From assembly GCF_025398195.1 (NCBI RefSeq), contig NZ_JAODNV010000018.1, positions 1-64,000 on the forward strand: a DNA stretch of 64,000 nt, written 5' to 3'. Source of the stretch: Chelativorans petroleitrophicus. Its GTDB lineage: Bacteria; Pseudomonadota; Alphaproteobacteria; Rhizobiales; Rhizobiaceae. Positions 1 to 64,000 of this stretch are shown here, in pieces. How positions within the stretch are numbered: the first letter of the stretch is position 1; every line of letters begins with the position of its first letter. Made by a program: the position numbers and the translations under genes. The notes under the pieces are model-generated. The model made no database searches and was not told the DNA's origin. It was given only the letters and a program-made list of their open reading frames with translations.

Positions 1-282
1 CTCAACCAGCGCCTCGCCGCCCTTGCCGCGGCCCTCGACGATCTACCGGGGCAGGCCCGCCGCTTCGCCCGCTGGAAGGCGCGCCGCGATGCGCGGCTCA
101 CCCGCCGCGTCTCGCCGCTGAGGCTCGGTCGGCCGCCAGGCGTCCGCGCCGCCGCCTTCGCGGCCGAGCTGCGGCAGCGGTCGTGGCGGCCTGGGCGGCG
201 GGGGAAACATGAGGTGATCGAGATCCTCGCCGAGGCGCACGGCCTGGCGCTCTATGCGCTCGAACGCCCGGACACGTCATGA
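1..282 (+). CDS. C-terminal end of an unrecognised protein (partial)
   Basis: An open frame enters from the left edge in frame 1 and ends at a TGA at 280-282, giving 93 residues. The peptide is rich in Ala, Arg and Leu, with a basic stretch (LPGQARRFARWKARR) near its start and an ending of LALYALERPDTS. No catalytic motif, membrane segment or signal is visible, and the beginning lies outside the window. I do not recognise the family. It is followed by a 110-bp gap before the convergent end of the AraC-type gene, so it is probably the last gene of its unit. Confidence 0.55.
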   Translation, partial: LNQRLAALAAALDDLPGQARRFARWKARRDARLTRRVSPLRLGRPPGVRAAAFAAELRQRSWRPGRRGKHEVIEILAEAHGLALYALERPDTS

Positions 283-392
283 CGCGTCGGCGCGAACTGC
301 CTTCCGGCGGACCATTCCGATAGCCCTTTGCGGGAGCGCCGATGCGGCCGCTTCAGACCTTGGCGCGCGCCCGCTGGCATTGCATCTTCCCC

Positions 393-1295
393 TTATCCCG
401 CGAGCTTCTTCCGCTCCGTCCGGCGGAAGGCGCCGGGCGTCATTCCCGTCGCCCGCTTGAAGAAGCGGTTGAAATAGGCCGGGTCCTGAAAACCCAGAGA
501 ATAGGCGATCGCCTGAATGGGGCTGGGCGTGAAGACGAGATCGCGCCGCGCCGCGCGCAGGAGATGCCGCGCGGCCAGCTCCTGGACGCTCGCCCCCGTC
601 TCCCGGCGGGCGATGCGGTTGAGATGCGCCGCGGAAACGCCCAGCCTCTCGGCATAGAAGCCCACCGGCCGGTGCTCGCGGCAATGGGCGGCGATCAGTT
701 CCCCGAGCGCGCCAATGCGCTGGCGGTCGCGCTCCCGTCCGGCCTCCTGCCCCGCCGGACCGGCCGCGCGCGCGCCGAGCCGCCCGAGCCGCAGCAGGAG
801 CTCCGTCACCATCGCATCGAGCAGGATGTCCCGGCCCGGCGCGTTGCCGTGCAGCTCCTCGTGGATGCGCCGCGCAAGATCGGCCACCAGCGGACCGTCC
901 GGCCTCGCCTCCGCGTCCAGCGGCGCTGCCCGCACCCCGGCGAGGAAGGCCGCGATGGCCGGATCGGCCGCCCGGACGGCAGGCAGCCGGTCCGCCAGCA
1001 CCGTCAGCACCAGCCCGTCCGCATCGCGCGAGAAGCGGAAGCCATGCGTGGCACCCGGCGCGATGTAGAGCGCCGCAGGCGCCCGGAAGGGCCGCGTCCC
1101 GGCCTCTCCCAGCAACTCCCCCTCACCCGCTGTCACCAGGAAAACCTGCAGGAGGGCCGGGTGCCGGTGAAGGGAAATCTCCCAATTGTGCAGGCGGCTG
1201 CGCAGCGGCAGCGTTTCGCTGTGAAGCCAGAAATCCCCGGACTCTCCTGTTTTTTCTCGATAAAGCCGGTAATTCGGAACCTGCCTGATATTCAT
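393..1295 (-). CDS. pobR: AraC-family activator of 4-hydroxybenzoate use, PobR-like
   Basis: A 300-residue regulator with an N-terminal cupin-like effector domain (about 1-150) and a C-terminal AraC double helix-turn-helix (about 200-295). The second helix-turn-helix shows the usual IQAIAYSLGFQDPAYFNRFF signature, followed by GMTPGAFR. The ATG at 1295 is chosen because a GGAGG lies about six bases upstream and the protein then starts MNIRQVPNY; an upstream in-frame start at 1421 would run into pobA. It is divergent from pobA, 103 bp away, the usual arrangement for an AraC-type PobR that activates pobA in response to 4-hydroxybenzoate. Naming rests on family plus position; the effector is inferred. 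Confidence 0.85.
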   Translation of the reverse strand: MNIRQVPNYRLYREKTGESGDFWLHSETLPLRSRLHNWEISLHRHPALLQVFLVTAGEGELLGEAGTRPFRAPAALYIAPGATHGFRFSRDADGLVLTVLADRLPAVRAADPAIAAFLAGVRAAPLDAEARPDGPLVADLARRIHEELHGNAPGRDILLDAMVTELLLRLGRLGARAAGPAGQEAGRERDRQRIGALGELIAAHCREHRPVGFYAERLGVSAAHLNRIARRETGASVQELAARHLLRAARRDLVFTPSPIQAIAYSLGFQDPAYFNRFFKRATGMTPGAFRRTERKKLAG

Positions 1296-1380
1296 AAAGC
1301 CTCCCGTCCGTGCGCGGAAAGTGCAATAATTGGCGATAAAAGTCCATTGCCTGCGATGCTCTGGCGGCCCAATCTCCTGA

Positions 1381-2568
<1,188 letters not shown>

Positions 2569-2585
2569 GCAGGCATGGAGGAACG

Positions 2586-2981
2586 ATGAGCGAGAAGTCC
2601 AGACGATACACCGAAGGTATGGCAACGCGCCGTTCGGTGCTCGGAGATGCCTGGGTGGACCGGGCCGAGGCGAACAAGACGGAATTCGATGACGCTTTTC
2701 AGGAGCTGATCACCGAGGCCGCTTGGGGCCATGTGTGGTCACGGCCGAACTGGACCAAGCGCTTGCGCTCCGTCGTCACCATCGCGCTTCTCGCCGCCCT
2801 CGGGCACGATGAGGAGCTTGCCATGCATGTGCGCGCCACCGCCCGTACAGGTGCCACCGCCGACGATCTGCGCGAGGCCATGCTGCATGTGGCGATCTAC
2901 GCAGGCGTGCCCGCTGCCAATCGCGCAATCAGGATCGTCAAGCAAACGCTTGCCGCAATGCAATCGGGAGAGACGCAATGA
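2586..2981 (+). CDS. pcaC: 4-carboxymuconolactone decarboxylase (PcaC)
   Basis: A 131-residue protein of the carboxymuconolactone decarboxylase family. It removes CO2 from gamma-carboxymuconolactone to give beta-ketoadipate enol-lactone, one step after PcaB. The N-terminus [16 protein letters not shown] and the helical core with [18 protein letters not shown] are typical of true PcaC rather than AhpD-type paralogues, and there is no CxxC redox pair. The ATG at 2586 follows GGAGG by five bases. Its TGA overlaps the pcaH start by four bases (ATGA), so translation is probably coupled. The PcaD function that would act next is not encoded beside it. Confidence 0.95.
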
Positions 2982-3718
2982 GAAACATAAAGCCGGAACT
3001 TGGCGGCTTCTTCCAGCGGGACAGGAGCTGGCATCCCCCGGCCTTCGCGCCGGGATACAAAAGCACCGTCGTGCGCTCACCGCAGCGCGCGCCGATCGCC
3101 TTTTCGCACACGCTCTCGGAAATTACCGGACCGGTTTTCGGGCATTCGATGCTGGGTGAGCTCGACAACGATCTGACGGTGAATTTCGCGCGGCCCGGCG
3201 AGAGCGCCATCGGACCGCGCATCATCGTCTACGGCAAGGTTCTGGACGAGAACGCGCGGCCGGTGCCGAACGTGCTGGTCGAATTCTGGCAGGCCAATGC
3301 CGGAGGCCGCTACCGGCACAAGAAGGACGGCTATTTGGCGCCGCTCGATCCCAATTTCGGCGGCTGCGGGCGCACGGTCACCGACGAGGACGGAAACTAC
3401 TGGTTCCGCACCGTTCAGCCGGGCGCCTATCCCTGGCCGAACGGCATCAATGACTGGCGCCCCGCGCACATCCACTTCTCCATCTTCGGACATGGCTTCG
3501 TGCAGAGGCTGATCACACAGATGTATTTCGAGGGCGACCCCATGATCTGGCGGTGCCCGATTGTGCGCACGATTCCGGACAAGCGCGCCATCGAGACGCT
3601 GATCGCGAAACTTGATATGGAATCGACGGTGCCGATGGATGCGCGCGCCTACAAGTTCGATATCGTGCTGCGCGGGCGGCGCCAGACAATGTTTGAAAAC
3701 AAGCTGGAGGGCAACTGA
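2978..3718 (+). CDS. pcaH: Protocatechuate 3,4-dioxygenase beta subunit (PcaH)
   Basis: A 246-residue iron-bearing subunit of the intradiol dioxygenase that opens protocatechuate to 3-carboxy-cis,cis-muconate. All four non-haem iron(III) ligands can be placed by alignment to the Pseudomonas enzyme: Tyr112 ([20 protein letters not shown]), Tyr151 (GAYPWPNG) and His164 and His166 (RPAHIHF). The gene starts within the last codons of pcaC and ends one base before pcaG, so the two dioxygenase subunits are made together. Length and motif spacing are normal. Confidence 0.97.
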
Positions 3719-3719
3719 T

Positions 3720-4331
3720 ATGGTGCAGCCACTGCCAAGACTTAAGGAAACTCCCTCCCAGACGGCCGGCCCGTATGTCCATATCGGCCTGACGCCCAAT
3801 TACTGCGAGATTGGAGGGGTTTATCCCGAGGATCTCGGCATCCGCATGGTCAACGAGAAGACCAAGGGCGAGCGCATCACGGTGAAGATGCGGATCTTTG
3901 ACGGCACCGGATCCGTCATCAAGGATGCCGTGATCGAGATCTGGCAGGCGGATGCGGACGGGCTTTACAACTCGCCTTCCGAACCGCGCGGGAAGGCCGA
4001 TCCGAACTTCACCGGCTGGGGCCGTCAGGCCTCCGACGAGGAAGGCGTGTTCACCTTCGAAACCATCAAGCCGGGCCGTGTGCCCTTCCCCGATGGCCGC
4101 CTTCAGGCGCCGCATATCTCGCTCTGGATCGTGGCTCGCGGCATCAATCTGGGCCTCCAGACGCGCATGTATTTCGGCGATGAAGAGAAGGCGAACGCAG
4201 AAGACCCGATCCTCACGCGGCTGGAACACCAGAACCGGGTACCGACGCTGATCGCGCCGCGCTCGGGCAACACCTACCATTTCGATATCCACCTTCAGGG
4301 CGAGAAGGAAACGGTGTTTTTCGACGTGTGA
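3720..4331 (+). CDS. pcaG: Protocatechuate 3,4-dioxygenase alpha subunit (PcaG)
   Basis: A 203-residue partner of PcaH with the same beta-sandwich fold. It shows QTAGPYVHIGL at the N-terminus, EIWQADADGLY, and PNFTGWGRQASDEEG, but lacks the second Tyr and the HxH iron ligands, as expected for the alpha subunit. The ATG at 3720 is separated from the pcaH stop by one base. A larger gap of 161 bp follows before pcaB, so pcaB may have some expression of its own, although no clear promoter or terminator was seen in that gap. Confidence 0.96.
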   Translation: MVQPLPRLKETPSQTAGPYVHIGLTPNYCEIGGVYPEDLGIRMVNEKTKGERITVKMRIFDGTGSVIKDAVIEIWQADADGLYNSPSEPRGKADPNFTGWGRQASDEEGVFTFETIKPGRVPFPDGRLQAPHISLWIVARGINLGLQTRMYFGDEEKANAEDPILTRLEHQNRVPTLIAPRSGNTYHFDIHLQGEKETVFFDV

Positions 4332-4492
4332 AGACGTTGAAGCGGCCCTGCAGGCCAGCGGCCTTTTCGCCGACCCTTGCGAGGCGGGGTGTGCAAGTCC
4401 CGACTCGCTTTTTTATATCCTGCCTCCGAGGCTGAGGACGGGCACACAAGCCTCTGCTAGAACCGGAAGTGAATGAGGCGTCAGGGCGAGCT

Positions 4493-5557
4493 ATGACCAT
4501 CTCTGTCTTCGACCATCCTTTCCTTTCCGGCCTGCTGGGCGACGAGGAGCTGGCGGAGCTCTTCTCCGCCCGGTCCGCCATCCAGGCCATGCTGCGCTTC
4601 GAGGCCGCCCTTGCCGAGGCGGAGGCGGAGGAAGGCGTGATCCCGAAGGAATCCGCCAGCGCCATTACCAGGGAGCTTGCCGACTTCACGCCGGATATGG
4701 CCGGACTCAAGGCCGGGGTGGCCAAGGACAGCCTCGTCGTTCCGGTGCTCATTTCGCAGCTACGCGAGACTCTCGGCTCCGAGCACGGGAAATACGTTCA
4801 TTTCGGCGCTACAAGCCAGGATGCGATCGATACGGGACTGGCACTGCAGCTGGCCGAAGCAGCCGGTCTGCTCGGTCAGCGGCTGGACCGGGCGGTGGCC
4901 GCCCTCGACCTTTTGGAACGGCGCGACGGCGCCATTGAAGTGATGGCGCATACGCGCATGCAGGCCGCCATTCCGGTGACGGCTTCGCGCAAGATCCGCT
5001 CCTGGCGCGAGCCTTTGATGCGCCACCGCGCCCGGCTGGAGACGGCGCGCAAATCGGTGGCCATCCTCACCTTCGGCGGCGCCGCCGGCACGCTCGACAA
5101 GTTGGGCGAGAAAGGTCCGGCCGTCGCGGCCCGGCTTGCCAGAACACTCGGCCTCGGCCTTGTGGCCCATGCGCGCCACTCCGAGCGGGACTGGATCGCC
5201 GACTTCGCTTCCCTCCTGTCACTCATCACGGGAAGCCTGGGCAAGATGGGGCAGGACGTCGCCCTGATGGCGCAAAGCGAGATGGGCGAAGTGAAGCTTT
5301 CCGAAGGTGGCGGCTCGTCCGCCATGCCGCATAAGCAGAACCCGGTGAAGGCCGAAATGCTGGTCACGTTCGCCCGCTTCAACGCCACGCTCGTCTCCGG
5401 CATGCATCAAGCGCTGGTTCACGAAAACGAGCGGTCAGGCGCGGCATGGACGCTGGAATGGATGCTTCTGCCGCAGATGGTCGTCGCGGCAGGAGCCGCA
5501 CTCAGAATTGCGGCAGAGCTTGCGGGAGAAATTTCCTTCGTGGGCCGGAAAAGCTGA
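4493..5557 (+). CDS. pcaB: 3-carboxy-cis,cis-muconate cycloisomerase (PcaB)
   Basis: A 354-residue member of the fumarase/aspartase superfamily that lactonises carboxymuconate. The superfamily signature GGGSSAMPHKQNPVK lies at about 272-286, and a second conserved block, GATSQDAIDTG, at about 105-115. The ATG at 4493 gives MTISVFDHPFLSGLLGDEE, the usual rhizobial N-terminus; a GTG at 4469 in the same frame would add eight residues and is less likely. The protein is short compared with the roughly 400 to 450 residues of gamma-proteobacterial PcaB, but similar to what is usual in Rhizobiales. It ends the pob-pca unit, with a hairpin just after it. Confidence 0.94.
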   Translation: MTISVFDHPFLSGLLGDEELAELFSARSAIQAMLRFEAALAEAEAEEGVIPKESASAITRELADFTPDMAGLKAGVAKDSLVVPVLISQLRETLGSEHGKYVHFGATSQDAIDTGLALQLAEAAGLLGQRLDRAVAALDLLERRDGAIEVMAHTRMQAAIPVTASRKIRSWREPLMRHRARLETARKSVAILTFGGAAGTLDKLGEKGPAVAARLARTLGLGLVAHARHSERDWIADFASLLSLITGSLGKMGQDVALMAQSEMGEVKLSEGGGSSAMPHKQNPVKAEMLVTFARFNATLVSGMHQALVHENERSGAAWTLEWMLLPQMVVAAGAALRIAAELAGEISFVGRKS

Positions 5558-5599
5558 AAGCCCCCGCGGATGGCCTGCAATCCCCTGCTATTGGGTTGA

Positions 5600-5636
5600 T
5601 ATCCGGAGCGCTGTCTCCCCGACGGCGCTCCGGATA
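5600..5636. terminator. Inverted repeat between convergent pcaB and AhpD-like gene
   Basis: The arms TATCCGGAGCGC (5600-5611) and GCGCTCCGGATA (5625-5636) form a perfect 12-bp stem with a 13-base loop. It sits in the 83-bp gap between two converging genes, where a bidirectional terminator is expected. There is no T-run on either side, so intrinsic termination is plausible but not certain. Confidence 0.6.
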
Positions 5637-5640
5637 GGCC

Positions 5641-6102
5641 TTATGCGGCGGCCAGCGCCCTGACTGGATGAATGGCCTGGAACGGCACGCAAAGCCGGTT
5701 CCACACATTGATCATGCCGATAGCGACGGAAAGCTTCACCAGCTCTTCTTCGCTGAAATGTTCGCGGGCGGCCTCGTAGTCCTCGTCCTCCACCATGCCG
5801 GTTTCGGAAAGCTTGGTCAGCTTCTCCGTCCAGGCAAGAGCGGCGCGCTCACGCTCGGAAAAGAGCGGCGACTCCTTCCACGCCGAAACAAGAAGCACGC
5901 GCTGCAGGCGGTCGCCATCCTCGAGGGCCTCTCGGCTGTGCATGTCCACGCAATAGGAGCAGCCATTGATTTGGGAGGCGCGGAGCTTGATCAGATGCAA
6001 CAGGCTCTTTTCGAGACCGCAAGTCTCGACCGCCTGATTGAGAGTTCGCACGGCGGCGATGATTTCCGGCGCGGCCTGATAGAAATTGAGACGCGGCTGC
6101 AT
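5641..6102 (-). CDS. AhpD-like carboxymuconolactone decarboxylase family protein
   Basis: A 153-residue alkylhydroperoxidase-D-type protein. The redox signature CSYCVDMHSREA (CxxC followed by His) lies at about 48-60, followed by ALAWTEKLTKL, typical of the YnjA/AhpD group. Such proteins are thought to reduce peroxides using the Cys pair; the physiological donor is unknown here. The ATG at 6102 follows a purine-rich AAAGGAG. It lies 38 bp downstream of an Rrf2-type regulator on the same strand, so the two probably form one operon responding to oxidative, nitrosative or electrophile stress. It is not part of the pca pathway despite its family name. Confidence 0.88.
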   Translation of the reverse strand: MQPRLNFYQAAPEIIAAVRTLNQAVETCGLEKSLLHLIKLRASQINGCSYCVDMHSREALEDGDRLQRVLLVSAWKESPLFSERERAALAWTEKLTKLSETGMVEDEDYEAAREHFSEEELVKLSVAIGMINVWNRLCVPFQAIHPVRALAAA

Positions 6103-6140
6103 TCACTTTCTCCTTTCTTCTACTTGCACATGAAACGGAT

Positions 6141-6638
6141 TCAGCCCTGCGGCCGCTGATGACGGGCCACGAAGGCGCAGGTGAAGGCGATGGCGCGGGG
6201 ATCCGCGTCCGCCTGGTATCCCTCGAGAATGTCGGAAAGCTTGGTCTCGGCGAGCACGGCACGCCAGGCCTTCTCAGCCTTAAGCATGGCCACCTTGATG
6301 CCGCACGGCTTCACATAGGCGGCTGGCTCAAGCGCGCCGGGTCCGCGCTGCCTGATCTCTGCGCAGCGGAAGGCCGGTTCGGGCCCTTCCACGGCGAGCA
6401 CAATATCGAGAAGACTGATGCGCTCCGGCGCCCGGGCGAGCCGGTAGCCGCCGTGCGGGCCCGGCACGGACTCCAGCACCTTGGCGGCCGCCAGCGCCTG
6501 CAGATGCTTGAGCAGATAGCTCTGCGAAAGGCCGTGCAGCTCCGCGAGCGCGCTCGCCGGCAGCGTCCGCCCTTTTTCCAGTTGCGCCAGAATGGCGGCA
6601 CAGTGAATCGCCGCCTCAACCCCTTCGCTCAGTCTCAT
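6141..6638 (-). CDS. Rrf2-family transcriptional regulator
   Basis: A 165-residue regulator with the Rrf2 winged helix (about 1-75: SEGVEAAIHCAAILAQLEKG, LSQSYLLKHLQALAAAKVL, PGPHGGYRLA). The cysteine pattern departs from IscR, NsrR and RirA: one Cys in FRCAEIRQRG, the next about 20 residues later in VKPCGIK, and one near the end. A classical Fe-S site is therefore uncertain and thiol sensing is possible. The ATG at 6638 follows a GAGG by about eight bases and gives the usual MRLSEG start; a TTG at 6650 is an alternative. It is transcribed with the AhpD-like gene, and palindromes just upstream suggest autoregulation. Confidence 0.88.
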   Translation of the reverse strand: MRLSEGVEAAIHCAAILAQLEKGRTLPASALAELHGLSQSYLLKHLQALAAAKVLESVPGPHGGYRLARAPERISLLDIVLAVEGPEPAFRCAEIRQRGPGALEPAAYVKPCGIKVAMLKAEKAWRAVLAETKLSDILEGYQADADPRAIAFTCAFVARHQRPQG

Positions 6639-6650
6639 TTCCAACCTCAA

Positions 6651-6678
6651 TCATGGATAAAGAATATCATGGATATTA
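6651..6678. promoter_or_regulatory. Candidate Rrf2 operator
   Basis: AT-rich in an otherwise GC-rich stretch, 13 to 40 bases upstream of the Rrf2 start codon. TCATGGATA occurs twice (6651-6659 and 6667-6675). The second copy lies inside a perfect palindrome, AATATC-ATG-GATATT (6664-6678). Rrf2 proteins bind AT-rich palindromes near their own promoters, so this is the best candidate operator for the regulator encoded next to it. Confidence 0.5.
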
Positions 6679-6747
6679 TGTATCTACAATATGCGGAATG
6701 CGCAGTCTGCGATCAACGCCATCTCGCCCCGGAAGCCGCATCCATCT

Positions 6748-6846
6748 CGTCATCCCGCGAGCCGCGTAGCGGCTATCCGGGACCCAGTTGCTGCCATTTC
6801 CTTATCTTCCTGGTCCCGGAACTCGCTTCGCTTGCCCGGAAACGGC
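6748..6846. repeat. Intergenic palindromic repeat, copy 1 (two half-elements)
   Basis: About 100 bp inside the 561-bp gap 6639-7199. The left half (about 6748-6786) has a GCCGCGTAGCGGC hairpin and ends CCGGGACCCA; the right half (about 6810-6846) starts TGGTCCCGGA and contains CTCGCTTCGCTTGCCCGG. The halves are partly complementary, so the whole can fold back. The same design recurs at 7029, 18847 and 62742 and as a half-copy at 13494. I see no gene in the rest of this gap. Confidence 0.7.
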
Positions 6847-7028
6847 AGGCATCGTTGTACGGGCATAGAGATGAGCGCTTGAATGAAGAAGCGGAAATGC
6901 CGGCGGCGTCGGATGGCAGCGCTGCCTCCTCTCTTTTTCCTCCTCGCAAGCCAACGCGCCCAATACGGCATCATCTGCAAGCCACGGCGCTCAATGTCGT
7001 GTGATCCGGAAGCCCCTCACCAAACCAG

Positions 7029-7130
7029 CGTCATCCCCGGAAGCCGCGAAGCGGATATTCGGGACCCGGTAGCGTCACCTCGACCGCATCCCTGGGTCCC
7101 GGGTCTCGCTTCGCTCGCCCGGGATAATGG
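7029..7130. repeat. Intergenic palindromic repeat, copy 2
   Basis: A second copy about 180 bp after the first, in the same gap. The left half reads CGTCATCCCCGG, AGCCGCGAAGCGG, CGGGACCC; the right half reads CTGGGTCCCGGG, CTCGCTTCGCTCGCCCGGGAT. CGGGACCC and GGGTCCCG are mutually complementary. It lies just beyond the end of the ABC transporter operon and could also serve as a transcript end for it. Confidence 0.72.
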
Positions 7131-7199
7131 CCGGTGGGTGCGAGATTACGGTAAGTTGTGATCCGAAAGGATGACGGAGGTGGGCCGGCGGGAAGCCCC

Positions 7200-9314
7200 C
7201 TACTCCGCCGCCTCTTCAAGCTGAATGACGGGCTCCATGCGCTTGAGCACGTCCTCCCCCAGCCAGCACAGGCTGCGATGGCCGTCGCCAAGATCGACAA
7301 AGGGCGGCAGTTCGCGCTCGCACTTTCCATCCGGCACCAGTTGCTTGTAGCGGCAACGTGTCTGGAACGGGCAGCCGCTTGGCGGGTTCATGGCCGAGGG
7401 TATGTCCCCTTCCAGAACGATGTGCCGCTTGCGGACGGACGTGTCGGCAATGGGAATCGCCGAAAGCAGCGCCTCCGTATAGGGATGGTAGGGCGGCGCG
7501 AAGATCTGGTCCGTCGTGCCGCATTCGACGATGTGGCCGAGATACATGACCACCACCCGGTCGGCGAGATAGCGCACTACCGAAAGGTCGTGGCTGATGA
7601 AGAGCATGGTGGTCCTGTTCCGGCGCTGGATGTCCATCAGGAGCTCAGTGACCGCCGCCTGAACCGAGACATCGAGCGCGGAAACCGGCTCGTCGGCCAC
7701 CACCACCTTCGCGTTGCCGGCAAAGGCACGGGCCACACCGATGCGCTGCTTCTGCCCGCCCGAAAGCTGGCGCGGCATGCGATCGGCAAAGGCACGCGGC
7801 AGCTTCACCAGATCGAGCAGCTCGTACATCCGGTTGCGGCGCTCCTCCACCGTGTTGCCGACCTTGAACTTCTCCAGCGTGCGCATGATCTGCGCGCCGA
7901 CCGAATGGCTGGGGTTGAGCGTGTCGAACGGGTTCTGGAACACCATCTGGATCCCGGCCACGGTCTCCGTGTCGCGCTCTTCGACCGGCGTGTCCTGAAT
8001 CTCCGTGTTGCCCAGGGTGACGATGCCTTCCGTCGCCGTCTCGAGGCCCAGCAGCACCTTGGCGAGCGTGGACTTTCCGCAGCCCGATTCACCGACGATC
8101 GCGACCGTCTCGCTCTCGCGCGCCTCGAAGCTGATGGATTCATTCGCCTTGACGGTGCGCTTCTCCCCTCCGCCGAACACGGCGTTGGCGGCGATCTGGT
8201 AGTGCTTCTTCAGCCCGTCGATCTTGAGCACCGGTGCTCCGGGCTCGATGGGCGCGCGTGCGGTCTGCGCCCCCTCAGGAAGTTTCGCCCAGTCGATCTC
8301 GTCGAAGCGCACGCAGCGTGAGAAATGGTTCTCGTGCCCCTTCACGCTGATCATCGGAATGTCGGCGGCATTGCACACGCCATCCACGAAATGCTGGCAG
8401 CGCGGGCCGAAATTGCAGCCCATGGGCCGTTCGTGCGGCAGCGGTAGCTGGCCGGGGATCGCGATCAGCGGGCGGGCATTCTTATCCGCCCCCGGCAGCG
8501 GGATCGAGCGGAAAAGCCCCTGCGTGTAGGGATGGCGCATGCGGTCGAATACGTCCTTGACGCTGCCGGTCTCCACCGCCTCGCCCGAATACATGACCGT
8601 GATACGGTCGCACGTCTCCAGGATGAGCCCCAGATTGTGCGACACGAAGATCATCGACGTGCCGTATTCCTTGCCGAGCCCCTTCACCAGCTCCACGATG
8701 CCGGCCTCGACCGTCACGTCGAGCGCGGTGGTCGGCTCGTCAAGAAGCAGCAGAGAGGGCTTCGACAGAAGCGCAATGGCGATGACGATGCGCTGCTGCT
8801 GGCCGCCGGAAAGCTGATGCGGATAGGAGCGCATGATGCGCTCGGGGTCGGGAAGGCGCACGGAGCGTACCATCTCCAGCGCCCTGTCCCAGGCCTCCTG
8901 TTTGGAAACCTTCTCATGGATGAGCGGCACTTCCATGAGCTGCTTGCCGATCTTCATCGCGGGATTCAGGCTCGCCATCGGCTCCTGATAGATCATGGCG
9001 ATTTCGTTGCCGCGTATCCGGCGCAGCTCCTCCTCGCTCATCTCGGCCATGTCGCGGCCCTTGAACTTGATCCGGCCGCCGACGATCTTGCCGACATTGG
9101 AGAGGTCGCGCATGATGCCGAGCGAGACGGTGGATTTTCCGCAGCCGGATTCACCCACAATACCCATGGCTTCGCCCGGCATGACGGTGCAGGAAAAATC
9201 CATCACCGCCGGGATCTCGCCCGCCCGCGTGAAGAAGGAGATGGATAGGTTCTCTATCTCCAATATGGGTTCCACCGCCTTCTGAACCCGCTCGTTGCCG
9301 ATGGCTTCGTTCAT
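7200..9314 (-). CDS. Dipeptide/oligopeptide-type ABC transporter, fused double ATPase
   Basis: A 704-residue protein with two complete DppD/DppF-like ATPase domains in one chain, energising the two permeases encoded upstream. Domain 1 (about 15-330) has Walker A GESGCGKST at 54-62, the signature LSGGQQQR and Walker B LLLLDEPTTALD. Domain 2 (about 370-690) has GESGCGKST, LSGGQKQR and VVVADEPVSALD. Each ends with the Cys-rich oligopeptide C-terminal motif (GCNFGPRCQHF and GCPFQTRCRY). The ATG at 9314 follows GAGGG by eight bases; a GTG at 9323 is also possible. It is the last gene of the operon, 11 bp after the second permease. Confidence 0.93.
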   Translation of the reverse strand: MNEAIGNERVQKAVEPILEIENLSISFFTRAGEIPAVMDFSCTVMPGEAMGIVGESGCGKSTVSLGIMRDLSNVGKIVGGRIKFKGRDMAEMSEEELRRIRGNEIAMIYQEPMASLNPAMKIGKQLMEVPLIHEKVSKQEAWDRALEMVRSVRLPDPERIMRSYPHQLSGGQQQRIVIAIALLSKPSLLLLDEPTTALDVTVEAGIVELVKGLGKEYGTSMIFVSHNLGLILETCDRITVMYSGEAVETGSVKDVFDRMRHPYTQGLFRSIPLPGADKNARPLIAIPGQLPLPHERPMGCNFGPRCQHFVDGVCNAADIPMISVKGHENHFSRCVRFDEIDWAKLPEGAQTARAPIEPGAPVLKIDGLKKHYQIAANAVFGGGEKRTVKANESISFEARESETVAIVGESGCGKSTLAKVLLGLETATEGIVTLGNTEIQDTPVEERDTETVAGIQMVFQNPFDTLNPSHSVGAQIMRTLEKFKVGNTVEERRNRMYELLDLVKLPRAFADRMPRQLSGGQKQRIGVARAFAGNAKVVVADEPVSALDVSVQAAVTELLMDIQRRNRTTMLFISHDLSVVRYLADRVVVMYLGHIVECGTTDQIFAPPYHPYTEALLSAIPIADTSVRKRHIVLEGDIPSAMNPPSGCPFQTRCRYKQLVPDGKCERELPPFVDLGDGHRSLCWLGEDVLKRMEPVIQLEEAAE

Positions 9315-9325
9315 GGCGTTCACCC

Positions 9326-10483
9326 TCAATCCTTCAGCGATTGCTCGCGCAGCGCATCGGCAAGCAGATTGAGCCCCAGCACGAATGACATCAGCGCCAC
9401 AACCGGCGGCAGGGCCGGATGGATATATAGCCTGAGCAGCCTGCTCGATTCCTTGATGCCAGTGCCCCAGTCGGGGCTTTCGGGCGCCAGCCCTAGGCCG
9501 AAATAGCCGAGCGTGCCAAGCAGGATGGTCGTGTAGCCGATCCTCAGGCACACATCGACAATGAGCGGTCCGCGCGCGTTGGGCAGCACCTCCCACAGCA
9601 TGATGTACCAAGGGCCTTCGCCGCGCGTCTGTGCCGCCGCCACATAGTCGCGCGTCTTGATGTCCATGACGAGCCCCCGCACGATACGGAAAACACCGGG
9701 GCTCGACGCGAAGACGACGGCGACAAAGATGTTGAGTTCGTTGGGGCGGATGGAGATGATGCCGAGCGGGTCAGCGTCAAAGACGAGCCCGATATAGATC
9801 CAGCCGCCGATCAGCAACGTGGCGGCAAGTTGTACCGCGAACAGCCGCGGCCGCCCGCCATAGCGGGTGTAGAACAGGGTCGAGAAAAAGATGATGGGGA
9901 AGATGAAGAAGATGCCCGCAAGCCATTGCGGTATCGAGGTTTCGCGGATTCCGGGAGTCACCAGCAGGTAGAAGAGCAGGATGACCGGAAAGGCGAGCAC
10001 GAGATTCGCCAAGAAGGACAGGACGCTGTCGATCCTACCACCGTAATAGCCGGCAGGCAGGCCCAGCGTGGTGCCCACCATCAGGGCGAAGAGCGTCGCC
10101 GCGGGCGCGATCACGAGCACGATCTGGCTGCCGAAGACCATCCGGCTGAAGACGTCCCGCGCGAGCCGGTCGCCGCCGAAAAGAAAAGCCATGCCCGATT
10201 CCGGCTCGATCGAGCCGGGCATGGCATCCTTCATGACTGGAAACTGCCGCAGCGGATCGAAGGGCGCGATGGTGTCGGCGAAGATCGCCGTGAACAGCCA
10301 GAACAGGCAGATCGTCAATCCGGCAATTCCGACGCCGGAATCGTACAGATGCCCGTAGAGCCCCAGGCGCTTCTTGTAACGCATGCTGAGCGCAAGCACG
10401 ACGGCGAGCGCTGCCCATACGGGCCAGAAGCGCTCGATAACGCCGAAAAGGATGCCGAAGAAACCGATCGTTTCGAGTTGCAT
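9326..10483 (-). CDS. Peptide-type ABC transporter permease, DppC-like
   Basis: A 385-residue inner-membrane permease. Several hydrophobic segments are evident, the first two near 20-35 and 52-70, with the binding-protein-dependent transport domain in the C-terminal two thirds. The EAA loop that contacts the ATPase is recognisable around DYVAAAQTRGEGPWYIMLWEVLP. The protein is longer than typical DppC (about 300) because of an extra hydrophobic stretch (IFFIFPIIFFSTLFYTRYGG) in the middle. It lies 11 bp downstream of the other permease in the same unit. Substrate specificity cannot be read from the sequence. Confidence 0.92.
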   Translation of the reverse strand: MQLETIGFFGILFGVIERFWPVWAALAVVLALSMRYKKRLGLYGHLYDSGVGIAGLTICLFWLFTAIFADTIAPFDPLRQFPVMKDAMPGSIEPESGMAFLFGGDRLARDVFSRMVFGSQIVLVIAPAATLFALMVGTTLGLPAGYYGGRIDSVLSFLANLVLAFPVILLFYLLVTPGIRETSIPQWLAGIFFIFPIIFFSTLFYTRYGGRPRLFAVQLAATLLIGGWIYIGLVFDADPLGIISIRPNELNIFVAVVFASSPGVFRIVRGLVMDIKTRDYVAAAQTRGEGPWYIMLWEVLPNARGPLIVDVCLRIGYTTILLGTLGYFGLGLAPESPDWGTGIKESSRLLRLYIHPALPPVVALMSFVLGLNLLADALREQSLKD

Positions 10484-10494
10484 CCGCCCTCCTT

Positions 10495-11532
10495 CTATCG
10501 GACCCGTATGCGCGGGTTGAGCAGCGCATACCCGACATCGGAGATGAGCTGCGTGGAAAGCACGACGAAGACGGAAATCAGCGAGCAGGCGAGCAGCAGA
10601 TCGATGTCATTGTTGGCCGCCGCCTCGACCAGCGCGAAGCCGAAGCCCTGGTAGCGGAACATCACCTCCACAATGACTACGCCGGTCAGCAGCCACGGAA
10701 ATTGCAGCATGATGACCGTGAACGGCGCGATCAGCGCGTTCCTGAGTGCGTGCTTGATGACGACGGCATTGAAGCTCAGGCCTTTCAGCCTCGCCGTGCG
10801 GATATATTGCTGCGTCATGACCTCGACCATGGACGCGCGGGTCATGCGCGCGATGTAGCCGGTTCCGTAAATCGCCATGGTCATGACAGGCAGGGTGAAG
10901 TTGTAGAAGGTCACGCCCTGATTGGTGGCCGAGGCGGCCGATCCGTTAAGCCAGCCGAGCCAAGACGCGAAGATGACGGTGAAGATGACGCCCGAGACGT
11001 ATTCAGGCGTGGCCGTCGTCGTGATGGAGGCGACCGAGAGCGTCCGATCCAGCCGGCTCCCCTCGCGCATTCCGGCAAGAACGCCCACGATCAGCGAGAC
11101 GGGCACCATGACGGCCATGACCCAGAACATGAGAATGCCCGTGGCCCCGAGCGCGGGTAGCAGCTTCTCGGCCACGGGCACCTTGAACTTGGTCGAACAG
11201 CCCAAATCCCCTTGAAGGACACCCGAATAGCGCACCGTGGCCGGCTCATCGCAAAAGGAAAAGCGCGGTACGGCCCTACCCGTGTTGGGGTCGATATTGG
11301 GCTGCTTGGGCAGCACGCCGAGCCATTGCCCGTAGCGCACGAAGAAATTCTGGCGGTAGCCGTTGCGCTGCAGCCAGCGTTCCTGGTCCTCGACGGAGGC
11401 TCGCATGTCGAGCTGGCTGATCGCCAGCTTCCGGAGATTCGGTTCCAGATTGATGAGGAAGAACACCACCAGCGTCAGACACAGCATGGTCAGTGCCATG
11501 ACGCCCAGGCGTCGGATGATGAAACTCAGCAC
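10495..11532 (-). CDS. Peptide-type ABC transporter permease, DppB-like
   Basis: A 345-residue inner-membrane permease with the DppB N-terminus (LSFIIRRLGVMALTMLCLTLVVFFLI) and an EAA loop near ASMVEVMTQQYIRTARLKGL. I chose the GTG at 11532 because a strong GGGGGAGGGG lies directly upstream. An ATG at 11574 would add 14 odd residues (MKNTPPKNKGGGET) encoded by the ribosome-binding region itself. A sizeable periplasmic insert follows the first membrane helix (about 35-120), as in DppB homologues with an extended first loop. It pairs with the DppC-like permease that follows. Confidence 0.92.
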   Translation of the reverse strand: MLSFIIRRLGVMALTMLCLTLVVFFLINLEPNLRKLAISQLDMRASVEDQERWLQRNGYRQNFFVRYGQWLGVLPKQPNIDPNTGRAVPRFSFCDEPATVRYSGVLQGDLGCSTKFKVPVAEKLLPALGATGILMFWVMAVMVPVSLIVGVLAGMREGSRLDRTLSVASITTTATPEYVSGVIFTVIFASWLGWLNGSAASATNQGVTFYNFTLPVMTMAIYGTGYIARMTRASMVEVMTQQYIRTARLKGLSFNAVVIKHALRNALIAPFTVIMLQFPWLLTGVVIVEVMFRYQGFGFALVEAAANNDIDLLLACSLISVFVVLSTQLISDVGYALLNPRIRVR

Positions 11533-11577
11533 CGTTTCCCCTCCCCCTTTGTTTTTTGGGGGTGTGTTTTTCATTGG

Positions 11578-11605
11578 ATGCGAGGGGTCCGCCGACCCCT
11601 CGCAT
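11578..11605 (-). terminator. Intercistronic hairpin after the binding-protein gene
   Basis: ATGCGAGGGGTC (11578-11589) and GACCCCTCGCAT (11594-11605) form a perfect 12-bp stem with the loop CGCC. It lies 15 bp downstream of the solute-binding-protein stop and before the first permease. No T-run follows on the coding strand. Such hairpins typically stabilise the binding-protein message or attenuate read-through, keeping the binding protein more abundant than the membrane parts; this role is inferred. Confidence 0.65.
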
Positions 11606-11619
11606 CATTCTACTGCAAC

Positions 11620-13269
11620 TCAGGCTTCGAGCCACACGTCGTGCAGATCGATCTCGAAGGTTTGATGCATGCCGTAGTTCTTTACCTCCGGAGACGCATG
11701 ATTGACGAGCTTGCGCCAGTAGGGCTGGATGATGATGCCCGCATCCTGGATGTGCTTTTCGATCTTGGCCATCACGTCGCGGCGCTGGTCGGGATCGGGC
11801 ATCGTCAGCGCCTGGTCGATCATCGCGTCGAGTTCCTCGTTGGAATAGGCGGACTCGTTCCACGACGATCCGGTGCGATAGGCGAGCGCGATCACCTGGA
11901 TGCCCAGCGGGCGCATGTTCCAGTTGGTCATGGAGAAGGGATATTTCGTCCAGTCGTTCCAGAAGGTGGAGCCGGGCAGAACCTCGCGCCGCACCTTGAA
12001 GCCGGCCTCGCGGATCTGAGCCGCGATGGCATCGCCCGTGTTCTTATGCCAATCCTCATCCACGGTGATCAGCACATGCTCGAAATCCGACTGGCCGGCC
12101 TCCTCCATCATCGCCTTGGCCGCGTCCACATCGCGCGAGATCGGCGGAAGCTCCGCATATTCAGGATGGATCGGGCAGACATGGTGGTTCTCGGCCACCT
12201 CGCCCGCACCGCCATAGCCGAGGGCCAGCACTGTCGCATTGTCGACCGCAAGCTGCAGCGCCTTGCGCACCTTCTGGTCGTCATAGGGTTTGTTGTCGAC
12301 ATTCATCCGCGCCACCAGCGTAGTGGCCGTCATCACCTCGGACTTCACCAGGCCAAGGCTGTCGAGAATGTCCACGTAGTCGGCGGACGTCTCGTAATTG
12401 GCGTGCACCTCGCCCGCCTCGAACATGCTGACCATGGCGGATGGATCGGGGCCGTAATCGATGAACTCGATGCCGTCGAGATAGGGCTCGCCGCCCCACC
12501 ACTTGCCGTCCTCACGGCGCTTGTAGACCACGCGGTTACCCACTTCGTAGGAAACCAGCTCGAAAGGCCCGGTGCCGATGGGATTGGCAACGAAATCGCG
12601 ACCCGTCTCGTCAAAGCTCGGATGCACGAGAAGGCCCGGATAGTCGGCGAAGCCCGCGATGATCGAGATGTCGGGCGAAAGCAGGTGCAGGCGGACCGTA
12701 TAGTCGTCCACCTTCTCGATGGCGCCCTCACGCGCCTTGTTCGTATCCGGATCGATCAGCGCGGCAAGGCGCGTGGCCATGGAGTTGCCTTCGATCGATC
12801 GGTCGCACCAGCGGGTCAGGTTGTAGATGACGTCATCGGCGGAGAAGGAATCGCCGTTGTTCCACGTCACGCCCTGCCGGACTTTCAGAATATATTCGGT
12901 TGCGTCCTCATTGATCTCCCAGCCTTCCAGAAGCCGGCCCTCAAAGGTGAAGTCGCGCGTGTATTTGACGAGCGGCTCCAGCGTCTGGCGCATCGCGTTG
13001 GCGATTTCTGACCAGTCGGCGGTCATCGGGTCTTTCGGATCCTTGATCCACATGGCGATGCGGAGGATGCCGCCTTTGACAGGCTCCTGGGCGAGAGCGC
13101 GCTTCGGCGCGGCCAGCCCCGCCATGGCGTAGGCGCCCGCCGTCGTCGCGCCAAAAGCACTTGCCAGCGCGAGAAACTCGCGACGGTCCATTTTCCCGGC
13201 GCGCGCCTTTTCGGCCAAAGCCGCGATCCGTGCCGGCACGCGGTCGCTGTTGCTTTTGAAGAATCTCAT
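11620..13269 (-). CDS. Peptide-type ABC transporter solute-binding protein (SBP_bac_5), Tat-exported
   Basis: A 549-residue periplasmic binding protein of the DppA/OppA cluster. A twin-arginine signal is clear: [13 protein letters not shown] at about 28-40, preceded by an unusually long N-region, with a probable cleavage site after RALA. The mature part shows the family blocks [23 protein letters not shown] and [12 protein letters not shown]. The ATG at 13269 follows GGGAG. First gene of the operon: binding protein, DppB-like, DppC-like, fused ATPases. Tat export suggests folding before export; homologues of this type handle peptides, opines or other amines, so the ligand is open. Confidence 0.92.
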
Positions 13270-13324
13270 GGACGCACTCCCATTTTTTCCGTTTCCCTTT
13301 TTCACCCGTCTGGTGGTCTCCACT

Positions 13325-13353
13325 AAAAGACCGCATTCTCAGCGCCATGTCAA
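13325..13353 (-). promoter_or_regulatory. Candidate promoter of the peptide-type ABC operon
   Basis: On the minus strand a perfect -35 TTGACA (13348-13353) is followed after 17 bases by TCTTTT (13325-13330), a weak -10. The start codon at 13269 is about 50 bases further on. The -10 is poor, so confidence is modest. Confidence 0.35.
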
Positions 13354-13429
13354 AAACGCCGAGCCAGATGCCCCTCCGAGGTGCCGGAAATTAATTTGCT
13401 GGTTCAGGCAGGCGGATAATGCCGGAAAC

Positions 13430-13445
13430 GCGACAAATTTGTCGC
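13430..13445. promoter_or_regulatory. Perfect 16-bp palindrome upstream of the ABC operon
   Basis: GCGACAAATTTGTCGC reads the same on both strands. It lies about 160 bp upstream of the binding-protein start and about 75 bp upstream of the candidate -35, a position suited to an activator or upstream repressor site. No regulator gene is adjacent, so the cognate protein is unknown. The whole 13270-13581 gap also holds the candidate promoter and a repeat half-copy; no gene was seen there. Confidence 0.45.
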
Positions 13446-13493
13446 AATTCCGATAGAGCCGGATATTTTTGCGCGACTTGGCAATGCCAGCAA

Positions 13494-13533
13494 CCGGGTC
13501 CCGGATAGCCGCTCTGCGGCTTCCGGAATGACG
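13494..13533. repeat. Intergenic palindromic repeat, half copy
   Basis: CCGGGTCCCGGATAGCCGC, TCTGCGGCTTCCGGAATGACG: a single half of the approximately 100-bp element, in the orientation of the right half of the copy at 18847. It lies between the 3' end of bacA and the start region of the ABC operon. Confidence 0.6.
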
Positions 13534-13581
13534 GAGTGTTGAGCGCCGCGGCGTCTGGATGACGGGCATTGGACGCCCGGG

Positions 13582-14895
13582 CTATGCCGCGGGCTGATCC
13601 TCCGGCTTGAAGCTCCGTCGCTGACGCTCGAGATAATGGCGGTCGATGTCAGGCAGAGGCTCGCCCCTGATGCTCGCCTCGAACGCCTTCAGGCGCTTGT
13701 AGATCGACATCAGCTCCACGATCGTCGTCCACGAATTCACCAGATACTGGAACGAGCTTTCCACGCGGGTGAACGCCCGGATGATCTGCTGCATGACGCC
13801 AAGCGTGATTGCCCCGCCGACGATCGATGGCCCCAGCGCGATGTAGGGCACCAGATTTCCGATCTGCAGATAGAAGATGCGCACGAGATTGAAATACATG
13901 TAATTGAGGTAGAGACGGAAATAGTTCCGGCGCACATCATCGAAGAGCTCGCGGACCGTGGGCGGCTGCGCGCGGTCGGGATGGTCCTCGCCATAGACCA
14001 GTTCCTTGCGGTAGGCCGCCTCCACGCGCTGGTTGCGGAATTCGAGACCGGGCAGGTGAACACCTGCGATCGCCACCAGCGCAGTTCCCAGCACCGACCA
14101 GAGGATCGCGACGAAAACGAGACCCTGGCTCACTTCCCCGACGATCGGCAGTTCCCGCACATGCGCCGACAGCCCCCACAAAAGCGGCAGGAAAGCGATC
14201 AGCGTCATGAGCGAATCGATCAGGCTGATGCCCAGGCTTTCGGCAATCGAGGCAAAGCGCATGGTGTCTTCCTGCACGCGCTGTGCGGCGCCCTCGATGT
14301 GGCGCAGCTTCTGCCATTGAGACATGTAATAGCCGTTCATCGCCGTACGCCAGCGGAAGATGAAGTGGCTGACGAAGAAGCGGAACAGCGTGCCGAAGAA
14401 GACGTAGACGAGCGCAATGCGCAGGAAGGCAACGATCTGCCAGTAGAAGTCTCCGGCCTCCACCGCCCCCGGGGTGCCGAGTGCAGTCTGCACCATGTCG
14501 TAGAAGGTGCCGAACCACTCGTTGATCATCACGTCAAGCTGGACGAGGAACCAGTTGACGAAGAGGATGAGCGCGGAGCCCGCCACCGACCAGATCGCCC
14601 AAGGATGCGGGGAGAACCACATCCAGCCACCCGCGAAGATCGCGATCACGGCAATGAAGTACTGGTAGAACCAGAAGCCTTCCGCCGACGACAGAGCCTC
14701 GGCCGCCACCGAGCGCGCCGCCTCATCGGCTTCCGCGCCAAGAGCGGCCGGATACTCGTAGCCGAAAAAGCCGCCGAGACTGAGCGAGGGTCCGAGACCC
14801 TTGATGAATCCGTACCAAAGGACAATGCAAAGAAGCGTCCACACGACGAAGCTGGCAAAGAAGAGGCGCGGTCGGGGAAAGAAGGAGACGAACAT
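13582..14895 (-). CDS. bacA: BacA/SbmA-family peptide transporter
   Basis: A 437-residue inner-membrane protein with several predicted helices and the MFVSFFPRPRLFF start typical of BacA. Members of this family take up antimicrobial peptides and other peptides; in rhizobia and Brucella they are needed for chronic host infection and affect very-long-chain fatty acids on lipid A. Recognisable blocks include FRWRTAMNGYYMSQWQ, EGAAQRVQEDTMRFA (the conserved QR.QED stretch) and the C-terminal AFTRVESSFQYLVNSWTTIVEL. The ATG at 14895 removes a ten-residue in-frame extension. It is a single-gene unit, divergent from a small lipoprotein gene 395 bp away. A host-related role here is inferred from homologues only. 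Confidence 0.9.
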   Translation of the reverse strand: MFVSFFPRPRLFFASFVVWTLLCIVLWYGFIKGLGPSLSLGGFFGYEYPAALGAEADEAARSVAAEALSSAEGFWFYQYFIAVIAIFAGGWMWFSPHPWAIWSVAGSALILFVNWFLVQLDVMINEWFGTFYDMVQTALGTPGAVEAGDFYWQIVAFLRIALVYVFFGTLFRFFVSHFIFRWRTAMNGYYMSQWQKLRHIEGAAQRVQEDTMRFASIAESLGISLIDSLMTLIAFLPLLWGLSAHVRELPIVGEVSQGLVFVAILWSVLGTALVAIAGVHLPGLEFRNQRVEAAYRKELVYGEDHPDRAQPPTVRELFDDVRRNYFRLYLNYMYFNLVRIFYLQIGNLVPYIALGPSIVGGAITLGVMQQIIRAFTRVESSFQYLVNSWTTIVELMSIYKRLKAFEASIRGEPLPDIDRHYLERQRRSFKPEDQPAA

Positions 14896-15290
14896 GATGC
14901 ACCCTTGAGGCCGGGTGTGGCACAACCCGGAAAGCGTTGTCGGTCACGCGGCATCCGCAAGCCGGCGCGTGCTGCACATTAAGGATGCGGACGATTCATC
15001 ACAACATACGATTCTGTAAGGTATGCGCATGCCAAAGAAGCGGTGCGCCAATGGACCTTTCGTGCCGGCGGCGCTTATCCAAGACGAAATGGCACACGGC
15101 AAGGTGAAAATGGCGGCGAGGTGGTGAAAATATGAACGAAATGCGGACTGTCCGAAAAGATTTACGCCGGTTAACGGTCTGTTGGTTGACGAAGCAAACA
15201 CTTGCGTAGAGGATCGCCACCGCCGCTCTCGGGAACAAATCGCCATATTTGCGAATTTGTCCCCGGCGCAGTGCCATATTGGAGAGACCC
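14896..15290. other. 395-bp divergent gap between bacA and a lipoprotein gene
   Basis: Holds a small inverted repeat CCGGGT / ACCCGG (about 14911-14930) in the bacA leader and two short open frames on the plus strand (15023-15127 and 15132-15209) with weak ribosome sites that I do not accept as genes. No repeat copy, RNA gene or clear promoter was found. Confidence 0.5.
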
Positions 15291-15557
15291 ATGAAGAAGC
15301 TTGTTCTTTTGACTCCGTTGCTGATCGCCATCGCTGCCTGCACGCCCACCCAGCAGGGGGCAGCCGTCGGCGGACTAGGCGGCGCGGCGATCGGTGCAGC
15401 CGTGGCTGGTAATGAAGTGGAAGGCGCGATTATCGGCGGTGCCGCGGGCGCAATCGCCGGCGCTCTGATCGGACGTGCGGCCGAAGGCAGCAATCAGTGC
15501 GTGTACCGCGACCAGTATGGCCGCAGATACACCGCCGCCTGCCCGAGAGGTTACTGA
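15291..15557 (+). CDS. Small glycine-zipper outer-membrane lipoprotein
   Basis: An 88-residue lipoprotein. A short signal (MKKLVLLTPLLIAIAAC) carries the lipobox IAAC, so Cys17 should be the lipidated first residue. The middle is a glycine zipper (AAVGGLGGAAIGAAVAG and IIGGAAGAIAGALIG), as in the 17-kDa antigen and YMGG-type families, and the tail NQCVYRDQYGRRYTAACP has a Cys pair that could form a disulfide. The ATG at 15291 follows GGAGA. It is monocistronic, with tandem hairpins after it. The role is not known in detail; such proteins usually sit in the outer membrane. Confidence 0.85.
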   Translation: MKKLVLLTPLLIAIAACTPTQQGAAVGGLGGAAIGAAVAGNEVEGAIIGGAAGAIAGALIGRAAEGSNQCVYRDQYGRRYTAACPRGY

Positions 15558-15570
15558 CCGGAAATTCTTC

Positions 15571-15632
15571 GGACCCGGCCCGCCGGGTCCCCGCTGCGAT
15601 CGAGGCTGGAGCTGCCCGCTCCAGCCTTTTCT
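15571..15632 (+). terminator. Tandem hairpins after the lipoprotein gene
   Basis: Hairpin 1: GGACCCGG (15571-15578), loop CCCG, CCGGGTCC (15583-15590). Hairpin 2: AGGCTGGAGC (15603-15612), loop TGCCC, GCTCCAGCCT (15618-15627), followed directly by more T residues. The second is a classic intrinsic terminator on the plus strand. Confidence 0.88.
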
Positions 15633-15676
15633 TTATTTCAGCCTTCTATTCCTTGCTCTCCAAGACGGGATCGAGA

Positions 15677-15706
15677 ATTGACTTTTGTCAATCGTGGCGA
15701 ATAATG
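15677..15706 (+). promoter_or_regulatory. Promoter and candidate operator of the SorC-type regulator
   Basis: TTGACT (15678-15683), a 17-base spacer and ATAATG (15701-15706) make a good sigma-70-type promoter 19 bases before the regulator's ATG. An inverted repeat ATTGAC-TTTT-GTCAAT (15677-15692) covers the -35, which fits autorepression. Its TTTTGTCAA half-site matches the half-site of the larger operator at 22776-22800. Confidence 0.6.
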
Positions 15707-15724
15707 TCTAGCTGGAGGAGACAG

Positions 15725-16708
15725 ATGACACCTCGCCCGGCAGATCAGATCGTGCACAAGGCCGCATGGCTCTATTATACCCACGGGCTGCGCCAGGACG
15801 AGGTGGCGCAGCGGCTCAACATCTCGCGCGCCTCGGTGGCGCTCTATCTTCGCCGGGCGCGGGAGGCCGGAATCGTCAACATCTCCACCTCGACGCACCT
15901 GTTCTGCACCGACATGATGGCGCGGCGGCTGGAGGACGCGCTCGGCCTCGATACGGTCTGGCTGGTGAGCGAAGGCCGGCTCGCGCCTGACCCGGCGGCG
16001 GAAGTACCGGTTCTGGCCGCAAGCGTCTTCCTCGAGATGGTGAAGAACGGCGACCGGGTGGGCGTGGCCTGGGGCCGGACCGTCTATGCCATTGCGGACG
16101 CCATGAGCTATGCTGACCGCCACGGCGTGTCGGTGGTGGAATTGTGCGGCAATCTGGGCTCTCCCTACGCCTACCGGCCCGATCAGTGCACCATGGAGAT
16201 CGCCCGACGGCTGAATGCGCAGGGCCTCAACGTTTATGCGCCGCTGGTGCTGAGCAGCGATGCGCTTGCGCGCGGTTTGCGTGAGGAGCCGGTGATCCGC
16301 GAACAGCTCGACCGTGTCAGCGCCTGCGACATGGCGCTCTTCAGCGTCGGCACGCTGGCCGAGGACAGCCATGTCGTCCGGTGCGGAGCGCTGAGCCCGA
16401 AGGAACTCGCCGCGATCAAGGAAATGGGCGGCGTGGGCGTCATCGCGGGCCAGGTGATCGCCGCCGATGGCACCTGGCTTGATTGCGACTACAACCGCCG
16501 CATCATCTCGGCCGATTTCGATGCCATCCGGGCTATTCCCAGGCGGCTCATGGTGGTGCAGGAGGACGAAAAGCTCGAGCCGCTGCTTGCCGCCATCAAC
16601 GGCCGCTTCTTCACCCACCTGGTCACGACCGCGCGCATCGCGGAACGGCTGCTTGAGCGGCTCAACGCAAAGGCGGACGAAGGCGAGCCAGCCCGCATTT
16701 CCGCCTGA
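15725..16708 (+). CDS. SorC-family sugar-responsive transcriptional regulator
   Basis: A 327-residue SorC/DeoR-type regulator. The N-terminal helix-turn-helix (about 8-52) reads AAWLYYTHGLRQDEVAQRLNISRASVALYLRRA; the remainder is the sugar-phosphate-binding domain with GDRVGVAWGRTVYAIA and VVELCGNLG. Family members bind phosphorylated sugars and usually repress their own transport and catabolic operons until the ligand appears. The ATG at 15725 follows TGGAGGAGA. It is followed 45 bp later by the aldolase-SDR gene on the same strand. Shared half-sites at its own promoter and between the transporter and mtnK suggest that it controls the whole 15.7-25.4 kb locus. The ligand might be a 5-substituted ribose or ribulose phosphate (inference). 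Confidence 0.88.
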   Translation: MTPRPADQIVHKAAWLYYTHGLRQDEVAQRLNISRASVALYLRRAREAGIVNISTSTHLFCTDMMARRLEDALGLDTVWLVSEGRLAPDPAAEVPVLAASVFLEMVKNGDRVGVAWGRTVYAIADAMSYADRHGVSVVELCGNLGSPYAYRPDQCTMEIARRLNAQGLNVYAPLVLSSDALARGLREEPVIREQLDRVSACDMALFSVGTLAEDSHVVRCGALSPKELAAIKEMGGVGVIAGQVIAADGTWLDCDYNRRIISADFDAIRAIPRRLMVVQEDEKLEPLLAAINGRFFTHLVTTARIAERLLERLNAKADEGEPARISA

Positions 16709-16753
16709 AGACGGACCGGCTTGCCGCCGGCACCAACAGCAACAGGAAGTCAA

Positions 16754-18808
16754 ATGCAGAATCTCTGGAACGACAGCGAAGCCGAAAAACTCGTCAGCGA
16801 CTATGCCGCCAAGGGCGTATCCCGCGATCTCGCGCTCAGGGTCTACACCACGCGGCTTCTGGGTGGCGAACCGCGGCTTGTGCTGCACGGCGGCGGCAAC
16901 ACCTCGCTGAAGACCAAGGCGAAGGACATTCTCGGCCAGGAATGGGACGTACTCTGCGTCAAGGGCAGCGGCTGGGACATGGCCGTGATCGAGCCGGCCG
17001 GCCTGCCCGCGGTGAAGATGGACGCGCTTCTTGCCGCGCGCAAGCTCGACAGCCTGTCCGACGAGGACATGGTGGCACTGCAGCGGGCGAACCTGATCGA
17101 CCCCTACGCGCCCAACCCGTCCATCGAGACGCTGCTGCACGCCTTCCTGCCGCACAAATATGTCGATCACACCCACTCGACCGCCATCCTGGCGCTGGTG
17201 GACCAGAAGGAAAGCGAGGCGCTCTGCCGCGAGGTCTTCGGCAAGCGGCTGGGCTTCGTGCCCTACATCAAGCCCGGCTTCGACCTCGCCAAGGTGGCGG
17301 CCGACATCTATGACGCCGACCCCTCCGTCCAGGGCCTGATCCTCGACAAGCACGGCATCTTCACCTTCGCCGACGACGCGAAGGAGGCCTACAGCCTCAT
17401 GATCGAGTTCGTGACCATGGCCGAGGAACATGTGGCGAAGCAGGGCAGACAGCCCTTCGTTTCGGTCGCCCTGCCTGCCGCGCTCGCCAAGCCCGCGGAG
17501 ATCAGCCCCTATCTGCGCGGGGCCGTCGCGGTTGACCACGGCGAAGGCCGTTTCGACCGCATGGTCTCCGATTTCCGCACCTCGCCGAAGATCCTCGATT
17601 TTGTGAATGCCGAAACCGTCGAGGAGCTGGCAAAGCGGGGCGTTTCGACGCCGGACCTTTCCATCCGCATCAAGACCGGGCCGATGGTGCTGCCCGCGCC
17701 TGAGGCCGGAAAACTCGACGAGTATGCCGGCATCATCCGCGAGCGCGTGGCGGAATTCGCGAACCGCTACACGGAATACTTCCGCACGAATGACGCGCGC
17801 GACGATGTCAAGCGCACTATGCTCGACCCGATGCCGCGACTCACCCTCGTGCGCGGCCTGGGCCTCTTCGGCCATGGCCGGAGCCTCAAGGAGGCGAAGA
17901 TCGCCGCCGATGTGGGCGAGATGCTGATCGAGGCCGTCACCGGAGCCGAATCCATCGGCTCGTTCCATCCGCTCGCCCTTTCGGACCTCTTCGAGCTCGA
18001 ATACTGGTCGCTGGAGCAGGCGAAGCTCGCCTCGCTGAAGCCCAAACCCCTTTCCGGGCAGGTAATGCTGATCACCGGCGGCGCTGGTGCCATCGGCGCG
18101 GCAACAGCGAAGCTCTTTGCCTCGCAAGGCGCCCATGTGGTCGTCGTGGACCTCGATGCCGCGCAGGCCGAGGCCACGGCGAAGGAAGCCGGCAACAGCT
18201 CCATAGGCGTGGGAGCCGACGTCACCGATCCCGCCCAGGTGCGCGGCGCGTTCGACCGGGCGGTGGCGGTCTATGGCGGCGTCGACATCGTCATCTCCAA
18301 CGCGGGGGCGGCCTGGCAGGGCAGGATCGGGGAGCTGGACGATGCGACGCTGCGCAAAAGCTTCGAGCTCAACTTCTTCGCTCACCAGAGCGTGGCAAGC
18401 AACGCCGTGCGCATCTTCCGCATGCAGCGGACTGGCGGCGTGCTTCTCTTCAACACGTCGAAGCAGGCCGTCAACCCGGGCAAGAACTTCGGCGCCTACG
18501 GCCTGCCGAAGGCTGCCACGCTGTTCCTCTGCCGGCAGTATGCTCTTGACTATGGTTCCGAGGGCATCCGCTCCAACGCGGTGAACGCCGACCGCATCCG
18601 CTCCGGACTCCTCACCGACGAGATGATCGCGAGCCGGGCCAAGGCCCGCGGTGTTTCCGAGAAGGAATACATGAGCGGCAACCTGCTTGGCCTCGAGGTC
18701 CGCGCGGAGGATGTGGCGCAGGCGTTCCTCCACCAGGCGCTCGCCGAGCGCACCACGGCCAATGTCACCACGGTGGACGGCGGCAACATCGAGGCGGCGC
18801 TCAGGTAG
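16754..18808 (+). CDS. Bifunctional class II aldolase / short-chain dehydrogenase (RhaD-like fusion)
   Basis: A 684-residue fusion. The N-terminal class II aldolase domain has HGGGNTS at 45-51, Glu125 (SIETLLHA), the zinc ligands His139 and His141 (DHTHST) and His200 (LDKHG), so a metal-dependent aldolase giving DHAP is expected. The C-terminal short-chain dehydrogenase has TGGAGAIG at 441-448, NAG at 519-521, Ser569 and Tyr582-Lys586. Such fusions are often annotated as rhamnulose-1-phosphate aldolase/lactaldehyde dehydrogenase. Here no rhamnose kinase or isomerase is present; instead mtnK and mtnA share the locus, so the substrate may be 5-methylthioribulose-1-phosphate or 5-deoxyribulose-1-phosphate, with the dehydrogenase processing the released aldehyde. 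The domain calls are firm, the substrate is inferred. Confidence 0.9.
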   Translation: MQNLWNDSEAEKLVSDYAAKGVSRDLALRVYTTRLLGGEPRLVLHGGGNTSLKTKAKDILGQEWDVLCVKGSGWDMAVIEPAGLPAVKMDALLAARKLDSLSDEDMVALQRANLIDPYAPNPSIETLLHAFLPHKYVDHTHSTAILALVDQKESEALCREVFGKRLGFVPYIKPGFDLAKVAADIYDADPSVQGLILDKHGIFTFADDAKEAYSLMIEFVTMAEEHVAKQGRQPFVSVALPAALAKPAEISPYLRGAVAVDHGEGRFDRMVSDFRTSPKILDFVNAETVEELAKRGVSTPDLSIRIKTGPMVLPAPEAGKLDEYAGIIRERVAEFANRYTEYFRTNDARDDVKRTMLDPMPRLTLVRGLGLFGHGRSLKEAKIAADVGEMLIEAVTGAESIGSFHPLALSDLFELEYWSLEQAKLASLKPKPLSGQVMLITGGAGAIGAATAKLFASQGAHVVVVDLDAAQAEATAKEAGNSSIGVGADVTDPAQVRGAFDRAVAVYGGVDIVISNAGAAWQGRIGELDDATLRKSFELNFFAHQSVASNAVRIFRMQRTGGVLLFNTSKQAVNPGKNFGAYGLPKAATLFLCRQYALDYGSEGIRSNAVNADRIRSGLLTDEMIASRAKARGVSEKEYMSGNLLGLEVRAEDVAQAFLHQALAERTTANVTTVDGGNIEAALR

Positions 18809-18846
18809 GAAAAGCACACCGTCATCCATCCCGTGCCACTTCTCCC

Positions 18847-18946
18847 CGTCATCCCCGGGAGAGCGGAACGCGACCCCGGAACCCAGAGCGACATGGAACG
18901 CAAGCACTGGGTCCCGGATAGCCGCTACGCGGCTTCTGGGATGGCG
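18847..18946. repeat. Intergenic palindromic repeat, copy 3
   Basis: Left half about 18847-18885 (CGTCATCCCCGGGAGAGCGG ... CCGGAACCCA), right half about 18906-18946 (CTGGGTCCCGGATAGCCGC, TACGCGGCTTCTGGGAT). It lies between two convergent genes. Confidence 0.7.
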
Positions 18947-19020
18947 GGGTGGTGGGTGCTGCTTCCAGGATGACGCGGTGAGGGGCGTAGCGGCTTTCGA
19001 CCGAAGGATAGAGCAAACAG

Positions 19021-19048
19021 AAAGGGCGGCCCGGAGCCGCCCTTTTTT
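19021..19048. terminator. Terminator after the ribose-type binding-protein gene
   Basis: AAAGGGCGGC (19021-19030) and GCCGCCCTTT (19036-19045) form a 10-bp stem with loop CCGGA. T6 follows on the plus strand, and on the minus strand the stem itself ends in T residues just 25 bases beyond the binding-protein stop. It probably works in both directions between the aldolase and transporter units. Confidence 0.85.
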
Positions 19049-19072
19049 GCTTCCACCTAGAAAGTCGCCCGA

Positions 19073-20134
19073 TCAGTCCCGCGGGGGCAGCGGCATCCAC
19101 GCCGGCACGGCGACGTCGGCATGGGCGAACTGCGGCAGCTTCTGCGCGAGCTCGTCCATGTTCTTGATGTCCTGGTCGTTGAGGTCTTTCTGCGTGATCA
19201 GCGTGGGCGGAACGATGACGTTGTGGCCCGGGTCCTCGCCCGCAAGCAGCATGGCGAGCGCGCGCACCGAAACTTCGCCCACCACGGCGGGGTTGGTCGC
19301 GGCCGTGGCGGCCCAGGCGCTGCCCGGCTCGCGCATGGCGGCAATGTCCGCCGTCGAAATGTCGGCCGAGTAGATCTTGATGCTGCTCGAAAGACCCGCC
19401 TCGTCCACGGCGATCTTCACGCCCTTGGCGAACTCGTCATAAGGAGCGAAGACGACCTGAATGTCCGGATTGGCCGAAAGGACCGAACGGGCCTGGTTGG
19501 CGACGGAGTTCGCGATCGGATTGTCGAGCGTGCCGAACTGCGCGACCTCGTTGATCCCCGGATATTTCTCCTTGAACTCGACCCAGGTTTCGTTGCGCCG
19601 GTCTAGCGGAGCGATGCCGGGCACATAGACATAAGCCGCGGTCCACTCCTCCCCGTTATCCTTTATGGCCTGCTCAAGCGCCAAGCGCGCAAGGTCGCGG
19701 TCGGACTGTTCGATCTGCGGGATGGCGTCGTTCTCCACGTTCACGTCAAAGGCCACGACCTTGATGCCGGCATCCACCGCGCGCTGCGCCGCCTCCTTCA
19801 TGGACTCGGTCAGCCCGTGCTGGATGATGATACCGTCCACGCCGAGCGCGATAGCCTGATCCACCATATCGGCCTGGAGGGCGGCATCCTGCCGGCTGTC
19901 GAAGACTCTGAGATTGACGCCCAGTGCCTTCGCCTGCGCCTCCACGCCCGAAAGATAGGCCTGGAAGAAATCGCCGGTCGAGAGATAGCGCACAAGTGCG
20001 ATCTCGACCTCGCCCGGATTGTCGAAAGGCGCGGGCATATCCTGCGCAGACGCGGATACCGGCGCGAGCATGCTCGCCCCAAGAAGGGCAAGCCCCAGCC
20101 TGCCCAGGCCCCGACGTGTGAAAGTCATGCTCAT
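19073..20134 (-). CDS. Ribose-type sugar ABC transporter substrate-binding protein
   Basis: A 353-residue periplasmic binding protein of the RbsB group (peripla_BP_4 fold). The signal has a TRRGLGRLGLALLGA stretch, so either Sec or Tat export is possible, with cleavage after ASA. Typical RbsB blocks are VEAQAKALGVNLRVFDSRQDAALQ, QAIALGVDGIIIQHG and VVAFDVNVEND. The ATG at 20134 lies eight bases after GGGAGG. Last gene of a three-gene unit (ATPase, permease, binding protein), with a terminator behind it. Neighbouring mtnK and mtnA suggest that the ligand is methylthioribose or 5-deoxyribose rather than ribose; this is inferred from context. Confidence 0.9.
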   Translation of the reverse strand: MSMTFTRRGLGRLGLALLGASMLAPVSASAQDMPAPFDNPGEVEIALVRYLSTGDFFQAYLSGVEAQAKALGVNLRVFDSRQDAALQADMVDQAIALGVDGIIIQHGLTESMKEAAQRAVDAGIKVVAFDVNVENDAIPQIEQSDRDLARLALEQAIKDNGEEWTAAYVYVPGIAPLDRRNETWVEFKEKYPGINEVAQFGTLDNPIANSVANQARSVLSANPDIQVVFAPYDEFAKGVKIAVDEAGLSSSIKIYSADISTADIAAMREPGSAWAATAATNPAVVGEVSVRALAMLLAGEDPGHNVIVPPTLITQKDLNDQDIKNMDELAQKLPQFAHADVAVPAWMPLPPRD

Positions 20135-20154
20135 TCCTGCTACCTCCCAATGGT

Positions 20155-21216
20155 CTAACGGCCGTTGCGGCCGAGCAACGAAAATGTGAAGACGAGCGCG
20201 ATGACGAGCACCGCTCCCTTTATGAAGTCCTGCGTGTAGTAGGGCACGTTCATCATCGTGAGGCCCTGGAGCAGCACGCCGACGAATAGCGCACCGACCG
20301 CCGTGCCGAAAGCATTGGGCTTCGCCGCACCCAGCACCGCAAAGCCAATCAGTGCTGCCGCCACCGCATCCAGCAGAAGATTATTTCCCGAGGCGATGTC
20401 GCCGCGCCCGAGCCGCGCTGCCAGCAATATGCCCCCGATGGAGGCAAAGACGCCGGAAATCACATAGGCCCAGATCTTGTAGGCCTTGACCGGCGCGCCC
20501 GCGAACTCCGCCGCGCGCGGATTGGAGCCCACCGCATACATCATGCGGCCGAAGCGCGTGTATTCGAGGAAGAACCAGATCACCACCGCAAGCACGATGA
20601 GCACCACCACCGAAGACGGCACGAGATCCGGTATGATGACGTCGAAGCGGTGGCGGCCGAGCGCGAGAAAAGCGGGGCTGAAGGTGCCCTCGGCGGTCGA
20701 ACCGTCCGGCAAAGTCATCCCGGCGGCGATCGAGCGGCCCTCCGTGGGAATGCGCTGCAGGCCGATCAGAAGGAACATCATGCCGAGCGTGGCAAGCAGG
20801 TCCGGCACGCGCATGTAGCAGATGATGAGACCATTGATGAGCCCGACCAGCGCCCCGATGGCAAGGCATATGAGCACCGCGACCAGCGCGTTCTGCTCCA
20901 TCACTACCATGGCATAGGCCGCCGCCATCATGGCGCTGGTGGCGATCGAGCCGATGGAAAGATCGAACCCGCCGACGACCAGTGTGGCCGTCACCCCCAG
21001 AGCGAGAATGCCGGTGATCGACACAGACTGGAGAATGAAGACTGCCGCCTGAGGCGAGGCAAAGCCGCGCGTGGCGAGCGAGAAGAAGACGATGAGCCCC
21101 GCCAGCAGTAGGAGAAAGCCGTAGCGGATGACGATCTCGCGCGGCGAAAGACCCGCGCGGGCCGCCTCCCGCCCTTCGAGGCTTGCCGGCGGTTCCTGCG
21201 CCATCCCGCTATCCAT
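20155..21216 (-). CDS. Ribose-type sugar ABC transporter permease
   Basis: A 353-residue RbsC-like permease. Multiple hydrophobic segments and the family blocks ILALGVTATLVVGGFDLSIGSIA, GLINGLIICYMRVPDLLATLG and the C-terminal VGALFVGVLLQGLTMM are present. The cytoplasmic N-terminus (MDSGMAQEPPASLEGREAAR) is polar. The gene starts inside the last eight bases of the ATPase gene and its stop lies 20 bp before the binding-protein start, so the three parts are co-transcribed. Confidence 0.92.
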   Translation of the reverse strand: MDSGMAQEPPASLEGREAARAGLSPREIVIRYGFLLLLAGLIVFFSLATRGFASPQAAVFILQSVSITGILALGVTATLVVGGFDLSIGSIATSAMMAAAYAMVVMEQNALVAVLICLAIGALVGLINGLIICYMRVPDLLATLGMMFLLIGLQRIPTEGRSIAAGMTLPDGSTAEGTFSPAFLALGRHRFDVIIPDLVPSSVVVLIVLAVVIWFFLEYTRFGRMMYAVGSNPRAAEFAGAPVKAYKIWAYVISGVFASIGGILLAARLGRGDIASGNNLLLDAVAAALIGFAVLGAAKPNAFGTAVGALFVGVLLQGLTMMNVPYYTQDFIKGAVLVIALVFTFSLLGRNGR

Positions 21217-22738
21217 GTGCCGGCACCTCCGAAAGCGTCGGCCGCCCTGCCCCGGCCACTTCGGCGAGCAGCCGGTCCATGTCGATCTGCGCGTTTCGAT
21301 GCTCTCCCACGATCGTATGTTCCGACATCACGAGTATCCGGTCTGCCGTCTCCAGTGCTTCATCAAGTTCAGTGAGGAAAATCAAAGTGGCGCGGTCGGC
21401 AGCGCTTTCGCGCAGCTTCGCCGCTATGTCGTGCCGGGCGGCGATGTCCACACCCTGGAAGGGCTCATCGAGGATCAGCATGCGTGAGGGTTGCGACAGC
21501 CAGCGCGCCACCATCACCTTCTGCTGGTTGCCGCCCGAGAGCGTGGCAAGATCGTCCCGCTCCGACCGGCAGACGATGCGCAGGCTGCCGATCTGCTCCT
21601 TCGCGGCCGCCCGTTCGGCACGCCTGTTGATGAGGCTGAGCGGCGAAAAGCGGGGCAGAAAGGGCAGGCTCATGTTCTGGTAGATGTTGAAGTCCGGCAC
21701 TATGCCGGTGCGCGCCCGGTCCTTCGCCACCAGGAAGACGCCCTGACGGATGGCGTCGGCCGGATTTCGCGGTGTATAGGGGCTGCCGGCCAGCTCCATG
21801 GTGCCCGCAACCGGGCGGTGGATGCCGAAAAGCATTTCAGCAAGGCGCGTCTTGCCGACGCCGACCAGGCCGGTGACCGCCACGACCTCGCCTGCGCCGA
21901 GCGTGAGGGAGAACGGCCGAGCCCCCGGAACGAGCTGCAGACCCTCAGCCCGGAAGATGGGGTGCGTTGCCGCCTGCGAGACAACGCTGCCCTGGCGCAG
22001 CGTGCGCCCGAGCATGGCGTTGACGGCGCCCTCGTAGTCGAGCGGCCTGCTCTCGAACAGACCCACGATCTGCCCGTCCCTAAGGCTCACGATCCGATCC
22101 GCGAGCCGCCTGATGTCCGACATGCGGTGGGAAATGTAGAGGATGGCAACGCCGCGGGCGCGCAGCCGGTCTATCAGCTCGAACAGCCGTGCCGCCTCAT
22201 GCGCCGAAAGGGACGACGTGGGCTCGTCGAGAATCATCACCTTGGGTTCGTGGGCCATGGCGCGCGCGATGGCCACCATCTGCCTGTCAGCCAGCGGCAG
22301 TTCCGTGACATCCGCCGTCAGGTCGAGGTCGAGGCCCATGCGCCCCGCCACCTCGAGCGCCGTGCGGCGTACCCGGCGCGGGTTGAAGAATATGCTGGCG
22401 CCCTTCCCGCTCAGCCGGTCGAGCACGAGATTGGTGGCCACGTCGAGCGAGCCAACCACGCCGTCATCGATGTTCTGATGAACCGTCACCACGCCCGCGC
22501 GCATGGCCTCGGCGGGGGTCGCCGGGGCAAAGGGGCGTTCGCCCAGCGTCATCTCGCCGGAATCGGCCTGATAGACGCCGCTCATGATCTTCACGAGGGT
22601 GGATTTGCCCGCGCCGTTCGCTCCCAGCAGCGCGGTCACCTCGCCCGCCCGCAGCTCCAGCGAGATGCCGCGCAGCACCTCGTTGCTGCTGAACGATTTT
22701 GCAAGACCGGCAATACGAAAGACGGGACTTTCCGCCAT
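21209..22738 (-). CDS. Ribose-type sugar ABC transporter ATP-binding protein (double domain)
   Basis: A 509-residue RbsA-like protein with two ATPase domains. Domain 1 has Walker A GANGAGKST and Walker B VMILDEPTSSL. Its signature region reads ELPLADRQMVAIARA, without the usual LSGG, as is common for the first half of RbsA proteins. Domain 2 has a variant Walker A, GLVGVGKT, the signature LSGGNQQK and Walker B MLILDEPFQGVD. The ATG at 22738 follows GGGGAGGA; a longer frame to 22891 would cross the promoter region. First gene of the transporter unit, divergent from mtnK. Confidence 0.93.
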   Translation of the reverse strand: MAESPVFRIAGLAKSFSSNEVLRGISLELRAGEVTALLGANGAGKSTLVKIMSGVYQADSGEMTLGERPFAPATPAEAMRAGVVTVHQNIDDGVVGSLDVATNLVLDRLSGKGASIFFNPRRVRRTALEVAGRMGLDLDLTADVTELPLADRQMVAIARAMAHEPKVMILDEPTSSLSAHEAARLFELIDRLRARGVAILYISHRMSDIRRLADRIVSLRDGQIVGLFESRPLDYEGAVNAMLGRTLRQGSVVSQAATHPIFRAEGLQLVPGARPFSLTLGAGEVVAVTGLVGVGKTRLAEMLFGIHRPVAGTMELAGSPYTPRNPADAIRQGVFLVAKDRARTGIVPDFNIYQNMSLPFLPRFSPLSLINRRAERAAAKEQIGSLRIVCRSERDDLATLSGGNQQKVMVARWLSQPSRMLILDEPFQGVDIAARHDIAAKLRESAADRATLIFLTELDEALETADRILVMSEHTIVGEHRNAQIDMDRLLAEVAGAGRPTLSEVPAHG

Positions 22739-22757
22739 GGCTGTCCTCCCCGGGGAG

Positions 22758-22818
22758 ACGCTAACACCCTTCCGGCATTTGTCAACATCATTGACAAATG
22801 ACAGAGCGTTGGTAGCGT
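22758..22818. promoter_or_regulatory. Symmetric operator with two divergent promoters (transporter / mtnK)
   Basis: A perfect 10-bp inverted repeat, CATTTGTCAA (22776-22785) and TTGACAAATG (22791-22800), is separated by CATCA. Each arm contains a TTGACA -35. Rightwards, TTGACA (22791-22796), 16 bases, TAGCGT (22813-22818) points at mtnK. Leftwards on the minus strand, TTGACA (22785-22780), 16 bases, TAGCGT (22763-22758) points at the ATPase gene. A protein bound to the repeat would block both. The nearby SorC-type regulator is the natural candidate because its own promoter carries the same half-site. Confidence 0.72.
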
Positions 22819-22880
22819 GATCTCCAATGCTGGCGCGTCCGGAAAAGGACAGCGGCGGATGCCCCGCAAAGGCAAGAGCA

Positions 22881-22910
22881 GCACCCGGCACGGGCGAACA
22901 TACCGGGTGC
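22881..22910 (+). other. Hairpin in the long mtnK leader
   Basis: GCACCCGG (22881-22888) and CCGGGTGC (22903-22910) form an 8-bp stem with a 14-base loop, in a leader of roughly 160 bases between the predicted promoter and the mtnK start. It does not match the SAM-II or SAM-I riboswitch patterns I know. A regulatory role is possible but unsupported. Confidence 0.3.
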
Positions 22911-22987
22911 GCGCGTGCCCTGCCGGGAGGCCTCGCCGCGCAAGATATGTCAGGTCAGCAAGGAAGGATGCCGGGAGGAAAAAGGAC

Positions 22988-24253
22988 ATGCACGAGACCG
23001 CCTTCAAGCCGCTCACCGTGGAAACGCTCCCCGCGCGCCTGGGTCCGATAGCCGCGGTGGCGGAACGCGTGGGAGGCAGCCCCTCGGCCTGGAAGGTGCG
23101 GGAGGTGGGTGACGGCAACCTCAATCTCGTTTTTATCGTGGAGGGGGAGAAGGGCGCTGTGGTGGTCAAGCAGGCCCTGCCCTATGTGCGGCTGGTGGGC
23201 GAAAGCTGGCCGCTGCCGCTGAAACGCTCCTTCTTCGAGTATCACGCCCTTGTCCGGCAGGAAAAGCGCGCGCCCGGCCTCGTGCCCGCGATTTACCACT
23301 TTGACGAAGGGCAGGCGCTCACAGTGATGGAATATCTTTCGCCCCACATCATCCTGCGCCGGGCGCTGATCCAGGGCTGGCAGCTTCCGAGGATCGCGGA
23401 GGATCTCGGCCTGTTCATGGCCCGCACGCTTTTCCGCGGCTCCGACCTCTCTATGGAGGCGCGGGAGCGCAAGCAGGACCTCGCGCTCTTTGCCGACAAT
23501 GTCGAGCTTTGCGACATCACGGAAAACCTCGTCTTCACCGATCCCTATTTCGCGGCGGAGATGAACCGGCACACGCCGGAGCTCGATCCGCTGGTGAAGG
23601 AGCTGCGCGCGGACCGCGACCTCAAGGTCGAGGCACAGAAGCTCAAGCACCTGTTCGCAGCCAAGGCGGAGACGCTGGTGCACGGCGACCTGCATACAGG
23701 CTCCGTGATGGTGACGGAGTCTGACACGCGCGTCATCGACCCGGAATTTGCCTTCTACGGCCCCATCTCCTTCGATGTGGGCATGCTGCTTGCCAATTAC
23801 TGGATGGCCTTCTTCTCGCAAAAAGGCCACGAGGCGCAGGGTTCACGCGAGGAAATGCGCGCCTATCTGTTGAAGGTGATTGAGGAGACCTGGACGGTCT
23901 TCCGCGAGGAGTTCTCCAGGCTCTGGCGCACCGAGCGGACAGGCATGCTCTATCATCGCAGCCTCTATGAGGATCAGGGCGACCATCTGGGCGCCGAGCA
24001 GGCCCTCAACCACGTCCTGCACGACATCTGGACGGAGATGCTGGGCTTTGCCGGGGTGGAAATCCACAGGCGCATTCTGGGCCTTGCCCATAATGCGGAC
24101 TTTGAGATCATCGACGACACCGGGTTGCGGGCGGCATGCGAGGCGCCGGCCCTGACGTTCGGGCGGCACATCGCCGTTAACCGAGAGCGCATCACCTCGT
24201 TCGGCGAGCTTCACGCGCTGGCCCGGATGCTCGATTCAGAAAACAGGAGGTAA
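22988..24253 (+). CDS. mtnK: S-methyl-5-thioribose kinase (MtnK)
   Basis: A 421-residue kinase of the aminoglycoside-phosphotransferase-like fold that phosphorylates S-methyl-5-thioribose at C1. The nucleotide-binding region contains VREVGDGNLNLVFIV (about 38-52), the catalytic loop is HGDLHTGSV (232-240) and the metal-binding DPEFAFYGP starts at 251, all hallmarks of MtnK. The ATG at 22988 follows GGAGGAAAAAGG; the same frame is open upstream to 22817, but that stretch is a basic, unfamiliar 57 residues overlapping the promoter. mtnA begins three bases after its stop. No MTA phosphorylase or nucleosidase gene lies nearby, so the substrate may arrive through the adjacent transporter. Confidence 0.93.
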   Translation: MHETAFKPLTVETLPARLGPIAAVAERVGGSPSAWKVREVGDGNLNLVFIVEGEKGAVVVKQALPYVRLVGESWPLPLKRSFFEYHALVRQEKRAPGLVPAIYHFDEGQALTVMEYLSPHIILRRALIQGWQLPRIAEDLGLFMARTLFRGSDLSMEARERKQDLALFADNVELCDITENLVFTDPYFAAEMNRHTPELDPLVKELRADRDLKVEAQKLKHLFAAKAETLVHGDLHTGSVMVTESDTRVIDPEFAFYGPISFDVGMLLANYWMAFFSQKGHEAQGSREEMRAYLLKVIEETWTVFREEFSRLWRTERTGMLYHRSLYEDQGDHLGAEQALNHVLHDIWTEMLGFAGVEIHRRILGLAHNADFEIIDDTGLRAACEAPALTFGRHIAVNRERITSFGELHALARMLDSENRR

Positions 24254-24256
24254 GCC

Positions 24257-25360
24257 ATGAAGGTCGGGACCAGGCACTACCGCACGATCTGGCTCAACGA
24301 GGACGGCTGGTCGGTGGACCTTATCGACCAGCGCTGGCTGCCCCATGAATTCCGCATCGAGAACGTGCGTACGGTGGAAGGCATCGCCACTGCGATCCGC
24401 GACATGTGGGTGCGCGGGGCGCCGCTCATCGGCGTGACGGCGGCCTATGGCGTCGCCATCCGCATGCGCGAGGACCCCTCGGACGCGGCGCTCGACGACG
24501 TGTGGGAGAGGCTGCATGCCACGCGTCCCACGGCCATCAACCTCCGCTGGGCGCTGGACGAGATGCGCAACCGCCTGCGGCCCCTTCCCGAGAAGGAGCG
24601 CGCCGCCGCCGCCTACAGGCTAGCGGCCGAGATCGCGGACGAGGACGTGGAGCTCAACCGGGCCATCGGCAGGCATGGACTCGAGATCATCAGGCAGATC
24701 GCGGCGCGGAAGAAGCCGGGCGAGCCTGTCAACATCCTTACCCACTGCAATGCTGGCTGGCTCGCCACGGTGGACTACGGCACAGCCACCGCGCCCATCT
24801 ACCTGGCGATGGAGGAAAACATTCCCGTCCATGTCTACGTGGACGAGACGCGCCCGCGCAACCAGGGGGCGCATCTCACCTCCTGGGAGATGGCCGGGCA
24901 CGGCGTGCCGCACACGCTGATCGTTGACAATGCCGGCGGGCACCTGATGCAGCACGGCATGGTGGACATGGTGATCGTGGGCACGGACCGGACGACTGCC
25001 ACGGGAGACGTGTGCAACAAGATCGGCACCTATCTCAAGGCTCTGGCGGCGCGCGACAACGGCGTGCCCTTCTATGTTGCCCTGCCCTCGCCCACCATCG
25101 ACTGGACGGTACGCGACGGCGTGAAGGAAATCCCCATCGAGGAGCGCTCGGCGGACGAGGTGTCCTATGTCTGGGGACGGACGGCCGACGGGAAGGTCAC
25201 GCAGGTCCGCATCTTGCCCGATGCCACGCCTGCGGCAAACCCGGCCTTCGACGTTACCCCGGCCCGGCTCGTCACCGGCCTCATTACCGAGCGGGGCATC
25301 GCGGAAGCGTCCGAAGACGGGCTTCTGAAGCTGTTCCCGGAGCGGGCGAAGGCGGCTTAG
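24257..25360 (+). CDS. mtnA: S-methyl-5-thioribose-1-phosphate isomerase (MtnA)
   Basis: A 367-residue isomerase of the eIF2B-like family that turns methylthioribose-1-phosphate into methylthioribulose-1-phosphate. The catalytic Cys164 ([12 protein letters not shown]) and Asp244 ([10 protein letters not shown]) match Cys160 and Asp240 of the Bacillus enzyme with a constant offset, and [12 protein letters not shown] follows as usual. The ATG at 24257 is preceded by AACAGGAGGTAAG inside the end of mtnK. MtnB, MtnW, MtnX and MtnD of the methionine salvage pathway are absent from the window, so its product may go to the class II aldolase encoded in the same locus. Confidence 0.95.
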
Positions 25361-25517
25361 GTATTCGCAGAGAAGAGAAAGGCCTGCGCCCCAGGCTGTG
25401 CCTGTTCCGCCTTGCGCGTTTCCGCGTAGACGTGCTGGCCTCATCCGGCAGCCGAGGAGAGGCTATCAGGGACGTGTGCTGGCTGGCTGCCTTGGCTTCC
25501 GGCAGTGAGAGGCGTGG

Positions 25518-27050
25518 CTACATCACCGCGCCGATCTGCCAGGGCACGAATTCGTTGTCGCCATAGCCGAGCAGTTCGGACTTGGTGCGCTTGCCGGAGG
25601 CCACGGCGAGGATTTCCTCGAAGATCTGGCGGCCCTTTTCCTGCAGCGGCACCCCGTCGAGGATATCGCCGCAGTTGATGTCCATGTCCTCCTCCATGCG
25701 CTGATACATGGGGGTGTTGGTGGCAAGCTTGATCGAAGGCGTGGGCTTGCAGCCATAGGCCGAACCCCGGCCGGTCGTGAAGCAGATGACATTGCAGCCG
25801 CCCGCCACCTGGCCGGTCGCCGAAACCGGGTCGTAACCCGGCGTATCCATGAACACGAAGCCCTTCTCGGTGATGAGCTCGGCATATTCATAGACCGCCA
25901 TGAGCGGCGTGGAGCCGCCCTTGGCCGCCGCGCCCAGCGACTTCTCGAGAATTGTCGTAAGCCCGCCCGCCTTGTTGCCGGGCGAGGGATTGTTGTTCAT
26001 CTCGCCCCTGTGCCGGGCGGTGTATTCCTCCCACCAGCGGATGCGCTCGACCAGCTTCTCGCCGACCTCGCGGGAAATGGCCCTGCGGGTCAGAAGATGT
26101 TCGGCGCCATAGATTTCCGGCGTTTCGGCCAGCACCGCCGTGCCTCCGTTCTGCACCAGAATGTCAGCGGCCACGCCGAGCGCCGGATTGGCGGTGATGC
26201 CCGAATAGCCATCGGAGCCGCCGCATTGCAGCGCCAGCTTGATTTCGGAGGCGGGCACCGTCTCGCGCTTAGCGGCGGCCACCGCACCCAGCATCTCCTT
26301 CAGGCGCTCAAGCCCCGCTTCGATGGTGCGCCGCGTGCCGCCCGTTTCCTGAATGGTCATGGTGCGGAACGTGTCGCTCTCCTCGATGCCATAGAGCTCC
26401 TTGAAGCGAGCGATCTGAAAGACCTCGCAGCCGAGCCCCACCACGAGCACGCCGCCGAGATTGGGATTGGCCGCATAGCCCCACTGGGTCCGCTTCAGAA
26501 GATCGAAGCCTTCGCCCGAAGCAGCCATGCCGCAGCCCGTGCCATGGGTGAAGGCGACCACGCCGTCGATTTCGGGATAGTCATCGAGCAGACCGGAGCG
26601 GTTGGCGGCCTCGGCGATGAAGCGGGCGACGGAGGCCGAGCAGTTCACGCTCGTCAGGATACCGATATAGTTGCGCGTGCCCACCTTGCCGTTCGCGCGG
26701 CGGTAGCCCTGAAAGGTTGCCTGCTCCTCGGGCGGCAGCACGTTCACGGGCCGCGCCTCCTCGCAAAAGCGGTAATCCCGCTCGAAGTCGTGCATTTCGA
26801 TATTGTGCTCGTGCACCCACTCGCCGGGCATGATGGGCGTCTTGGCAAAGCCGATGATCTGGCCGAACTTCCGCACCGCTTCGCCAGGCGCGATCGCAGC
26901 AAGCGCGACCTTGTGGCCAAACGGGATGCGCGCGACGGCCCGCACGCCCCCGGGAAGTTCGGTGTCCTTTTCGATGGCGCGCGCCGCTACGGCGATATTG
27001 TCCTCGTCGGAGAGGCGGAGAAAGGGCGGACGTTGGCTGAGGTCGTTCAT
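25518..27050 (-). CDS. UxaA-family sugar-acid dehydratase (altronate dehydratase-like)
   Basis: A 510-residue protein with an N-terminal SAF domain (about 10-85) and the UxaA core: KVGTRNYIGILTSVNCSAS, FTHGTGCGMAASGEG, LALQCGGSDGYSGITANPALG and TTGRGSAYGCKPTPSIKLATN. These are iron-dependent sugar-acid dehydratases; characterised members act on altronate or galactarate. Its neighbours here are a fucose-type mutarotase and an aldose 1-dehydrogenase, so a 6-deoxy or C4-epimeric aldonate such as L-fuconate may be the substrate (inference). It is convergent with mtnA across a 157-bp gap and sits 169 bp downstream of a ribokinase remnant on the same strand. Confidence 0.88.
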   Translation of the reverse strand: MNDLSQRPPFLRLSDEDNIAVAARAIEKDTELPGGVRAVARIPFGHKVALAAIAPGEAVRKFGQIIGFAKTPIMPGEWVHEHNIEMHDFERDYRFCEEARPVNVLPPEEQATFQGYRRANGKVGTRNYIGILTSVNCSASVARFIAEAANRSGLLDDYPEIDGVVAFTHGTGCGMAASGEGFDLLKRTQWGYAANPNLGGVLVVGLGCEVFQIARFKELYGIEESDTFRTMTIQETGGTRRTIEAGLERLKEMLGAVAAAKRETVPASEIKLALQCGGSDGYSGITANPALGVAADILVQNGGTAVLAETPEIYGAEHLLTRRAISREVGEKLVERIRWWEEYTARHRGEMNNNPSPGNKAGGLTTILEKSLGAAAKGGSTPLMAVYEYAELITEKGFVFMDTPGYDPVSATGQVAGGCNVICFTTGRGSAYGCKPTPSIKLATNTPMYQRMEEDMDINCGDILDGVPLQEKGRQIFEEILAVASGKRTKSELLGYGDNEFVPWQIGAVM

Positions 27051-27219
27051 GATCTTCCCTGGCTGATTGCTGCGGGAGGCCCCTCACCGCATCATCATCC
27101 CCCGGATGAAAGGCCCGAGGACCACGCCGGAAAGCCATAGGCCGCCGCGCAAAAATCGGCAAGCATAAGGGTGTCCCGGCATCCTGCTGCGTGGAACTTG
27201 GTCCCGTTTCGACGCAGCG

Positions 27220-27621
27220 TCAAGCATCCGCCGTCTGCAGACGGTCCTCGATGCACCCGCCCTCACGATCGAAGGCATGGAGGTGCCTGGGATCGAATTT
27301 GAGCGCGAGACGTGCGCCAATGACCTCGACCGGACCAAGGCCGCAGGTCACATTGTCCGAGACGGCCAAATGCGGCCGGATGCCCTCCTTCTCCCAAGTG
27401 CTTAGCGCGATATTGCCAAAGGCGTCCGTGCCGATCCGCGAGATGAAGGCGACCTCGGCGCCCACGCGCGCGGCGGCGACCGCCTGGTTGGAGCCCTTGC
27501 CGCCCGGCCCCATCTTGAAGCCGGAGCCAGCGATGGTCTCGCCCATACCGGGCATCCGCCCGGCGCGAAAGGCCAGATCGGCCACGAAGATGCCGAGAAT
27601 GGCGACGCCCTTGCCAGCTAT
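27220..27621 (-). pseudogene. Ribokinase start fused to the tail of a MalK/UgpC-type ATPase (deletion scar)
   Basis: Reading from about 27621, the frame gives a ribokinase N-terminus: VAILGIFVADLAFRAGRMP, GSGFKMGPGGKGSNQAVAAA (the conserved sugar-binding GGKGSNQA), and RIGTDAFGNIA. After SDNVT the sequence stops resembling ribokinase and becomes GARLALKFDPRHLHAFD, the C-terminal TOBE end of MalK/UgpC-type sugar ABC ATPases. The phosphate-binding DTTGAGD motif and two thirds of the kinase are missing. The codon where the family start is expected is ATA (27619-27621), with an in-frame TAG just above; a GTG at 27585 is the first usual start. I read it as a deletion that joined two genes and removed the transporter between them. 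Confidence 0.72.
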
Positions 27622-27633
27622 GGACGTGCCGCC

Positions 27634-28086
27634 CTATTCCGCCTCGGGCGGAATGACGCCTTTCTTGAGCACGAAACAGCCGTAGAAGCGGCACTCGCCC
27701 GTCTGCACCACGCAGAAGGACTTTTTGGCGAGATCGTAGAAGGCAAAACGCTCGATGGAACCCATGGGCCAGGAGCGCCCCTCGGCCCTGTCGATCTCCG
27801 CCTGCACCTCAGCCTGAACCGCGGGGATTTCGTCCGGCTTGCCCACCACTTCCATGCGCATCGCGGGATGCTCCACGAAAGAGTCGAGCGGCATGACGGA
27901 AAGGATGGCGCGCACGACCCGCGGCGCGCTTGCGTCGATGCGCAGGAGACGCCCGAGCACCGTCTGGCGCGCGACAGACTCGGCCGGGAAATTGGTGTCG
28001 CAAACGATGAGATCGTCGCCATGGCCCATGGAGCGCAGGGCGTAGAGAACATCAGCGTTGAGAATGGGATCGATCCCCTTGAGCAT
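27634..28086 (-). CDS. fucU: RbsD/FucU-family sugar mutarotase
   Basis: A 150-residue protein of the FucU type. It opens MLKGIDPILNADVLYALRSMGHGDDLIVCDTNFP, including the conserved catalytic His region, and ends with FYDLAKKSFCVVQTGECRFYGCFVLKKGV, as in L-fucose mutarotases. It interconverts the anomers of a sugar so that the next enzyme gets the right form. The ATG at 28086 follows GGAGGAAAG. It lies between the aldose dehydrogenase upstream and the ribokinase scar downstream on the same strand, probably in one transcript. The sugar is likely L-fucose or a related aldose. Confidence 0.88.
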   Translation of the reverse strand: MLKGIDPILNADVLYALRSMGHGDDLIVCDTNFPAESVARQTVLGRLLRIDASAPRVVRAILSVMPLDSFVEHPAMRMEVVGKPDEIPAVQAEVQAEIDRAEGRSWPMGSIERFAFYDLAKKSFCVVQTGECRFYGCFVLKKGVIPPEAE

Positions 28087-28161
28087 GCTTTCCTCCCTCT
28101 TCCGGCCGGCGCGGCGCAGCCTTCGTATCGACCACACAGAGGCTTTGAGCGCAAGCGGCCC

Positions 28162-29184
28162 CTATTCCGTCGGTGCGTCCTGTCGCATCAGCTCTTCCGC
28201 CTTCAACTCCGCCCAGAGTCCAGCGGGAATGCGGGCGTCAAGAATTTGGCGGTTGCTCTTCACCTGCTCGACGCTCTGGCCGCCGGGGATGACCGAGACC
28301 ACCTGCGGATGCTTGAGCGGGAAGCGCAGTGCCGCCTCGATAAGCCGCACGCCATGGCGCTGGCAGACCGCCTCGATGCGCGCCACCCGATTCAGTATCT
28401 CCTGCGGCGCGGTGTCGTAGTTGTAATACGCGCCGGGCACAGCGCCGGTCGCGAGAATGCCGGAGTTGTAGGGGCCGCCGAGCACGATGCCGATGCCGCG
28501 CTGCTCGCAGAGCGGCAGGAAGGTTTCGAGCGCCTCCTGCTCTAAAAGCGTGTAACGGCCGGCCAGCAGAAACAGGTCGAAATCGCCCCGCTCCGCCATC
28601 CACTGGCAGGGCTGCCATTCGTTCACGCCCGCGCCGAAGGCCTTGATGACGCCCTGATCGCGCAGGGAAAGCAGCGCGTAATAGCCCGAGCGCATCAGCT
28701 CGTCGAGCTTCTCCTGCAGGGCTTCCTGCGAGCCGTGATTGAAGATGTCGAGATCGTGCGCGAAGAGGATGTCGATCCGATCGACCCCGAGCCGCTCCAG
28801 CGAAGCCTCGAAGGAGCGCATCACCCCGTCATAGGTGTAGTCATAGACCTCGCGGCGGGACGGAGTGTCGAAGAATTTGCCGATCCCCGTGCGCTCCTCC
28901 GGCGCGCACACCTTCAGAAGGCGGCCCACCTTGGTGGAAAGCACGTAGTCGTCGCGCTTCTTGCCGCGCAGGAAGCGGTTGAGCCGCGTTTCAGAGAGGC
29001 CGAGACCGTAAAGCGGCGCGGTGTCGTAGTAGCGGCTGCCGGTCTCCCATGCCGCCTCCAGCACGAGATGCGCCTCTTCGTCGGAGATGGCGCGGTAGAG
29101 ATTGCCGAGCGGCGCCGTTCCGAAGCCAAGCTCGGTGAAATCAAGTCCGCCATTGCCGATGCGATCGAAATGCCTGATGTCCAT
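28162..29184 (-). CDS. Aldo/keto reductase, probable D-threo-aldose (L-fucose) 1-dehydrogenase
   Basis: A 340-residue aldo/keto reductase. The catalytic tetrad is visible: Asp and Tyr in RYYDTAPLYGLGLSETRLN, Lys in LSTKVGRLL, and His in ILFAHDLDIFN. GVNEWQPCQW and the tail VIPGGQSVEQVKSN match the L-fucose dehydrogenase/D-threo-aldose dehydrogenase group, which oxidise L-fucose, L-galactose or D-arabinose to the lactone. The ATG at 29184 follows GGAGGGC; an in-frame extension to 29298 has no family resemblance. It leads the minus-strand sugar block. A lactonase and a keto-deoxy-acid enzyme are not encoded nearby. Confidence 0.88.
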   Translation of the reverse strand: MDIRHFDRIGNGGLDFTELGFGTAPLGNLYRAISDEEAHLVLEAAWETGSRYYDTAPLYGLGLSETRLNRFLRGKKRDDYVLSTKVGRLLKVCAPEERTGIGKFFDTPSRREVYDYTYDGVMRSFEASLERLGVDRIDILFAHDLDIFNHGSQEALQEKLDELMRSGYYALLSLRDQGVIKAFGAGVNEWQPCQWMAERGDFDLFLLAGRYTLLEQEALETFLPLCEQRGIGIVLGGPYNSGILATGAVPGAYYNYDTAPQEILNRVARIEAVCQRHGVRLIEAALRFPLKHPQVVSVIPGGQSVEQVKSNRQILDARIPAGLWAELKAEELMRQDAPTE

Positions 29185-29383
29185 GAGCGCCCTCCGAGTC
29201 CGGCGACGATAGCATATCCGGCACGGATGGCACCTCAAGCGGCTTCCCGCAAGACCGGCCCGAATTTTGCCGCCCTCGCCCGCCCGCTGAATGCGCATGC
29301 GCCCCGGCGGCTGGCACGGCTGCGCCGAGCACAGCTATATTGAAGCAAAGAGAACCTTTTCCGGCGCGTGCCGTTGAACAGCC

Positions 29384-29884
29384 ATGACGAACGTGATCGA
29401 GCCCAGAATCCTGCATCTTGAGGAAGATGTGGAGATGCCCAACCACCCGAGCTTCCCGGTGCTCATCTATGCGGGTGTGTTCGCCCAAGATGAGGCCGGA
29501 ATGGACAGGGCGTTCGAGGAGCGCTTCGCGCAGAACGGCTGGCGCGGCATCTGGCGCAACGGCATCTTCGGCTATCACCACTTTCACCCCGACGCCCACG
29601 AGGCGCTCGGCGTGGCGCGCGGAAGCGCCGAAGTGCAGCTCGGCGGCGAGAGCGGAGAACGCCTGAGAATTGAGGTCGGCGACCTTCTGGTGCTGCCTGC
29701 GGGAACCGGGCACAAACGGTTGTCGGCAAGCGCGGACTTCCTGGTGGTGGGCGCCTACCCGAAGGGTCAGGAAAACTACACGATCCTGCGCAGCAAGGTC
29801 CCGCGCGACGTGGTGGCGCAGGTGCCACGGCCGAGAACCGACCCGTTCTATGGGAACGACGGCCCGCTCTTGAGACTGTGGTGA
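29384..29884 (+). CDS. Small cupin-fold protein (YjlB-like)
   Basis: A 166-residue single-domain cupin. Motif 1 lies around GYHHFHPDAHEALGVARG with three His that could bind metal, and motif 2 around RIEVGDLLVLPAGTGHKRL. The N-terminal part (PNHPSFPVLIYAGVF and FEERFAQNGWRG) matches the YjlB family of unknown function. The TTG-free start ATG at 29384 leaves a 200-bp divergent gap to the aldose dehydrogenase. A wrecked hydrolase gene follows immediately. No substrate can be assigned. Confidence 0.82.
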   Translation: MTNVIEPRILHLEEDVEMPNHPSFPVLIYAGVFAQDEAGMDRAFEERFAQNGWRGIWRNGIFGYHHFHPDAHEALGVARGSAEVQLGGESGERLRIEVGDLLVLPAGTGHKRLSASADFLVVGAYPKGQENYTILRSKVPRDVVAQVPRPRTDPFYGNDGPLLRLW

Positions 29885-29899
29885 GGCGGTGGTGCTGGC

Positions 29900-30036
29900 C
29901 GGCCGGTGTCACAATGCCTCATCTTCGTGCCCTCCATCGGCGGCATCAGCCATGCGCCGGCGGAACAGACCGCTGGGCCGATATCGAGACCGGCACCATT
30001 CTGCTGCTTCATACAGCGCTGCGCTGTGGCGACGTT
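29900..30036 (+). pseudogene. C-terminal remnant of a zinc-dependent amidohydrolase (M20, N-carbamoyl amino acid hydrolase type)
   Basis: Translation from 29918 gives LIFVPSIGGISHAPAEQTA, the conserved C-terminal block of N-carbamoyl-L-amino acid hydrolase/allantoate amidohydrolase proteins. One base out of phase, from 29974, it continues WADIETGTILLLHTALRCG, the helix that normally follows. The two pieces meet with an apparent one-base loss. Nothing of the first 350 or so residues is left: the remnant begins right after the cupin stop. The rest of the gap to 30120 holds nothing recognisable. Confidence 0.6.
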
Positions 30037-30120
30037 CTGAACATCTGCGCCATCCCAGCCGAAGCGTTTTCCGCTCAGCACACGTGGCCAGTCTGCGTTG
30101 CTGATCAAGGCCGGGAAACT

Positions 30121-31278
30121 TTAGGGCGGTTCGGGCAATGAGCGCGGACGTGTCGGCTGCTTGGCCGCCTGTGTCGGCTGCTCCGTGAAGCCCTCTATGG
30201 CGGAGATTTCCTCCACATCGCGTTCGATCTCCAGCGGGCTCGTCACATAGGCGGTCACAAGCTCCGCGACCGAACGCAGGGCGTGCATGTGGATGCGCTC
30301 GTACCCATGCGATGCGTCGACGCCAAAAGCGATGAGCGCCGTGCGTATGTCGTGCCCCGCTTCAAGGGCAGAAGCTGAGTCGGAGCGGTAGTGCCGGAAG
30401 ATGTCCTTCTGAAACCGGATATCCTCCTCCCGACACAAATCGACCAGCTTCCTTGTGGTGTGATAATCGAAAGGGCCGGACTGGTCGGCCATGGCGATGG
30501 TGACACCGAATTCGGAAGAGTTCTGCCCGGGCGCTGTGGTGCCGTTGTCGATGGTGACCATGGAGGCGATCTCCGGGGTCACGATGGCCGCCGCGCCGAC
30601 GCCCACTTCCTCGGAGATCGTGAACAGCCAGTGGGTATCGACCGGCGTTTCGGCCTCTTCGCGCCGCAGCGCCTGCAGCGCGGCAAGAGCGGATGCCACG
30701 CCTGCCTTGTCGTCCAGATGGCGTGACACGATGAAGCCGTTGTCAAGAAATTCCGGTTGCGGATCGATGGCGACATAGTCGCCCACATCAATCCCCAGCG
30801 CGATCGTTTCGCTGCGCGAGAAAGCAAGCGCATCAGGCCGCAGTTCCACATGGTCCCAGCCCACGGGCTGTTCGTCCACACCTTCGTTGAACGCATGGCC
30901 AGAGGCCTTGAGCGGCAGGATCGAGCCGCGAAAACTGCCCTTTTCCGTATAGATCGTCACGCGCGCGCCCTCGGCAAAGCGGGCGGACCAGTGGCCGATG
31001 GGCACCAGCTCCAGGCGGCCGTTCTCTTTTACGCGCTTGACCTGCGCGCCCAACGTATCGACATGGGTGACGATGGCCCGAGCGCCGCGGCGGCGGGCAC
31101 CCCGCCAGATCGCGCGAATGGCGCCGCGGCGGGTAAGCACCGGCTCCAACCCAAGCCGCTCCAGCTCTTCCGTGACGTAGCGGACGATCGTGTCCGTGTA
31201 GCCGGTCGGGCTGTCGATCGCCAAAAGCGCCTTTAGCTGGCCGGCGAGATAGTCAACATCGATCTTCAGACGCGGCAT
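30121..31278 (-). CDS. M42-family peptidase of the NAGGN osmoprotectant system
   Basis: A 385-residue M42 metallopeptidase. Metal-ligand blocks are visible: THVDTLGAQVKRV, SRHLDDKAGVASALAALQAL and FTISEEVGVGAAAI. Its close link with asnO and ngg identifies it as the hydrolase of the N-acetylglutaminylglutamine amide (NAGGN) trio; its exact role, perhaps turnover or editing of the dipeptide, is not established. A polar tail (TQAAKQPTRPRSLPEPP) is added after the catalytic domain. It is the third gene of the set, 298 bp after ngg. Confidence 0.9.
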   Translation of the reverse strand: MPRLKIDVDYLAGQLKALLAIDSPTGYTDTIVRYVTEELERLGLEPVLTRRGAIRAIWRGARRRGARAIVTHVDTLGAQVKRVKENGRLELVPIGHWSARFAEGARVTIYTEKGSFRGSILPLKASGHAFNEGVDEQPVGWDHVELRPDALAFSRSETIALGIDVGDYVAIDPQPEFLDNGFIVSRHLDDKAGVASALAALQALRREEAETPVDTHWLFTISEEVGVGAAAIVTPEIASMVTIDNGTTAPGQNSSEFGVTIAMADQSGPFDYHTTRKLVDLCREEDIRFQKDIFRHYRSDSASALEAGHDIRTALIAFGVDASHGYERIHMHALRSVAELVTAYVTSPLEIERDVEEISAIEGFTEQPTQAAKQPTRPRSLPEPP

Positions 31279-31576
31279 AAATTTTCCTCAAAGGAGGAAG
31301 TGGCCCATTTCGGCTGCGGGGTCAAGGAAACGGGGCGTATTTGCCAGCTGACAGCGAAGCGGGTGCCTGGATTCCGCGTGCACGGCGGCTCCTCCGTTTT
31401 TGGCCGGAGCGATGATGAGATGGGGCCAATCCGGGTGCGCTGGATGCGCGCGACCAGTCGAGCCCCATGAATTCTGGACCATTCGCCGGGGTGCCGCCTT
31501 TCCGCTCGATAGACGCTGCGAACGGGACCGGGATGCAACAAGCAGCTTCGAGAATTGAGGCACGACGCGAAAAATC
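31279..31576. other. 298-bp gap between ngg and the M42 peptidase gene
   Basis: No gene, repeat copy or strong hairpin was found. The gap is larger than expected inside an operon, so the peptidase gene may have its own promoter; none with good -35 and -10 boxes was recognised. Confidence 0.4.
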
Positions 31577-33379
31577 TCAGCCAAGCGCCCGTTTGGCCGA
31601 TTGAAATCCGGTGCGCGGAAACAGAAGGTCAAGGAAGCGTTCAGCCGTGGGCTGCGGCTCATGATTGGCCAAGCCTGGTCGCTCATTCGCCTCGATGAAG
31701 ACATACTCTGCAAGGCTCGGCGATCGCACCATGAAGTCGATGCCGACCACGGGAATATCGATTGCGCGGGCAGCTTTGCACGCTGCCTCCACCAGCGCCG
31801 GGTGGACCTCCTCCGTCACGTCATGGATGGAGCCTCCCGTATGCAGGTTCGCTGTCTTGCGCACGATCACTTCTCGGCCCTTAGCGGGCACGGAGCGAAG
31901 TTCCAGGCCCTGACTGGACAGGCAGCGTCGCGTCTCCGCATCCACGGGAATGGTGCTTTCTCCACCAGTAGCAGCCGCACGGCGGCGGGACTGATGCCGG
32001 ATGAGATCTTCGATCGTACTGGCACCGTCTCCCACAACGCGCGGGGCCCGCCGTACGGCAGCGGCGACGAGACGGTCGTCAATTATTACCAGCCGCAGGT
32101 CCTCCCCCTCGAAGCATGCTTCCAAAAGAACGCGGCTGGAGATTTCTCGCGCCGCCTTGACAGCACGCTCCACCTCGTCAACCGTCTCCAATCCCACGGC
32201 CACCCCGTGGCCCTGCTCACCGCGGGCAGGTTTCACCACGACGCGACGGTGCTTCTTCAGAAAGGCCGCGATGGCCTCGCTTCCCGCGGCCGCGTCCATC
32301 TGTTCCGGCACGTTTAGGCCTGCCCTTTCCACCACGCGACGGGTAACGGCCTTGTCATCACAGATGGACATGGCAACGGCGCTGGTCAGCTCCGACAGGC
32401 TTTCGCGGCAGTGGATCGACCGGCCGCCGAAGGAAAGGCGGAAGAAGCCGCCCTCCGCATCAGTGATTTCGACAGCGACGCCTCGCCGGTGCGCCTCATC
32501 GACAATGATGCGGGCGTAGGGATTGAGCCGCTCGTAGCCTTGCGGCGGATGGGTGAACAGCTTCTCGTTGATGGGATTCCGGCGCTTGACGGCGAATACC
32601 GGAACACGCTGGAAGCCCAGCTTTTCGTAAAGACCGATTGCATGCTGGTTGTCGTGCATCACGGACAGGTCCAGAAACGCCGCACCGCGGGCTTGAAAGT
32701 GCTCGGCGAGCCTCCTTACCAACAATTCGCCGACACCGGGATGCGGGCAGCGCGGATCGACCGCAAGACACCAGAGGGAAGAGCCGTTCTCGGTATCGTT
32801 GAAGGCGCGCCGATGGTCGACACCGGTGACGGTGCCGATGACGTCTCCCGTGGCTTCGTCCTCCGCCACCAGATAGACAACCGCCCGGCTGTCCCGATTG
32901 CGCCAGAAGAAGTCGGGCCGGACCGTGACCATACCGCGGCTCTGGTAGATGGCGTTGACGGCATCCGCATCGGATTCGGAAGTGAGCCGGCGGATGAAGA
33001 AGCCACGCGGCTGGCGCCGTCCGGCACGATAAGTGGAAAGATTGAGCCGATAGGTGTGGGAGGGATCCAGAAACAGCTCCTGCGGCGCGAGCGAGAGCAG
33101 TACATGAGGGTCGCGGATATAGAAGGCGATGTCGCGCTTGGCCGGCCCCTCCTGGCGCAGCGCCTCCACTATCTCGTCGTTGCCGGGATAGGTTTGGGCG
33201 AAAAGCAAACGCCCCCACCCTAGGTCCAGCGCCACCGATTCCGACCGCTCCTCCTCTGCGTCTCCGTGCACGATGGCCGGCTTCATCGCCTGGGCGCGCA
33301 TGCGTTTCAGGCGATGGCCGAGTGCCTTTTCGGAACGGACCCTCTGGGTCCGCGTCGCTGCTTCATCCCGCTTCGGCAT
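31577..33379 (-). CDS. ngg: N-acetylglutaminylglutamine synthetase (GNAT/ATP-grasp fusion)
   Basis: A 600-residue fusion with an N-terminal GNAT acetyltransferase (about 105-300; DATGDVIGTVTGVDHRRAF, GVGELLVRRLAEHFQARGAAFLDLSV) and a C-terminal ATP-grasp ligase (about 330-590; VVVKPARGEQGHGVAVGL, LLEACFEGEDLRLVIID, DFMVRS ... FIEANERPGL). This architecture makes N-acetylglutaminylglutamine from two glutamines, the precursor of the compatible solute NAGGN. It starts three bases after the asnO stop, so the two are translationally close. The acetyl and peptide-forming steps are assigned from the known Sinorhizobium and Pseudomonas systems. Confidence 0.94.
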   Translation of the reverse strand: MPKRDEAATRTQRVRSEKALGHRLKRMRAQAMKPAIVHGDAEEERSESVALDLGWGRLLFAQTYPGNDEIVEALRQEGPAKRDIAFYIRDPHVLLSLAPQELFLDPSHTYRLNLSTYRAGRRQPRGFFIRRLTSESDADAVNAIYQSRGMVTVRPDFFWRNRDSRAVVYLVAEDEATGDVIGTVTGVDHRRAFNDTENGSSLWCLAVDPRCPHPGVGELLVRRLAEHFQARGAAFLDLSVMHDNQHAIGLYEKLGFQRVPVFAVKRRNPINEKLFTHPPQGYERLNPYARIIVDEAHRRGVAVEITDAEGGFFRLSFGGRSIHCRESLSELTSAVAMSICDDKAVTRRVVERAGLNVPEQMDAAAGSEAIAAFLKKHRRVVVKPARGEQGHGVAVGLETVDEVERAVKAAREISSRVLLEACFEGEDLRLVIIDDRLVAAAVRRAPRVVGDGASTIEDLIRHQSRRRAAATGGESTIPVDAETRRCLSSQGLELRSVPAKGREVIVRKTANLHTGGSIHDVTEEVHPALVEAACKAARAIDIPVVGIDFMVRSPSLAEYVFIEANERPGLANHEPQPTAERFLDLLFPRTGFQSAKRALG

Positions 33380-33382
33380 GGC

Positions 33383-35158
33383 TCAAATCCTGTGGGTCTG
33401 GAGCCACAATTCCAGCAGGCCCGCCTGCCAGAGCGCGGAACCGCGCAGCGGCGTGATGTGTTTGGCAGGCGCCGCATAAAGTGTCTCAAGATAGTCTTGG
33501 CGAAACAGTCCGCGTTCCCGCGCCGGGCGCGAGCTTAGCGCGTCGCGCACCATATCAAGGTAGACACCATCGATATATTTGAGCTGCGGAACCGGGAAAT
33601 ATCCCTTGGTGCGGTCGATTACCTCGTGCGGAATCACCTGTCGGGCGACATCCTTGAGTACGCCCTTGCCTTCGCCACGCAGTTTCTCCTCGGGCGGAAT
33701 GCGGGCGGCAAGTTCCACCAGCTCATGATCGAGGAAAGGTACGCGCGCTTCGAGGCCCCATGCCATGGTCATATTGTCCACGCGTTTGACCGGGTCATCG
33801 ACCAGCATGACCGATGAATCGAGCCTTAACGCCGCATCCACGGGCGTGTCCGCTCCGGGCTGGGTCAGATGGCGTGCGACAAAGGCACGGCTTAGGTCTT
33901 CCTCCGTCAGCCACTCCGGCGCGAGCTCCTCTTTCAGGCGCGCATGCGGCCGGTCGAAGAAGACCTTCGCGTAATCATCCACCACGTCATTGGAGTTCAT
34001 CAGCGGCGGATACCAGTGATAGCCGCCGAAAACCTCATCCGCGCCCTGGCCCGATTGCACGACCTTGATGTGCTTCGACACTTCCTGGGCAAGAAGGTAA
34101 AAGCCGACATTGTCATAGGAGACCATCGGCTCCGACATCGCCTGGAAAGTGCCGGGTAGCGCATCCAGAAGCTTTTCAGAGGGCACGAAGATCTTGTGAT
34201 GATCCGTGCCGAAATGCTCGGAGATGAGATCGGAATAGACGAACTCGTCGCCCTTCTCGCCATTAGCTTCCTCGAAGCCGACAGAGAATGTGGAAAGGTC
34301 TGCCTGACCTTCCTCCGCGAGAAGCCCGACGATGAGGCTCGAGTCCACGCCGCCCGATAGAAGGACGCCCACCGGCACGTCTGCCACCATGCGCCGCCGC
34401 ACGGCGAGACGCAGCGCCTCATGCACCCGCTCGGACCACTCCTCGGAGGTGAGGGACGCCAGCGCCGGATCGCGTTCGTAAGCCGGGGTCCAATAGATAC
34501 GATCCTTTTTGGCACCGTCCGCCTCGATGATGCGGATGGTGGCGGGCGGCAGCTTCTTCACCCCGTTGAGGATCGTGCGCGGCGAAGGCACGACGGAGTG
34601 GAAGGTCATGTAATGGTGCAGTGCCACCTTGTCGATGGAGGTATCCACGTCGCCGCCCGCCAACAGCGCCGGCAGAGAGGAGGAAAAGCGCAGTGCCTCT
34701 GGCGTTTCGGAAAAATAAAGCGGTTTGATGCCGAAACGATCTCGCGCCATGACGAGCCGCCCTGAATCGCGCTCATGCAGGACGAAAGCGAACATGCCGT
34801 GGAACCGGTCCACGCATGTTTCTTTCCAGGCGTGCCAGGCCTTCAGGATCACCTCCGTGTCGCCATTGGAAAAGAAGCGGTAGCCCTTTTCCTCCAGTTC
34901 CACGCGCAACTCGGGATAGTTATAGATGCAGCCGTTGAAGCTGATCGTAAGCCCAAGCTCCGGGTCTTCCATCGGCTGGCGGGCCTTTTCCGAAAGATCG
35001 ATGATCTTCAACCGCCGGTGGCCAAAGGCAGCGTTCCCGTGCAATACGACGCCGGCTCCGTCCGGTCCGCGCACCGAAAGACATTCCATCATTCTGGACA
35101 GAGCGAGGGGTGATGGCTGGAGGCCGTCAAACCTCAGCTCTCCGCAGATTCCACACAT
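33383..35158 (-). CDS. asnO: N-acetylglutaminylglutamine amidotransferase (AsnO)
   Basis: A 591-residue asparagine-synthetase-like amidotransferase that amidates N-acetylglutaminylglutamine. The start at 35158 gives MCGICGELRFDG, placing the catalytic Cys at position 2 after Met removal; a TTG-type start nine codons upstream would bury it. The glutaminase domain shows RGPDGAGVV and SFNGCIYNYPELR, and the synthetase domain has VGVLLSGGVDSSLIVGLL (ATP pyrophosphatase loop) and EARVPFLDHELVELAARIP. First gene of the NAGGN set, behind a candidate promoter at 35205-35232. High salt is the known inducer in relatives. Confidence 0.94.
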   Translation of the reverse strand: MCGICGELRFDGLQPSPLALSRMMECLSVRGPDGAGVVLHGNAAFGHRRLKIIDLSEKARQPMEDPELGLTISFNGCIYNYPELRVELEEKGYRFFSNGDTEVILKAWHAWKETCVDRFHGMFAFVLHERDSGRLVMARDRFGIKPLYFSETPEALRFSSSLPALLAGGDVDTSIDKVALHHYMTFHSVVPSPRTILNGVKKLPPATIRIIEADGAKKDRIYWTPAYERDPALASLTSEEWSERVHEALRLAVRRRMVADVPVGVLLSGGVDSSLIVGLLAEEGQADLSTFSVGFEEANGEKGDEFVYSDLISEHFGTDHHKIFVPSEKLLDALPGTFQAMSEPMVSYDNVGFYLLAQEVSKHIKVVQSGQGADEVFGGYHWYPPLMNSNDVVDDYAKVFFDRPHARLKEELAPEWLTEEDLSRAFVARHLTQPGADTPVDAALRLDSSVMLVDDPVKRVDNMTMAWGLEARVPFLDHELVELAARIPPEEKLRGEGKGVLKDVARQVIPHEVIDRTKGYFPVPQLKYIDGVYLDMVRDALSSRPARERGLFRQDYLETLYAAPAKHITPLRGSALWQAGLLELWLQTHRI

Positions 35159-35496
35159 GAGTTGGGGGTGACCTTCCTTGTTCACGGCGCCGGGATGGGC
35201 GATGGTTACAGTTCTAATACTTTGATTGTCAAATTATCGGCGGCCTTGCCTGCATTGGCCGACAACGCTTACGCGACCCGCTGGTTCCCGCCGGAAGGGC
35301 TGCACTGCCCTGAAAGAGCGCTGCGCAATATCATCCGTTTCAGCGCCTTGGCTCACGGGCGCTCATCCGACTCGCCGGAGCGGCTGCGTGGCGCTCCCAT
35401 GGTGAGCTTGGCCCATAGCGTAAGACAAAGACGCCCCATCCAAGCCTGAGATCAAACATCAAGACGGCACCTTGCAGCCCCGATCTCTGAAGCTGA
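35159..35496. other. 338-bp gap upstream of asnO
   Basis: Contains the candidate asnO promoter (35205-35232) and then about 260 bases without a recognisable gene, repeat copy or RNA. The end of the phytochrome gene lies at its right border, without a clear hairpin terminator. Confidence 0.45.
35205..35232 (-). promoter_or_regulatory. Candidate promoter of the asnO-ngg unit
   Basis: On the minus strand TTGACA (35232-35227), a 16-base AT-rich spacer and TGTAAC (35210-35205), in a locally AT-rich patch about 47 bases before the asnO start. The -35 is perfect, the -10 weak. Confidence 0.45.
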
Positions 35497-37643
35497 TTAG
35501 TTTTGGGTGCATCCACGGGGTTCAAAAACTATGGGCGCAGAGAGTACCGCAAGCGTGCCGGGCTGATTGTCTCTGAATTCCAGCGTTCCTCCCAGCTGGT
35601 GCACAAGAGAATCGAGCATGCGTGAGCCAAAGCCCGTGCTCGAGCCAACGCGCCGCCCCATACCCTGATCGGCGACCGCCAGGCGAAAACTGCCGTCATT
35701 TTCCGTGAGCGTCACCTGCAACGGACCTGGGGCGCCAGAATAGGCGTATTTGTGCGCATTGATGAAAAGCTCCGTCAAAACCAGCCCTACACTGACGGCG
35801 CGGTCGTTCGGAAGCAGCACGGGCTCCAGGTTGCGCGTCAGCTGCGCGCCCCACCCCTTGTCGGTCGACGCAAGAAGATCGTCCAGAAGATCGTCGATGT
35901 ACCGAGCGCCATCGACCGTGTGGAACTTGTCCGATCCGTAGAGCCGCCGATGCACCAGAGAGACTGCTGCAATGCGCCGGCGCGCCTCATCAAGTGCGTG
36001 GCGGGTGGCGTCGTCCCCCGTTTCCCGGGACTGCACGGAGAGAAAGCTGGAAACGATGGTCAGGCTGTTCTGTACCCGGTGATTCACTTCGCCGAGCAGA
36101 AACTCGCGCTGCTTCAGAAGCGTTTCCTTCTGTTCCACCAGTCTCACGAGCTTCCTGTTCAACTCGTGAATCCGCCGCGTCTGCCACACATTCTGGATCG
36201 CAACGGCCAGGCGTTCGGCGGCTTCAATTTCAGGAACGGTCCACCGCCTGGCCTTGCCGCGCACTGTCTCGCTCCAGGCGATGAAGCTCGCTCTTGGCGT
36301 GAGCGTGCCGTCAGCTTTTGCAGTCGCAGCTTTATGGGGATTTCCCGCCCAGTTCACGACCTCTGTCGCCTCTGCGCGAAACCACAACACGAACCATGCC
36401 TCGGACCGTGACAGCGCCATTGCCAGAAGGCCAGCCGCGAGCGGGGACACGGGCTCGAGCGGAACGCCGGTCGCCGACAGCTCGTTCGTTGCGAAGACAG
36501 TCTGGTGGCCTTTTCTTTCCACCCATTCAACCAATGCGCGGATATCAGCCATCGCAGGACAGCGTCCAGCCGTCACCACCTCGTCGCCGCGCACGACCGC
36601 GACGCCATCGGCGTCGAGCATCTGCTGCACTTCAGGAAGGTGCCGAGAGAGAGCACTATCAAGCGATCCTTCGCGCGAAAGAAGCTCGATGATCCGATCC
36701 TCGAAGGTCCTCAGCCGGACGCGCTCCCGATAGGTGTCGGTGTCCTCCCTCGCCTTGATGTGGCGTGCAAGCGCGGCGGCGAGCGCCCGGCATCCGATCC
36801 TTACGTCCAGCGCAAGATTCCGAGGCATGAAATTGTGGCAGGCGACAAGCCCCCAAAGAACCCCGTCCTTGATGATCGAGAATGACGCCGATGCCACCAC
36901 GCCCATGTTCTTGAGGTACTGGATGTGCACTGGCGACACGCTGCGAAGGCCGCAGTCACTCATGTCCAGGGGATTGTCCGCAGAACGTACCGGCCGCAGC
37001 GGGGCCGGCGCGTAACTTACATCCGGGATGACCCGTACGAGATTGCGGGCATAGAGTGCACGCGCCTGCGCCGGAATATCGCTGGCCGGGAAGTGATGGT
37101 TCAGGAACGAATGCCGACCCGGCACCGCATCCTCCGCGATCACCTTTCCGGCATCGTCCTCCAGAAAGCGATATACCATTACCCGGTCGAACCCGGTGAG
37201 ATCGCGAAACGCCTGCGCGGCCGCCGCCACAAGTTCGGCCATTCCGGCAGCCCTATCGAAGCTCTGAGCTGCCTTTTCAAGCCTCGGCAGCAACGCGTGG
37301 CAAGCTGCGGACTGGCCGCTGGCTCAAGCTCGATGAGACATTCGCTATCTCCCCGCGTGATGCTGATGTCGAACGCTTCGTCAGCAAGCGGCGGCACGAC
37401 ATGCCTGAGAAACGTCACGTCAGCTGTGAGAGCGGCAGATGCCGCATCCTCTCCCAAAAGCGCCTCCAGCGGCGCATTCTGCCAGTCCGTGACGCCAAGC
37501 CTGCCTTCGACGTCTCCGGCGACATGGAGCACCTTCAGGGTGGAAGCATCCGTCACAAGAAGCAGACCATGCGGCTGGATCGATCCCGGAATGTGAATCG
37601 GCTCGCGGTCGCACCCGCTCAAATCAAGTTCATGCAAGGTCAC
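35497..37643 (-). pseudogene. bphP: Bacteriophytochrome sensor histidine kinase, interrupted by one frameshift
   Basis: Two overlapping frames together make one phytochrome. The first (37643 to about 37290) carries the PAS domain with the chromophore-binding Cys11 in SGCDREPIHIPGSIQPHG. The second continues LLPRLEKAAQSFDRAAG with the GAF domain (PASDIP motif, SPVHIQYLKNMGV), PHY domain and a HisKA_2-type kinase (LLGEVNHRVQNSLTIVSS, LVLTELFINAHKYAY, GFGSRMLDSL). The step is -1 near 37293, and the total length of 2147 bases is one short of 716 codons, so a single base is missing. Unless this is a sequencing error, the protein would lose the link between PAS and GAF. It starts GTG, overlapping the bphO stop (GTGA). 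Confidence 0.82.
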
Positions 37644-38215
37644 TCAACATCCCCGCAGAGAACACGTTCGGCAAAGAGAAAGCCCCGGGCCGCACCGCGA
37701 CACATGCGCTCAAGCGCAGCCGGGTCACGCGCTCCTTCCCGTTCGAGAACCCCGATCAATGAGCGCCACATTGACCCGGCGACTGAACCGTAGGGATCCA
37801 GAAAAGAAAGTCCTGCGTCTTCGACACCGAGCAGACGCAGCTGGCGAAGAATGTACCGTCCCCCAAGCATCGAACCCTCAACGACGTAATACAGGCCGAG
37901 AGCCTCCGATCGGTCCGATGGACGAGGGAAGACGGATAGCGTCTGGGTCTCAAGCTGCTCCGACAGTGCCGCTCGCCAGAGTGCGCTGCGCTGGTTGTAG
38001 TCAAGTCCATGCACGGTCTCGAGATCACCGGCCAACGTTCTGTGAGCCGGGTAATAGAACGCTGCGTAGCGGCGAACGATGCCGGGTCGGCGCGACGGCT
38101 CCGCAAGTTCTGCGACGGCATCGAAACGCTGCTCGATACGGCGGTGTAAATTTGATGTGGCCTGGCGAAGGCTGGTTATGACCGGCCCTGCCGCGCTCTG
38201 GCCTTGCATACCCAT
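37640..38215 (-). CDS. bphO: Bacteriophytochrome-linked haem oxygenase (BphO)
   Basis: A 191-residue haem oxygenase that would supply biliverdin to the phytochrome encoded behind it. The proximal His lies in LRQATSNLHRRIEQRFD (about 15-31), and the distal helix region is LGLYYVVEGSMLGGRYILRQL, with the GxxxG typical of BphO/HemO. The ATG at 38215 follows AAGGGGG. Its TGA overlaps the phytochrome start by four bases, the standard bphO-bphP arrangement. It looks intact, so biliverdin could still be produced even if the photoreceptor is broken. Confidence 0.88.
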   Translation of the reverse strand: MGMQGQSAAGPVITSLRQATSNLHRRIEQRFDAVAELAEPSRRPGIVRRYAAFYYPAHRTLAGDLETVHGLDYNQRSALWRAALSEQLETQTLSVFPRPSDRSEALGLYYVVEGSMLGGRYILRQLRLLGVEDAGLSFLDPYGSVAGSMWRSLIGVLEREGARDPAALERMCRGAARGFLFAERVLCGDVE

Positions 38216-38650
38216 GAAGCCCCCCTTCAAGATCCTCGCCCTTTGTGAGATCAGCAAGCATAAAAGACTGATTGCCCGGCTGAATCAGCTCACGACCGGC
38301 AGACAGCTGCGGAAATTCGTCTGCCGCATGAAAAGTTCCGCGACCATTGCAGAAAGGCTCAAACTTCTGAGAAGCGGAATTTCACGCCAACAGCCATCCC
38401 ACTGACGCTCAGAGGTGGCGATGAACCTTTTCCGCCACGATGCCAGCAAGGGTCCCGCCGGACTGGTCCCGCCCAATCCTTTGCAACGTCTTGTCGAGAC
38501 ACCGACTGTAGCGCAACGGATCCGGGCAGTGCTCCGAAGGGCTACCGCATCGGACACAAGACAGGGACAGGTGGCCACAACACCAGCAACGACATGGGCA
38601 TCATATGGCCGGCGCTTGGACTTTCTCAAGGATTTTAAGGATTTGAAAGC
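38216..38650. other. 435-bp gap between bphO and tRNA-Gln
   Basis: No reliable gene. Open frames that cross here also run through the tRNA and have no recognisable content. No integrase fragment or attachment-site duplication of the tRNA end was found in this gap. Confidence 0.45.
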
Positions 38651-38724
38651 TGGCTGGGGAACCTGGATTCGAACCAGGACTGACGGAGTCAGAGTCCGCT
38701 GTTCTACCGTTAAACTATTCCCCA
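38651..38724 (-). tRNA. tRNA-Gln, anticodon CTG
   Basis: The minus strand folds as a cloverleaf: acceptor TGGGGAA pairing with TTCCCCA, anticodon stem GCGGA/TCCGT around the loop CTCTGAC (anticodon CTG), and T arm CCTGG-TTCGAAT-CCAGG. The discriminator is G and the CCA end is encoded (38653-38651). It reads CAG codons. No overlapping gene is accepted. Confidence 0.95.
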
Positions 38725-39265
38725 ACGGTGAGCGCCTTGCCGCGAAGATCGAAGCGGCAGCGGCCAAGCTATTTAGCCATGCCCCTTTAATAGTCAACCC
38801 CGAACCTTTCTCAAGAGCCCGCGCCTCAAAATCTGTCTCATCCGCGCAAAAATCGGCCCGAACCAAGCTGCGCGCATGCGGATTCTGAACCCACGGATAT
38901 GAACCGCCGGCCAACCGTGAGTGGCCAGCCAACCAGCGGACAGCCCGCGTGAAATCTCAAGATCATTGAACGTTATGAGCAACACGGGCGCCAAGCCAAC
39001 TCGCGGGCGTCCCGTGCGGCTTTTCAAGGTTATCGGGCTTTCTGAGCGGCCCAAAATAGCGGCGCGCCACCGGCGGCGCCCCTGGCGGATTCCAATCCGC
39101 GGCGCAGAGCTTCGCGGAAAGAACAGATTAGCCCGCCCCGCAATTCCGATTTGCGCATGCCCGCTCTTGGTGAATGCCGCGCCGGCTGCTAAGCTGTCGG
39201 CCAACTTGAAGATGTCGAGCGCCTGCAGTGCGCCAGCGGGCTGCGCGCGGCGCCAAAGGATAACG
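38725..39265. other. 541-bp gap between tRNA-Gln and ppx
   Basis: The frame of ppx is open back to 38921, but that stretch (Arg-rich, without family resemblance) is not believed to be coding. No repeat, RNA gene or convincing promoter was found. A purine-rich AAAGGA at about 39256-39261 serves as the ribosome site of ppx. Confidence 0.45.
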
Positions 39266-40621
39266 GTGGACGACCACGAGGACTGTGCCGCGCCACCGGT
39301 CGCAGAGTTTGCTTGCGATCACCTCTCGGCCGGGGGCGGCGGGGCCGAAACGGAGCGTCAGGCGGACAGCGCGCCCGCCGCGGTTCGAAGCGCTACGCCT
39401 GTGCGCAAGCGCAAGCGGCGCAGAAAGCGCCGCCGCGGCGTGTTCGTGCGGGACGCAGAGGCCGGCGCTTCCGGCGCGCCATCAGGCCGCCCGCCGAACG
39501 GTGCCGAGTCTTCCGCGACGCCATCTCGCCTCCCCCTACCCGTGCACGAGGATGACGCCCAGTCGCGCCGCCGCAAGGCCTATGCGGCGCGCCTAGCCTT
39601 CGGCACGGAGCAGGAGAGCGCCTATGCCGCACTCGACCTCGGCACGAACAATTGCCGCCTTCTCGTGGCCGTGCCCGGCAAGCCGGGGCGCTTCCGCGTG
39701 GTGGATGCGTTCTCCCGCATCGTGCGCCTGGGCGAGGGCCTTGCCACGAGCGGACGGCTTGGCGAGGCGGCCATGGACCGGGCGGTGGCGGCCCTTGCCG
39801 TATGCGCGCAGAAGATCGGCGGCCGCCAACTCGCCGGCCTGCGCATGATCGCCACGGAGGCCTGCCGCTCGGCCGAAAACGGGGCCTGCTTTCTGGATCG
39901 CGTCTACCGGGAGACGGGGCTCAGGCTTGAGGTGATCGACCGGCGCACGGAAGCGCGGCTTGCCGTCTCCGGCTGCAGTTCACTGATCCCGCGCGATACG
40001 GAAGGCCTCGTGCTGTTCGATATCGGCGGCGGCTCCTCGGAGATCGCGCTGGTGGATCTCTCGCGTCGCCGTACGCCGCGAATCTCCGACCACATCGTGT
40101 CCTGGACCTCGCTGCCCACCGGCGTAGTGACCCTGGCCGAGCGCTATGGCGGGCGCGACGTGACACGCGAGACCTTCGAGGCCATGGTGGCGGAAGTGAG
40201 CGCGATGCTTTCGCGCTTCGAGGGCAGCACGCGCCTTGCCCATGTGGCATCCGGCGACCGCTTTCACCTGCTCGGCACCTCCGGCACCGTCACCACGCTG
40301 GCCGGCGTGCATCTCGGCCTCAAGCGCTACGACCGCAGACGCGTGGACGGGCTGTGGATGGAGAGGGCGAGCGTTGACCGCATGATCGAGACCATCCTCG
40401 GCTGGAGTTTCGACGAGCGCAAGGCCAATCCTTGCATCGGCTCGGAGCGGGCCGACCTCGTGCTTGCCGGTTGCGCCATCCTCGAGGCGATCCGCCGTCA
40501 ATGGCCGGCCGAGCGGCTGCGGGTGGCCGACCGCGGCCTGCGCGAGGGGATGCTCAACGAGATGATGTCGCGCGACGGGGTGTGGCGGCACAGAAAGCGC
40601 ATCGGAGTGCACGCGCCGTGA
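39266..40621 (+). CDS. ppx: Ppx/GppA-family phosphatase (exopolyphosphatase-like)
   Basis: A 451-residue member of the Ppx/GppA family (ASKHA fold), which hydrolyses polyphosphate or pppGpp. The catalytic blocks are [16 protein letters not shown] (about 120-135), [23 protein letters not shown] and [15 protein letters not shown]. An N-terminal extension of about 115 residues is disordered and basic (a [11 protein letters not shown] run), as often seen in rhizobial homologues. The GTG at 39266 is chosen for its AAAGGA site; upstream in-frame codons look non-coding. Its TGA overlaps the rlmE GTG (GTGA), so the two form an operon. Confidence 0.9.
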
Positions 40622-41361
40622 CGAAGAAGGACGGCGGGATCGGCGCCCGCGGGCTCAAGACGCGCGTGAAGAAGAAGCGAGGGCTCAAAAGCTCCTCGCG
40701 CCGCTGGCTGGAGCGGCACCTGAACGATCCCTATGTGCGGCGCGCAAGCCAGGAAGGCATGCGCTCGCGCGCCGCCTACAAGCTCGCCGAAATCGACGAC
40801 AGGCACCATATCCTGGCGCCGGGCATGAAGGTGATCGACCTCGGGGCCGCGCCCGGCGGCTGGTGCCAGGTGGCGGCCCGGCGCGTGAAATCGGATCCGG
40901 AACGTCCGAGTGTGGTGGGAATAGACTATCTGGAGATGGACCCGGTGCCGGGGGCCGCAATCCTGCAGGCGGACTTTCTCGACGAAGGAGTGCCGGAGCG
41001 GCTGATCGAGATGCTGGGCGGTCGGCCCGATGTGGTGCTGTCCGACATGGCCGCGCCCACAACCGGGCATCGGCGCACCGATCATCTGCGCACCATGCAT
41101 CTCGTGGAGGCCGCGGGGGACTTCGCCATTGCCGTGCTCAAGCCCGGCGGGCATTTTCTCGCCAAGGCCTTCCAGGGCGGCGCGGAGAACGAGCTTCTCG
41201 CCAGGCTGAAGCGCAATTTCCGCTCCGTGCATCACGTCAAGCCGCCCGCTTCGCGCGCCGAATCGGTGGAGCTCTATCTGCTTGCCAAGGGTTTTCGCGG
41301 CGGCGAGGAGGAGCACACAGGCTCCACCCATGCGCAGGAGGCCGGAGAACCGGAGCGTTAG
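40618..41361 (+). CDS. rlmE: 23S rRNA 2'-O-methyltransferase RlmE (FtsJ/RrmJ)
   Basis: A 247-residue methyltransferase that modifies U2552 of 23S rRNA with S-adenosylmethionine. The SAM site is [16 protein letters not shown], and the K-D-K-E catalytic set can be placed in [37 protein letters not shown] and [10 protein letters not shown] basic N-terminal extension ([24 protein letters not shown]) is usual in alphaproteobacteria. Translation is coupled to ppx by a GTGA overlap. Its stop overlaps the stop of the convergent MFS gene by four bases. Confidence 0.95.
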
Positions 41362-42734
41362 ACACTGCGCTCGGCCGCAAGCGCAGTGTCCTCCTGTTCG
41401 ATGCGCCGGCCCCGCCTGTGCCCCGAGACCGCGCTTCCCGTGTCCGCGGGAAGCGTGAGGAAGGGCAGAACCGACAGAGCCGAAAATGCCGCCACGGAGA
41501 GGAAGGCGATCATGAAATGATCGAGCGTCAGCGGCGTATCCGTCATGTAGCTCGAAACCTCCAGTATGCCGCCCGCCAGAGCCACGCCGACAGCGATGCT
41601 GATCTGCTGGGTGGCGGCGGCGATCGCCGTGGCCTGGCTTGCCTGCCTGTCGGCGATCTCGGCGAAGACCAGCGCGTTGGCTGACGTAAAGAACAGCGAG
41701 CGGAACAGGCCTCCCGCCACCAACACGGCGATGATGAGGCCGTGGGGCGTTGCGGGGGTGAACAGCCCGTTGATCCCGATGAAGGCGCTGCCTAGCAATG
41801 CCGTAAGCAGAAGCACGAGCCGGAAGCCGCCTGCCCGCAGCGTCGTGCGGGCGATGAATTTCATGGCGATGGAGCCGAAAGCGGCGGCGAAGGTGAGCAG
41901 GCCGGACTGGAAGGGCGTGAGCCCGAAGCCGATCTGGAACATCAGCGGCAGAAGAAAGGGCGTGGCGCCGACGCCGATGCGGAACAGGCTTCCGCCGATG
42001 ATCGCCGCGCGAAAGGCGCGGTTGGAGAACAGGCTCAGATCGAGGATCGGGCTTGGCGTGCGCCGGGCATGGCGCACATAGGCCCAGACAGCGGCAAGCC
42101 CCGCCAGCACCGTCGCAACGCCGACCACCGGTGGCAGAGCCGGAAGGCTCACGACGGAAAGGCCGAAGACGAGGCCGGATGCGGCCAGCGCCGCAAGCGC
42201 GAAGCCGATCACGTCAAGCCGCCCGCGCATATCGGGCTCAAAATCGGGCAACACCCGCCCGGAAACCAGGATGCCCGCAAGCCCGATCGGCACGTTGATC
42301 AGGAAGATCCAGTGCCAAGAGAAATAGGTCGTGATGAAGCCGCCGAGCGGCGGGCCGATCACGGGGCCGACGAGCGCGGGTATGGAAAGCCAGGCCATGG
42401 CGGAGACGAGCTCGCTTCTCGGCGTCGCCCGCACCAGAACGAGGCGCCCGACGGGCGTCATCATCGCTCCACCCATGCCCTGAACGAAGCGTGCCAGCAC
42501 GAAGGCGAGAAGCGAATCGGAAATCGCGCAGCCGATGGAACCGGCCACGAAGACGGCGATGGCCGACCGGAAAACCCGCTTTGCGCCGAATCGGTCCGCC
42601 ATGAAGCCGCTGACGGGAATGAAGATCGCAAGCGCCACCAGATAGGTGGTCAGCGCCAGCTTCAGCGTTACCGGATTGGTACCGATGTCCTCGGCGATCG
42701 CCGGCAGCGAGGTGGCGATCACGGTGGAATCCAT
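41358..42734 (-). CDS. DHA2-type MFS efflux transporter with a broken start
   Basis: The 458-residue frame is a drug:H+ antiporter-2 type transporter with motif A ([13 protein letters not shown]), the antiporter motif region ([33 protein letters not shown]) and about 13 further helices. The ATG at 42734 starts in the middle of helix 1 ([18 protein letters not shown]). Upstream, in another frame from a TTG at 42805, lies the missing beginning LNRTLPMVLAVALFM. The two parts are separated by exactly 20 bases (42741-42760); removing them restores the family sequence LFMEHMDSTV and a 475-residue protein. The insertion brings a TAG stop and leaves an AGGAG three bases before the ATG. The product probably lacks most of helix 1. 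Confidence 0.82.
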
Positions 42735-43028
42735 GTGCTCCTAGTCGAGAGCGGCAACGACATGAAGAGCGCAACGGCGAGGACCATAGGCAGCGTGCGG
42801 TTCAAGGCAATGTCTTTCCGGTGCACGGATGGGACGGTAAGGCCGGACAACTCCCGCCTCCCGCGGATGGACCTGCAGAACGAGCTTGGGCATATCACAG
42901 TTGAACCACGGGACAAGACGCACCGCTCACCGTGCCGCCAAGAGGAACGGTGTCGAAAGCCCCCTACCCCATCTTTTCAAGTTCCGCCGGACGTGGTACG
43001 GACCGGCGCCAATCCTGAAAGGGGGAAC

Positions 43029-45784
<2,756 letters not shown>

Positions 45785-45903
45785 TTCATGCCCCCCGGCT
45801 CGTCACGCAAGCTAGCGGGACTTGGTATAGAAATGGTTTACCATAAGGTTTGCTTGCGAAGCGTGTGGGCCCCGGCCTAGAACGGGCGGAGCGGAGGAAA
45901 GGA

Positions 45904-46368
45904 ATGACCGGCCTTTATCTTGAGGACTTCGCGCCGGGAATGGTGTTCCGGCACGCGCTGCGCAAGACCATCACCGAGAGCGACAATGTGCTCTTCTCGG
46001 TCATGACGCTGAACCCGCAGCCGCTTCATATCGACTTCGACTTTGCCGAAAAGACCGAATGGGGCCGGCCGCTGGTCAATTCCCTTTTCACCCTGGGCCT
46101 GATGATCGGCATTTCCGTCCACGACACCACCTTCGGGACGACGATCGCCAACCTGGGTATGAAGGAGACCATCTTTCCCCATCCGCTCTTCCACGGCGAT
46201 ACGCTGCGGGTGGAGACCGAGGTCAGAAGCGTGCGCGAATCGCGTTCGAAGCCGGACCGCGGCATCGTCGAATTCGAGCACCGGGCCTTCAACCAGAACG
46301 ATGTGCTGGTGGCGCGCTGCCTGCGGCAGGCGATGATCATGAAGAGGCCGGACGGGGAAAACGCCTGA
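45904..46368 (+). CDS. MaoC-like hot-dog dehydratase
   Basis: A 154-residue hot-dog-fold protein of the MaoC group (R-specific enoyl-CoA hydratase type). The region DNVLFSVMTLNPQPLHIDFDFAEKTEWG carries the active-site Asn and His positions of this family, followed by GRPLVNSLFTLGLMIG. The ATG at 45904 lies after GGAGGAAAGGA. Its stop overlaps the CitE-like gene by one base (TGATG). The same pair occurs in mycobacteria, where the CitE partner cleaves a 3-hydroxyacyl-CoA, so hydration of an unsaturated acyl-CoA followed by cleavage is a reasonable inference. Confidence 0.88.
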   Translation: MTGLYLEDFAPGMVFRHALRKTITESDNVLFSVMTLNPQPLHIDFDFAEKTEWGRPLVNSLFTLGLMIGISVHDTTFGTTIANLGMKETIFPHPLFHGDTLRVETEVRSVRESRSKPDRGIVEFEHRAFNQNDVLVARCLRQAMIMKRPDGENA

Positions 46369-47240
46369 TGCGCTCGCTGCTCTTCGTGCCCGCCGATTCG
46401 GAAAGGAAGCTCGATAAAGCGCGTAAGGCGGGCGCGGACGCTCTCATCCTCGACCTGGAGGACTCGGTAGCTCCGGAGCGCAAGTCCGAGGCACGCCGAC
46501 TTGCCGCCGCGTTCCTTGCCGAATGGGACACCCCTGCCCCGGTCTATGTACGCATCAATGGCCTTACCACAGGCCTGGCCGATGACGATCTGATGGCGGT
46601 GATGACGGCGCGGCCCATGGGCATCATGCTGCCCAAGGCCGAAGGCGGCAGGGACGTGGCGCTGCTTGCAGCCAAGCTGCGGGTGCACGAGGCCGAAAAC
46701 GGAATTGAGGACGGTGCAACGCGCATCCTGCCAATCATCACGGAGACGGCGGCCGCGGTCTTTTCTGCCGGTACGCTTGCGGGATCAAGCGAACGGCTTT
46801 CGGCCCTCACCTGGGGCGCAGAGGATCTGTCCGCCGCGCTCGGCGCGCGGACCACGCGCGACGAGGCGGGCCGCTATACGCCCGTCTTCGCGATGACCCG
46901 GGCCGTCACATTGCTTGCGGCAAGCGCGGCGCAGGTGCCGGCCATCGATACGGTCTTCCCCGCTTTTCGTGACGCGGAAGGCCTTGCACGGGATTGCGCC
47001 GAGGCGGAGCGCGACGGCTTCACAGGCAAGATGGCCATCCATCCAGCGCAGGTGCCAGTCATCAACGCCGCCTTCACGCCTTCGCAGGAGGCCATCGATC
47101 ATGCCCGGCGCGTGGTCGCTGCATTCAAGGATGCCGGGCAGACCGGCGTTGCGAGCCTGGGCGGCGAGATGATCGACCGGCCGCATCTTTTGCGGGCCGA
47201 GCGCATTCTGGCGCGCGCACGTCTGGCCGGATCGGCGTGA
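46368..47240 (+). CDS. CitE-like acyl-CoA lyase (HpcH/HpaI family)
   Basis: A 290-residue TIM-barrel lyase similar to the citrate lyase beta subunit. MRSLLFVPADSERKLDKA, LILDLEDSVAPERK, VYVRINGLTTG, ILPIITETAAAV, LTWGAEDLSAALGA and GFTGKMAIHPAQVPVIN supply the substrate Arg, the metal-binding Glu and Asp, and the CoA loop of stand-alone CitE-like proteins. No citrate lyase alpha or gamma genes are present, so it is not part of citrate fermentation. It is translationally coupled to the MaoC-like gene and probably cleaves the beta-hydroxyacyl-CoA made there. It abuts the convergent flavin reductase gene without a gap. Confidence 0.88.
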   Translation: MRSLLFVPADSERKLDKARKAGADALILDLEDSVAPERKSEARRLAAAFLAEWDTPAPVYVRINGLTTGLADDDLMAVMTARPMGIMLPKAEGGRDVALLAAKLRVHEAENGIEDGATRILPIITETAAAVFSAGTLAGSSERLSALTWGAEDLSAALGARTTRDEAGRYTPVFAMTRAVTLLAASAAQVPAIDTVFPAFRDAEGLARDCAEAERDGFTGKMAIHPAQVPVINAAFTPSQEAIDHARRVVAAFKDAGQTGVASLGGEMIDRPHLLRAERILARARLAGSA

Positions 47241-47849
47241 TCACCGGTCCTGCCAGCGCGGGCGCCTCATGGAAAAGATTTCGCCCGGCGCGGCATAGTC
47301 CATGTAGCCGAGCCGAGACAGATTTTGGGCCGTGGCGACATCGAACAGCCCTTCCTTCAGCATGGCCTCATCGATGTGCACGCCCACGACCTCACCGATC
47401 ACGACGGTCGCATCAACCGGATCGCCGTTCAGATCACGCGGCTCCAGAACCTCGGTCACCCGGCATTCAAGCGCCGCCGGAGCCTCGGCGACGCGCGGGC
47501 AGGCGACCAGGTTGCAAGGAGCGGGCGTCAGGCCGGCAAGCTCGAATTCGCTCGTTCCGGGCGGCGCGTCGATCGAGGTCTCGAGCATCTTTTCCGCAAG
47601 ACGGCGGCTCACCAAATTGACGGTGAATTCGCCCGTTTCGCGCGCGATGACCGCACTGTCCTTCACGCCATCCGAGGAGAACCACACCAGCGGCGGACGG
47701 CTGGATATTGCGTTGAAGAAGGAATAGGGCGCGAGATTGAACGCGCCATCTTTCCGGCGCGTTGAAATCCAGCCGATGGGGCGAGGCGCCACAATGGCCT
47801 TGAAGGGATCGTGCGGTAGCCCGTGGCCGTGGCGCGGTTCGTAGAACAT
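47241..47849 (-). CDS. Flavin reductase-like FMN-binding protein
   Basis: A 202-residue protein of the flavin reductase/FMN-binding split-barrel family (DIM6/NTAB type). Characteristic blocks are FKAIVAPRPIGWISTRRKDGAFNLAPYSFFN, PPLVWFSSDGVKDS and GEFTVNLVSRRLAEKM. It may reduce flavin for a monooxygenase or act as an FMN oxidoreductase itself; no partner oxygenase is adjacent. The nitroreductase gene ends 11 bp upstream of its start on the same strand, so the two flavoproteins are likely co-transcribed. Confidence 0.87.
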   Translation of the reverse strand: MFYEPRHGHGLPHDPFKAIVAPRPIGWISTRRKDGAFNLAPYSFFNAISSRPPLVWFSSDGVKDSAVIARETGEFTVNLVSRRLAEKMLETSIDAPPGTSEFELAGLTPAPCNLVACPRVAEAPAALECRVTEVLEPRDLNGDPVDATVVIGEVVGVHIDEAMLKEGLFDVATAQNLSRLGYMDYAAPGEIFSMRRPRWQDR

Positions 47850-47860
47850 TGCAATCCTTC

Positions 47861-48445
47861 CTATCCCTCTTGCGGGCCCGTATATTCGCTTACGAGGCTC
47901 GCCACATCCGGGCGCGGGCGATCGGGCGTGCCGCCTGGATGAGTGCCGATATGCACGAAGCCGATCACACGTTCATGGGGTGCCAGCCCGAGGAGGCGCC
48001 GGCCCTCCTCATCGTCGGAATACCAGTTGGTGATCATGTGCGTCCTGTAACCCATGGCGTTTGCAGCTATGATGAGGTTCATGGCCACCATGCCGCCCGA
48101 CAGGAACATCTCCCATTGCGGGATTTTCCGGCTTTCCTTCGGGCTTGAGATCACGCCGATCACTAGGGGCGCGCGCGAAAAGCGGGTGAGCTCCTGCTTG
48201 CGGCGCTCCTCACTCAAGGGGCCCTCGCGCTTTTCCGCCAGATCCGCCAGCAACTGACCAACCCGCTCGCGCGCCTCGCCCCGGTAAAGGATGAAGCGCC
48301 AGGGCGTGAGCATGCCGTGATCGGGCACGCGCGTCGCCGCTCTCAGGATGATGTCGAGCTCTTCCGCCGACGGCGCGGGATCGCCAAGCTCATGGATGGG
48401 CGGTGAGCGGCGGGCAAGCAGAAGGTCGATCACAGATCTGTTCAA
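47861..48445 (-). CDS. Nitroreductase-family protein (YdjA-like)
   Basis: A 194-residue FMN-dependent nitroreductase-fold protein with LLARRSPPIHELGDPAP, ATRVPDHGMLTPWRFILYRG and GMVAMNLIIAANAMGYRTHMITNW, as in the short YdjA type. It would form a homodimer using NAD(P)H; its natural substrate is unknown. A TTG at 48445, preceded by GAGGAG eight bases earlier, is the best start (MNRSVIDLLLARRS). It is divergent from a secreted protein gene. Confidence 0.88.
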   Translation of the reverse strand: MNRSVIDLLLARRSPPIHELGDPAPSAEELDIILRAATRVPDHGMLTPWRFILYRGEARERVGQLLADLAEKREGPLSEERRKQELTRFSRAPLVIGVISSPKESRKIPQWEMFLSGGMVAMNLIIAANAMGYRTHMITNWYSDDEEGRRLLGLAPHERVIGFVHIGTHPGGTPDRPRPDVASLVSEYTGPQEG

Positions 48446-48558
48446 CGATAGGCTCCTCTGTGTGGAAGGAAGAATGCGCGCCTCAGCCTAGAGGCCGCGG
48501 CAAATGCTTCGTTGGCTACAGCCTTGAAATTGCCATCGCCTTGGGGTTCAAGGCAAGC

Positions 48559-49527
48559 ATGCGGTTGGCGATCAGGCGATTCTTGGGGGTGATTTTCGTT
48601 GCGGCGGGATGCGGCCTGCCGGCGAATGCCCAGGAAAGTTTCGGGCTCGACGATCTGCGCCTTCCGGGTCTCAGCGAATATGCCGCGCCGCATGAAGAAA
48701 ATCCGCTTTCGCTGCAGCGCGCTCAAATCACGCTTGCCGCCCAGCTTACCGAAGATTCCCCGGAGATACCGCACGGACTGGTCTGGCGTGTCTTCGCGCC
48801 GGAGCCGGGCCCCGACGGCAAACTGCCGCTCGTCGCCACCGCCCGGGGCGGCACCAGCACCTTTTCCCTTCTTCCGGGAAGCTATCTGGTGCATGCCGCC
48901 TACGGTCGGGCCGGCGCCACCAAGCGCATCTCCGTGGGCAACGACGTGCGGCAGGAAAAGCTGGTGCTTGACGCCGGCGGGCTGAAACTCGACGCTGTGC
49001 TGCCGGGCGGAATCAGCATTCCGGAAAACCGATTGCGCTTTTCCATCTATGAGGCCGAGCCCGACATCACCGGAGAGCGCCCGCTCATCATTCCGGACGT
49101 GCGGCCCAACGCGGTGGTGCGCCTGAATGCCGGGACCTATCACGTTGTCTCAACCTTCGGCTCCGTGAATGCCATCATCCGCGCCGATATCCGGGTTGAG
49201 GCCGGGGAGCTCACCGAGGCAACGATGGAGCACCGAGCAGCCCAGATCACGATGAAGCTGGTGCGGGAGCCCGGCGGCGAGGCCATCGCCGACACGGCCT
49301 GGTCCGTGCTGACGGGCACCGGCGAGATCGTAAAGGAGGCCGTAGGCGCCTACGCCTCCATGGTGCTGGCCGAGGGCGAATACACCGTCGTGGCCAAGAA
49401 CCGGGACCGCATCTACCAGCGGGACATCACCGTTGCCCCGGACGTGCTCGACCAGAGGGTCGAGCTGTTGCCCGAAGACCTTATCCAGCCGACAGCCGAC
49501 CTGTCCGACGCCGAACTGGTGGATTAA
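48559..49527 (+). CDS. Secreted protein with three similar beta-rich repeats, unknown function
   Basis: A 322-residue exported protein. The signal [25 protein letters not shown] ends with a likely cleavage after ANA. The mature part has three related blocks of about 75 to 85 residues, each centred on a turn of the form L-x-x-G-x-Y: [26 protein letters not shown] and [13 protein letters not shown], each followed by an IxV strand. This looks like tandem Ig-like or carboxypeptidase-regulatory-like modules. The weak ribosome site makes the start less certain. The gene stops four bases inside the convergent thrS. I do not recognise a named family. Confidence 0.75.
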
Positions 49528-51497
49528 GCAGCCGCCCGGCGGCGCCGCAGGTCGGGCGGTGTCGCCTCGTCCGCAAGCTGGCTTACGGCTTCCTCCAGCG
49601 TGAGGGAAACCTGATCGCGGCTGCCGAGCCGGCGCATGTTCACCGTCCCCTCCTCCGCCTCGCGCTTGCCGCACACGAGAATGACCGGAACCTTGGCGAG
49701 CGAGTGCTCGCGCACCTTGTAATTGATCTTCTCGTTGCGCAGGTCCGTCTCTACGGCAAGGCCCGCAGCCTTAAGCTGCCGGGCGACCCTGCCCGCATAA
49801 TCGTCCGCGTCCGAGGTGATCGTTGCCACGACCACCTGCAGCGGCGCGAACCAGAGCGGAAAATGGCCTGCGTAGTTCTCGATCAGGATGCCAAGGAATC
49901 GCTCCATGGAACCGCAGATGGCGCGGTGGATCATCACCGGCTGCTTCTTCTCCGAATCCTTGTCGATATAGAAGGCGCCGAACCGCTCGGGCAGATTGAA
50001 GTCGATCTGCGTCGTGCCGCACTGCCATTCGCGGCCAATGGCGTCTTTGAGCACATAGTCGAACTTCGGCCCGTAGAAGGCGCCGTCCCCGGGATTGATG
50101 GCCGTCTTGATCCGGTTGTCGGAGCGCTGGATGTCCTGAAGCACGCCCCGCATGATCTCCTCCGCGTGATCCCACAGCGCATCGGAGCCTACCCGTTTCT
50201 CCGGCCGGGTGGAAAGGAATACCTTGATCTCCTCGAAGCCGAAATCGGCATAGGTCGAGAGGATCAGATCGTTGATCTTCAGGCATTCCTCGGCAAGCTG
50301 CTCCTCGGTGCAGAAGATATGCGCATCGTCCTGCGTAAAGCCGCGCACGCGCATGAGCCCGTGCAGCGCACCGGATGGTTCGTAGCGGTGCACCGTGCCG
50401 AATTCCGCAAGCCGGATCGGCAGATCGCGGTAGGACTTCAGACCGTGCTTGAAGATCTGCACGTGGCCCGGGCAGTTCATCGGCTTCAGCGCGAAGACAC
50501 GCTTGTCCTCCGCCTCCTCGTCCGCGCACTCGACCTTGAACATGTTCTCCTTGTACCAGCCCCAGTGGCCAGAGGTTTGCCACAAGGAGTGGTCAAGCAC
50601 CTGCGGCGCGTTGACCTCCTGATAGTCGCCGTCGAGCCGGCGGCGCATGTACGAGACAAGGTTCTGGAACATGCGCCAGCCCTTGGCGTGCCAGAAGACG
50701 ACTCCCGGCCCCTCCTCCTGGAAGTGGAAGAGGTCCATCTCGCGACCGAGACGGCGATGGTCGCGCTTCTCCGCCTCCTCCAGCATGTGGAGATAGGCGT
50801 CGAGCTGTTCCTGATTGGCCCAGGCCGTGCCGTAGATGCGGGTGAGCATGGCGTTGTTGGAATCGCCGCGCCAATAGGCGCCCGCCACCTTCATCAGCTT
50901 GAAAGCCTTGCCGATCTGGCCGGTGGAAACCATGTGCGGGCCGCGGCAGAGATCGAACCATTCGCCCTGACGGTAGATCTTGACGTCCTCCCCTTCGGGA
51001 ATGGCGTCCACCAGCTCGACCTTGTAGCTCTCGCCCTTTTCGGCAAAGACCTTCTTCGCCTTTTCGCGCGGCCACACCTCCTTGGTGAAGCGCTCGTTGC
51101 GGTCGATGATCTCCCGCATCTTCTTTTCGATGCGCGGCAGGTCTTCCGGCGTGAAAGGCTCGTTGCGGGCGAAGTCGTAATAGAAGCCGTTCTCAATGAC
51201 CGGTCCGATGGTCACCTGCGTGCCAGGATAGAGCTCCTGCACGGCTTCGGCCATCACATGCGCCGCATCGTGACGGATGAGCTCCAGCGCGCGCGGGTCG
51301 TCACGCGTGACAATCTCGATGCTGCCTGACTGGCCAACCGGGTCGGACAGATCGCGCAGAGTGCCGTCGAGCGCGTAGGCGACGGCCTTCTTGGCCAGCG
51401 ACTTGGAGATGGATTCGGCGATATCGGCTCCGGTGGTCGCGGCATCAAACTCGCGAACCGAGCCATCGGGGAATGTGAGGGAAACGGCGTGAGCCAT
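49524..51497 (-). CDS. thrS: Threonyl-tRNA synthetase (ThrS)
   Basis: A 657-residue class II synthetase. The N-terminal TGS domain (about 1-65) is followed by the editing domain with [24 protein letters not shown], then the catalytic core with [28 protein letters not shown] (motif 2 region), the zinc-binding Cys in that block, and a C-terminal anticodon-binding domain ([21 protein letters not shown]). The ATG at 51497 follows GGAGA. It charges tRNA-Thr and edits Ser-tRNA-Thr. It closes the minus-strand run NifU-like, MNT/HEPN remnant, yidD, thrS. Confidence 0.97.
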
Positions 51498-51608
51498 GGG
51501 AATTTCTCCTATCCAGTCCCGCCAACGAACGCGGGTGGTGATTGACATGAGGCGTCGCATGTAGCGCCCGAGGAACGCCACGTAAAGGCCTTTGCGGCGG
51601 GTTCGGCG

Positions 51609-51920
51609 CTAAAGCCTCCAGTAGCGCCAGGGCGCCCACCATTTGTGATGGGGCTGCAGCACCTCCGGCACAGGATCGATACCATGCGTGCCGCCCGGCC
51701 CGCAGCGCATGAGGCGGAACAACCCCATCCAACCTCCGGCCCAAAGGCCATGGCGGGCAATCGCCTCATAGGCGTATTCGGAACAGGTGGGGAGATGCCG
51801 GCAGGAATTGCCCACGAATCCGGAAAGCGTGAGCTGATAAAGCCGGACGAGCGCCGTGCCCACGACCCGCCCCGGCGTCTTGGGCCAGGGGCCGGACCAG
51901 TTTCTCGACTGAGCGCTCAT
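51609..51920 (-). CDS. yidD: Membrane protein insertion efficiency factor YidD
   Basis: A 103-residue YidD. The hallmark Cys-containing block GNSCRHLPTCSEYAYEAIARHG and the downstream RLMRCGPGGTHGIDPVP are intact. YidD assists YidC-dependent membrane protein insertion at the inner face of the membrane. The ATG at 51920 overlaps the end of the decayed HEPN frame (ATGA). Its position just upstream of thrS is common in Rhizobiales. Confidence 0.93.
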   Translation of the reverse strand: MSAQSRNWSGPWPKTPGRVVGTALVRLYQLTLSGFVGNSCRHLPTCSEYAYEAIARHGLWAGGWMGLFRLMRCGPGGTHGIDPVPEVLQPHHKWWAPWRYWRL

Positions 51921-52091
51921 TGGTTGTTCAAAAGATTTCTGATGCGGATCGCTGGTTGCGGAACGTCATTGCGGGCCGTACGCCATACAGTAACCCAGTT
52001 GATCGACCCGTAACCGTGCGACAGCCGATTGGTCCGCAAAATCGAGCATGTCCCGGAGCAGTTCCTGAACGGCGCTTTCCGGTACGGGCAT
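51917..52091 (-). pseudogene. HEPN (HepT/DUF86-like) remnant
   Basis: The start frame (from ATG 52091) gives MPVPESAVQELLRDMLDFADQ. One frame over, NRLSHGYGSINWVTVWRTARND follows, resembling the C-terminal RxxxxH-Y block of HepT-type HEPN proteins, and runs to a TGA at 51917-51919. Only about the last 57 residues of a roughly 110-residue family are represented, with a frameshift between the two parts. It follows an MNT nucleotidyltransferase gene that is also frameshifted, as expected for a decayed toxin-antitoxin pair. Recognition of the family is moderately firm. Confidence 0.55.
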
Positions 52092-52382
52092 CACAAACGC
52101 CGCTCATCGCGGGACACACGCTGTGCCACTGCCGCGCTGAAATCTCCCGGTGTCCGGATGTCGAACTTCACGCCCAAAAGCGCCTCGAGCTTCAATTCCA
52201 ATGAAGCAAGGTCGAACGGAGAAAGGTTCTCCGCCGTACTCCACCAGAATGTCCACATCGCTTTCCTCCGTCTCCTCGCCTCTCGCCACGGAACCGAAGA
52301 TGCGGGGATTGCGCACCGGGTACCGGGAGATGATCTCCAGCACCTCCTCGCGATGTCTTGCCCGGGCTTCCGTCGGACGCAC
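52091..52382 (-). pseudogene. MNT-type minimal nucleotidyltransferase, frameshifted
   Basis: The frame from GTG 52382 shows the MNT signature [30 protein letters not shown], with GSxARG and DxDxLV catalytic residues. After FS the family sequence continues one frame away as [20 protein letters not shown] and [20 protein letters not shown], ending in a TGA at 52091-52093. The length of 292 bases is one more than 97 codons, so one base has been inserted. MNT proteins of HEPN pairs AMPylate and silence the HEPN partner. The gene begins 11 bp after the NifU-like gene and separates it from yidD. Confidence 0.68.
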
Positions 52383-52393
52383 CGTCGCGTTCC

Positions 52394-52840
52394 TCAGGCG
52401 GCCTTGCCCGCCTGCTTCTTCTCGATCTGGTCAATGCAGTCGACCACCGCATCAAAGGTGAGCATGGTCGAGGCGTGGCGCGCCTTGTAGTCGCGCACCG
52501 GCTCCAGATATTTGAGGTCCGCGAAGCGGCCCTCGGGCGGCGGCCCGTTTTCCTTTAGCATGCGACGCATCGTCTCGCGCACCGCGCGCAGTTCCTCAGC
52601 GGTGGCGCCGATAATGTTGCGCGCCATGATGGAGGATGAAGCCTGGCCGAGCGCACAGGCCCGCACCTCATGCGCAAAGTCCGTCACGACGCCATCGGCC
52701 ATCTTCAGATCGACCGTCACGGTGGATCCGCACAGCTTGGAATGCGCGGTGGCCGTCGCGTCAGGCGCCTTCAGGCGTCCGATGCGGGCGATGTTGCCGG
52801 CGAAACCAAGAATTTTCGCGTTGTAGACGTCGTCGATCAT
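52394..52840 (-). CDS. NifU/SufU-like scaffold-family protein
   Basis: A 148-residue protein of the IscU/SufU/NifU-N fold with Cys37 (HSKLCGSTV) and Cys62 ([13 protein letters not shown]). The position of the usual third ligand Cys (RxxC) reads RHASTML, that is Ser124, while another Cys lies later at 135. A canonical Fe-S scaffold function is therefore not assured. The ATG at 52840 gives [16 protein letters not shown], typical of the rhizobial form next to folE. It is divergent from folE across 234 bp. Confidence 0.85.
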
Positions 52841-53074
52841 GAATTTCCGCCTGACGGCGCGTATCAAGCATCCCTTGTCGCTGAGGTTACTTTCATTCGC
52901 GCACCACCGGAACTATATAATGAGCGTATCCGGCCTAGGGCAAGAAGGGGTTTGATGCCCGGCCGGTGCCAGGCCGCTTCGGGCGGAACTGACGCCAGTT
53001 CCCACGAGACCCGCGAAAGGCTAGAACCGTTCAACTCGCCCCTGCGCGACAGGGGCTACGGGAGCCGCCTCGAT

Positions 53075-53743
53075 ATGGACGCGATAATCAGGAATTTTCC
53101 GCACCGCCCGGAGCCGCAGGCGAAGTCTGCCGACACGTCCGCCTTTCTCGACAGGCCAGTGACGGACCGGCCAAGCCGCGAGGAGGCGGAGGCGGCCGTG
53201 CGCACGCTGCTGCGCTGGGCAGGCGACGATCCCGACCGCGAAGGATTGAGGGATACGCCCGCGCGCGTCGTCAAGGCCTATCAGGAGCTGTTCTCCGGGT
53301 ACGACCGCTGCCCGGCCGACGAGCTGGGACGCACCTTCGAGGAAGTTGCCGGTTTTGACGACATGGTGCTCCTGAAGGACATCTCCTTCCACTCCCACTG
53401 CGAGCATCACATGGTGCCGATCATCGGCAAGGCCCATGTCGCCTATCTACCGAACGGAAAGGTGGTCGGCCTGTCGAAGATCGCCCGAGTGGTCGACATC
53501 TTCGCCCGGCGCCTTCAGACGCAGGAATCGATGACGGCGCAGATCGCCACCGTTATCCAGGAGATCCTCAAGCCGCGCGGCGTGGCCGTGATGATCGAGG
53601 CGGAGCATCTGTGCATGTCGATGCGCGGCATTCAGAAGCAGGGCTCCACCACCATCACCACCACCTTTACCGGCGCCTTCAAGGAACAGCCGGAGGAGCA
53701 GGTGCGCTTCATGACGATGGTGCGCGATCCCCGCAAAGGCTGA
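53075..53743 (+). CDS. folE: GTP cyclohydrolase I (FolE)
   Basis: A 222-residue enzyme converting GTP to 7,8-dihydroneopterin triphosphate, the first step of folate synthesis. The zinc site lies in [23 protein letters not shown] and [17 protein letters not shown], and the substrate loop [20 protein letters not shown] is complete. The ATG at 53075 is used; upstream in-frame sequence is not family-like. A TATAAT box at 52916-52921 may be its -10. hisI begins four bases after its stop, a pairing common in Rhizobiales. Confidence 0.96.
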
Positions 53744-53747
53744 TTTC

Positions 53748-54161
53748 ATGGCAGGGATTTCCTTCTTACCGCCTCCGGCGGAGAAATCCGCGCTCGAGGA
53801 AGGAACCGAATTTACTCCGCGCTTCGACTCCCGGGGGCTGATTACCGCCGTCGTGACCGACGCCGACGACGGGACGCTTCTCATGGTCGCGCATATGAAC
53901 GCAGAGGCCCTGGCAAAAACGCTCGAAACGGGCATCGCCCACTACTGGTCGCGCTCGCGCGCAAGCCTCTGGAGAAAGGGTGAAACATCCGGGAACGAGC
54001 AGCACGTAGTGGAAATCCGCACGGACTGCGACCAGGATGCCGTTCATCTTCGCGTGAAGGTCGCGGGCCAAGGCGCAACCTGTCACACGGGTCGGCGTTC
54101 CTGTTTTTACCGGAGCGTGAATCTTGAGAACGGCCGCCCAGTCCTTACCACTATTCCTTGA
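53748..54161 (+). CDS. hisI: Phosphoribosyl-AMP cyclohydrolase (HisI)
   Basis: A 137-residue HisI that opens the adenine ring of phosphoribosyl-AMP in histidine synthesis. The conserved zinc and magnesium residues lie in [34 protein letters not shown], and [26 protein letters not shown] is the usual central block. It is a separate cyclohydrolase, not fused to HisE, as expected in alphaproteobacteria. It lies four bases downstream of folE and is probably co-transcribed. Confidence 0.96.
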
Positions 54162-54269
54162 GGACAAAGGCAGTCAGATCATCTTTTTGACGAATCGTGC
54201 TGCTCTCGCATTCATGATTTTGATACGATCCCCCGCCACACTCTGGCCGGGGGTGAGCACGAGGAGTTC

Positions 54270-55253
54270 ATGATGCTCGATTGGCCGCGCAAAAAGGCCG
54301 ATAACAGGCGCGACACCACTGCATTCGAGCCACCATCCACAGAACCCGCACCGGGCAACGGAAACAGCGCAGCCATCGCCCTCGCGCTCGGCGGAGGCGC
54401 GGCGCGCGGCTGGTCCCATATCGGCGTGCTGCGAGCGCTCGACGAGGCTCAAATCCCCGTATCGATGATCGCCGGCACATCCATAGGCGCGCTGGTCGGC
54501 GGCTGCTACCTGGCCGGCAAGCTGGACGAACTCGAAGAGTTCGCGCGCTCGCTCACGCGCCGGCGGATACTCGGCCTGCTCGACCTCAATCTGGGCGGCA
54601 GCGGCCTCTTCGGCGGCATGCGCCTGACGAGCCGCATGCAGGAGCATCTGGAAGGCGTCACCTTCGCAGACCTTGCCAAGCCCTTCGTCTGCGTGGCGGC
54701 CGAAATCCGCACCGGACATGAGGTCTGGATATCAAGCGGTTCGCTGATCACCGCCATGCGGGCCTCCTATGCCCTGCCCGGCGTGTTCGAGCCCGTGGTC
54801 TGCAATGGGCGGGTGCTCGTGGACGGAGCCCTCGTCAACCCGGTCCCCGTCTCGGTCTGCCGGGCTTACGAGCAGCCTTTGGTGGTTGCGGTCAACCTGC
54901 ACTACGACCTGTTCGGCCGCGCGGCGGTGATCAAGCATTCAGCCGATCTGCCGGAACGGGAAGACAAGGCGACGAATGGCAGCCCCACGCCGCTCATCGT
55001 CGACAAGGGGCCGAACCGGCGTGAGGCCCGGCTCGGGATCACCGGCGTGATGGTGGAAGCTTTCAACATCATCCAGGACCGCATATCGCGCGCGCGGCTT
55101 GCGGGCGATCCGCCCGATCTTTCCATCCAGCCGAAGCTCGGACATATCGGGCTTACGGAATTCTACCGGGCGGAGGAGGCGATCCGGATCGGCTACGAGA
55201 CGACCAAGGCGCAGCTGGCGGACATCGAGCGGATGCTTTCCGTACTCGTTTAG
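54270..55253 (+). CDS. Patatin-like phospholipase
   Basis: A 327-residue patatin-domain protein of the RssA/YchK type. The oxyanion block GGGAARGWSHIGVLRAL, the nucleophile GTSIGALVGG (GxSxG) and the catalytic Asp in VDGALVNPVPVSVCRA are present, so a Ser-Asp lipid acyl hydrolase is likely. A polar, Pro-rich lead-in of about 40 residues precedes the domain. The ATG at 54270 follows GAGGAG. Its stop overlaps the convergent recJ by four bases. The lipid substrate is unknown. Confidence 0.92.
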   Translation: MMLDWPRKKADNRRDTTAFEPPSTEPAPGNGNSAAIALALGGGAARGWSHIGVLRALDEAQIPVSMIAGTSIGALVGGCYLAGKLDELEEFARSLTRRRILGLLDLNLGGSGLFGGMRLTSRMQEHLEGVTFADLAKPFVCVAAEIRTGHEVWISSGSLITAMRASYALPGVFEPVVCNGRVLVDGALVNPVPVSVCRAYEQPLVVAVNLHYDLFGRAAVIKHSADLPEREDKATNGSPTPLIVDKGPNRREARLGITGVMVEAFNIIQDRISRARLAGDPPDLSIQPKLGHIGLTEFYRAEEAIRIGYETTKAQLADIERMLSVLV

Positions 55254-57040
55254 ATTTGATCCTTTGCGGCGTCGGTGACGCGGAACTGGACAGAGCGCAT
55301 GCCATTCCAGTGATTGGCAACGAGCTGGCCCGCCACATGCACCGAGGCGCCGCGGTGCTCGAAGAGGAACCTGCCGAGCTCGGTTTCAGCGGCTCGAAAG
55401 GCAATCGCCTGAAGTCGCGCGCCTGTCTGCGACCGCAGATCTATACGAACGTGACCATTGCCGACGGCTTGCGCGTCGGCAAGCCGGTGGCGCGGCAGCG
55501 CGAGGACGGGAGCGGGATGCCCCGAGCCGTAGGGGCCGGCCGCCTCCAGCGTGTCGATGAGGTCGAAGGTCGCGCCGTCCGCCGAAAGCGCCGCGTCGAT
55601 CTTCAGGCTTTCGGCCTGGCGCAGCGCTGCAACCTTCTCGACCGCCCGTTCCTCGAAAAAGGCGCGCAGCGCGCCCAGCTTTTTTCGCTCAACGGTAATG
55701 CCGGCGGCCATGGCGTGACCTCCGCCCTTCACGAGTAGGCCTTCGGAAACCGCCTCGCGCACGAGCCTGCCCAGGTCGAAGCCGGATATGGAGCGTCCCG
55801 AGCCGGTTCCCATACCGTTGGGATCGAAGGCGATAGCAAAGGCCGGGCGGCGCGCGAGATCCTTCAGCCGCGACGCGATGAGCCCCACTATGCCCGGATG
55901 CCATGACGAACCCGCCGTGACCAGAATCGCCGGCCCGCCGCCCGCCATGAGCTCCGCATCCGCCTCCGCCCGCGCCTCGGCAAGCATGGCGGCTTCCATG
56001 TCCTGGCGCTCCCTGTTCAACCGGTCGAGCGTGGCCGCAATCGCCTCGGCTTCGCTCTCGTCGAGCGTGGCGAGCAAATTGGAGCCGAGCGAGGCATTGC
56101 CGATACGCCCGCCGGCATTGATGCGCGGGCCGATCAGGAAACCTAGGTGATAGGGATTGAGCGGCTCCCCGATGCGCGCCACGCGGGCAAGGGCGGCGAG
56201 CCCGGGCGTCTTCAGGCTGCGCGCGGCAATAAGGCCCTTGGCGACGAAGGCGCGGTTGACGCCGATGAGGGGAACGACGTCACAGACGGTGGCGAGCGCT
56301 ACCAGGTCGAGCAGCGAAAGAAGATCGAAGGGCTCTCCAGTCACCTTCCTCTCGCGCAGAACGCGTGCGGTCTGCACGAGCGCCAGGAAGACGACTCCTG
56401 CCGCGCAGAGATGCCCCTGCCCTGAAAGATCGTCCTCCCGGTTGGGATTGACGACCGCCAGAGCGTCGGGAAGCGCGCCGCCCACCTGGTGATGGTCCAG
56501 AACCACGACATCCGCACCCGCCGCATTCGCAGCCTCAATCGCGGCGGCGCTGTTGGTGCCGCAGTCGACGGTTACGATCAGGCTTGCGCCGCGCCGCGCC
56601 AGCTCGCGCATGGCTTCGGGATTGGGGCCATAACCTTCGAAGATGCGGTCCGGGATGTAGATTTCGGCAGGCACGCCATAATGGGCGAGGAAGCGCTTCA
56701 GCATGGCCGAGGAGGCCGCGCCGTCCACGTCATAATCACCGAAGACGGCCACGCGTTCCCGCGCCGTAATGGCCTGCGCGATGCGGGCGGCCGCCTTTTC
56801 CATGTCGGTGAGCGTAGCCGGATCGGGCAGCAGGTCGCGAATGGAGGGTGCGAGGAACCGCTTTGCCTCCTCGCCTGGTATCCCGCGGCCTGCCAGCACG
56901 CGCGCGACGATCTCCGGCATTCCGTGGCTCTGCGCCATGCCCAGAGCGATATTCTCGCCGCGCAGGTCCAGCCGGTGCTCCCACGAGACACCGCGCGCCG
57001 ATTTCCGGACATTGAGAAAAAAACGCCGCTCGCCGCTCAC
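55250..57040 (-). CDS. recJ: Single-stranded-DNA-specific exonuclease RecJ
   Basis: A 596-residue DHH-family 5'-3' exonuclease acting in recombination and mismatch repair. Metal-binding motifs are VFGDYDVDGAASSAML (about 98-113), VTVDCGTN, VVLDHHQVGG (DHH), and the DHHA1-type block VKGGGHAMAAGITV. The C-terminal OB-fold region includes GNGHVRIDLRSQTGARLQAIAF. The GTG at 57040 follows GGAGGATAG. It lies 57 bp downstream of glpX on the same strand, an arrangement common in Rhizobiales. Confidence 0.95.
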   Translation of the reverse strand: MSGERRFFLNVRKSARGVSWEHRLDLRGENIALGMAQSHGMPEIVARVLAGRGIPGEEAKRFLAPSIRDLLPDPATLTDMEKAAARIAQAITARERVAVFGDYDVDGAASSAMLKRFLAHYGVPAEIYIPDRIFEGYGPNPEAMRELARRGASLIVTVDCGTNSAAAIEAANAAGADVVVLDHHQVGGALPDALAVVNPNREDDLSGQGHLCAAGVVFLALVQTARVLRERKVTGEPFDLLSLLDLVALATVCDVVPLIGVNRAFVAKGLIAARSLKTPGLAALARVARIGEPLNPYHLGFLIGPRINAGGRIGNASLGSNLLATLDESEAEAIAATLDRLNRERQDMEAAMLAEARAEADAELMAGGGPAILVTAGSSWHPGIVGLIASRLKDLARRPAFAIAFDPNGMGTGSGRSISGFDLGRLVREAVSEGLLVKGGGHAMAAGITVERKKLGALRAFFEERAVEKVAALRQAESLKIDAALSADGATFDLIDTLEAAGPYGSGHPAPVLALPRHRLADAQAVGNGHVRIDLRSQTGARLQAIAFRAAETELGRFLFEHRGASVHVAGQLVANHWNGMRSVQFRVTDAAKDQI

Positions 57041-57096
57041 ACCTATCCTCCAGGATTCGGGAGGATAGCCCGATGGCGGCGCGAATTGGACAGGTT

Positions 57097-58083
57097 TCAG
57101 AACTTATCCAAATCCTGATGCTTTGCCTTTATTTCGCGCACCGTGCGCGAAGAGGAGCGCATGACGATCGTGTGGGTCTGGATCGACTCGCGGCCGAACT
57201 TGACGCCCGAAAGCAGGTTGCCGTCCGTCACGCCGGTGGCCGCAAACAGCACGTCGCCGCGCGCCATCTCCTCCAGGCTGTAGATCTTCTTGGGATCGGT
57301 GATGCCCATCTTCTCCGCGCGGGCGATCTTTTCCTCGGTATTGAGCTGCAGCCGCCCCTGCATCTGCCCGCCGATGCAGCGCAGCGCCGCCGCAGCCAGC
57401 ACGCCCTCCGGCGCGCCGCCGATGCCCATATAGATGTCGATGCCCGTCTCGTCAGGATCGGTCGTGTGGATGACACCCGCCACGTCGCCGTCACCAATCA
57501 AACGGATGGCGGCCCCCGTCGCGCGCACGTCCTCGATCAGGCGCGCATGACGCGGCCGGTCCAGAATGCAGGCGGTGATCTCGGAAACAGGTACGCCCTT
57601 CGCTTTGGCGAGGTTTTCGATGTTCTCGGCCGCCGGCGCGTCGAGATCGACCGTGCCCGGCGGATAGCCCGGCCCGATGGCGATCTTCTCCATATAGACG
57701 TCCGGCGCGTAAAGCAGGCTGCCGCGCTCGGCAATGGCGATCACGGCCAGCGCATTGGGAAGGTTCTTGGCACAAATGGTCGTGCCTTCCAGCGGGTCGA
57801 GCGCGATATCGACCGCTGGCCCCTCGCCTACGCCCACTTCCTCGCCGATGTAGAGCATCGGCGCTTCGTCGCGCTCGCCCTCGCCGATGACCACGGTGCC
57901 GGCAATCGGCAGGCGGTTGAGCTCGGAGCGCATGGCGTCAACGGCGGCCTGGTCGGCAGCCTTCTCGTCGCCGCGCCCGCGCAGCCTCGCGGCGGCCACC
58001 GCCGCCCGCTCGGTAACGCGCACAAGTTCGAGCGTAAGAATCCGGTCAAGGCCGGCCTGGGAATTTTTGGGCATGAAGGTCAT
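57097..58083 (-). CDS. glpX: Fructose-1,6-bisphosphatase class II (GlpX)
   Basis: A 328-residue GlpX-type bisphosphatase that converts fructose-1,6-bisphosphate to fructose-6-phosphate in gluconeogenesis. The metal sites VIGEGERDEAPMLYIGEEVG and DIALDPLEGTT are conserved, with the later GIGGAPEGVLAAAALRCIGG block. Two ATGs lie close together (58083 and 58074); the first is chosen, though either is possible. It is the first gene of the glpX-recJ pair. Confidence 0.95.
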   Translation of the reverse strand: MTFMPKNSQAGLDRILTLELVRVTERAAVAAARLRGRGDEKAADQAAVDAMRSELNRLPIAGTVVIGEGERDEAPMLYIGEEVGVGEGPAVDIALDPLEGTTICAKNLPNALAVIAIAERGSLLYAPDVYMEKIAIGPGYPPGTVDLDAPAAENIENLAKAKGVPVSEITACILDRPRHARLIEDVRATGAAIRLIGDGDVAGVIHTTDPDETGIDIYMGIGGAPEGVLAAAALRCIGGQMQGRLQLNTEEKIARAEKMGITDPKKIYSLEEMARGDVLFAATGVTDGNLLSGVKFGRESIQTHTIVMRSSSRTVREIKAKHQDLDKF

Positions 58084-58242
58084 CTCAGGGTCCCGGGAGA
58101 AATCGTCGCGGAGCATCCGCGGATCATCATGAGAAACGTTCTGACAAAGAAGAACGGCGACGGCAAGAGCCGGGAAGGAAAGCTAGCTGATTGAATCGAT
58201 TGAATATTCGCAGCGTTGGCTTATGCGCGGCCTCGACCCCCA

Positions 58243-58566
58243 TCAGTGCCGCCGCATCCACCACCAGCGGTCCTCCAGCGGCCTCTCCGGCACACAGACA
58301 TAGCCCACGAAGCAGGAGGGGGTATCGCGGGTCGCGATCCAGGCACGTTCGATTGTTTCGGCAAAAGCGCAGTGGCGCTCGCTGGCGACGTAACGGTCGT
58401 AGGTGTAGCGGCCCGTGGTCAGCACCACTGCGCCGGATTGCTGGACCAGCGCCCTCGCCTGGCCGCATGTCATCGTGCGCGCATCGGGGCGCCCCTGGGC
58501 AGCGGAGGCTCCGGCCGACAGCGCCAGCACCGTACCCGCCAAGGCCCAAACGGTCAAACTTCGCAT
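58243..58566 (-). CDS. Small secreted protein with conserved cysteines, unknown
   Basis: A 107-residue exported protein. The signal MRSLTVWALAGTVLALSAGASAAQ is clear, with cleavage after ASA. The mature part is about 83 residues with four Cys (TMTCGQA, ERHCAFA, TPSCFVGYVC) that could make two disulfides, and ends with WWWMRRH. The ATG at 58566 follows GAGGG. It stands alone between glpX and otsB. I do not recognise a named function, though such short Cys-containing proteins recur in Rhizobiales. Confidence 0.78.
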   Translation of the reverse strand: MRSLTVWALAGTVLALSAGASAAQGRPDARTMTCGQARALVQQSGAVVLTTGRYTYDRYVASERHCAFAETIERAWIATRDTPSCFVGYVCVPERPLEDRWWWMRRH

Positions 58567-58725
58567 GTTTCACCCTCAAACTCTTGCCGAAACGCTTCAA
58601 GCACTTTATGTCCGCGCAGCATTGGCCGACCTGTTTGCCGTGGCACTCTTCTTCAATTCGGGACGGCCATGCCTTAGCATCGTCACTGTCCTCGGCTCGA
58701 TGATTCTCCTTGTTCCAGAGACGAC

Positions 58726-59517
58726 ATGGCCGGCCAACCAGCACCTTTGACAACCTTTGACCACACGGCCCTCGAACCGGATAACACAGCTCTTTTCCTG
58801 GATTTCGACGGCACGGTGGCGGATTTGGCCGAACGCCCCGACGCGGTTTCGGTTCCTGCCGCCACGCGCGAAATACTTGCACGGCTCGACAAAAGCACGC
58901 AAGGCGCGGTGGCGATCGTTACCGGGCGTCCCATCGACGAGATCGACCGCTTTCTGGACCCTCTGAAGCTGCCGGTGGCGGGCGTGCACGGGCTCGAACG
59001 GCGGGCGGCGGGCGGCCGCCGCACGGCAGCGGCGATCGATGAGGAGCAGCTTGCCATGGTCGGCATCAGGTTGCGCAGCTTTGCCGATGCCCATCCCGGC
59101 CTCATTTTCGAGGCGAAACAGGGATCGATGGCATTGCATTTCCGCCAGCGCCCGGAGCTGGCGGAAGCGGCCACGGCCACCGTTCACGAGGCTGTGAACG
59201 GGCATAAGGGACTGCAGATCCTGCACGGCAAGATGGTGGTGGAGGTCAAGAGCGGAACGGCCAACAAGTCCCATGCCGTCGCCGCCTTCATGGCAGAACC
59301 GCCTTTCCTTGGCAGGATACCCGTCTTCGCCGGGGACGACGTCACCGACGAGGATGCTTTCCGTGAAATTGCCCGTATTAGCGGCGTTTCCATAAAAATC
59401 GGCGGCGGCGCCACCGCCGCCATCTATAGAACCCCGGGAACCGAGACGTTCCGCAACTGGCTTGCCCGGCTGGCGGACAGCTTCGAGGCCCGCATTCTAG
59501 CAAAACAAGGTATTTGA
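58726..59517 (+). CDS. otsB: Trehalose-6-phosphate phosphatase (OtsB)
   Basis: A 263-residue HAD phosphatase that removes phosphate from trehalose-6-phosphate. The nucleophile motif is LFLDFDGTVADL, with Asp26 and Asp28; the second and third motifs are AIVTGRPIDEID and the Mg-binding VFAGDDVTDEDAF. VHGLERR and the KSGTANKSHAV loop are typical of OtsB. First gene of the trehalose operon; the next gene starts within a few bases of its stop. In relatives the pathway responds to osmotic and desiccation stress. Confidence 0.95.
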   Translation: MAGQPAPLTTFDHTALEPDNTALFLDFDGTVADLAERPDAVSVPAATREILARLDKSTQGAVAIVTGRPIDEIDRFLDPLKLPVAGVHGLERRAAGGRRTAAAIDEEQLAMVGIRLRSFADAHPGLIFEAKQGSMALHFRQRPELAEAATATVHEAVNGHKGLQILHGKMVVEVKSGTANKSHAVAAFMAEPPFLGRIPVFAGDDVTDEDAFREIARISGVSIKIGGGATAAIYRTPGTETFRNWLARLADSFEARILAKQGI

Positions 59518-59519
59518 TC

Positions 59520-61301
59520 GTGACGACACTCAATCTCGGCGTGGTAGGCAATTGCAGCTTCTCCGCGCTCATCGACCCGAAGGCCAGCATCGTGTGGTGC
59601 TGCCTGCCCCGCTTTGACGGCGACCCGATTTTCAATGCGCTGCTTGCCGGAACGGAAGACCCCGCGGACGGCCTGTTCTCGATCAGGCTCGAAGGGCTGG
59701 CGGAGACGGAACAGCATTACGAGCCCAACACGGCCGTTCTCGTCACGCGGCTGCACGGCTCCTCCGGCTCGGTGGAGATCGTCGATTGCGTGCCGCGCTT
59801 CTTCTGGCGCGATCGCATCTTCCGGCCGCAGACGCTGGTGAGGCGAATCCGGCCCATCGCCGGCACGCCGCGCATTTCCGTGCATGTGCGCCCCACCTTC
59901 GCCTATGGCACGGTGCGCCCGCAGATCACGCGCGGCTCCAACCATGTGCGCTATATCGGCCCGGAGACCACGCTGCGGCTGACCACCGACGCGCCCATCG
60001 ACTATGTGATCGACGAAACCCGCTTCAACCTCACGGCCCCGCTGGACTTCGTCTTCGGACCTGACGAGACGCTGTCAGGCAGCGTCTCCGATACGGCGCG
60101 CGATTTCGAGGAGCGGACGATACACTACTGGCGAGGCTGGGTGAGCAATCTCGCCCTACCGTTCGAATGGCAGGATGCGGTGATCCGGGCCGCCATCACG
60201 CTGAAGCTGTGCACCTACGAGCCGACCGGCGCCATCATCGCGGCGATGACAACATCGATCCCCGAGGCGCCCAACAGCGGCCGCAACTGGGACTACCGCT
60301 ACTGCTGGCTGCGCGATGCCTTCTTCGTCGTGCGGGCGCTGAACAGCCTCGGTACCGTGCAGACGATGGAAAACTACTTCCGCTATCTGATGGACATCGT
60401 AGCGGATGCGGGCGGTGGCCATCTGCAGCCCGTCTTCGGCGTCGGGCGCGAGCGCCAGCTCACCGAGAACATTCTGGAAAACTTCGCCGGGTATCGCGGC
60501 ATGGGCCCTGTGCGCAGCGGCAATCAGGCCTACGAGCACTACCAGCACGACGTCTACGGCAATGCCATTCTGGGCGCGACGCAGATCTTCTTCGACCGGC
60601 GCATTGAGATGAAGCCGACGCTGCACGACTTCCGCCTTTTGGAATCGGCCGGCGAACAGGCCTACCGGCTGCACAACCAGCCCGACGCCGGCATGTGGGA
60701 ACTGCGCTCGCGCTCGCGCGTTCATACCTCGTCAAGCCTGATGTGCTGGGCGGCTTGCGACAGGCTGGCGCATATCGCGGCACAGATGGGAGAAAGCGCG
60801 CGCGTCCGGTACTGGAGAGAACGGGCCGATGAGATCAAGGAGCGCATCCTCGCCGAGGCATGGTCGGAAAAGCGCAAGGCGTTCGTGGAGAGCTTCGGCG
60901 GCGAGACACTCGATGCAAGCGTGCTTCTGATGGCCGAGGTGGGCTTTATCGATGCGCGCGATCCGCGCTTCGTCAGCACTGTCGACCAGCTCGAAAAGGT
61001 GCTGGCGACGGGCCCCCACATGAAGCGCTATGAGGCGGCTGACGACTTCGGCAAGCCCGAGGTGGCCTTCAACATCTGCGCCTTCTGGCGGCTCGACGCG
61101 CTGGCCCGCATCGGCCGGCACGAGGAGGCGCGCGATATCTTCGAGGCACTCTTGAAAGCTCGCAATCCGCTGGGCATGCTGTCCGAAGACACCCACCCCG
61201 TGACCGGTGAGATGTGGGGCAATTACCCCCAGACCTATTCCATGGTCGGAATCATCAATGCAGCCCGCAGGCTGTCGAAACCGTGGGAGACCGTCGTGTG
61301 A
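59520..61301 (+). CDS. Glycoside hydrolase family 15 protein (glucoamylase/trehalase-like)
   Basis: A 593-residue protein with an N-terminal beta-sandwich (about 1-210) and the GH15 (alpha/alpha)6 barrel. Substrate and catalytic regions are GRNWDYRYCWLRDAFF, the central YEHYQHDVYGNAI, and the base Glu in LGMLSEDTHPVTGEMWGNYPQTYS. GTG at 59520 is preferred over TTG at 59514 because AAGG is nine bases upstream of it and the protein then starts MTTLNLGVVGNCSFSALID. GH15 includes glucoamylases and actinobacterial trehalases, so within an otsB-otsA operon it may degrade trehalose or a related glucan. Its stop overlaps the otsA GTG. Confidence 0.92.
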   Translation: MTTLNLGVVGNCSFSALIDPKASIVWCCLPRFDGDPIFNALLAGTEDPADGLFSIRLEGLAETEQHYEPNTAVLVTRLHGSSGSVEIVDCVPRFFWRDRIFRPQTLVRRIRPIAGTPRISVHVRPTFAYGTVRPQITRGSNHVRYIGPETTLRLTTDAPIDYVIDETRFNLTAPLDFVFGPDETLSGSVSDTARDFEERTIHYWRGWVSNLALPFEWQDAVIRAAITLKLCTYEPTGAIIAAMTTSIPEAPNSGRNWDYRYCWLRDAFFVVRALNSLGTVQTMENYFRYLMDIVADAGGGHLQPVFGVGRERQLTENILENFAGYRGMGPVRSGNQAYEHYQHDVYGNAILGATQIFFDRRIEMKPTLHDFRLLESAGEQAYRLHNQPDAGMWELRSRSRVHTSSSLMCWAACDRLAHIAAQMGESARVRYWRERADEIKERILAEAWSEKRKAFVESFGGETLDASVLLMAEVGFIDARDPRFVSTVDQLEKVLATGPHMKRYEAADDFGKPEVAFNICAFWRLDALARIGRHEEARDIFEALLKARNPLGMLSEDTHPVTGEMWGNYPQTYSMVGIINAARRLSKPWETVV

Positions 61302-62683
61302 ACAGGCTTGTCGTCGTCTCGAACAGGGTCGCTGATGTGCAAAGGAGCACGCAGGCCGGCGGGCTCGCCGTCGGCCTGGCGGATTCGCTGCGGCAACGCG
61401 GCGGCGTCTGGATGGGATGGGATGGACAGACACTAAAATATGAGGAGGAGCCGGAGCCGCGCATCCGGAAGATCGGCGCCGTTACGCAGGCGACGATCCC
61501 TCTCACCGAGCAGGATTATGCGGAATACTATCTCGGCTTTTCCAACAGCGTCCTGTGGCCGCTTTTCCACTACCGGCTGGACCTCGTGGAGTACAAGACG
61601 GCGTTTCTGGAGGGCTACCGCCGCGTCAACGCCAAATTCGCCAACGCCCTCGTTTCGATCCTGCAGCCCGAGGACGTCATCTGGATTCACGACTACCATC
61701 TAATCCCGCTTGCGGCCGAGCTGCGCCAGCGCGGCTGCAAGCAGCGCATCGGCTTCTTCCTGCACATCCCGTTCCCTCCGCCCGAAATTCTTGCCGCCGT
61801 ACCGCGGCATCGCTGGCTGGTCGAGAGCCTGCTCGAATTCGACGTGATCGGCTTCCAGACCAACACCGACCTGGGCAACCTCCAGCACTATGTGGAGGAC
61901 CATCTGGGCACCGAGATCACCGAGGGGCGCATAAAGGTGGGCGAGCGTGAGGTGATCGCCGGCTGCTTCCCCATCGGCATCGATGTGGACGCCTTCGTCG
62001 AGATGGCCGAGCGGCCCAACGACGAAGTGCAGATCGAGACGCACCGGCGCGAGATCCTGGGCCGCAGGCAGATCATCGGCGTAGACCGGCTCGACTACAC
62101 GAAGGGGCTGCCCGACCGTCTGCGCGCCTTCGCTCGCCTGCTCGAGCTCTACCCGGAGATGCGCAAGTCGGTGGCCCTTATGCAGATCGCCACGCCGACG
62201 CGCGAGGAGGTGGAGGCCTATGTCGATATCCGCAAGGAGCTGGAGGCGCTATCGGGCGCGATCAACGGCCGCTTTGCGGATTTCAACTGGACGCCGGTGC
62301 GCTACATCCACGGCACGGTGCCGCGCGACGCGCTTGCTGCACTCTATCGTGCGAGCCAGGTGGGCTTCGTCACGCCGCTGCGCGATGGCATGAATCTCGT
62401 GGCCAAGGAGTATGTCGCCGCGCAATCCCCGGAAAATCCGGGGGTGCTGGTGCTGTCCAAGTTCGCGGGTGCGGCTGAGGATCTGCACGAGGCGCTGATC
62501 GTCAACCCCTATGACGTGGATGACATGGCGCGCAATCTCTGCCGGGCGCTCACCATGCCCCTCGAGGAAAGGCAGGAACGGCACAAGGCACTCATGGAAC
62601 GCATCCGCAAGCATGACGCCAAGCACTGGCTCGACACGTTCATGGCCGCGCTGGAAAAGGGCGAGATCAAGAACGCCGCGTGA
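61298..62683 (+). CDS. otsA: Trehalose-6-phosphate synthase (OtsA)
   Basis: A 461-residue GT20 enzyme joining UDP-glucose and glucose-6-phosphate. Conserved parts are VVVSNRVAD and [11 protein letters not shown] at the N-terminus, [29 protein letters not shown], the donor site [15 protein letters not shown], and [17 protein letters not shown]. The GTG at 61298 overlaps the GH15 stop (GTGA), so the three-gene unit otsB-GH15-otsA is translationally coupled. A repeat element follows in the downstream gap. Confidence 0.96.
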
Positions 62684-62741
62684 GGGTGCCTCCTCAGCGC
62701 TTCCCCTCCTCCTAATCCCGGAGGCGCGCAGCATCTTCCAC

Positions 62742-62838
62742 TGTCATCCCGTAAGCCGTGTAGCTATCCGGACCCAGTAGAACCATCTCCGCCCTCTTCC
62801 TGATTCCCGGCTCTCGCTTCGTTCGGCCGGGATGACGG
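62742..62838. repeat. Intergenic palindromic repeat, copy 4
   Basis: Left half 62742-62776 (TGTCATCCCGTAAGCCGTG, TAGCTATCCGGACCCA), right half 62800-62838 (CTGATTCCCGGCTCTCGCTT, CGTTCGGCCGGGATGACGG). It lies between the convergent otsA and DUF3008 genes, and its TCATCCCG / CGGGATGA ends are complementary. Confidence 0.7.
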
Positions 62839-62864
62839 CAAAGAGACCTCCTGGCACCAAACAT

Positions 62865-63047
62865 CTAGCTCTTCTTTTCCGGCAGGCCTTTACGCTTCGT
62901 CTCAGCCAGCTCCTCCAACTGCTTCTCGTTCATGGATTTTTCCATGCTCTTGGAGGCGCCCTTGAGCTTGGATTTGGGCATGTCGCCGCGCTTGGCTGCA
63001 AGCGCGGCACCAGCCGCCTTCTGCTGAACCTTCGACTTCGCAGGCAT
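62865..63047 (-). CDS. DUF3008-family small basic protein
   Basis: A 60-residue, highly charged protein: MPAKSKVQQKAAGAALAAKR followed by SKLKGASKSMEKSM and a KRKGLPEKKS end. This is the DUF3008 pattern, a family of unknown function frequently found among stress-response genes. The ATG at 63047 lies six bases after GGAGA; an in-frame ATG four codons upstream is an alternative. It is divergent from the general-stress SDR gene. Confidence 0.85.
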   Translation of the reverse strand: MPAKSKVQQKAAGAALAAKRGDMPKSKLKGASKSMEKSMNEKQLEELAETKRKGLPEKKS

Positions 63048-63111
63048 TGGTTTCTCCATACTGGTGGTGGCGGGAAATCCGCTGCCGAGGCTGAAAGTTC
63101 CGCCGCGCGGT

Positions 63112-63137
63112 GGAACATGGCCGCCTCCGCCTTGTTC
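63112..63137 (+). promoter_or_regulatory. Candidate EcfG (general stress sigma factor) promoter
   Basis: GGAAC (63112-63116), 16 bases, then TGTT (63133-63136), close to the alphaproteobacterial EcfG pattern GGAAC-N16/17-cGTT. It lies 33 bases before the SDR start. The downstream gene and its DUF3008 neighbour are typical general-stress genes, which supports the call. Confidence 0.45.
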
Positions 63138-63169
63138 GTGGATCGCAAGAACCGAATGAGGCGAGCGCC

Positions 63170-64000
63170 ATGAGCGAGGAGACACTTCCCAAGCAGCACC
63201 AGGCACATCAGCCGGGCAAGGAGCATGAGATGCATCCCAGGCCGGACTATGAGCCGCGTTATCAGGGTTCAGGCAGGCTCGCCGGTAAGGTCGCGGCCAT
63301 CACGGGCGGAGACTCCGGCATCGGGCGGGCGACGGCCGTGCTGTTTGCGCGCGAAGGCGCGAAGGTCGCCTTTCTCTACAAGGACGAGGAAGAGGATGCC
63401 GCCGAGACGGAGCGGCTGATCCGGAACGAGGGCAGCGAGGCCTTTTCCATGTCGGGTGACGTCGGAGACCGCAAGGTCTGCGAGCAGTTCATCGAGCAGA
63501 TAATCGGCCAATTCGGCCGTCTCGACATACTGGTGAACAACGCCGCGGAACAGCACTATCAGGAGCAGCTTACGGACATTTCCGACGAGCAGCTCCATCG
63601 CACATACCAGACCAACATCTTCGGCATGTTCTACATAACGCGCGCGGCGCTGCCGCATATGGGCAAAGGCTCCACCATCATCTGCACGACCTCCGTAACG
63701 GCCTACAAAGGGCAGGACGTGCTGATGGATTACGCGACCACGAAAGGCGCGATCCTCGCCTTCGTCCGCGCTCTGTCAGGCAATCTCGCCTCCAAGGGCA
63801 TCCGCGTGAACGGCGTGGCGCCCGGCCCGATCTGGACGCCGCTCATCCCCGCGTCCTTCCCGGCAGAGCAGGTGGCAAGCTTCGGCAAGAATGTGCCGCT
63901 CGGCCGCCCCGGGCAGCCAAACGAGGTGGCGCCTGCCATGCTGTTCCTGGCCTGCGAGGATTCATCCTACATGACAGGCCAGATCCTGCATCCCAACGGG
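63170..64000 (+). CDS. SDR-family oxidoreductase of the general-stress type (3' end outside window)
   Basis: The first 277 residues of a short-chain dehydrogenase. After a polar lead-in (HEMHPRPDYEPRYQGSGRLAGK) come the cofactor motif TGGDSGIGRA, NNAAEQHYQEQ, the catalytic Ser in TTSVTAYKG, and Tyr-Lys in YATTKGAI. The PRPDYEPRYQGSGRL extension is typical of the YdaD/YhdF glucose/ribitol-dehydrogenase-like group induced by osmotic and general stress. The frame is still open at 64000, and only about ten residues are likely missing. Possible EcfG control is indicated by the site at 63112. Confidence 0.9.
   Translation, partial: MSEETLPKQHQAHQPGKEHEMHPRPDYEPRYQGSGRLAGKVAAITGGDSGIGRATAVLFAREGAKVAFLYKDEEEDAAETERLIRNEGSEAFSMSGDVGDRKVCEQFIEQIIGQFGRLDILVNNAAEQHYQEQLTDISDEQLHRTYQTNIFGMFYITRAALPHMGKGSTIICTTSVTAYKGQDVLMDYATTKGAILAFVRALSGNLASKGIRVNGVAPGPIWTPLIPASFPAEQVASFGKNVPLGRPGQPNEVAPAMLFLACEDSSYMTGQILHPNG

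Follow-up and report, generated by a model that had tools for sequence, protein, structure and literature searches.

The closest described system is the mtnK-mtnA-ald2 operon of E. coli, which was reported in 2025, on the basis of deletion and complementation, to be repressed by YjhU (MtnR) (PMC12632272). That report terms MtnR a DeoR-family protein, states that the sequence it recognises is unknown, draws attention to a semi-palindrome across the –10 element, and records efeU as up in the mtnR deletion strain (PMC12632272). Elsewhere, mtn genes are described as genome-specific targets of MetJ (PMC4239095). SorC proteins are described as tetramers that sit on two half-operators: those of B. 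subtilis DeoR carry TTGA at their outer ends, the left half being ATTGAACAAAATTTCAAT, and those of CggR repeat every 20 bp, as counted from the printed operator (PMC11229326).

The mtn gene cluster and an inverted repeat between its divergent operons

The window (the whole 64-kb stretch of DNA analysed here) encodes MtnK, MtnA, and a class II aldolase together, which matches the gene set of the DHAP shunt (Table 1). Despite the presence of mtnK and mtnA, we found no match to acireductone dioxygenase (PF03079) in the genome, which is 99.97% complete. Oxygen-dependent methionine salvage is therefore unlikely, and this gene content favours disposal of the DHAP-shunt type, in which the aldolase/SDR would suit the cleavage step and then the handling of the aldehyde. 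The substrate-binding protein had no NCBIfam equivalog match above cut-off, and the imported sugar may be 5-methylthioribose, 5-deoxyribose, or another 5-deoxypentose.

Related loci differ in their neighbouring genes. Following mtnK-mtnA in Shinella (L144:10353-13410) and Mariluticola (L146:10353-13409) are genes for two transketolase-like subunits and a RuBisCO-like protein, which suggest a fate of methylthioribulose phosphate other than aldol cleavage. A fucose-mutarotase-like gene adjoins the substrate-binding gene in the divergent loci L095, L096, and L104 (39–42% identical), and its homologue in the window lies at 27637-28137, about 2.3 kb past mtnA. Near 4.6 kb in the Mesorhizobium intechi locus (L090) there are two neighbouring matches to the substrate-binding gene, 81 and 82% identical.

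Table 1. Genes and predicted regulatory elements of the cluster, with window coordinates and the basis of each assignment
Feature	Coordinates	Strand	Basis
Predicted half-operator TTGACTTTTGTCAA, inferred –35 of the sorC-aldolase operon	15678..15691	+	kept in relatives; predicted autoregulation
Possible weak second half-operator GCGAATAATGTCTA	15697..15710	+	19 bp from the first, overlaps the –10; suggestive only
SorC-family (PF04198) regulator, MtnR-like, proposed repressor	15725..16708	+	domain search, structure relative, tree
Bifunctional class II aldolase/short-chain dehydrogenase (SDR)	16754..18808	+	NF006192, 1114.5 bits, cut-off 639
Sugar ABC transporter substrate-binding protein	19073..20134	–	PF13407
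Sugar ABC transporter permease	20155..21216	–	PF02653
Sugar ABC transporter ATP-binding protein, heads the left operon	21209..22738	–	profile searches
TAGCGT, inferred –10 of the transporter operon	22758..22763	–	TAGCGT at spacing 16–17 in 39/46 loci
Predicted left half-operator TTGACAAATGCCGG	22772..22785	–	sequence, arm profile, conservation; holds the inferred transporter –35 (TTGACA)
Spacer CATCA, 5 bp	22786..22790	.	arm-to-arm distance 5 bp in 43/46 loci (window included), 6 bp in 3
Predicted right half-operator TTGACAAATGACAG	22791..22804	+	sequence, arm profile, conservation; holds the inferred mtnK –35 (TTGACA)
TAGCGT, inferred –10 of mtnK-mtnA	22813..22818	+	TAGCTT/TAGCGT/TAGTTT/TAGCCT at spacing 16–17 in 39/46 loci
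mtnK, S-methyl-5-thioribose kinase	22988..24253	+	TIGR01767, 505.7 bits, cut-off 275
mtnA, S-methyl-5-thioribose-1-phosphate isomerase	24257..25360	+	TIGR00512, 428.3 bits, cut-off 279

The intergenic region between the sugar ABC-transporter operon on one side and mtnK-mtnA on the other (22739-22987, 249 bp) contains an inverted repeat that we read directly from the sequence, with left arm CATTTGTCAA (22776-22785) and right arm TTGACAAATG (22791-22800). Both 10-bp arms are perfect. Each holds a TTGACA hexamer, at 22791-22796 on the plus strand and at 22785-22780 on the minus strand, and on either strand exactly 16 bp separate this hexamer from TAGCGT; in these particulars the original prediction was right. 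A repeat search additionally returned longer arms of 28 nt (22758-22785 and 22791-22818) that are 79% complementary. The distance from the operator core to the mtnK start in the window (22801-22987; 191 bp) is the longest of 46 loci (56–191 bp), and the relative L021 has 207 bp between the two.

Because the 64-kb window holds nine distinct repeats of at least 10 bp with loops up to 20, the one at 22776-22800 included, repeat length alone is unremarkable, and we dropped it as evidence. Among 2000 dinucleotide shuffles of the 249-bp region, 10 produced a perfect 10-bp repeat with a loop no longer than 20; the region itself contains no other perfect repeat of at least 10 bp with a loop of that size. 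A mirrored pair of TTGACA hexamers, each followed at the same distance by an identical hexamer, occurs once in the window; its two –35 elements count as one coincidence because the palindrome forces the second. Across the 3.96-Mb genome, TTTGTCAA-N5-TTGACAAA was found at one place with up to two mismatches (reversed control, 0), and the core with one mismatch at seven other places (reversed control, one place). It is conservation, rather than arm length, that settles the non-randomness of the repeat.

To define conservation, we collected 50 GTDB loci with MtnK as the query and scored as core TGTCAA-N5/6-TTGACA with at most one mismatch, no more than 400 bp upstream of mtnK. The core was present in 45 of these loci, which range from Rhizobiaceae/Phyllobacteriaceae to Rhodobacterales; with the window added, there are 46 operator loci, and the exact N5 core has no further occurrence in the 51 sequences scanned. 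Within the DNA covered, no divergent transporter ATPase was seen beside mtnK in the five core-less loci (L065, L092, L094, L099, and L102), although the mtnK contig of L065, from a Nitratireductor genome, has only 148 bp upstream. The same association was observed in the genomes of relatives (30 loci of 33 mtnK matches, from genomes that partly overlap with the GTDB set): the core was present at 24/24 mtnK loci with a divergent transporter ATPase and at 0/6 without one. A motif search of the relatives gave matches in 27 of 101 genomes at up to two mismatches, many of them single, chance-looking matches away from mtnK. Within the genus, all ten genomes with an mtnK match, our own counted, carry the repeat upstream of mtnK. 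Loss of the repeat in close relatives had been named beforehand as an outcome that would count against the prediction; with 10/10 genomes in the genus and 45/50 GTDB loci, the repeat is kept. One of the core-less loci, L099, has a lone TTGACTCTTGTC upstream of mtnK, as expected if one half-operator serves one promoter.

The exact mirror geometry, which the original prediction had taken as meaningful, did not hold up. The left TAGCGT was found in 39/46 loci, at a spacing of 17 bp in 36 and 16 bp in 3, and the right hexamer was TAGCTT in 27 of the 46, TAGCGT in 9, TAGTTT in 2, and TAGCCT in 1 (spacings of 15–19 were examined with TAG preferred, which favours TAG-type matches). Hexamer and spacing are identical on both sides in 5/46 loci, the window among them, and we rejected the mirror as a functional feature. 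Hexamers are absent on both sides in the seven most divergent loci (L095-L097, L100, L101, L103, and L104). As promoters, both sites combine a perfect TTGACA with a TAGCGT that matches TATAAT at 3/6 positions, and a scan for consensus sigma-70 promoters over 20000-26000 of the window found none. We also considered TAGCGT as the usual –10 of this genome, which proved unsupported: TTGAC-N17/18-TAGCGT occurs three times, two of these being the divergent mtn pair, versus five times in the reversed control, and thus is no usual promoter form here. An RNA stem-loop was rejected by reasoning, as the repeat lies upstream of both inferred transcript starts, which we predict near 22750-22752 (minus strand) and 22824-22826 (plus strand).

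The linked SorC regulator and the motif at its promoter

The regulator carries a C-terminal sugar-binding domain (PF04198, E 4.7e-51) and, toward its N terminus, matches HTH-type profiles at 12-51, of which a single one passes its cut-off. Its best solved relative is DeoR (8r7y, E 3.2e-27), with a full-length alignment to residues 6-314.

We constructed an arm profile of 14 columns from 32 distinct mtn arms, with no other sites included, and used it to scan each locus. Outside the mtn arms, the top match lay upstream of sorC in 33 of 42 loci, which are mostly Mesorhizobium and not independent; in the window, which is among the 33, this site ranks first in 64 kb. One of the 33, the rank-1 match at the sorC start codon of L100, is probably due to chance. 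The sorC site ranked second in six loci (L076, L080, L087, L089, L095, and L105), and the profile had no sorC-upstream match in L101, L103, and L104, where sorC follows mtnA. The 42 tested loci exclude L079 and L108, in which sorC is cut at the edge, and L081 and L097, in which it lies outside the locus. In the Mesorhizobium loci L080, L087, and L089, a further strong arm-like match, TTGACAAGTGACGA, scores above the sorC site.

We then turned to five held-out plasmid records, one per genus, that had not contributed to the profile. In all four that contain sorC (Sinorhizobium meliloti 1021, Shinella, Mariluticola, and Ensifer), the top three places were the sorC promoter and the pair of mtn arms (4/4), and pSymB of S. 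meliloti 1021 has the same arrangement as the window, around 1643117-1643149 (L143 8901-8933). In the fifth record, from Halomonas, mtnK has no divergent transporter next to it, and neither a sorC match nor the operator was found. A count of the pattern TTGACWWWTGNCR gave five matches in the 3.96-Mb genome, three of them at mtn/sorC promoters, with two in the reversed control; the profile test is the cleaner of the two because this pattern was designed after the sites had been seen. In Mesorhizobium camelthorni (L081), the contig that has mtnK also has the sorC-aldolase genes, at a distance of about 150 kb, and their promoter carries TTGACTTTTGTCAG; L081 is the one locus behind the statement that the motif is found at a sorC gene distant from mtnK. 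From these sequence matches, we infer that the regulon has a third unit beyond the transporter and mtnKA, namely the sorC-aldolase/SDR operon.

The proposed operator and competing readings

Taking together the observed sequence of the repeat, its conservation, its link to the divergent transporter, the motif shared with the sorC promoter, and the regulator's family and position in the tree, we conclude that the repeat is very probably the operator through which the MtnR-like SorC repressor governs the transporter, mtnK-mtnA, and sorC-aldolase/SDR operons. The original prediction of a single repressor for transporter and kinase is thus sustained as regards the conserved shared site, the sorC-promoter motif, and the co-occurrence; the lone dimer palindrome it implied is the less likely part.

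In the mechanism that we propose, a SorC tetramer would, without inducer, occupy the two 14-bp half-operators (22772-22785 and 22791-22804), whose centres are 19 bp apart and each of which would start with the –35 hexamer of one promoter. With both –35 regions beneath a single complex, transcription of the transporter operon and of mtnK-mtnA would be blocked together, and the same 14-bp element at the –35 of the sorC-aldolase/SDR operon would close a loop of autoregulation. As inducer we propose a phosphorylated intermediate that MtnK or MtnA would form from 5-methylthioribose or 5-deoxyribose after import; uptake, phosphorylation, isomerisation, and aldol cleavage would then turn on together. 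We regard this choice of inducer and substrate as reasonably probable.

The mtn arms read TTGACAWWTGNC, with the outer half weaker. In the inner part, TTGACAWWTG, the fixed positions are kept in 44–50 of 50 distinct arms (T9 in 44 and G10 in 49), while farther out C12 is kept in 29/50 and G10 with C12 in 28/50. A near invariant inner part and a weak outer part, together with the observation that both arms change alike in some lineages, would suit one dimer bound to one 25-bp palindrome, CATTTGTCAA-N5-TTGACAAATG, as a single operator. Against this, the sorC promoter has an arm without the inner mtn palindrome: its site is TTGAC-N4-GTCAA or close to it, and is itself quasi-palindromic. The outer TTGA of DeoR and the binding of SorC tetramers to two half-operators likewise speak against a single palindrome, as does the 20-bp spacing of CggR, counted from print (PMC11229326), set beside arm centres that are 19 bp (N5) or 20 bp (N6) apart in 46/46 mtn loci. 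At the sorC promoter, 37/42 loci have the first site, and 36 of them (18 of 24 distinct sequences) show a further GTC exactly 19 bp beyond it; this second copy overlaps the –10, and its conservation may therefore have another cause. In Ensifer, a second copy begins 19 bp upstream. We consider the single palindrome rather unlikely and, on balance, favour from this analysis two facing half-operators in tetramer geometry, each holding the –35 of one promoter, because of the SorC tetramer precedent, the form of the sorC site, and the 19- or 20-bp distance between centres. As the outer half of the arm is weak, this preference over the single palindrome falls short of proof.

As the mode of action of the SorC protein, we strongly favour repression. 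The –10 elements are poor, as at promoters that need help, and some SorC-family proteins have been reported as activators. That the SorC protein here activates, or both activates and represses, is nevertheless improbable: a site over the –35 suits repression, and for E. coli MtnR, which groups with this regulator, deletion and complementation showed repression (PMC12632272).

Slightly less probable still is that a regulator other than the linked SorC protein binds the repeat. Such a regulator could account for an operator core that stays the same in divergent operator-bearing loci, whose SorC proteins are only 34–38% identical to that of the window, and for the six of 24 relatives with operator and transporter (G099, G019, G081, G027, G034, and G042) in which we found no SorC match at E 1e-60. 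However, the motif is also present at the sorC promoter, even when this is 150 kb away, and the five congeners without a SorC match at E 1e-60 are also without the operator. Moreover, each of the 45 operator loci could be paired with a SorC homologue, within the locus in 43 cases (two of them cut at the edge) and elsewhere in the genome, beside an aldolase gene, in the remaining two (L081 and L097). The congener G015 has the regulator, no mtnK match, and only a two-mismatch core match away from mtn/sorC genes. Finally, although TTGACA is the canonical –35 and the arms have promoter-like spacing to a second hexamer that is conserved in 39/46 loci, it is highly improbable that the arms are merely two well-kept –35 elements and no operator, since their conservation extends to T9 and G10, beyond any –35, and their distance of 5 or 6 bp in 46/46 loci is one that promoters do not need.

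Relation to E. coli MtnR and other described systems

YjhU carries the SorC domain (PF04198) by Pfam. A tree of 30 regulators places it among those of mtn clusters, in a group of 22 rows (support 99/99), apart from eight other SorC paralogues; the YjhU branch is long, the sample is limited, the paralogues come from the same genomes, and the group includes L129, L130, and L131, where 4 kb of sequence showed no mtn gene. A scan of the 739 bp ahead of E. coli mtnK for TTGACAAATGACAA gave TTGTCACATGACAA (12/14) as the top match, located 37–50 bp before the start codon. Its score was equalled in 2/300 shuffles, it is the only match of at least 12 in 64 kb of E. coli DNA, and it falls within the 126-bp segment that is described as still MtnR-repressed (PMC12632272). 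We predict from this match that TTGTCACATGACAA is an MtnR site in E. coli. A look-alike 21 bp further upstream scores 10/14, and this partner site is uncertain because two more places also score 10. As for motif sites that might serve autoregulation or efeU, the vicinity of yjhU and efeU has no match of at least 11/14.

We put forward, as an evenly balanced proposition, that TTGAC-WNWT-GNC is a long-kept recognition element of an MtnR subfamily in alpha- and gammaproteobacteria, represented in E. coli by TTGTCACATGACAA and a partner 21 bp away, and in alphaproteobacteria by half-operators split between two promoters. If this is true, E. coli MtnR reads TTGTCACATGACAA rather than the published semi-palindrome alone, and in alphaproteobacteria a single complex turns both import and catabolism on or off. 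Local repressors with operators that overlap divergent promoters are already known; what this analysis adds is the predicted recognition motif, a third unit in the proposed regulon, and the connection with MtnR. A literature search, whose coverage left out most subscription papers, found no prior description of the operator. The motif provides a concrete candidate for the DNA sequence recognised by an MtnR-type repressor, the very point left as unknown in 2025 (PMC12632272), and shared regulation would tie a sugar ABC transporter without an equivalog to the catabolism of 5-methylthioribose or 5-deoxyribose.

Clusters for the disposal of 5-deoxyribose and methylthioribose resemble ours in encoding a kinase, an isomerase, and a class II aldolase, and some also contain sugar transporter genes (PMC6079011); they differ in that neither a regulator nor SorC is mentioned in the main text of that paper. 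E. coli is like the window in having a SorC-family regulator (PF04198 in both, 31% identity, same tree group) beside mtnK, mtnA, and a class II aldolase gene, and a motif match upstream of mtnK. Unlike the window, it has one operon with a GRP-family transporter gene and no divergent ABC transporter, and its mtnR lies downstream in the opposing direction, with CRP control also described (PMC12632272). In the window, by contrast, the site is common to two promoters, and aldolase and SDR form one fused protein. With B. subtilis DeoR and CggR, our system shares the predicted use of two half-operators per full operator, with a spacing of 20 bp for CggR versus 19–20 bp here, and the DeoR half-operator ATTGAACAAAATTTCAAT resembles ATTGACTTTTGTCAAT at the sorC promoter. 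Whereas the DeoR and CggR operators, as described, each serve one operon (PMC11229326), the predicted half-operators of the window stand head to head and would hold the –35 elements of different operons.
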